Shown here: piece by piece, positions 1 through 32,402 of the stretch
Layout of the letters: the number at the start of each line of letters is the position of its first letter
How positions within the stretch are numbered: position 1 is the first letter of the stretch
Assembly: GCA_913062525.1 (NCBI GenBank)
Contig: CAJXWA010000018.1
Coordinates: forward strand, 1-32,402
Direction of reading: 5' to 3'
Length of the DNA: 32,402 bases
Source of the DNA: an uncultured Alphaproteobacteria bacterium
GTDB lineage: Bacteria > Pseudomonadota > Alphaproteobacteria > Sneathiellales > Sneathiellaceae
Notes under the pieces: model-generated
Told to the model about the DNA's origin: nothing
The model's input: the letters and a program-made list of their open reading frames with translations, nothing else
Databases searched by the model: none
Program-made: the position numbers and the translations under genes

Positions 1-795
1 ATTAAAAATCATATAAGGTTCACCGGTCTCGACACGCGCCGTTAGCATGCGTATCCAAAGGCCACGAGCATCAATTTTACGAACGACCGAGCCATCTTTC
101 GGGCTAGTTAATCCCCATTCCTCATCATTTTCTACAGCCCGCATAAAATCATCAGAGACGAGAATACCGTGATGTAGATTTGGTGTTTTTCTGTTTGGAT
201 CACCGCCTGTTGGGCGGCGAATTTCAATAAATTCTTCCACTTCAGGATGTGAGATCGGAAGATACACAGCCGCAGAGCCACGTCGAAGTGAGCCTTGACT
301 GATAGCAAGTGTCAAACTGTCCATCACGCGAATGAAAGGAACCACACCAGATGTCTTTCCAACTGCGCCAATGCCTTCGCCGATAGACCGTAAATTCCCC
401 CAATAGCTACCGATGCCACCACCTTTAGATGCTAACCAGACATTTTCAGTCCACAGATCTACGATGCTATCAAGGCTGTCGTCTGCTTCGTTCAAGAAAC
501 AGGATATGGGCAAGCCCCGTGACGTTCCGCCATTACTCAACACTGGGGTTGAGGGCATGAACCAAAGTCTGCTCATATAATCATAGATGCGTTGGGCGTG
601 GGCGTCACCTTCTCCGTAAGCGCTGGCAACACGTCCGAATAAATCTTGGAAGCTTTCGCCGGGAAGTAAATAACGATCTTCAAGAACAGATCGTCCAAAA
701 TCTGTCAGAAGCTCATCTCTACTATGATCAATATGAACCCTTGCGCCGTCTTTAACCTGCACAACATCCGTCAACATATCGACCGTATCCAACAT
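1..795 (-). CDS. Ribonucleoside-diphosphate reductase alpha subunit (N-terminal part, truncated by window edge)
   Basis: Own translation of the minus strand from ATG at 793..795 gives MLDTVDMLTDVVQVKDG...PSTPVLSNGGTSRGLPISCFLNEADDSLDSIVDLWTENVWLASKGGGIGSYWGNLRSIGEG...SQGSLRRGSAAVYLPISHPEVEEFIEIRRPTGGDPNRKTPNLHHGI, open to position 1. Purine-rich GAGGGGAAG just upstream of the ATG. Confidence 0.93.
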   Translation of the reverse strand, partial: MLDTVDMLTDVVQVKDGARVHIDHSRDELLTDFGRSVLEDRYLLPGESFQDLFGRVASAYGEGDAHAQRIYDYMSRLWFMPSTPVLSNGGTSRGLPISCFLNEADDSLDSIVDLWTENVWLASKGGGIGSYWGNLRSIGEGIGAVGKTSGVVPFIRVMDSLTLAISQGSLRRGSAAVYLPISHPEVEEFIEIRRPTGGDPNRKTPNLHHGILVSDDFMRAVENDEEWGLTSPKDGSVVRKIDARGLWIRMLTARVETGEPYMIFN

Positions 796-1210
796 AAATC
801 TTCCCCTCGCATAATATGCGCCAAAATTTCGCTATAATGCAGCACTATTCCTGCCCGGTAAGTAAATCACTCTCAAATGAGACCGATACAAACACTTCAA
901 CCCCGAGACACAACGGTAAATCGGCTTTTCGAAGCCTATTTTACAAGATTTCCGGAATTTCACGCTTTGCTGCGAAACCACTACATATTGTAGAACTGCC
1001 CCTATGACGTCAACAAATTGTAGTGGTCTTTTTACAAATAAAACACTTGACGGATTGCGAGTTTTTTAATTGTGTCGTTCTTTCAATAGCTTCGTTGAAT
1101 TCAGCATAGATCACTGTGGATTTCTTGCATCCATGCATCACATAAACCGAAAAAACTGGAAAAAAGATTTGGACGAAAATCCCGCCTACTGAAAGACCTG
1201 AAAAACCCAC

Positions 1211-1242
1211 AAAAAAATGCGCCAGCTATATCACTGACGCAT
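1211..1242 (-). terminator. Rho-independent terminator downstream of the DUF465-like ORF
   Basis: On the minus strand: ATGCGTCAG-TGATATAG-CTGGCGCAT followed by TTTTTT (9-bp stem with one G-T wobble, 8-nt loop, U tract). Confidence 0.75.
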
Positions 1243-1279
1243 TCCCGAACCGAAGTTCAAATTTTTTATGTTCGGCTGC

Positions 1280-1444
1280 CTAAGTCGACAGCTCTTCTAT
1301 TTTTTCTTTTAGTCTGAGTTTTTCCCTCTTGAGCTCGCTTATGTGTAGTCGATCAGCTGATGGGTGTGTTAATTCAGATTGGATTTCATCATCAACGCGG
1401 TGGTGTTTTTCCGCAAGCTGTGCGACATACTCAGTTGTGCTCAT
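1280..1444 (-). CDS. DUF465/YdcH-like small protein (54 aa)
   Basis: Not in the supplied ORF track (<60 aa). Own translation: MSTTEYVAQLAEKHHRVDDEIQSELTHPSADRLHISELKREKLRLKEKIEELST*. GGAGATAAAACATG context and a good terminator at 1211..1242. Confidence 0.8.
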   Translation of the reverse strand: MSTTEYVAQLAEKHHRVDDEIQSELTHPSADRLHISELKREKLRLKEKIEELST

Positions 1445-1577
1445 GTTTTATCTCCTCTAGTAACAAAGGCGGGCAGCCTATTTTTTCAGGCTGTAAACAA
1501 GACTATATTACAAAATAATGAAGCAAAATGATATAAATCAATGACATTTTGTCGATTTTTCTTACTGGATTTGTACT

Positions 1578-2159
1578 ATGCCTGAAAAACAGAAACTTAT
1601 CATTGGGATAGCGGGTGCATCAGGCGCTATCTACGGCATTCGCCTATTGCAAGCTTGCCAAAAAATGAACATTGAAACCCACTTGGTGGTCAGTAAAGCT
1701 GCAGAAATTACGATTTCACACGAAACAGACATGACTTCGACAGAGGTTAAGAATCTCGCGAGCAAGTCCTATAAAGCCACGGATATTGGTGCGGCTATCG
1801 CATCCGGATCGTTTCAGAATACGGGTATGGTTATTGCCCCTTGCTCAATCAGATCCATGTCGGAAATCGCAACAGGCACAACCAGCAGTTTGCTAACGCG
1901 AGCGGCTGATGTTGCCTTAAAAGAAAGACGGCGCCTCGTTCTAATGATCAGAGAGACCCCACTACACAGCGGGCACCTTCGGAATTTGGCTCTTCTCTCT
2001 GATTTAGGAGCCATTATTGCGCCGCCAGTCCCCGCCTTTTACACGCATCCCCAATCTGTTGACGATATCGTCAATCAATCAGTTGGGCGCGTTTTAGATT
2101 TATTGCAGTTCGATAACACTCTTACTGATCGGTGGCAGGGCCTAAAAAAAGATATTTAG
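1578..2159 (+). CDS. ubiX: UbiX family flavin prenyltransferase
   Basis: KLIIGIAGASGAIYGIRLLQAC, LVVSKAAEITISHET, MVIAPCSIRSMSEIATG, RRRLVLMIRETPLHSGHLRNL are typical of UbiX/Pad1. Confidence 0.95.
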   Translation: MPEKQKLIIGIAGASGAIYGIRLLQACQKMNIETHLVVSKAAEITISHETDMTSTEVKNLASKSYKATDIGAAIASGSFQNTGMVIAPCSIRSMSEIATGTTSSLLTRAADVALKERRRLVLMIRETPLHSGHLRNLALLSDLGAIIAPPVPAFYTHPQSVDDIVNQSVGRVLDLLQFDNTLTDRWQGLKKDI

Positions 2160-2746
2160 GCGCCTACCCGAAGCGTAAAAGCAGGAACACTGGAAAGCCA
2201 CTCAGGGAGTTCCGCACCCTCTGAAAATGCAGCGCCTAATATCCACCGAACATTCTTCAGTTCTTTTTCTGTGATCGGTATCGAAGGAGGGAGGGCTGCT
2301 AAATATTGGCTGATATTGTCCGCCGCAGTTCCAATCTGCAAAGCTTCATCAAGTTCAAGAGAAACTCCGCCTGACAGCGCCCCTTGCAGTTCTGTTATCT
2401 CAAACTGCTCCGCCTTCAACTCCTCAGCCAATACTGATTGTCGCATTGCCATGGTCGCTGGGCTTGAATCTGTGATATTCTTCAGATGATCACGAACACT
2501 CCGCAAAGGCTTCACAACATTTCGCTGCCACTTGATGCTAATTTCCAATACGTCGGCAAGGACTTCTGCTGTGAACGCTGCCGAATTCACGCGACTTGCC
2601 CAGATACAACTTAAAAACAAAGGAACATCAATATCTCGGCTTTTCTGCAAGGAAAGACATGCCTCCCTGACACCTTCGCGCCCATAAATCCAAACAGCAA
2701 AATTCCACAGCTCTTCGTCAGGCGTTTCACTTGGCAACACAGTCAT
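2156..2746 (-). CDS. TIGR02444 (DUF2390)-like protein
   Basis: ORF of 196 aa with LWNFAVWIYGREGVREACLSLQKSRDIDVPLFLSCIWASR, resembling the TIGR02444 family. Confidence 0.75.
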   Translation of the reverse strand: MTVLPSETPDEELWNFAVWIYGREGVREACLSLQKSRDIDVPLFLSCIWASRVNSAAFTAEVLADVLEISIKWQRNVVKPLRSVRDHLKNITDSSPATMAMRQSVLAEELKAEQFEITELQGALSGGVSLELDEALQIGTAADNISQYLAALPPSIPITEKELKNVRWILGAAFSEGAELPEWLSSVPAFTLRVGA

Positions 2747-2925
2747 TTACAAGACATCCTTGACAGAGTTGATTTTCACTCACATAACCTGCTTTATATT
2801 ATGAATACTAGTTTATTTGCAGAAAAAGTGTTATTATGCGAAGCGCGATTTAGGCGCTGACCACCCTCAACATATGCATATTGGAAAGATCGTACTTCGG
2901 ATATGCGTAAAGGAATAGCCTACCC

Positions 2926-3135
2926 ATGACAGTTGTTGATCAACAAGAAGCTTTAAAACAGCGCCTTGCGGGACTTAAAACCGAGCATCGTGATCTTGAT
3001 ATCGCCATAGATGCCCTTATCAACTCAGGTAATTACAACAACTTTCAACTTCAAAGACTTAAAAAGCGCAAACTCACACTCAAAGACTATATTTTCTTAA
3101 CCGAGAACGCGTTACTGCCCGACATTATCGCCTAG
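2926..3135 (+). CDS. DUF465/YdcH-like small protein (69 aa)
   Basis: MTVVDQQEALKQRLAGLKTEHRDLDIAIDALINSGNYNNFQLQRLKKRKLTLKDYI: heptad-like helical hairpin with the LKKRKLxLKD motif of DUF465. Confidence 0.85.
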   Translation: MTVVDQQEALKQRLAGLKTEHRDLDIAIDALINSGNYNNFQLQRLKKRKLTLKDYIFLTENALLPDIIA

Positions 3136-3168
3136 ATTGCTACAGTGACGACATAGAGCGCGAGTCCA

Positions 3169-3906
3169 CTACTTTTCGTTTTTAATCTGCTGTTTTTGCG
3201 CATACATTTTACTGTCGGCCTCTGTCAATGCTTGCTCAGGATGTATCCCAGGCTCAATCGGAACAATCCCGTAGGCCAACCCAACTTCCAAACGGTTTCC
3301 TTCCCAAAAAATTGGATTACGCTCCAACTCTTGTGGTAAACGTGATGCCAAGACAACAGCAGCTTCAGTAGTGGTCTGCGACAGGATCAAGCCAAATTCA
3401 TCGCCGCCCAAACGCCCAACCACATCCGTCTCGCGGACACTTTGGAGGAGCCTGCCTGAAAACTCAGCCAGAACAAAATCACCGGCTTGATGCCCGTGGG
3501 CATCGTTGACGCCCTTAAATCCATTTAGATCGATATAAATTAAGCTTGCTGACTCGCCGTACCGCTCAACAGTGGCTTGAACTCGTGTCAGTTCCCGCAC
3601 AAATGCCCGGCGATTATAAATAGGCAAAAGTGGGTCTTGATCTGCCAGTTTTTCAGCATCTGCCAAACGCTGATTAATCCCTTCCACAGAACGACGCAGC
3701 CGGTCCACTTCCTCCATCAGAGACATAATCGCGTCTCTAACTTTTGGTGTCAGTTCCGCCTCGGGGATACCCATGATAGACGTCGTATCTTGAATTGTAC
3801 GAGGTGCCGCCGCGCTGGAATACGCGGATGTTGCGGCAGCCGAAGCCGTTTTTCTCGTAGCTGCTGTCGCGACGGGGCGACCTGTGGGACCAATCTTCAT
3901 GTACAA
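3169..3906 (-). CDS. GGDEF domain diguanylate cyclase
   Basis: DPLLPIYNRRAFVRELTR...LIYIDLNGFKGVNDAHGHQAGDFVL...RETDVVGRLGGDEFGLILS: intact GGDEF active site and an RxxD five residues upstream. Confidence 0.93.
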   Translation of the reverse strand: MYMKIGPTGRPVATAATRKTASAAATSAYSSAAAPRTIQDTTSIMGIPEAELTPKVRDAIMSLMEEVDRLRRSVEGINQRLADAEKLADQDPLLPIYNRRAFVRELTRVQATVERYGESASLIYIDLNGFKGVNDAHGHQAGDFVLAEFSGRLLQSVRETDVVGRLGGDEFGLILSQTTTEAAVVLASRLPQELERNPIFWEGNRLEVGLAYGIVPIEPGIHPEQALTEADSKMYAQKQQIKNEK

Positions 3907-4103
3907 ACCTGATAAAGTGCATTTTAAGAACCGGCTGAATCTTAAGGTAGTTTCCGTATAAATACAAAGGATACCCGTCGTTTTTTAATAATTGGTTATC
4001 CGCCCTTCATATTTGAGGCTTTCCTTGCTTCTTAAACACTCCTGCCTATAATCCACCCCAGATTACCTTGGTAAGATCACAGAACTGTAAGCGGAAAAAA
4101 TAC

Positions 4104-4604
4104 ATGTCAAAAACCGGCGTACAAATCGGCATAATTATGGGCAGCCAATCAGACTGGCCAATCATGAAACATGCCGCAGATACTTTAGGCGAGCTTGGGG
4201 TCCCGTTTGAAACTAAGATTGTGTCAGCCCATAGAACACCTGACCGCTTGGTTGAATACGCGAAGACGGCTAAAGAACGCGGATTACATGTTATTATTGC
4301 CGGTGCCGGCGGAGCTGCCCATCTACCAGGTATGGCCGCCGCGATGACCCCCGTTCCTGTGCTCGGCGTGCCCATTGAAAGCAAAGCTCTCAAGGGAATG
4401 GATAGCCTCCTTTCAATCGTCCAGATGCCGGGCGGCATTCCTGTTGGGACACTTGCTATCGGAAAAGCTGGCGCCATCAATGCCGCGTTGTTAGCGGCAC
4501 AAATTCTGGGCTTAAACAACCCAAGTACAGCAACCGCAATTGATAAGTGGCGCGACAAACAAACATCTGCCGTGGCAGAAGAGCCAACCGACACACTATT
4601 ATAG
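4104..4604 (+). CDS. purE: 5-(carboxyamino)imidazole ribonucleotide mutase
   Basis: [42 protein letters not shown]...[71 protein letters not shown] placed at 4104, inside ORF 4068..4604. Confidence 0.97.
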
Positions 4605-4614
4605 GATCACCCCC

Positions 4615-5703
4615 ATGACTATGATCGCACCGGGAAGTACAATTGGTATTCTTGGAGACGGGCAGCTTGGCCGAATGATGGCCCTTGCGGCCGCTGAACT
4701 TGGCTATAAAACCCACATTTATGGTCAGGACCCCAATAGTCCAGCCGCACAAGTTAGCACCGCAGTTACTATCGCCCAATATACCGATGAAGAGGCTTTA
4801 CGTAAATTTGCCTCCGCGGTTGACGTTGTTACTCTGGAATTTGAAAACATCCCCACTGAAACTCTTGATTTCTTGGAACCTATTGTCCCTGTTCGGCCTG
4901 GAAAACGGGTTTTAGAAATCACGCAAGACCGTCATCTTGAAAAAAGCTTTCTAAACAGCCTTGGTGCTCCGACGGCCCCTTTTGCAAATGTGGAGAGCCT
5001 TAACGACCTTCGCGATGGTATTGCCAGAATTGGCACACCGGCAATTTTAAAAACAAGGCGGTTCGGATACGACGGTAAAGGTCAGGTCAAAATTAATGCT
5101 GCCACAGAAATTGATGACGCTTGGAAGGAAATTGGGGAACAGCCCGCCATTCTCGAGGGTTTCGTACCGTTTGAGCTAGAGATATCAGTTATTGTTGCCC
5201 GTGGCGTGAATGGCGACATCCAATCTTATCTTCCCGTTGAAAATCGCCATAAAAATCACATTCTGGACATCACACTAGCGCCAGCAGAAATCCTAACTGT
5301 TGTGTCTGATCACGCCGTTGACCTCTCTCATAAGATTGCTGACCATATCGATTTAATTGGTCTGATGGCTGTGGAAATATTTGTCACACCCGAAGGTGAA
5401 GTTCTTGTGAATGAACTGGCGCCACGCCCGCACAATTCTGGTCATTGGACCATTGAAGGATGCACAACAAGTCAGTTCAAACAAAGCATTCGAGCCGCTG
5501 CAGGCTTACCCCTTGCCAGCGCTGAGCGTCACTCAAACGCTGTCATGCGGAACCTAATCGGGGATGATATCGATCATTGGCAAGAGATTTTATCTCATCC
5601 AGATATGAGCCTGCATCTATACGGAAAAGCAGAAGCGCGAGAGGGCCGGAAAATGGGCCATGTTACACGCCTGTTCCCCCTCGGAACGCCGCCAAAAGTT
5701 TAA
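4615..5703 (+). CDS. purK: 5-(carboxyamino)imidazole ribonucleotide synthase
   Basis: [28 protein letters not shown]...[14 protein letters not shown]...[22 protein letters not shown]; 10 bp after purE. ATG at 4615 chosen. Confidence 0.96.
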   Translation: [362 protein letters not shown]

Positions 5704-5705
5704 AC

Positions 5706-6437
5706 CTAGGCCCAGCCACCCGCAAAATACAGGATTTGCCCTGTAATATAGTCGGACTTGTCTGACGCCAAAAATGCCAAATACTCCCCCGCCTCTTCTG
5801 GTTTGCCGAGGCGGCCAAGCGGTATGGGTTTTGTGATTTTCTTCAAAGTCTCTTCATTTTCCAGAAGTTCTTTTGGAAAATATGTAGGGCTCTCAATAAA
5901 ATTCGGGGCAAGCGCGTTTACCTGAATACCTGATTTACCAAGCTCTTTTGCAAGTGTAACCGCAAGCGCATTTGCACCGCCGCGAGCGGCGACATACATG
6001 GAATAGTTTGGCAATCCGTGTTTTGGAACGGCAGAAGAGATAAAAATGATTTTACCTGATCCGCGCTCCTTCATGTGCTTTGCTGTATATTTTGCGTAGG
6101 TAAATCCGCGCACAAGCAAAGCATCCAGCGTATTTTTGAAATCCTCGATACTGGCATCTTCAATAGAAGACCTTATTGCAGGGTATGCATCATTATTAAC
6201 CAACACATCAAGATGGCCGCTAGCGTTTAGAACTGCCGCTAAGACCTCTTCAGGCTCTTGCTCAGCAAGAGGGATAATTCCGGGCACTAAATCTGCGAAT
6301 GCGCTACGAGCGGCCTCTGCAACGAAGGACGCGTCTTGTGCATAGACAGTTGCGCCTTCTCGGAGCAAAACAGAGGCGCCGGGCTTACCAACGAAGTGGG
6401 ATGCGTCGGTTATCAGGATGATTTTATTTTTTAGCAT
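5706..6437 (-). CDS. Short-chain dehydrogenase-fold protein; probable halohydrin dehalogenase family
   Basis: 243 aa SDR fold. TDASHFVG (T-x4-F-x-G) replaces the usual TGxxxGxG. S-AVPKHGLPNYSM-Y-VAA-R gives S-x12-Y-x3-R in place of the usual S-Y-K. Further halohydrin-dehalogenase-like segments: PNFIESPTYFP, IPLGRLGKPEEAGEYLAFLAS, TGQILYFAGGW. Confidence 0.85.
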   Translation of the reverse strand: MLKNKIILITDASHFVGKPGASVLLREGATVYAQDASFVAEAARSAFADLVPGIIPLAEQEPEEVLAAVLNASGHLDVLVNNDAYPAIRSSIEDASIEDFKNTLDALLVRGFTYAKYTAKHMKERGSGKIIFISSAVPKHGLPNYSMYVAARGGANALAVTLAKELGKSGIQVNALAPNFIESPTYFPKELLENEETLKKITKPIPLGRLGKPEEAGEYLAFLASDKSDYITGQILYFAGGWA

Positions 6438-6467
6438 TTTGATCCTGTTCTTTATTTATTGGGTGTG

Positions 6468-7124
6468 TCAGCGGGCTTTCAAATTTCGGAAAAATCGCGC
6501 GGGCGATATAAAGTCTGGAGAAGCCGGTTTTTTGGAAAAAAATTGTTTGGCTTTGTATTTGGCTGTTTCGAATTGCATAACATTTACAATGCGTCGATCA
6601 AGAAACGCCCATGTTTTCTCAAAATCATCTGAACTGTCATCTAACCAGAATAATAGGGTCGATCCATACACAGCAGATAACGTTACGCGTTTGGTATAAT
6701 AGCTAAAGTCTGTAGAAGTGTCGCCGGTTGCGTGCCACATGCGGCTAACGGTACCGGCAGTCAGCTTAAGGCCCTTAGCGGCATTTTGCGGTAACGCCAG
6801 TAATGTAAGAGCATTCCGAATGGATTCTTTATAAGGCGCGTAAATTTCAAGGCGTATCCGCACCGCCAAAGTAATTCGATCGCGAATTTTCATTGATTTG
6901 GCGTTTTCCGCGTCGAGCCGCAATTCCATCTGATCGTCGGCCTGCTCAATGAAATAGGTGACGAGATCAATAGGTCCATTTGGAAAATGCCTATCAAATG
7001 CAAATCGATCTAACTTTAAATCTTCTGCGGCATGCTTAATGGCAAGATTTGACCATCCATCAAACAACACATGCGGTAGCACTGCTTCAAGCAAACGCTC
7101 TTTATCATCAGCTCTGTCAGTCAT
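6468..7124 (-). CDS. COQ9 family protein (ubiquinone biosynthesis)
   Basis: LLEAVLPHVLFDGWSNLAIKHAAEDLKLD...FPNGPIDLVTYFIEQADDQM...RIRLEIYAPYKESIRNALTLLALPQNA...MWHATGDTSTDFSYYTKRVTLSAVYGSTLLFWLDD. Confidence 0.92.
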   Translation of the reverse strand: MTDRADDKERLLEAVLPHVLFDGWSNLAIKHAAEDLKLDRFAFDRHFPNGPIDLVTYFIEQADDQMELRLDAENAKSMKIRDRITLAVRIRLEIYAPYKESIRNALTLLALPQNAAKGLKLTAGTVSRMWHATGDTSTDFSYYTKRVTLSAVYGSTLLFWLDDSSDDFEKTWAFLDRRIVNVMQFETAKYKAKQFFSKKPASPDFISPARFFRNLKAR

Positions 7125-7139
7125 TTCAATTCTCCAACA

Positions 7140-7697
7140 TCATTCTGGTGCGCATTTGTCATCTGTGAACGCCTGTATTTCTGACTCATACACCAAATTT
7201 GTAAGATCATCCATCCGCTCCGGGTACAAAATGCCATCTAAGTGATCAAATTCATGCTGAACAACACGCGCATGAAAACCAACAGCATCCCTCTCAATAA
7301 GCCTCCCTTGTAAGTCCAGCCCTCTATATCGAATATGGGTATGGCGCGGAACAAGTCCTCTCAAGCCCGGAACCGACAAACATCCCTCCCACCCGAGGGC
7401 CGTGTCGTCCCCTATATATTCTATTTCAGGGTTGATCAAAATTGTCTGCGGTATTTCCGATCTGGCGACACCATCTTCTTTTTCCAACCGCTCACCCGGC
7501 ACATTAAATATTATAAGTCTCAGCGGCACTCCGATTTGCGGCGCGGCCAATCCGACCCCTCCCGCAGCCTCCATACTCACTTGCATCACGTCTACGAGTG
7601 TTCGAATCTCATTTGATTGCGGATCCTCAATTAAGGACGCTGTTTCGCGAAGAAGGGGATTTCCCATTTTCAAGATCGATTTCGCTGCTATTTCCAC
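7140..7697 (-). CDS. def: Peptide deformylase
   Basis: GVGLAAPQIG, WEGCLSVPG and QHEFDHLDGILY motifs all present. Confidence 0.97.
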   Translation of the reverse strand: MEIAAKSILKMGNPLLRETASLIEDPQSNEIRTLVDVMQVSMEAAGGVGLAAPQIGVPLRLIIFNVPGERLEKEDGVARSEIPQTILINPEIEYIGDDTALGWEGCLSVPGLRGLVPRHTHIRYRGLDLQGRLIERDAVGFHARVVQHEFDHLDGILYPERMDDLTNLVYESEIQAFTDDKCAPE

Positions 7698-7853
7698 GTA
7701 TCAACACCCCAATAAATGTGTTAAATTGTCTTTTCTGAGATTCTTTTAAAGATTATAGCGTTTATACCTTCACAAGGGAAAGACGCCATGCTAATAACCA
7801 CGCCACTTTGTGAACGAAGTTAATCACATTCAAGGATAGGAGCACTTTTAGCT

Positions 7854-8054
7854 GTGCAGGTACATGTTCGCGACAACAATGTCGATCAAGCGCTACGCGC
7901 TCTAAAAAAGAAAATGCAACGTGAAGGTATCTTCCGTGAGTTAAAACTCCGCGGTGCCTACGAAAAGCCGTCTGAAAAACGCGCTCGTCAAAAAGCGGAA
8001 GCGGTTCGCCGTGCTCGCAAATTGGCCCGTAAGCGCGCGCTTCGCGAAGGTTAG
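7854..8054 (+). CDS. rpsU: 30S ribosomal protein S21
   Basis: [64 protein letters not shown] start at 7854 with AGGATAGGAG upstream. Confidence 0.96.
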
Positions 8055-8099
8055 GTCTAGCCTAGAAAGACCATCTGGTCATTCTACATATAATTACTC

Positions 8100-8131
8100 A
8101 AAGCCGCTCCGGTCGCCCGGATTGCGGCTTT
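8100..8131 (+). terminator. Hairpin downstream of rpsU
   Basis: AAAGCCGC-TCCGG-TCGC-CCGGA-TT-GCGGCTTT: two stacked stems shortly after the rpsU stop. Confidence 0.65.
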
Positions 8132-8161
8132 CAGTGTTTCTAAAAAAGATCTGTACGACTT

Positions 8162-9037
8162 ATGGCAAATCTTGAATTGACTGCGAAAGATATCGCAAGC
8201 GACCAACTTGAAGTTCAAACCAGTGATGGGTGGACTTTGAAAGCGAACTGCCATGCGCCTCCGACGGGACAGATAAAGGCAATCATCCTCATCATTCCTG
8301 CGATGGGGTCTCATTCAAGGCCAGCACGATTTATGGCAACTGCTCTCGCCAAGATGGGCAACCTCACTGTCGCGCTCGACCCACGAGGACATGGGCAAAG
8401 CACACCTCACCCAAAACGTGGCGTAGACTTTGGGTTTGATCACATTCTACAATTTGATCTCCCAGCTGTTATTAAATCCCTGCAAGAAAGACATCCAACT
8501 CTTCCCGTGTTTTTAATTGGCCATAGTTTAGGCGGACATCTATCAGCAATATACGCTGCTGAAAACTTAACCGAAATCAAAGGTGTCATAACACTCGCGA
8601 CGGGACATCTTCATTCGAAGATTATTGGCCGGCCTTCTCTTCTTCTATTTTTTGCCTTTGCCCTAATCTCAAAACTACTGGGTTATGTTCCCGGCCAGCA
8701 CTTTGGTTGGGGATCCCCCATCGCCCACAAACAAGTTATGGATTGGGCGAAATGGGGAATTACAGGTATTTTACGGGGAACTGATGGCCGTAATCTGCTG
8801 CCCGCACTCGCGGCATCAAAAACTCCGACAGTGTGCATCGGATTTACTGACGACCTTAGATTGGCACCACCAAAAGCCGTGAGAGCTTTTTCCAATCTCA
8901 TGCCAGCAGATACCACCTCCTACTGGGAAATTAAACCTTCCGACGTTGGAGCCGAAAAACTCGACCACTTTGACCATTTACGAACCGGAGCCAGATTATG
9001 GCCCCGTATAGACGCTTGGATAAATGATCAAATCTAG
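8162..9037 (+). CDS. Alpha/beta fold hydrolase
   Basis: LDPRGHGQS, IGHSLGGHLSA nucleophile elbow, C-terminal EKLDHFDHLR. Confidence 0.85.
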   Translation: MANLELTAKDIASDQLEVQTSDGWTLKANCHAPPTGQIKAIILIIPAMGSHSRPARFMATALAKMGNLTVALDPRGHGQSTPHPKRGVDFGFDHILQFDLPAVIKSLQERHPTLPVFLIGHSLGGHLSAIYAAENLTEIKGVITLATGHLHSKIIGRPSLLLFFAFALISKLLGYVPGQHFGWGSPIAHKQVMDWAKWGITGILRGTDGRNLLPALAASKTPTVCIGFTDDLRLAPPKAVRAFSNLMPADTTSYWEIKPSDVGAEKLDHFDHLRTGARLWPRIDAWINDQI

Positions 9038-9039
9038 TA

Positions 9040-9855
9040 TCAAGGCATAGCCTTCACAATGGCTTCTGTTTCCGCGTTGGCGGGGAACATACTTTCCACC
9101 ATTATTTCTTGAGCGGTCACATCTTGCGGCGTTCCAAAGCTCGCGACAGTCGTAATCCAAGATAGTGTCACGCCGTTCATCTCCATTTCAATCGGGAGAA
9201 CAGGAAGCGCATCTTGACTGGGATCTTCAAAGAAGAAATCCTTTGGAACATCTGGATAGGTAAGCACTTCATCCAATATTTTCAAAAGCGGATCACTGTC
9301 GTCCTGTCCGTTTACCTGCCGATAAGCCCGGTAAATCATATGCCGTGCCATCCGCTCCCAATCCTTGACCACAGTCCTAAAACCGTCAGGATGCAGGCTC
9401 AAACGAAGGATATTGGGAGGTCCTGCCGTCCCGCCTAATTGAAAACCTAAAGCTTGCATCATTTTCGCGCCGGCATGATTTATCATCAGCACGTCAAAAC
9501 AACGGTTCATCACTAACGCTGGATAAGGTTCTTGCTGCGCCAGAATATAATCAAGGGCGCGGCGAACTTGATCAAGACCTTCGCCTTCAAGGGAACGTTC
9601 AGCATATGCCGCACGGAAGCCAGCGTCGTTAAGTAATCGATTTCGGTCTCTAAGTGGCAAGTCCATGGTTTCAGCCAAGCGAAGCACCATTTCACGGCTC
9701 GGTTTAGCCCGTCCCGTTTCTAAAAAACTTAAGTGTCTTGCTGAGCTTTCCGCAGCTAATGCCAAATCAAGTTGGCTAAACCCCCGAATTTGACGCCACT
9801 TTCGAAGCAAATTTCCAAACTCGGAACCATTGTTTTTTAGTGCATTCGTTTCCAT
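9040..9855 (-). CDS. XRE family transcriptional regulator with MmyB-like ligand-binding region
   Basis: LLRKWRQIRGFSQLDLALAAESSARHLSFLETGRAKPSREMVLRLAETMDLPLRDRNRLLNDAGF, then YPALVMNRCFDVLMINHAG typical of MmyB-like regulators. Confidence 0.92.
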   Translation of the reverse strand: METNALKNNGSEFGNLLRKWRQIRGFSQLDLALAAESSARHLSFLETGRAKPSREMVLRLAETMDLPLRDRNRLLNDAGFRAAYAERSLEGEGLDQVRRALDYILAQQEPYPALVMNRCFDVLMINHAGAKMMQALGFQLGGTAGPPNILRLSLHPDGFRTVVKDWERMARHMIYRAYRQVNGQDDSDPLLKILDEVLTYPDVPKDFFFEDPSQDALPVLPIEMEMNGVTLSWITTVASFGTPQDVTAQEIMVESMFPANAETEAIVKAMP

Positions 9856-9912
9856 CGGTAATCTCCATTTGAAATCATGGAAAAACTATAATCCAAAAAA
9901 AAGAGGATGAAC

Positions 9913-9929
9913 ATTACCTCTGAGGTAAT
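9913..9929. promoter_or_regulatory. Perfect palindrome, candidate operator for the divergent XRE regulator
   Basis: ATTACCTC-T-GAGGTAAT in the 145-bp gap between the regulator start (9855) and ORF 10001. A related AACCTC half-site follows at about 9939. Confidence 0.6.
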
Positions 9930-10000
9930 TGCGAGCATAACCTCAATTTGCAATTCTGCTCCCACAAAACGAAACCGATCATTGGAAAAGGGATTGGAAA

Positions 10001-10411
10001 ATGACAAAGACATCTTCAGACCTACTAAAGAAAACACTGCTCACAAACGCATCTGTATCCATATTGGGTGGTCTTATCTGCCTTTTGGCCAACGGAGCTC
10101 TCACAGATCTGATGGGACTTGGTAGCACCCTTTATCTTTATATTTGCGGGGCTGGCTTAATTCTCTTCGGTCTTGATGTGGGTTACACCGCTCTTCGAGC
10201 TATAGAAAACACCTTATATATAAAATTCATTATTACAGCTGATATTCTGTGGGTCGCCGCCAGCATTGCCTTGTTAAGCCTTGCACCCCATTGGTTCAGT
10301 ATAGAAGGTGCTGTCATTATAGAGGCTGTTGCCTTCATGGTAGCAATTTTTGCGGTGCTCGAAGTTGTCGGTTTTCGTAAAATGACACATGCCAGTTTTC
10401 AAGCGGCATAG
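10001..10411 (+). CDS. Small integral membrane protein of unknown function (136 aa)
   Basis: Several hydrophobic segments (SILGGLICLLANGAL, YLYICGAGLILFGLDVGYTAL, FIITADILWVAASIALLSLA, AVIIEAVAFMVAIFAVLEVVGF); divergent from the XRE regulator. Confidence 0.75.
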   Translation: MTKTSSDLLKKTLLTNASVSILGGLICLLANGALTDLMGLGSTLYLYICGAGLILFGLDVGYTALRAIENTLYIKFIITADILWVAASIALLSLAPHWFSIEGAVIIEAVAFMVAIFAVLEVVGFRKMTHASFQAA

Positions 10412-10485
10412 GCTCACAAAATTGAGCGATAACGCATTTTTCTCGCCCGTCACATAAGTATTTAATCTATCCAAACCATTCAATT

Positions 10486-10980
10486 TCACTCCAGCGCTTC
10501 GAGGTTATCCAACAGGCGCTGGAGATAATCATTAAATTGCACAACGTCCCTATCAGAAAAATTTTTCAATATTTTTTGCTGTCGTCCCAGTGCATCCTTC
10601 AAAATCTCACTGTGTAGCATGACGCCTTCGCTTGAAAGCTTCCAAATTTTACGCCGGGCATCGCCTTCAGGAATTGTTGGTAACGCAAGCTGTTTTTCAT
10701 ACAGGCGACCAAGCGAACGACTGACAGCTGCTTTATCGATGCCAATTACCCGACTTGCTCGAGCCACGGGGATATTCGGCTCCTTGGTCAACATCACCAG
10801 CATCCGCCAATCCATCGCACCGATCCCATATTTGTCCTGATAAACTCGCGCTGCGTTGCGGGTAAACCTGTTGGCCGCAAACACTAACAGAACCGTCGGA
10901 TTTTTATCAAACTCTAGGGTTTGACCAACACCTAAATCTCCTGCCGGGTCATTCAAAAAGAAACTTGTATCCAAAGTCAT
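10486..10980 (-). CDS. MarR family transcriptional regulator
   Basis: WRMLVMLTKEPNIPVARASRVIGIDKAAVSRSLGRLYEKQLALPTIPEGDARRKIWKLSSEG is a MarR winged helix. Start placed at MTLDTSFF (10978..10980) rather than the ORF start at 11052. Confidence 0.92.
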   Translation of the reverse strand: MTLDTSFFLNDPAGDLGVGQTLEFDKNPTVLLVFAANRFTRNAARVYQDKYGIGAMDWRMLVMLTKEPNIPVARASRVIGIDKAAVSRSLGRLYEKQLALPTIPEGDARRKIWKLSSEGVMLHSEILKDALGRQQKILKNFSDRDVVQFNDYLQRLLDNLEALE

Positions 10981-11010
10981 TAACAATACTCCCTGTCTGT
11001 AGAATATTAT

Positions 11011-11034
11011 ATTGAGTTGACATGACAACTCAAT
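11011..11034. promoter_or_regulatory. Palindromic operator candidate 1 (MarR/PhyH intergenic)
   Basis: ATTGAGTTG-ACATGA-CAACTCAAT, perfect 9-bp arms. Confidence 0.65.
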
Positions 11035-11042
11035 AGCCAATA

Positions 11043-11060
11043 GTGTTGTCATGTCAACAC
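11043..11060. promoter_or_regulatory. Palindromic operator candidate 2 (MarR/PhyH intergenic)
   Basis: GTGTTG-TCATGT-CAACAC, perfect 6-bp arms. Its core GTTGTCATGTCAAC is the exact reverse complement of site 1's core GTTGACATGACAAC. Confidence 0.65.
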
Positions 11061-11081
11061 GAACGAAAACGGAGTTCCATC

Positions 11082-11948
11082 ATGACTTTTGCTTCTTTAC
11101 CCAAAATTCTTGCTCGTTCCATCACGAATGAAGAGATCGCAGACTATGAAGAGAATGGAGCGACAGTGTTACGAAACGTTGTCCCCTTGGAGTGGATTAA
11201 GGTCATGCGCGAAGCCATCGATCGGATACTAGATGATCCCGGCGCAGCATCAGTGGAATACACACCAGAGGGGAATAACGGAAGATATCTTGGAGATTTT
11301 TTTGCTTGGATGCGGGATCACGATTTCGAAGCCTTTGTAAAACAAAGCCCAATGCCGGAGCTCGCTGCTACAGTCATGAAGTCAAATTCCGTGAATTTCT
11401 TCTACGATCAGCTCTTAGTAAAGGAGCCCAATACGATTGAGCCTACTCCCTGGCACCAAGATCTGCCTTATTGGCCTGTAAGGGGTGATGATATCCTCTC
11501 AATCTGGGTACCATTTGACTCAGCCACAGTGGAGACCGGTGTTGTTGTTTATATTAAAGGATCCCACAAGTGGGGCAAAATGTATGCACCTGCCGCGTTC
11601 GGAGCCAATACTGGCTATGCGGATATCTATGCCAAAGCAGGGTTTGAGCCCTTACCGGATATCGAAGCCGAGCGTGACAAACATGAAATCCTTTCATGGG
11701 AAATGGAGCCTGGTGATGTGATTATCCATCATCCGCTCACCCTGCACTATGCTGCAGGCAACGCGTCCCCCACAGGGCGGCGCCGCGGACTTGCTCTTCG
11801 GTATTTAGGAGACGATGCCACTTTTGATGATCGCCCGGGAACATTCTTGGAAAACCAAAAGGTCATGTCAATTCTGTCAAACTTTGACATGAAGGATGGT
11901 GATCGTTTTGATGGACAGTATTTCCCTAAAGTCTGGCCAAGGAAATAA
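11082..11948 (+). CDS. Phytanoyl-CoA dioxygenase (PhyH) family protein
   Basis: DYEENGATVLRNVVPLEWI, TPWHQDLPYWPV (HxD), HHPLTLHYAAGNASPTGRRRGLALRYLGDD. ATG at 11082 chosen. Confidence 0.92.
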   Translation: MTFASLPKILARSITNEEIADYEENGATVLRNVVPLEWIKVMREAIDRILDDPGAASVEYTPEGNNGRYLGDFFAWMRDHDFEAFVKQSPMPELAATVMKSNSVNFFYDQLLVKEPNTIEPTPWHQDLPYWPVRGDDILSIWVPFDSATVETGVVVYIKGSHKWGKMYAPAAFGANTGYADIYAKAGFEPLPDIEAERDKHEILSWEMEPGDVIIHHPLTLHYAAGNASPTGRRRGLALRYLGDDATFDDRPGTFLENQKVMSILSNFDMKDGDRFDGQYFPKVWPRK

Positions 11949-11980
11949 ATTTTGGATTTTTATAGAACAGAACTCATAAA

Positions 11981-12008
11981 AAAAGGCTGCGGAAAACCGC
12001 AGCCTTTT
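11981..12008. terminator. Bidirectional rho-independent terminator between the PhyH gene and pntB
   Basis: AAAAGGCTGCGG-AAAA-CCGCAGCCTTTT, A/T-flanked, between convergent genes. Confidence 0.88.
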
Positions 12009-12027
12009 CGTTTCACTTAAAGCGGGG

Positions 12028-13422
12028 TTAAAGGGCTTTAATGATATCTTCCACCATCTTCTTCGCATCAGAGAGAAGCATCATGGTGTTATCTTTATAA
12101 AACAAGTCATTGTCGATACCGGCGTAACCTGAAGACATTGACCGTTTCACAAATAGAACTGTTTGTGATTTATCTACATCCAGAATAGGCATCCCGTAAA
12201 TCGGGCTTTGTGGATCATCACGTGCAGCTGGGTTAGTCACATCGTTTGCACCAACGACAAAAGCCACATCCGCACCGGCAAAATCAGAGTTGATTTCCTC
12301 CAGCTCGAACACTTCATCGTAGGATACGTTGGCTTCAGCCAAGAGAACGTTCATGTGGCCCGGCATACGACCCGCGACGGGGTGAATGGCGTAGGCAACA
12401 TCAACACCTTCTTTTTTGAGCAAATCACCCATTTCACGAAGAGCATGCTGGGCTTGCGCAACCGCTAGGCCGTAACCTGGAACAATAATCACTTTACCAG
12501 CATTTTTCATGATAAAGGCCGCGTCATCTGCAGAACCTGCTTTATGTGGACGATCGCCCTTATCAGCAGATGCTGTGGTATCTTCGCCGCCAAAGCCACC
12601 TAAAATCACGCTGATGAACGATCGGTTCATCGCTTTACACATGATATAGGACAGGATGGCACCAGAAGAGCCTACAAGCGCACCAACGATGATGAGTGCT
12701 GTGTTTTCAAGGGTGAAGCCGATACCAGCAGCGGCCCAGCCTGAATAAGAATTCAGCATGGAAACCACAACAGGCATATCCGCGCCGCCGATTGGAATAA
12801 TGATCAAGAAGCCGATAAGAAATGCTAGTCCAGTCATCGCCCAGAAGATTGATTGATCTTGGCCCTTATCAAGACAGAACATTACAATCAGAGCCACAAT
12901 CGCGAGGCCAATTACAAGGTTCACCATATGCTGACCCGGGAAAGTCACTGGGCTACCAGAGACAAGACCTTGCAGTTTGGTAAAGGCAATCACAGAACCT
13001 GAGAAAGTAATGGCACCAATAACAACGCCAATTGCCATCTCAATCAGACTAAGGGTCTTAAGTTCTCCGCCCGCATCAAGAATACCATAGGCTTCAGGAT
13101 TATAAAAAGCGGCGGCGGCAACTAGAACCGCGGCCAAACCAACGAGTGAATGAAAAGCTGCAACCAGTTGAGGCATTGCAGTCATAGCGATACGCTGTGC
13201 GATCACGGCACCAATGGCACCACCCACAAGGATACCACCAATGATCCATTCGTAGGATACAACGCTTGGATCAAGAATGGTTACGATCATGGCAATGGCC
13301 ATACCGATCATACCCAACATGTTCCCACGTCGTGAACTTTCAGGTGAAGATAAACCTCGCAGTGCGAGGACGAAAAGAATAGCGGATACCAGATAGGCAA
13401 GCGCAGTTATATTTGCAGACAC
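12028..13422 (-). CDS. pntB: NAD(P) transhydrogenase beta subunit
   Basis: ITALAYLVSAILFVLALRGLSSPESSRRGN, VIIVPGYGLAVAQAQHALREMGDLLKKEGVDVAYAIHPVAGRMPGHMNVLLAEANVSYDEVFELEEIN. Confidence 0.97.
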   Translation of the reverse strand: MSANITALAYLVSAILFVLALRGLSSPESSRRGNMLGMIGMAIAMIVTILDPSVVSYEWIIGGILVGGAIGAVIAQRIAMTAMPQLVAAFHSLVGLAAVLVAAAAFYNPEAYGILDAGGELKTLSLIEMAIGVVIGAITFSGSVIAFTKLQGLVSGSPVTFPGQHMVNLVIGLAIVALIVMFCLDKGQDQSIFWAMTGLAFLIGFLIIIPIGGADMPVVVSMLNSYSGWAAAGIGFTLENTALIIVGALVGSSGAILSYIMCKAMNRSFISVILGGFGGEDTTASADKGDRPHKAGSADDAAFIMKNAGKVIIVPGYGLAVAQAQHALREMGDLLKKEGVDVAYAIHPVAGRMPGHMNVLLAEANVSYDEVFELEEINSDFAGADVAFVVGANDVTNPAARDDPQSPIYGMPILDVDKSQTVLFVKRSMSSGYAGIDNDLFYKDNTMMLLSDAKKMVEDIIKAL

Positions 13423-13433
13423 TGACGTTCCCC

Positions 13434-13727
13434 CTATTTCTGTTTTTTCTTATACATGGCAAGCATCCGTTGTGTCACAAGGAAGCCGCCAAAGATATTT
13501 ATTGATGCAAGAACAATGGCGACGAAACCAAAGATCTTAGCAATATTAAACTCTGCGGGGCCCGCAGCGATCAATGCACCAACAATAATCACAGATGAAA
13601 TGGCATTAGTTACAGCCATCAAGGGAGTATGCAAAGCAGGTGTTACGCTCCACACCACGTAATAGCCAACAAAGATCGCAAGAACGAAAATTGCCAGTCT
13701 GAAAACAGTAGGATCTACCATATCCAT
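13434..13727 (-). CDS. pntAB: NAD(P) transhydrogenase alpha subunit, membrane part
   Basis: FVGYYVVWSVTPALHTPLMAVTNAISSVIIVGALIAAG...INIFGGFLVTQRMLAMYKKK. Confidence 0.95.
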   Translation of the reverse strand: MDMVDPTVFRLAIFVLAIFVGYYVVWSVTPALHTPLMAVTNAISSVIIVGALIAAGPAEFNIAKIFGFVAIVLASINIFGGFLVTQRMLAMYKKKQK

Positions 13728-13729
13728 GA

Positions 13730-14884
13730 TTAATTTGCTCCCTCTGTCAAAAGTGGGTGAACGATTTTGCCGTCCCGCGTTAGGCCTGTGCCCAGAATAA
13801 TTTCATCTTCCCAGTTCATTTCAAGCGCACCTGTTTCTTTATTGATCATTGGCTGCAAGAAATTGAAAAGATTTTTCGAGTATAACGCAGATGCATCACT
13901 CGCAAGGCGGCTTGGAACGTTGTGATGTCCAACGATTTTAACACCGTTTGCAGTTTCAACGACTTCGCCTAGTTTGGACTGTGTCACGTTGCCGCCCGCT
14001 TCAACAGCGAGATCGACCACAACAGACCCTTGCTTCATCACGGCAAGCATCTCATCTGAAATCAACACAGGAGCTTCACGTCCGGGAATGAGCGCTGTTG
14101 TAATGACAATGTCTTGCTTCTTTACATGTTCAAAAACAAGTTCGGCCTGTTTTTTCTTGTAGTCGTCAGACATTTCTTTGGCATATCCGCCCTCGCCGTC
14201 ACCGGCTTCATCAGACTCGACCATAACGAATTTTGCACCAAGGCTTTCAACTTGCTCTTTGGTGGCAGCACGCACATCAGTTGCCGTCACAATAGCACCC
14301 AAACGGCGCGCTGTGGCGATCGCTTGAAGGCCAGCAACACCAACACCCATAATAAATGCTTTCGCTGGCGCAACAGTACCGGCGGCAGTCATCATCATTG
14401 GCATGCCTTTGCCATATTCATTAGCCGCGTCCAAAACAGATTTATAACCTGCAAGGTTTGACTGGGATGATAAAACGTCCATGGATTGCGCTCGGCTAAT
14501 CCTAGGAACCAATTCCATGGCATGTGCTTCAATTCCAGCAGCAGCATAGGCTGCGACTTGCTCTTTATTTTGAAGAGGAGCCAGAACGGAAACAAGGGTT
14601 GCCCCTTTTTTCATTAATGAAAGCTCGTCAGTACCGCCTTCTGCAGCGGTGAGAGGACGTTGTACTTTCAAGACAACATCAGCATCTTTCAGAGCAGCGG
14701 CGGCATCAGCAGCGATACTCGCGCCAGCGTCAATGTAATCCTGATCGGAGAAAGAACTTAAGTTGCCCGCTCCCGTTTCAATAATTACCTCACCGCCCAG
14801 ACCTACGAATTTTTTTACAGTATCTGGTGAAGCCGCGACACGTTTTTCGTGTTCTCGCCTCTCCATCGGGATTGCGATTTTCAT
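13730..14884 (-). CDS. pntAA: NAD(P) transhydrogenase alpha subunit, NAD-binding part
   Basis: MKIAIPMERREHEKRVAASPDTVKKFVGLGGEVIIETGAG, IMGVGVAGLQAIATARRLGAIVTATDVR, DIVITTALIPGREAPVLIS. Confidence 0.96.
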   Translation of the reverse strand: MKIAIPMERREHEKRVAASPDTVKKFVGLGGEVIIETGAGNLSSFSDQDYIDAGASIAADAAAALKDADVVLKVQRPLTAAEGGTDELSLMKKGATLVSVLAPLQNKEQVAAYAAAGIEAHAMELVPRISRAQSMDVLSSQSNLAGYKSVLDAANEYGKGMPMMMTAAGTVAPAKAFIMGVGVAGLQAIATARRLGAIVTATDVRAATKEQVESLGAKFVMVESDEAGDGEGGYAKEMSDDYKKKQAELVFEHVKKQDIVITTALIPGREAPVLISDEMLAVMKQGSVVVDLAVEAGGNVTQSKLGEVVETANGVKIVGHHNVPSRLASDASALYSKNLFNFLQPMINKETGALEMNWEDEIILGTGLTRDGKIVHPLLTEGAN

Positions 14885-14951
14885 AATCGATCCTTTGTTA
14901 TTTTATGATTAGTAGAGTGTCTGTTCAGCGCCCTGCCAACGCCAAATTTCG

Positions 14952-14981
14952 GTGTATTTTCAGTGGAACCCGAAAATACAC
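14952..14981. other. Hairpin between the aa3 subunit IV-like ORF and pntAA
   Basis: GTGTATTTTC-AGTGGAACCC-GAAAATACAC: perfect 10-bp stem, no clear U tract. Possible weak terminator or attenuator. Confidence 0.45.
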
Positions 14982-14989
14982 ATCTTCAA

Positions 14990-15118
14990 TCAGAGCAATG
15001 TCGCTGCCATGACTAAAAGAAGGATCACTAGAAATACAGTCGTGTATGTGGTGATTTTAACAAAACTGCCGTATGAGCTGTTTTGCTGCTTAATATTCAT
15101 ATTTCCATGTTCATACAT
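14990..15118 (-). CDS. Aa3-type cytochrome c oxidase subunit IV-like single-TM protein (42 aa)
   Basis: Not in the supplied ORF track. Own translation: MYEHGNMNIKQQNSSYGSFVKITTYTTVFLVILLLVMAATLL*. The YxSFVKxTxxxTVxxVxLLLxMA pattern resembles the bacterial aa3 oxidase subunit IV family (PF07835), which often sits next to pntA in alphaproteobacteria. Confidence 0.75.
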   Translation of the reverse strand: MYEHGNMNIKQQNSSYGSFVKITTYTTVFLVILLLVMAATLL

Positions 15119-15291
15119 AATTTTACCTATCTGGTTTAGTAATGCTTTGACCCGCAATATAGCAAATCCCAGTATTGGAGCAATAGATTGTGTTCCGTTT
15201 TTCGAATTTGTCGTTTTCTCTTCGTTTTATTTAACAAATTCCAGTAGAAAAACTGTTAAATTGGGGCATTATTATTTGATTGGATAATCTC

Positions 15292-16071
15292 ATGTGTCGT
15301 TGGCTTGCCTATTTTGGAACTCCGCGCATTGTTGAAGACCTAGTTTATGAGCGAGATCGTTCACTGACGGTACAAGCTCTTCAATCCAGTGAAGCAAAAC
15401 TCGGGGTTCACGGAGATGGCGGCGGTCTGGGCTGGTATAGCCACCAGAAGGAGCCGGGACTATACCGCAATCCCGGGCCTGCATGGTCTGATCCAAATTT
15501 ACGCGAGTTGGCAAAACACGTCACAAGCCATCTTTTCTTTGCCCATGTGAGAGCCTCCACCGGAGCACCAAGTATCTACTTAAACTGCCACCCATTTCGT
15601 CACAGAAATTGGCTTTTTATGCATAACGGGCAGATCGGTAATTTTCCCGCCGTGAAACGCGATCTGGAAAAGCTGCTAAGCGACGACTGCTATAATTGCA
15701 TTCAAGGTGGAACAGACAGTGAGCTGCTTTTCCACCTTCTCATTTCAAATGGAATGAATGAGTGCCCTAAAAAGGCCTTGCGAAAGACAGTCCAGCAGGT
15801 TGAAGGCTTGCGATCTGAAAAAGGGATTAAGGAAGCTTTTCGCGCCACTTTTGCAATATCTAACGGAGAGCAATTTTGGGCACTCAGGTGGTCCAGTGAC
15901 AAAAAAGCACCCTCTTTATATCAAGCTAAACATACCGGATCGGTGATTGTGGTTAGCGAGCCACTTGATGAAGATACTAACAGTTGGGCGGAAATACCGC
16001 CCAACAGCCTACTTCATTTCAGTAAGACAGCTAGCGGGGAAATAGAGGAAGAGCTGGAACCCTTCCTCTAA
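15292..16071 (+). CDS. Class II glutamine amidotransferase
   Basis: MCRWLAYFGTPR (catalytic Cys2), FFAHVRASTGAPS, NCHPFRHRNWLFMHNGQIGNF, GGTDSELLFHLL. ATG at 15292 chosen so that Cys follows Met. Confidence 0.92.
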   Translation: MCRWLAYFGTPRIVEDLVYERDRSLTVQALQSSEAKLGVHGDGGGLGWYSHQKEPGLYRNPGPAWSDPNLRELAKHVTSHLFFAHVRASTGAPSIYLNCHPFRHRNWLFMHNGQIGNFPAVKRDLEKLLSDDCYNCIQGGTDSELLFHLLISNGMNECPKKALRKTVQQVEGLRSEKGIKEAFRATFAISNGEQFWALRWSSDKKAPSLYQAKHTGSVIVVSEPLDEDTNSWAEIPPNSLLHFSKTASGEIEEELEPFL

Positions 16072-16080
16072 TTAAGACTC

Positions 16081-17853
16081 TTAAAGGTTTTCAAGCTCAT
16101 CAATAAAGCCTTCGATAACACTTAATCCTTTTGACCAGAAAGCCGGATCTGAGGCATCGAGATTAAACGGCGCCAACAACTCTTTATGCCGCAGCGTCCC
16201 ACCAGCGCGAAGCATTTCAAAGTATTTCTCTTGAAACCCTTCTTCTGCATCTTGGTACACCGCATAAAGCGCGTTTACCAAACAATCGCCAAAGGCATAG
16301 GCGTATACGTAAAATGGTGAATGAATAAAATGGGGAATATAACTCCAGAAATACTGATATTCATCATGCAACCGAATGGCAGGACCCAAGCTTTCCTTTT
16401 GTACGTCCATCCAAATTTTTCCGATTTGATCTGGTGATAATTCTTCTGTGCGGCGGGCCTTGTGAAGCCTAACTTCAAATTCGTAGAACGCAATTTGACG
16501 CACGACTGTATTGAGCATATCCTCTACTTTACCAGCGAGCATCACACGTTTTTTGGCGGGGTCGGTTTCTTTTTCAAGAATGGCTCTAAAGGTCAACTGC
16601 TCACCAAAAACACTCGCCGTTTCAGCAAGAGTCAGCGGCGTATCCGAAAGAAGTGCACCTTGTGGGCCCGCTAACACCTGATGCACGCCGTGGCCAAGTT
16701 CATGGGCCAAAGTCATTACATCCCGAATTTTGCCCTGATAGTTCACAAGTAAATACGGATGCGCACTTGGGACCGTTGGATGAGCAAAGGCACCAGGGGA
16801 TTTTCCAGGGCGAACAGAGGCGTCAATCCAAGGCTTATCAAAAAACTCTTTCCCCATGGAAGCAAGCTCGGGCGAGAAACGACCATAGGCTTCCAGCACC
16901 GTATCGCGGGCTTCATCCCATGGAATAACACGATCATCATCTTCTGGAAGCGGTGCATTCCGATCCCAGTAATCCAGCTTATCTTGCCCCATCCACTTGG
17001 CTTTTAACTTGTAGTATCTGTGTGAAAGCCGAGGATAGGATGCCTGAACGGCACTTGATAAGGCGTCAACAACTTCGTCTTCGACTTGGTTAGACATATG
17101 TCGCATGGACATAGGACTTTCCGTTTTGCGCCATTCGTCTTCAATTGCTTTATCTTTTGCGAGCGTGTTGGTAATCAGAGCGAAAAGACGAACATTTTCG
17201 CCGAACACTTTTCCAAGGCTCTTAGCTGCCGCTTTCCGTTTGTCACCATCTTTATCCGACAGCTGATGAAGCACCTCTTGCGATGCCAACATTTCCCCGT
17301 CTAATTCAAAACGTAGGCCTGCCATACTTTCATCGAATAGACGCACCCAAGCACTCCTGCCCGATACGTTTTTTTCGTGCAGCATTTTTTCCAAGTTGTC
17401 TTCAAGCTGATAAGGCTTCAATGCGCGAATGTTATCCACCCATGGTTTGTAGCGCAGAAGATTTTTATCGGAATATAGATCCGAAAACTTGTTTTCATCG
17501 ATCTTGTTGAGCTCTAGAGTGAAAAACAACATGTCAGTGGAAATGACATTGATGCGTTCTTGCATTGTCTGGAAAAATTTCCCGATTTCAGGGTCAGACA
17601 TGTCGCCTGCATAAACCAGATAAGCATAGGACATTACGCGGCCAAGAGTCTCCTCAATCGCTTCATAACCTTGGATTGCTGCAGCCATTTCAGCGCCATC
17701 CAATGTGCCTAACTTACCTTCAAACATCGCCGCAAAATCTTTTGCGCCAGACGCCGAGTTTCTAATGTCGCCTTCCAGTTCTGCAGAAGTTGTTGACGGA
17801 TATAAATCCGTTAGATCCCATTCAGGTAACTTGGACAAAGCTTGTTCAGACAT
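16081..17853 (-). CDS. M3 family oligoendopeptidase (PepF-like)
   Basis: MTLAHELGHGVHQVLAG zinc motif, LAETASVFGEQLTF, PHFIHSPFYVYAYAFGD; 590 aa. Confidence 0.95.
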   Translation of the reverse strand: MSEQALSKLPEWDLTDLYPSTTSAELEGDIRNSASGAKDFAAMFEGKLGTLDGAEMAAAIQGYEAIEETLGRVMSYAYLVYAGDMSDPEIGKFFQTMQERINVISTDMLFFTLELNKIDENKFSDLYSDKNLLRYKPWVDNIRALKPYQLEDNLEKMLHEKNVSGRSAWVRLFDESMAGLRFELDGEMLASQEVLHQLSDKDGDKRKAAAKSLGKVFGENVRLFALITNTLAKDKAIEDEWRKTESPMSMRHMSNQVEDEVVDALSSAVQASYPRLSHRYYKLKAKWMGQDKLDYWDRNAPLPEDDDRVIPWDEARDTVLEAYGRFSPELASMGKEFFDKPWIDASVRPGKSPGAFAHPTVPSAHPYLLVNYQGKIRDVMTLAHELGHGVHQVLAGPQGALLSDTPLTLAETASVFGEQLTFRAILEKETDPAKKRVMLAGKVEDMLNTVVRQIAFYEFEVRLHKARRTEELSPDQIGKIWMDVQKESLGPAIRLHDEYQYFWSYIPHFIHSPFYVYAYAFGDCLVNALYAVYQDAEEGFQEKYFEMLRAGGTLRHKELLAPFNLDASDPAFWSKGLSVIEGFIDELENL

Positions 17854-17896
17854 TCAATAAATGCTCCACATATGACGGTATTTTAGGGTATCGAGT

Positions 17897-18346
17897 TTAG
17901 CTAACAAGAAAGTTGGCGTTTGCTGTAGCAATTGGTTTGTTGCGATCTTTTTGCCATGCCCGCACACGCATGTTAGCGACCCGGCGTCCGGGTTTAGTAA
18001 TAATCGCCTCAGCGAAACAATCTTCAACCTTCGCCGATCTCAAATAATCTACGGTGAAAGTAATGATTTTCGGTAGTTGTTTAAGGTCCTGGGTCAGCAA
18101 CAAATGAACAAGCGCAGTGCTTTCCAAAAACGCCCCGACGACACCACCGTGTATGGCCGGTAGTGTTGGGTTTCCCGTAAATTTTTTCGCTTGGGGCAAG
18201 TGACAAATATATTGATCGCCCTCTTCTTGGATCTCTAAACCCAAATAACTGAAATAAGGGATTAAGTCAGAAACCGCGCTTAAATCCTTTGAGGCTTTCG
18301 CCTTTAGAATGGCTTCTAAGAATTGCTCTGATGAATTTTCCGTCAT
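17897..18346 (-). CDS. PaaI family (hotdog) thioesterase
   Basis: LPAIHGGVVGAFLESTALVHLL...ITFTVDYLRSAKVEDCFAEAIITKPGRRVANMRVRAW. Confidence 0.88.
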   Translation of the reverse strand: MTENSSEQFLEAILKAKASKDLSAVSDLIPYFSYLGLEIQEEGDQYICHLPQAKKFTGNPTLPAIHGGVVGAFLESTALVHLLLTQDLKQLPKIITFTVDYLRSAKVEDCFAEAIITKPGRRVANMRVRAWQKDRNKPIATANANFLVS

Positions 18347-18819
18347 TTCTTATCTGCCATCTCTTTTGACGCCACGTTCAAAGGTTTAGTGGGCGTCGAT
18401 TTCAACATAAATGTGCTGACGCTGTTGGCAATAGGATCGTCTGGGTCATCGTGATAGGCGATCGCTCGTACAAACGCTATTTGCCGAGACAATTTATAAC
18501 AAGTTGCCCGTGCAATGACATCTCGGCCCGGTTCTGCCGCTTTCAAGTAATCAATCCGAAGATCCAGGGTGGCAATTGGAATGTATTTTTGCATTTTTAC
18601 GTAAATACACATACCACTTGCTGAATCAATCAAGGTTGTGATTATGCCGCCGTGAAGAACGCCAGATACTGGATTACCCACAAATCTTTTGTCATACGGC
18701 AGGCGCATCGCAACATCGGTTTCCGAAATCTCTTCAACCTTCACACCAATATCCGCACAATGCGGAATACCGATATCGATGATGTTTTGGATCTGCGAAA
18801 TATCAAACATATTCGCCAT
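18343..18819 (-). CDS. PaaI family (hotdog) thioesterase
   Basis: SGVLHGGIITTLIDSASGMCIYVKMQKYIPIATLDLRIDYLKAAEPGRDVIARATCYKLSRQIAFVRA. Start placed at MANMFDISQ. ATGA overlap with the downstream thioesterase. Confidence 0.87.
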   Translation of the reverse strand: MANMFDISQIQNIIDIGIPHCADIGVKVEEISETDVAMRLPYDKRFVGNPVSGVLHGGIITTLIDSASGMCIYVKMQKYIPIATLDLRIDYLKAAEPGRDVIARATCYKLSRQIAFVRAIAYHDDPDDPIANSVSTFMLKSTPTKPLNVASKEMADKK

Positions 18820-18823
18820 AGGA

Positions 18824-19810
18824 TCATTTTTCCTTGTTATAGCTTCTATACCATTTAACAAAATTTGGGATGCCCACATCCAATGATGTTACCGGCGCAT
18901 ACCCAACGTCTTTTTGCAGAGGACTAATATCGGCGAACGTCTCTTTAACATCCCCTTTTTGCATTGGTAAAAACTCAAGTTCTGCAGTGACGCCCAAAGA
19001 ACTCTCAAGTGTTTTTACCAAATTCATTAAGGGTTCCGATCGATGATTACCAATATTATAGATCCGATACGGCGGCAGTTCGTCTCCATCATCAGCCGGC
19101 GCGGCTTTTAACACCTTCAGAATGCCGCTGACAATATCATCTATATAGGTAAAGTCTCGCTTCATATCACCTTTATTAAAAATTTTGATGATCTCTCCAT
19201 TGAGCATCGCTTTGGTGAATGACCAATAGGCCATGTCCGGGCGTCCCCATGGACCATAGACTGTAAAAAACCGCAAACCAGTCGTTGGGATTCGATACAG
19301 ATGACTATAACTGTGCGCCATTAACTCATTAGATTTCTTTGTCGCCGCATAAAGGGACACCGGACGATCTACAGATTGCCCTACAGCGTAAGGTAATTCC
19401 CGGTTACCGCCATAGACGGAACTCGAACTGGCATAAACCAGATGTTCAAGCCCCGGCAGATTGCGTCCATATTCAAGAATGTTCAGGAAGCCTGTCAAAT
19501 TTGATCGGGCATACGATTGCGGATGCGTAATGCTGTGCCTAACACCCGCTTGCGCAGCTAAATGAACAACCTTTGTAATGCCATCTATCTTGGAGAGGAT
19601 GCCTGAAAACGTCTCATCCTCACTGATGTCGGCTTTTATGAATTTAAATTTAGCAAACGGTGTCAGCTCCGCGAGGCGGTCTTCTTTAAGCGACACATCG
19701 TAATAATCGCTCAAACAGTCCAAACCGATCACTTCTTCGTCAGCCTCAAGCAGTTTTTTACAAACATGCATACCAATGAATCCGGCAGCTCCGGTAACTA
19801 AAGTGGTCAT
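18824..19810 (-). CDS. NAD-dependent epimerase/dehydratase (UDP-glucuronate 4-epimerase-like)
   Basis: TLVTGAAGFIGMHVCKKLLEADEEVIGLDCLSDYYDVSLKEDRL...SSSSVYGGNRELPY...SLYAATKKSNELMAHSYSHLYRIPTTGLRFFTVYGPWGRPDMA. Confidence 0.93.
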   Translation of the reverse strand: MTTLVTGAAGFIGMHVCKKLLEADEEVIGLDCLSDYYDVSLKEDRLAELTPFAKFKFIKADISEDETFSGILSKIDGITKVVHLAAQAGVRHSITHPQSYARSNLTGFLNILEYGRNLPGLEHLVYASSSSVYGGNRELPYAVGQSVDRPVSLYAATKKSNELMAHSYSHLYRIPTTGLRFFTVYGPWGRPDMAYWSFTKAMLNGEIIKIFNKGDMKRDFTYIDDIVSGILKVLKAAPADDGDELPPYRIYNIGNHRSEPLMNLVKTLESSLGVTAELEFLPMQKGDVKETFADISPLQKDVGYAPVTSLDVGIPNFVKWYRSYNKEK

Positions 19811-19934
19811 TTACAGGCCTCATATGCGTCAATTACGCCATTTTATCGCACTGAACTGGCATTATTGCACGTAAAAGTAAAAAAAATATACGCCACGCAA
19901 TATTCTTTCTAAATGTCAGCAATATTGACCTTTA

Positions 19935-19963
19935 TTGATTAACCTGTTAGCGTCTTATATATT
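19935..19963 (+). promoter_or_regulatory. Candidate sigma70-type promoter for the IOR gene
   Basis: TTGATT - 17 bp - TATATT, about 36 bp upstream of the ATG at 19999. Confidence 0.4.
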
Positions 19964-19998
19964 ATAAAATGTAGAACTGCTTGCTAGGGAGTTATAGA

Positions 19999-22900
19999 AT
20001 GCCACTTTCCAAGGTCTCACTGGACGACAAATACTTGCTGGAAAAAGGTCGGGTTTTCCTTACGGGAATTCAGGCACTCGTTCGCCTACCACTTATGCAA
20101 AAAGCCCGTGATCGGCAGGTAGGCCTAAATACAGCGGGTTTCATATCCGGTTATCGCGGCTCCCCGCTTGGGGGTTATGATCAGGCACTTTGGAAGATAA
20201 AACCGCTCCTCGTCGAAAATGACATCCATTTTGAACCCGGCATCAACGAAGATTTGGCGGCAACAGCAGTTTGGGGCTCACAGCAACTCAATATGTATGA
20301 AGGAGCTAAATACGACGGCGTATTTGGCCTTTGGTATGGTAAAGGGCCCGGCGTAGATAGAACCGGCGATGTTTTTCGCCACGCGAATTCCAATGGCACC
20401 TCTAAATTTGGAGGCGTATTGGCTCTTGCCGGAGATGACCACGGGATCGTTTCGTCAACGGTTGCCCATCAAAGTGAACATGGATTTATGGGTTGGATGA
20501 TGCCTGTCCTTCATCCCTCCAGCGTGCAAGAAGTTCTTGATTATGGTCTAATCGGCATCGCCATGTCTCGTTTTTCAGGGCTTTGGGTTGGCTTTAAATG
20601 CGTATCTGAAACCATTGAAGGCGGCGCATCCGTCTATGTGGACCCAGATCGAGTGCAAATCACATACCCCGATATTAAACTCCCCGAGGGAGGTCTCAAT
20701 ATTCGCGGAAACGACAATCGGTTTGAGCAAGAAGTCCGACTAAACGAGCATAAAATCTATGCTGCCCGCGCCTTTGCCAGAGCAAACAATCTAGATAAAA
20801 TAACCATGGATTCGCCGAAGCGACGCTTTGGTATTGTCTCCACTGGCAAAGCCTATTTGGATGTCAGGCAAGCCCTTCGTGATTTGGGTATCAATGACGA
20901 ACAGGCAGCCGAAATTGGCTTGACCGTATACAAAGTCGGCATGCCTTGGCCACTTGATCCGCAAGGTGTTCGGAACTTTGCTGAAGGGCTTGAAGAAGTT
21001 CTTGTAGTCGAAGAAAAGCGGGCTTTGGTTGAAAACCAGATGAAGGAACAACTTTATAACTGGGACACAGAGGTCCGGCCTCGCATCATCGGTGAATTTG
21101 ATGATGATGGCACGCATATCCTCCCCTCCGCTGGGGAATTAACGCCAGCGCGGGTTGCGCGGGTAATCGCTGAACGGATCCGCCGTTTTCACACATCAGA
21201 ACAAATTGAAAATCGACTAGCGTTCCTTGACCGTAAAGAAAAACAGCTGGATCAATCCCCTGCTAAAATCAGCAGAACGCCTTTCTATTGTTCCGGGTGC
21301 CCCCATAATCGATCCACTGTCGTCCCTGAGGGAAGCCGCGCAGTAGCAGGTATCGGGTGCCACTTCATGGTGACTTGGATGGACCGAAACACCAATGAGT
21401 TCACGCAAATGGGCGGTGAAGGTGTGCCTTGGGTTGGACAACAACATTTCACCAATGAAAAACATATTTTCGCAAATCTAGGCGATGGCACTTATCATCA
21501 TTCAGGCCTGCTTGCCATCAGGCAAGCCATCGCAGCCAAAGCCAACATGACATACAAAATACTGTATAATGACGCGGTCGCAATGACAGGCGGGCAACCC
21601 CTTGGTGATCAACTGACGCCGTGGCAAATTGCACAGCAAGTTGCGGGTGAAGGTGCCGTGGTCATTCAGGTTGTCTCAGATGAGCCCAACAAGTATCCAT
21701 CAAGCATAAACTGGCCCAAAGGGACAACTTTTCATCACCGGGATGATCTTGACGCGGTTCAGAAATCCATGCGTGAGATCAAAGGGGTTTCAATCCTAAT
21801 CTTTGATCAAACTTGCGCCGCAGAAAAGCGCCGCCGCAGAAAAAGAGGATTATTCCCTGATCCTGCAAAACGGGTCATGATTAACGATCTCGTCTGCGAG
21901 GGTTGCGGCGACTGCTCGGTGAAATCCAATTGTATTTCTGTCGAACCGCTGGAAACAGAATTTGGACGGAAACGCGCCATAAACCAGTCCAACTGCAACA
22001 AGGACTTTTCCTGCGTGAACGGATTTTGCCCAAGCTTCGTCACCATCGAAGGCGGCAATCTCCGCAAACCTGAAAAAAGCGCGAAAGATGATCCGGCAGA
22101 AGGCCTGCAGCTCCCAACCCTTAAAAATATCGATCAGCCGTACCGGATTCTGATTACAGGCATTGGCGGTACCGGTGTTGTGACCATTGGTGCCTTGCTC
22201 AGTATGGCGGCCCATATTGAAGGTAAAGGCGTGACGGTTCTTGACCAGGCGGGCCTTGCCCAAAAAGGCGGTGCGGTCACAAGTCATATTCATATTGCCC
22301 CGACGCCTGAAGACATTAACGCTGTTCGCATCCCTGCGGGCCGTGCTGATTTGCTAATTGGCTGCGACATGGTCGTGGCTGGATCGTATGATAGCCTGGC
22401 AAAACTTGATGTGGGCATTGCAAAGGCTGTTGTAAATTCACATCCGGCACCGACAATGGATTTCACCCTTAATCCAGATGCCCCCTTCCCTATCAAAAGC
22501 ACACTGGAGCACATTCAAAGCGCTGTTGGTAAAGAGGATTGCCATCTAATTAATGCGAGCCATATTGCAACAACATTAATGGGCGATTCCATTGCAACAA
22601 ATTTATTCATGCTTGGCTATGCATTCCAGATGGGGTTTGTTCCCATTTCGATGGACGCGCTGATGCAAGCTATCGATCTCAACGGTGTTGCTGTTGAAGG
22701 AAACAAGAAAGCCTTTGCATGGGGCCGCGCAATGGCTGCAGATGCTGATGCCGTCAATGCAGAGGTTGCCAAACTTTCAGGACCAGTAGACGTCGTTGAG
22801 CCATCAGATGACATCAATGAGATAATTGCCAAACGCAAAGCGTTCCTGACCGATTATCAGGATGGCGCCTATGCGAGACGCTATGCAAGCCTAGTTGATC

Positions 22901-23469
22901 GGATCAAAGTTAAGGAAGCGGAAATTAAACCTGGAACGGGTGCCCTATCTAAAGCCGTTGCCAAATCTTTGTTTAAATTCATGGCATATAAAGATGAGTA
23001 TGAAGTTGCCCGCCTTTATGCAGATACTGGCTTCATGGATAAAGTCGATCGGATGATGGAAGGCGACTACCGGGTAAAATACAATCTCGCTCCACCGCTT
23101 TTCGCAAAGAAAGACCCAAACACCGGAGAATTGAAAAAATCCGAATACGGACCTTGGATGACGAAGGTCTTCGAAATCCTCCCCCGGTTTAAATTTTTGA
23201 GGGGAACTGCACTCGATCCATTTGGATATCTTGCTGAACGCAAAGAAGAGCGTCTTATTCTTCAGCAGTTTGAGCAGATCCTATCTCAATTAATTGATAA
23301 CCTTACTGCTGACAATTATGCCGCTGCCGTTGAAATCGCAGAATTGCCCATGAAAGTTCGCGGTTATGGCCACGTGAAAGATAAGGCTATTGAACACTAC
23401 AAACGCGATCTTGAAAACTTGATGGGAGTCTTCAAAAGTCCAGCCCCTCACAAAGAAGCCGCTGAATAA
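19999..23469 (+). CDS. Indolepyruvate ferredoxin oxidoreductase, fused alpha/beta type (1156 aa)
   Basis: TGIQALVRLPLMQKARDRQVGLNTAGFISGYRGSPLGGYD, FYCSGCPHNRST, VCEGCGDCSVKSNC iron-sulfur motif, ILITGIGGTGVVTIGALLSMAAHIEGKGVTVLDQAGLAQKGGAVTSHI. ATG at 19999 chosen over TTG at 19981. Confidence 0.95.
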   Translation: MPLSKVSLDDKYLLEKGRVFLTGIQALVRLPLMQKARDRQVGLNTAGFISGYRGSPLGGYDQALWKIKPLLVENDIHFEPGINEDLAATAVWGSQQLNMYEGAKYDGVFGLWYGKGPGVDRTGDVFRHANSNGTSKFGGVLALAGDDHGIVSSTVAHQSEHGFMGWMMPVLHPSSVQEVLDYGLIGIAMSRFSGLWVGFKCVSETIEGGASVYVDPDRVQITYPDIKLPEGGLNIRGNDNRFEQEVRLNEHKIYAARAFARANNLDKITMDSPKRRFGIVSTGKAYLDVRQALRDLGINDEQAAEIGLTVYKVGMPWPLDPQGVRNFAEGLEEVLVVEEKRALVENQMKEQLYNWDTEVRPRIIGEFDDDGTHILPSAGELTPARVARVIAERIRRFHTSEQIENRLAFLDRKEKQLDQSPAKISRTPFYCSGCPHNRSTVVPEGSRAVAGIGCHFMVTWMDRNTNEFTQMGGEGVPWVGQQHFTNEKHIFANLGDGTYHHSGLLAIRQAIAAKANMTYKILYNDAVAMTGGQPLGDQLTPWQIAQQVAGEGAVVIQVVSDEPNKYPSSINWPKGTTFHHRDDLDAVQKSMREIKGVSILIFDQTCAAEKRRRRKRGLFPDPAKRVMINDLVCEGCGDCSVKSNCISVEPLETEFGRKRAINQSNCNKDFSCVNGFCPSFVTIEGGNLRKPEKSAKDDPAEGLQLPTLKNIDQPYRILITGIGGTGVVTIGALLSMAAHIEGKGVTVLDQAGLAQKGGAVTSHIHIAPTPEDINAVRIPAGRADLLIGCDMVVAGSYDSLAKLDVGIAKAVVNSHPAPTMDFTLNPDAPFPIKSTLEHIQSAVGKEDCHLINASHIATTLMGDSIATNLFMLGYAFQMGFVPISMDALMQAIDLNGVAVEGNKKAFAWGRAMAADADAVNAEVAKLSGPVDVVEPSDDINEIIAKRKAFLTDYQDGAYARRYASLVDRIKVKEAEIKPGTGALSKAVAKSLFKFMAYKDEYEVARLYADTGFMDKVDRMMEGDYRVKYNLAPPLFAKKDPNTGELKKSEYGPWMTKVFEILPRFKFLRGTALDPFGYLAERKEERLILQQFEQILSQLIDNLTADNYAAAVEIAELPMKVRGYGHVKDKAIEHYKRDLENLMGVFKSPAPHKEAAE

Positions 23470-23474
23470 ATTAC

Positions 23475-23514
23475 AGTGCCAATTGGTCCCATAATCTGGA
23501 TATCAATTGGCACT
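23475..23514 (+). terminator. Hairpin downstream of the IOR gene
   Basis: AGTGCCAATT ... AATTGGCACT, perfect 10-bp stem with 20-nt loop, 6 bp after the stop codon. U tract weak. Confidence 0.55.
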
Positions 23515-23561
23515 TTCTGCCTCTCTACCGGACAGTTACATTGCCCAAAAAGGAGAGACTA

Positions 23562-23774
23562 ATGCTTTTACTTAAAACTGCTTGTGAGACGTGTAACGCG
23601 CCCCTACCGAATGACGGGCCTGACGCTTACATTTGCACAATAGAGTGTACATTTTGCCAAAGCTGCAAAGAAGAAACCCACAAAGGTTTCTGCCCCAATT
23701 GTACCGGAAATTTGGTTTTGAGACCAACGAGACCAACAGCCCTTATCCAGAAATACCCACAGCGCGACGAATAG
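23562..23774 (+). CDS. DUF1272 domain protein (four-Cys zinc-ribbon-like)
   Basis: LLLKTACETCNAPLPNDGPDAYICTIECTFCQSCKEETHKGFCPNCTGNLVLRPTRP; AGGAGAGACT ribosome-binding site before ATG 23562. Confidence 0.92.
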   Translation: MLLLKTACETCNAPLPNDGPDAYICTIECTFCQSCKEETHKGFCPNCTGNLVLRPTRPTALIQKYPQRDE

Positions 23775-24108
23775 GCTTCTTTTTTGATTTCTTTTTAAGT
23801 TTCTGTTTTTTGTAGCTTACCGCTTTCTTATGAGCTTTGGCTTTGATCACTTTCTTCAATTCTTTTTCTCGATCAAGAAGGGGCTCAAGACCCCGGCTCA
23901 AGGCGCGAATTAACTGTGCGGCCTCAACGTTGATCTCAGTCTTATCAGCATCCGCGTCAGCTGCATCATCATGTCGGCGAGCAGCAGCGTTGAAAACCCG
24001 CATAACTTCGCGTTCTGACAAGACGCCCTTGATAACCAACTCTTGCACCAAAAGCTCCAAAATTGTCAGAGCGGCAAAACCAGTTCTTTCGACAGAAAAA
24101 CTCTGCAT
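23743..24108 (-). CDS. Hypothetical protein with a highly basic lysine-rich C-terminal tail
   Basis: 121 aa; N-terminal helical region plus KKVIKAKAHKKAVSYKKQKLKKKSKKKPIRRAV. Convergent 32-nt overlap with the DUF1272 gene. Confidence 0.65.
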   Translation of the reverse strand: MQSFSVERTGFAALTILELLVQELVIKGVLSEREVMRVFNAAARRHDDAADADADKTEINVEAAQLIRALSRGLEPLLDREKELKKVIKAKAHKKAVSYKKQKLKKKSKKKPIRRAVGISG

Positions 24109-24118
24109 CTTTCCTCAC

Positions 24119-24156
24119 AAAAAAGGCCGCATCTTCTATACATGATGCGACCTTTT
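24119..24156. terminator. Terminator hairpin between the 3-hydroxyacyl-CoA dehydrogenase gene and the basic-tail ORF
   Basis: AAAAAGGCCGCATC ... GATGCGACCTTTTT, one stem mismatch or wobble, A/T flanks. Confidence 0.6.
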
Positions 24157-24188
24157 TCACTTAATACGTGCAAAATTTAATTCAAGTA

Positions 24189-25505
24189 CTATTCTGCCGG
24201 AACAGTTTCCCAAGTTCCTTGAAGTGTTAGATATTCAGTACCGCCATTTCTGTAGAAACTATCTACACCTGCATCTTTCAATGTTTGAAGCATGGCAGGA
24301 AGGGATTGACCTTCGGCTTCCAGTTTTGAAATAACTTTAGCCGGTGAGAGTTGATCCAGCAGTTCAAACGGACCTTTTGCCCATCCAAATCCCCAGCGCA
24401 TAGCCCGGTCAATATTCACAACATCATCTGAGATTTCTGGTACGAGATCTGCCGCATATAAAAGCGTCCCGCCCATGATATCCCAGGCAAGCTTCCCAAC
24501 TTTATCATCGGCAAAAAAGACGGTTTCAGTATTTGCGTGAATTTCATCCAGTGAAATTCGTTCTGCAGTCCGCCAAGTTTCATTGGAGAGATCAAAAATT
24601 TCTTTTGTTTTTGTACCGTCTTCTGCGATATTTAGACGATAAAATCCGCCTTTAGCTTTCCGGCCCAATTGACCGCGTTCGAGCATTGCTTGTTCTGGTT
24701 TTGGAAAACTCGTGAAGGCCCGGCCAACGTCAGCTTCCGGTAAATTAGCGTGCAGGTTTTTACCCACAAGATCCATAATATCCAGTCCGATCAAATCGAT
24801 CAGTCCATAAAGACCAGTGGGCGGCAACCCAACAGGCTTACCGAGCACTGTATCAATCTGCTCCATAGTCATTCCGTTTTGCAAAGCTTCTTGCGCTTTA
24901 TGCAATCCAGACAACATGAAGAAGCAACCAATACGGTTTCCAATAAAGTTCACTGTATCTTTGGCGTAAACAACACCTTTACCTAGTTTATTTCCGCAGA
25001 AATCAGCAAGAGCAACGGTTACGTCAGATGTTGTATCTGCGCTTGGAATCAACTCCATCAAGCGCATAATCTTCACTGGATTGAAGAAATGTGTAACCAC
25101 AAGATCTTTGCGCAAACGTTCAGGCATTCCGCCTGCAATGTCTTTCAGCGGGATACCAGAAGTGTTCGTAGACACCACAGATCCGTCTTTGCGAAACGGC
25201 TCTAGTTTTGCGAACAACTCACGCTTTACTGTCACATCTTCAACGATTGCTTCGCAAATCCAGTCGTAGTTTTTGATTTCGGCGAGATCAGCATCAAAGC
25301 TACCAAGGGAAATACGATCTGCCGACGCTGGGTTTTCAAACGCAGGCGGGCGAATATTCTTCATTCGATCCAATGACGCCTCTGCCGCTGCCATAGTTAC
25401 GTCTAACAACAAAACCTCAGCGCCTGCATCTGCTGACGCCGCAGCAATTCCAAGCCCCATAGTTCCGCCGCCAAGCACGGCAACTGATTTAACTTCTCTT
25501 GTCAT
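24189..25505 (-). CDS. 3-hydroxyacyl-CoA dehydrogenase
   Basis: VAVLGGGTMGLGIAAASADAGAEVLLLD, STNTSGIPLKDIA, THFFNPVKIMRLMELI, GKGVVYAKDTVNFIGNRIG, KPVGLPPTGLYGLIDLIGLDI. Start placed at MTREV (25503..25505). Confidence 0.94.
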   Translation of the reverse strand: MTREVKSVAVLGGGTMGLGIAAASADAGAEVLLLDVTMAAAEASLDRMKNIRPPAFENPASADRISLGSFDADLAEIKNYDWICEAIVEDVTVKRELFAKLEPFRKDGSVVSTNTSGIPLKDIAGGMPERLRKDLVVTHFFNPVKIMRLMELIPSADTTSDVTVALADFCGNKLGKGVVYAKDTVNFIGNRIGCFFMLSGLHKAQEALQNGMTMEQIDTVLGKPVGLPPTGLYGLIDLIGLDIMDLVGKNLHANLPEADVGRAFTSFPKPEQAMLERGQLGRKAKGGFYRLNIAEDGTKTKEIFDLSNETWRTAERISLDEIHANTETVFFADDKVGKLAWDIMGGTLLYAADLVPEISDDVVNIDRAMRWGFGWAKGPFELLDQLSPAKVISKLEAEGQSLPAMLQTLKDAGVDSFYRNGGTEYLTLQGTWETVPAE

Positions 25506-25619
25506 TACATTCCCTCGCATACAAGCTGCTTCGAGCAACTGGTGATTTTCTCCCTTTCAGTTACCATTTGACGCCAAACAATTAAACCGAAAAATGACAA
25601 TGACCACCTCAACCCATCG

Positions 25620-26036
25620 TCATTTATCAGCCTTTTGCGGAAGAGTGCTAAAGGTCGCACTTGCCCGAGCGATTAACCGGTCATTTGCGGTCACAAGACA
25701 TTGGGCGAAACAAAGTCTTCTTCCGCTTTTCAAGACTTCCGCGTCAAACACCAGCCACTCCCCAATCTCTCCTGATGAAATATAATCAGTGACGAGTGAA
25801 GCCGTAACCAGACGCGCGCCATCCCCAAGAGACAATCCGCACGCAATCCCCATGGTATTGTCCGATAAGGCTGCGATTAATCCGCCGTGCACAAACCCAC
25901 GGCTGTTCGTATGCGCGGCCGCAACAGCCAGACCTAACTGTACGCCATCAGGCAGCACCTGAGAATAAATAGGCTCCCACGGATTGGTGAAATCGCTTTT
26001 TCTAAAATGTGGTTTAAAACCATCAGGTATTTTCAT
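25620..26036 (-). CDS. PaaI family (hotdog) thioesterase
   Basis: RGFVHGGLIAALSDNTMGIACGLSLGDGARLVTASLVTDYISSGEIGEWLVFDAEVLKSGRRLCFAQC. Confidence 0.88.
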   Translation of the reverse strand: MKIPDGFKPHFRKSDFTNPWEPIYSQVLPDGVQLGLAVAAAHTNSRGFVHGGLIAALSDNTMGIACGLSLGDGARLVTASLVTDYISSGEIGEWLVFDAEVLKSGRRLCFAQCLVTANDRLIARASATFSTLPQKADK

Positions 26037-26060
26037 TTTGATTATTTCCTGCTATATTTT

Positions 26061-26083
26061 TTGTAGACCAGTCTATATAATTT
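26061..26083. promoter_or_regulatory. LmrA/QdoR-box-like operator in the divergent thioesterase/TetR promoter
   Basis: Minus strand AATTATATAGACTGGTCTACAAA; core TAGAC-CA-GTCTA at 26065..26076 is a perfect palindrome between the divergent starts at 26036 and 26110. Confidence 0.65.
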
Positions 26084-26109
26084 AATTTTCAAAGCAATGG
26101 CGATTGTTT

Positions 26110-26682
26110 ATGACCGAAAAACCTAATCACAGACAGAAGCTCATCCAAAGCACCATTAAGCTTTTTCGCCGCAAAGGCTATGCGGCCACTGGACTGAATG
26201 AAATTCTCAAGAACAGTGGCACCCCAAAGGGATCGTTGTATTACTACTTTCCTGAGGGAAAGGAACAGCTGGGCGCACAGGCCGTGAAGGCCGCAGCTGA
26301 TACGGTTTTAACAACATTGGAAAAGCTTGAGGAAAAAACTGAAACTGGTGCAGATTTCATCCACCAATACTGTGAATTACTTGCCTACTGGATTACTGCA
26401 TCGGGTTATAACGACGGCTGCCCCATTACAACGACATTGCTGGAACAGTCTGCGATTTCTGAAAAAATTGCGAGCGCAGGAGATGACGGATTTAAGAAGT
26501 GGCGATCCGTCTTTAGCCGTGCTTTTGTAAAAGATGGATCCACGAATGAGGTGGCGAATGAAAACAGCCTCGTTATCCTCTCTGCAATACAAGGCGCCAT
26601 ATTGCTCTCCCGAGTTTCTCGAAATACGGACGCAATCATGGCTGTCGGCAGGCTTTACAGCAAAATTCAGCCTGCCTCGTAA
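26110..26682 (+). CDS. TetR/AcrR family regulator (LmrA/YxaF-like)
   Basis: RQKLIQSTIKLFRRKGYAATGLNEILKNSGTPKGSLYYYFPEGKEQLGAQAV and DGCPITTTLLE. ATG at 26110 chosen. Confidence 0.93.
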   Translation: MTEKPNHRQKLIQSTIKLFRRKGYAATGLNEILKNSGTPKGSLYYYFPEGKEQLGAQAVKAAADTVLTTLEKLEEKTETGADFIHQYCELLAYWITASGYNDGCPITTTLLEQSAISEKIASAGDDGFKKWRSVFSRAFVKDGSTNEVANENSLVILSAIQGAILLSRVSRNTDAIMAVGRLYSKIQPAS

Positions 26683-26736
26683 TCACCTAGCAAAAGCGTT
26701 ATTCCTAATCAAGCTATCTGGCAGCTAAAAACGAAA

Positions 26737-26770
26737 ATGGGGCGGGCACCAAACTTGGTCCCCGCCCCAT
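26737..26770. terminator. Strong GC-rich hairpin between the convergent TetR and gapR genes
   Basis: ATGGGGCGGG-CACCAAACTTGGTC-CCCGCCCCAT: perfect 10-bp outer stem, nearly continuous with an inner ACCA/TGGT pairing. No strong U tract. Confidence 0.65.
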
Positions 26771-26795
26771 ATAATCATTCAAACATTGCTTGCAG

Positions 26796-27104
26796 CTAGA
26801 ATGCATCGCCTTCAGGTGGGATTTCACCGGCTTCAAGCTCTGTCTCGGAAGGCATTTCGTCGAGCATTCCCAAGGCGTGTTTATACAAATCAACCATGTA
26901 TTCTTGCTCTTGGTATTCTGCTTTGTCCATTTTGCGGAACTTCAAAATTGCTCGCATGGCCTTAACATCAAAACCAGTGCCTTTTGCTTCTGCGAAAATT
27001 TCTTTCACATCATCAGCAAGTGCTTTTTTCTCTTCTTCCAAGCGTTCGATACGCTCAATATAAGATCGCAGGTGATCTCCTGCTACGCCGCCAACATCAA
27101 CCAT
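26796..27104 (-). CDS. gapR: DUF2312 domain protein, GapR-like chromosome-structuring protein
   Basis: AGDHLRSYIERIERLEEEKKALADDVKEIFAEAKGTGFDVKAMRAILKFRKMDKAEYQEQEYMVDLYKHALGM is the DUF2312/GapR signature. Confidence 0.93.
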   Translation of the reverse strand: MVDVGGVAGDHLRSYIERIERLEEEKKALADDVKEIFAEAKGTGFDVKAMRAILKFRKMDKAEYQEQEYMVDLYKHALGMLDEMPSETELEAGEIPPEGDAF

Positions 27105-27128
27105 ATTTTACCCCTTGCATGTTCTGGG

Positions 27129-27154
27129 TCAGCGCCAAACTTTTCTGGCGCTGA
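27129..27154 (-). terminator. Hairpin in the fbaA-gapR intergenic gap
   Basis: TCAGCGCCA-AACTTTTC-TGGCGCTGA: perfect 9-bp stem, 4 bp after the fbaA stop (minus strand). U tract absent. Confidence 0.5.
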
Positions 27155-27158
27155 AAGA

Positions 27159-28229
27159 TTATTTTGCTACTGATTTTCCAACTGAACCCAGTTCAGAAAA
27201 CGCCTGATCCAAACGTTCAATCATTGTCTCTTCACCGCTTCGCAGCCACTTTCTTGGGTCGTAGAATTTTTTGAGTGGCTGATCGGTTTCAGGATGGATT
27301 TGGTGCAAGAAAGCCATTGGATTTTCTGCAACAAATTTACCAACACCGCGAGAGAAGGCAAATTGTGTATCTGTGTCGATGTTCATTTTGAACACGCCGT
27401 AACTAATTGCTTCCTTGATACTTTCAGCAGATGATCCAGAGCCGCCATGGAAAACAAGGTCCAACGGCTTATCAGATGCCAAGCCATGTGTTGCACTCAC
27501 AAGTTTTTGCGATGCGTCCAATATTTTCGGGCGAAGAACAACGTTGCCCGGCTTATAAACACCGTGAACATTGCCAAATGACGCCGCAATTGAAAAATGA
27601 CCAATGGAATTTAACTGGTCATAGGCTTGAAGAACATCTTCGGGCTGTGTGTAAAGTTTGCTGTTGTCGATAGTATCAACATCACTGCCCACGCCATCTT
27701 CTTCGCCGCCGGTAATACCAAGCTCTATTTCGATACTCATATCCAAACCGACAACACGCTTTAGAAGCCGTGCGGATTCTGACAAGTTCTCATCAAGCGG
27801 CTCTTCTGAAAGATCCACCATATGAGAGCTAAACAACGGAACGCCGAATGTTTTCTTGTAGTCTTCACCGCGATCGATAAGCGCATCAATCCACGGGATA
27901 AGTTTTCTGTTTGCATGATCAGTATGCAGAACCACACAAATTCCGTAATGCTTTGCGAGCAAATGAACATGCTGGGCTGCGGATACGGCGCCAAGAACCA
28001 TAGATTCTGTCGCATCTAATCCTTTACCTGCATAAAAGCTAGCACCGCCGTTGGAAAGTTGGACGATCACATCCGAGCCATTTTTTGCGGCTGCTTCCAT
28101 CACAGCATTTATAGAGTCTGTTCCCACGACATTTACGGCCGGAAGGGCATAACTACCTGCTTTACATTCACTAATAAGTTTTTGGTACTCTTCACCAAAA
28201 ACAACACCTGCTGGTAATTGTTTTGTCAA
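27159..28229 (-). CDS. fbaA: Class II fructose-bisphosphate aldolase
   Basis: SYALPAVNVVGTDSINAVMEAAAKNGSDVIVQLSNGGASFYAGKGL, VVLHTDHANRKLIPWIDALI, LVFHGGSGSSAESIKEAISYGVFKMNIDTDTQFAF. Confidence 0.96.
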   Translation of the reverse strand: MTKQLPAGVVFGEEYQKLISECKAGSYALPAVNVVGTDSINAVMEAAAKNGSDVIVQLSNGGASFYAGKGLDATESMVLGAVSAAQHVHLLAKHYGICVVLHTDHANRKLIPWIDALIDRGEDYKKTFGVPLFSSHMVDLSEEPLDENLSESARLLKRVVGLDMSIEIELGITGGEEDGVGSDVDTIDNSKLYTQPEDVLQAYDQLNSIGHFSIAASFGNVHGVYKPGNVVLRPKILDASQKLVSATHGLASDKPLDLVFHGGSGSSAESIKEAISYGVFKMNIDTDTQFAFSRGVGKFVAENPMAFLHQIHPETDQPLKKFYDPRKWLRSGEETMIERLDQAFSELGSVGKSVAK

Positions 28230-28374
28230 TTGTCCGCCCTTTTCTTCATGTCACAAGCATGTCCATCGAACATGAACATATACCTTGTTTGTTCGTCTGA
28301 ATGATCAGATTAAAATATGATTGTAGTGATTTATAGCCATGCACCGGGTCAAGTCAATCATTCCGCCAAGAATG

Positions 28375-28671
28375 TTAGTCTTTTGGTTTTGTTTTTTCAA
28401 AATCAGCCATCTGATCCGCCGTTGCTTCGCTCTGATGTTTATCTTTCCATTCAGAGTACGGCATGCCGTAAACAATTTCCCGTGCCTGTTCTTTGTTCAT
28501 CTCCAGACCCTTTTCGGAGGCCGCCTGCATGTACCATTTAGACAAACAGTTTCTGCAGAAACCACCGAGGTTCATCAAATCTATATTTTGAACATCTGTC
28601 CGTTCCTGTAAATGATCCCGAAGTCTCCGATATGCGGCCGCTTCCAGTTCAAGTGTTTCTTGATCATTCAT
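28375..28671 (-). CDS. DUF1244 domain protein
   Basis: AAYRRLRDHLQERTDVQNIDLMNLGGFCRNCLSKWYMQAASEKGLEMNKEQAREIVYGMPYSEWKDKHQ is characteristic of DUF1244. Confidence 0.93.
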   Translation of the reverse strand: MNDQETLELEAAAYRRLRDHLQERTDVQNIDLMNLGGFCRNCLSKWYMQAASEKGLEMNKEQAREIVYGMPYSEWKDKHQSEATADQMADFEKTKPKD

Positions 28672-28700
28672 AATTATTCCTCAACTTCGAATTTATGTAA

Positions 28701-29843
28701 TCAACTGAGCCCCGTGACCGTTTCTTTCAAAACCTGATCAACGACTTTTTGAAGGGCCTGTTTACTCTCTATACCATTTTCTTTTGCTTTTCGGTACACC
28801 GTCAACTGACGTTCTGCTGATGTCCCTCTTTCTAAGATCGTCCGGGCGTGTAGAACTTCTTTTGTACAGCCCAATGCTTCCGCATCTTCTTCAACCAGAC
28901 CAATAATTTCTTCGATCAGTTCACGGGTCGAAACTTGACCTGGAATTCCAAGATCAATTAACGATCCTTCCACACCAAATCGCTGGGCAAGCCAACGGTT
29001 CTCAGCCACCAAGGTTCTGGGGTAGATGCGCCAACGCTGATTGCCACGACGCAGACGAAACAACATTCGAAGCAGGCTTGAATAGATGGCCGCGATACAC
29101 AATGTGTCTTCCATTAAGGAGCAAACATCCGTCATTCTCATTTCAAGGGTTGGAAACTTTGCCGACGGACGCAAATCCCACCAAATTTTAGAGGCGTCTT
29201 CAATAGATCCCCCCTCAATCATGATATTAATCAGCCGTTCATACTCGCCATAACTATCAAAACGGTCAGGAACGCCCGTGCGAGGCAGGCTATCAAATAC
29301 GCTTAACCGGTAAGACTTAAGGCCGCTTTCTTCGCCCCGCCAGAAAGGTGACGAGGTGCTAAGGGCCAATAGATGAGGCAAAAAATAAGAGACCTGGTTC
29401 ATCAGATCAATGCGCAGTTCATCATTTTCAATGGCACAATGGACATGCATTCCACAAATCATTAAACGGCGCACGACCGCCTGTAGATCCTGCGCAATAA
29501 TATCGTAACGCTCTTGATTTGTATGTTTAAGTAAATGCCAGTCTGCAAACGGGTGGGTAGATGCCGCCATAAGCCCTAAGCCATGATTGCGAGCGACCTC
29601 TGACACAGTGGATCGAAGCTCACTCAGCGCGTCCCGGGCTTCGGTAATATTTCCGCAGACCCGTGTCCCGATTTCGATTTGAGATCGCAGGAATTCTGGT
29701 GTGACTTGATGATCTGGCAATCGCCGCTGGCATTCTTCTAAAATTGCGGCGGGCGGATCAATGGCAAGATCTCTCGTCTCAGGGTCAACAAGCAGGTATT
29801 CTTCTTCAATCCCGATCGTAAAAGATGGCTGTTTCAACGCCAT
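28701..29843 (-). CDS. GCS2/YbdK-type carboxylate-amine ligase
   Basis: FTIGIEEEYLLVDPETRDL, GTRVCGNITEARDALSELR, MICGMHVHCAIEN, WWDLRPSAKFPTLEMRMTDVCS. Confidence 0.94.
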   Translation of the reverse strand: MALKQPSFTIGIEEEYLLVDPETRDLAIDPPAAILEECQRRLPDHQVTPEFLRSQIEIGTRVCGNITEARDALSELRSTVSEVARNHGLGLMAASTHPFADWHLLKHTNQERYDIIAQDLQAVVRRLMICGMHVHCAIENDELRIDLMNQVSYFLPHLLALSTSSPFWRGEESGLKSYRLSVFDSLPRTGVPDRFDSYGEYERLINIMIEGGSIEDASKIWWDLRPSAKFPTLEMRMTDVCSLMEDTLCIAAIYSSLLRMLFRLRRGNQRWRIYPRTLVAENRWLAQRFGVEGSLIDLGIPGQVSTRELIEEIIGLVEEDAEALGCTKEVLHARTILERGTSAERQLTVYRKAKENGIESKQALQKVVDQVLKETVTGLS

Positions 29844-29859
29844 AGCTGTCTCCTTGAGC

Positions 29860-30618
29860 TTACGAATTTTCGGTGTTAGTCATCTTGCGTTGAACTTGTG
29901 TCAAAACATCGACCATGAGATTTGCCCAATATTCAGCCCCGTGATGGGTATCGATCAGGTCTTGCCGGATTTCCACGACCACATGGGGGATATCTTTTTT
30001 GGTGCCATGTTCGTTCATGGTGTAACCCAGTGGCTCGCGGGCTGTATAGGGCTCATTATCACCCACAACTAATGTCGGGTTCTGGCGAAGCACTTCCAGC
30101 ATGGGAAGCGCAATACGTCCATCTTGATCCCACAAAACCCCTACATGCCAAGGCCGTTCGAAATTATTCATGATCGGTGTAAAGCTATGCATTGAAATAA
30201 CCATAGGTGTTTCAGGCAATTTGCGTTTCACATCGAGAATTTCGGAAACTTTGTCGTGGTAGGGCGTAAAATATTTATCCACCCGCTGCTTCCGCTCTGC
30301 TGCGCTGACATCCTTATTCGCAGGAACTGTCACCCCATCACTTACATATGGTGTTGAAGACGGGTCATCAGGATAGCGATTTGCGTCGATAAAAAGCCTG
30401 GAAAATGTCGCAAAAATTCCTGTTGCATCCATTTTTTCGCACATTCGTCTCGTCACATCTTCAATACCGATATCCCACGCCACATGGCGCCTAAGTAAGG
30501 ACACGTCTTCGATATCGAGCGAATTATAGTCATCCGGTATGTTGCGACTTGCATGATCTGCAATTAAAAATACGGGAGACGAATTATCAGGATTTAATAG
30601 AGTAAAGGGATTTGGCAT
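29860..30618 (-). CDS. N-formylglutamate amidohydrolase family protein
   Basis: SPVFLIADHASRNIPDDYNSLDI, HVAWDIGIEDVTRRMCE, SRLFIDANRYPDDPSSTP, MVISMHSFTPIMN, VVEIRQDLIDTHHGAEYWANLM. Confidence 0.92.
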   Translation of the reverse strand: MPNPFTLLNPDNSSPVFLIADHASRNIPDDYNSLDIEDVSLLRRHVAWDIGIEDVTRRMCEKMDATGIFATFSRLFIDANRYPDDPSSTPYVSDGVTVPANKDVSAAERKQRVDKYFTPYHDKVSEILDVKRKLPETPMVISMHSFTPIMNNFERPWHVGVLWDQDGRIALPMLEVLRQNPTLVVGDNEPYTAREPLGYTMNEHGTKKDIPHVVVEIRQDLIDTHHGAEYWANLMVDVLTQVQRKMTNTENS

Positions 30619-30719
30619 TTACAAACTTCTTTAAGGGTTAAGTCTCCCCTATAATATTCTACAAAAGGCGCAGAAGAAAAGAGTTTGATCCGTAAAAAAG
30701 TAAGTTTTTCAGGAAAACG

Positions 30720-31217
30720 TCAGATATGCCATCTTTCTTCAATGGCATGGGCAATTCCAACAAAATCTGCGTCGTCTTCCATCATTCCATCTGGTGCAAG
30801 CCACCAATCGGTCATCTCGTTATTAAAATAACTCACGGGATCAGTTATACCGGATTTTTCAAGTTCCGTTATTCGGCCAACAGCCCAAGCATATGTATAT
30901 TTCTTATCTGAAGGCTGCTCATCAAATTTAGGCAGGGCGAACGATTGTAATTCTTCCAAAACAGCCTCAGCAGGAGATTGCTTTTGTTGGGCTTGCCGAG
31001 AGACCGCAATGAATGAGGGTTCTTGCCGTCCGTCATCACTTGAAGAAAACAACATCACAGTTAGTATTTTTTTTGCCCGCGGGAGTATGTGAAAGCGAAT
31101 TTCAGCCACGAAGAAGCCGATGCCATCGGCACATGCGAATAGCGCCCATTGCAATTTCTCAGAGACAACACCGCGAAAGGGTATACGAATCCATGTTTGA
31201 TCTAGATCAGTTTTCAT
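30720..31217 (-). CDS. Hypothetical protein (165 aa)
   Basis: ORF in a largely otherwise empty gap, immediately upstream of the same-strand N-formylglutamate amidohydrolase gene. No family recognised. Confidence 0.6.
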   Translation of the reverse strand: MKTDLDQTWIRIPFRGVVSEKLQWALFACADGIGFFVAEIRFHILPRAKKILTVMLFSSSDDGRQEPSFIAVSRQAQQKQSPAEAVLEELQSFALPKFDEQPSDKKYTYAWAVGRITELEKSGITDPVSYFNNEMTDWWLAPDGMMEDDADFVGIAHAIEERWHI

Positions 31218-31243
31218 GGGAATTAGTATGTCTATTTATAGTG

Positions 31244-31258
31244 TTAATTTTTTCTTAA
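31244..31258. promoter_or_regulatory. CtrA-like full site TTAA-N7-TTAA
   Basis: TTAA-TTTTTTC-TTAA, 26 bp upstream of the start at 31217 and in the divergent gap with pyk. Confidence 0.35.
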
Positions 31259-31383
31259 TTCTCGGCATTAAGTGGTCCAAATTATTAATTTAATCGAACA
31301 TTTCTATTTAAGTAATATTCAAGTAACATGGCTTCCCACGCCTTAAAAATATTTTCAATTCTATTATTTATAAAGAAATCACT

Positions 31384-32402
31384 ATGAGAAGACTCAGAAA
31401 AACAAAGATACTTGCGACCCTAGGCCCTGTCAGTACGGACCCTGATATGGTTGAAAAATTGCATTTAGCAGGCGCTGACGTTTTTCGGCTGAATTTTAGC
31501 CACGGTGAACATGCCGACCACAAATTTCGGTATGATACAATTCGCGCTCTTGAGTTAAAACAAGGACGGCCGATTGGCATTCTAGCCGATTTGCAAGGAC
31601 CGAAAATTCGCATTGGAACATTTGCTAACGGCAGTATTGTCCTTAACAATTCCGACAGCTTTCGCCTCGACCTTGAAGATGCACCCGGCGATCAAAATCG
31701 GGTTTCTCTGCCTCACCCCCAAGTCATGCAATCCTTAGAGATTGGCACGAACTTGCTTCTTGATGATGGTAAACTCAATCTGGAAGTGACTGCGGTATCT
31801 AAAAAGCACGTTGATTGTACCGTCATTACAGGCGGTAAATTATCGGACCGCAAAGGGGTGAACATTCCAAATGCCATCGTGAAGATGAGTGCGCTTACAG
31901 AAAAAGACAGAAGAGATCTTGATTTTGCGCTTGAACTTGGTGTTGACTGGATTGCCCTTAGTTTTGTTCAGCGACCGGAAGATGTCGCAGAAATTAAAAA
32001 GATCGTCGCAGGCCGTGCAGCTGTCATGTCAAAAATCGAAAAACCCGCAGCTGTTGAACACCTAGCAGGCATTATTGAGCTTTCAGATGCGATCATGGTC
32101 GCGCGCGGGGATTTGGGCGTTGAAATACCCCTTCAAAAAGTCCCATCCATTCAAAAACAAATCATTGCTATGTCCCGTGAAGCAGGCAAGCCTGTCGTAG
32201 TTGCGACGCAAATGCTTGAAAGCATGATCACATCACCTGTGCCTACTCGCGCAGAGGTAACCGACGTTGCAAATGCCATTTATGACGGTGCTGATGCCGT
32301 TATGCTATCGGCCGAAAGTGCAGCGGGTGACTTCCCCATCGAAGCTGTCAGTACAATGAATGACATTGCCGTAGAGACTGAAAAAGATCCTTTTTACCGG
32401 AA
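31384..32402 (+). CDS. pyk: Pyruvate kinase (C-terminal end truncated by window edge)
   Basis: [125 protein letters not shown]. Open to the window end. Confidence 0.96.

Follow-up and report, generated by a model that had tools for sequence, protein, structure and literature searches.

Halohydrin dehalogenases (HHDHs) convert halogenated alcohols to epoxides and also run the reverse reaction, and members of the family are in use as biocatalysts. Two motifs, T-X4-F/Y-X-G and S-X12-Y-X3-R, define HHDHs and are used to sort them from SDRs (PMC4989007, PMC11976700). The reaction mechanism followed in this work is the one established for HheC (PMC4989007). Just two known HHDH genes share an operon with an epoxide hydrolase, and in a 2016 review the natural role of the family was stated to be open, other physiological functions being possible (PMC4989007).

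The window, i.e. the whole stretch of 32,402 nucleotides analysed here, comes from an uncultured alphaproteobacterium of the Sneathiellaceae, and its genome is a Sneathiella. Judging from its sequence, its place in a phylogenetic tree and a structural model, the product of one minus-strand gene in the window is very probably a cofactor-free HHDH with an SDR fold, its chemistry being predicted by homology with HheC.

The locus and its predicted active site

The features of the locus are the following:

4540..5703, plus strand: purK, convergent neighbour of the HHDH gene (domain match; adjoins the HHDH gene in the examined Sneathiella loci)
5706..6437, minus strand: predicted HHDH gene, 243 residues (ORF, PDB matches, tree and model)
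5871..5906, minus strand: residues 178-189, PNFIESPTYFPK, loop aligned with HheC Pro175-Asn176-Tyr177-Leu178 ... Phe186 (alignment)
5982..6035, minus strand: motif 2, residues 135-152, SAVPKHGLPNYSMYVAAR, with the predicted catalytic Ser135-Tyr148-Arg152 (alignment)
6387..6410, minus strand: motif 1, TDASHFVG, residues 10-17, halide/nucleophile loop replacing the TGxxxGxG nucleotide loop of SDRs
6438..6451, minus strand: likely ribosome-binding site, AGGA ahead of the ATG, in the 30-base gap between the COQ9-domain and HHDH genes
6468..7124, minus strand: COQ9-domain gene, directly upstream of the HHDH gene on the same strand (ORF and domain match)
7140..7697, minus strand: peptide deformylase gene (def), same strand as the HHDH gene (ORF and domain match)

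The HHDH ORF runs from an ATG at 6437 to a stop codon at 5706-5708, and the plus strand is stop-rich over the same interval. An earlier note, made from the letters of the window, had given these bounds exactly; the strand is the minus strand. The HHDH gene begins 30 bases past the COQ9-domain gene, and its stop lies only two bases from that of the convergent purK. The genes def, coq9 and HHDH possibly form one transcription unit. Elsewhere in the window, positions 19981-23469 of the plus strand encode a large protein (POR-domain/DUF6537) that also has a TPP domain and resembles indolepyruvate ferredoxin oxidoreductase; it is an ordinary neighbour.

Both signatures that the earlier note had read in the protein are present and agree with the published definition of HHDHs (PMC4989007, PMC11976700), as T10-DASH-F15-V-G17 and S135-x12-Y148-x3-R152. 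All of the stretches it quoted (TDASHFVG, SAVPKHGLPNYSMYVAAR, DASFVAEAARSAF, PLAEQEPEEVL, PNFIESPTYFP and IPLGRLGKPEEAGEYLAFLAS) were likewise located in the translation. When the protein was shuffled 20,000 times, both motifs, with motif 1 within the first 35 residues, arose together twice; their co-occurrence is therefore unlikely to be due to chance. None of the SDR paralogs retrieved from the same genome carries both motifs; in the alignment these have Gly at the motif-1 aromatic position and Lys at the position of the Arg. The classical SDR signature, TGxxxGxG plus YxxxK, is absent from the window protein, whose cofactor site departs from that of SDRs at four points in the alignment: Asp11 and Phe15 take the place of two TGxxxGxG glycines, NNAG has become NNDA, and Lys has become Arg.

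In the alignment to HheC, T10/F15/G17 correspond to T7/F12/G14, D83 to D80, S135/Y148/R152 to S132/Y145/R149, P178-N179-F180-I181 to P175-N176-Y177-L178, and Y186 to F186. The HheC loop is the halide-site loop of that enzyme, and the predicted pocket residues of the window protein align with the HheC pocket residues at the level of sequence. By homology with HheC, Ser135 would position the substrate hydroxyl, and Tyr148, its pKa lowered by Arg152, would take the hydroxyl proton. The substrate oxygen would then attack the adjacent halogen-bearing carbon to give the epoxide, and the halide would leave into a putative pocket, sited where an SDR binds NAD(P)H and formed by the motif-1 residue Phe15 together with the Pro178-Asn179-Phe180-Ile181...Tyr186 loop. 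In the reverse direction, halide, azide, cyanide or a similar anion would open epoxides.

Distribution and physiological setting

The closest named relatives are Sneathiella, with 76% identity in Sneathiella glossodoripedis; an alphaproteobacterial MAG has 89%. Orthologs were found in 22 of 25 Sneathiella genomes, counting the window's own; a clear ortholog is absent from the other three, including G008, which is rated 98% complete. The intact Sneathiella orthologs (more than 20, with 63-89% identity to the window protein) include those of the named isolates S. glossodoripedis, S. chinensis and S. litorea, so that a single genus supplies this number of intact members of a biocatalyst family. 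purK neighbours the HHDH gene in 17 Sneathiella-type loci, with an insertion between the two in one locus (L022). By upstream neighbour, Sneathiella falls into two parts, one with COQ9 and one with a sulfate permease. The gene is under purifying selection (pN/pS 0.09-0.26). Saturation at synonymous sites precludes a dN/dS estimate between the window gene and its relatives, and the value of about 0.04 comes from the only two pairs that are close enough, both unsaturated.

In a sample of the class, 42 of 385 Alphaproteobacteria genomes have a match at E <= 1e-34, and in a sample of the phylum 2 of 399 genomes do, both of them Alphaproteobacteria. The description of such enzymes as rare in the earlier note is thus overstated, the family being fairly common in this class. 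Neighbours vary by family (purK/COQ9/def, sulfate permease, XdhC/MobA-like, Sir2, alpha-amylase and spermidine synthase) and none is halogen-specific, which led us to reject a haloorganic-degradation operon common to the families. Across Sneathiella the HHDH gene is a stable, inherited chromosomal gene rather than an add-on for pollutant degradation.

What the enzyme does in the cell is a separate matter from its family. It is possible, if doubtful, that the HHDH, with its triad intact, works in reverse, a natural anion (chloride, nitrite, cyanide or thiocyanate) opening an endogenous or environmental epoxide for detoxification, with dehalogenation only a back or side reaction. The vertical retention of the gene on the chromosome in 22 of 25 genomes and its stable housekeeping neighbourhood are in keeping with such a role, for which the review leaves room (PMC4989007). 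Also in its favour, an epoxide hydrolase of the EHN or LEH type was found in none of six Sneathiella genomes, although alpha/beta-hydrolase types lacking an EHN domain may be present there. On the other side, a type II haloacid dehalogenase (TIGR01428) scores above cut-off in all six genomes tested, which fits haloorganic use and hints at haloorganic metabolism in Sneathiella. The match is at G000:C216:519-1106, with others in five further Sneathiella genomes. Four of these six genomes contain tryptophan-halogenase-type genes; the window's own genome (about 85% complete) is not among them. Overall, the enzyme content of the six genomes fits either haloorganic use or epoxide/anion chemistry.

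No recognised epoxide hydrolase was found beside the Sneathiella HHDH gene; a Microbacterium J1-1 plasmid (L110) has an HHDH gene in an operon arrangement with an epoxide hydrolase. The alpha/beta hydrolase at 8162-9037 of the window is an unlikely partner: it is encoded on the opposite strand, lies near the HHDH gene in only two other Sneathiella loci, and has the nucleophile motif Gly-His-Ser-Leu-Gly of a serine hydrolase. In epoxide hydrolases of the alpha/beta fold the nucleophile is Asp. Because the HHDH gene keeps its place on the chromosome throughout Sneathiella, a genus that has cultured members, the question of natural role can be tested by gene removal.

Divergent relatives and separation from reductases

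Some relatives in other genomes have lost catalytic residues. Tandem HHDH-like pairs occur in three genomes of one alphaproteobacterial family:

L094: 4998-5726 and 5750-6475
L095: 4995-5720 and 5760-6485
L096: 4998-5726 and 5742-6470

In each pair one copy keeps S-x12-Y-x3-R, and the other has S-x12-Y-x3-Q and has lost the motif-1 aromatic residue; the two could be a catalytic and a non-catalytic copy. In three proteins that stand near the HheA branch (L100 4998-5726, L101 4968-5723 and L102 4956-5732), the catalytic Tyr is replaced by Ala or Pro, while T-x4-Y-x-G, Ser and Arg are retained. These may be inactive or have other chemistry, and motif filters overlook them. Motif 1 has Trp in place of Phe/Tyr (T-x4-W-x-G) in one family (L050, L056 and L057) and Ser in place of Thr in L072, variants that strict motif mining would skip. 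Losses of Tyr or Arg among relatives raise the question of whether the window protein is itself a catalytically silent pseudoenzyme, which we consider very unlikely, as Ser, Tyr, Arg and the motif-1 aromatic residue are intact in it and none of the full-length Sneathiella orthologs retrieved departs from either motif.

Pfam matches of the window protein are to adh_short and adh_short_C2 only, and the best NCBIfam matches are all SDR models, far below their own cut-offs. It is therefore plausible, as the earlier note had anticipated, that automated annotation would give the name "SDR family oxidoreductase". A phmmer search against all PDB chains gave a different result, the best ten matches all being HHDH or dehalogenase entries with 227 to 144 bits (6a41 227; HheC group 165-171; HheA group 144-152), and the best reductase, FabG 4nbu, reaching 116 bits. 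An AlphaFold2 monomer model built from a 50-row alignment (A1) has a pLDDT of 94.8. Foldseek with this model returned HHDHs as the first 13 matches (6a41 with TM 0.96 and rmsd 1.5; HheC with TM 0.92-0.93; HheA with TM 0.92) ahead of the first reductase, again FabG 4nbu (TM 0.87, rmsd 2.4).

Phylogenetic trees were built from about 60 homologs from whole genomes, reference HHDH chains from the PDB (6a41, HheC, HheA/HheA2, HheB and HheD2) and SDRs taken from the window's own genome and from related ones. HHDHs stand apart from SDRs at 100/100 support in the first maximum likelihood tree, and at 100/99 once the SDR set is widened to 27 members, the 16 nearest that were found now being included. 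With the motif columns removed, the split holds in an earlier sequence set (99% SH-aLRT). An AU test with Sneathiella and all SDRs on one side did not reject that split (p 0.26); as it also fits a Sneathiella group basal to all other HHDHs, as opposed to inside the SDRs, a sharper test was done, in which forcing the Sneathiella clade together with its nearest SDRs was rejected (p-AU 2e-35 and 3e-6). Since the basal placement is retained at p 0.26, any exact position within HHDHs is tentative.

An ordinary NAD(P)H-dependent oxidoreductase of the SDR family (e.g. FabG-like) with drifted motifs would share the fold, the adh_short matches and the similarity to FabG 4nbu, and is nonetheless scarcely credible given the lost nucleotide loop, the Lys to Arg change, the trees and AU tests, and the HHDHs at the head of the structure matches. 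The reading of the protein as an HHDH made in the earlier note is thus borne out by sequence, tree and predicted structure, that is by each of the homology, phylogeny and modelling checks it had proposed. A point against it is that identity to the biochemically proven HheC and HheA is only 37-41%.

Comparison with characterised HHDHs

The window protein groups on the side of HheA, HheC and 6a41, outside HheB and HheD2, deeper order being weakly supported. Its nearest counterpart of known structure is PDB 6a41 ("Dehalogenation enzyme", released 2019), with which it shares both motifs, its length and 45% identity end to end. This protein comes from another alphaproteobacterial family and shares 98% identity with L069 (genome G379); a literature search found no open paper on its activity and none on a Sneathiella HHDH. 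With HheC of Agrobacterium radiobacter AD1 (PDB 1pwx, 41% identity) it shares the triad, motif 1, Asp80 and the Pro-Asn-aromatic halide loop, but it stops at GGWA, without the C-terminal extension bearing Trp249 that is described for HheC (PMC4989007). HheA/HheA2 (PDB 4z9f and 1zmo, 37% identity) also lack this extension and have the triad, motif 1 and the PNF...PTYFP loop in common with the window protein, which however lies outside the HheA branch (98/98); subtype A is thereby excluded, within the weakly supported deeper order. HheB and HheD2 (PDB 4zd6 and 7b73, the latter being HheD2; PMC9629495) have the same two motifs but only 27-32% identity, form their own branch (100/99) and have Gln-His-Trp or Gln-Asn-Phe in place of the Pro-Asn-Phe of the window protein. 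Subtype D had been considered, on a seeming resemblance of 6a41 to D types, and was rejected for the window protein because HheD2 groups with HheB.

Tentatively, Sneathiella and related Alphaproteobacteria may employ in their metabolism a vertically inherited, near-core HHDH with an undiscovered physiological substrate, in a lineage outside subtypes A, B, C and D. Compared with the systems described so far, it is well supported that this is a new protein in an already known HHDH family, in a setting that is unusually stable and vertically inherited.
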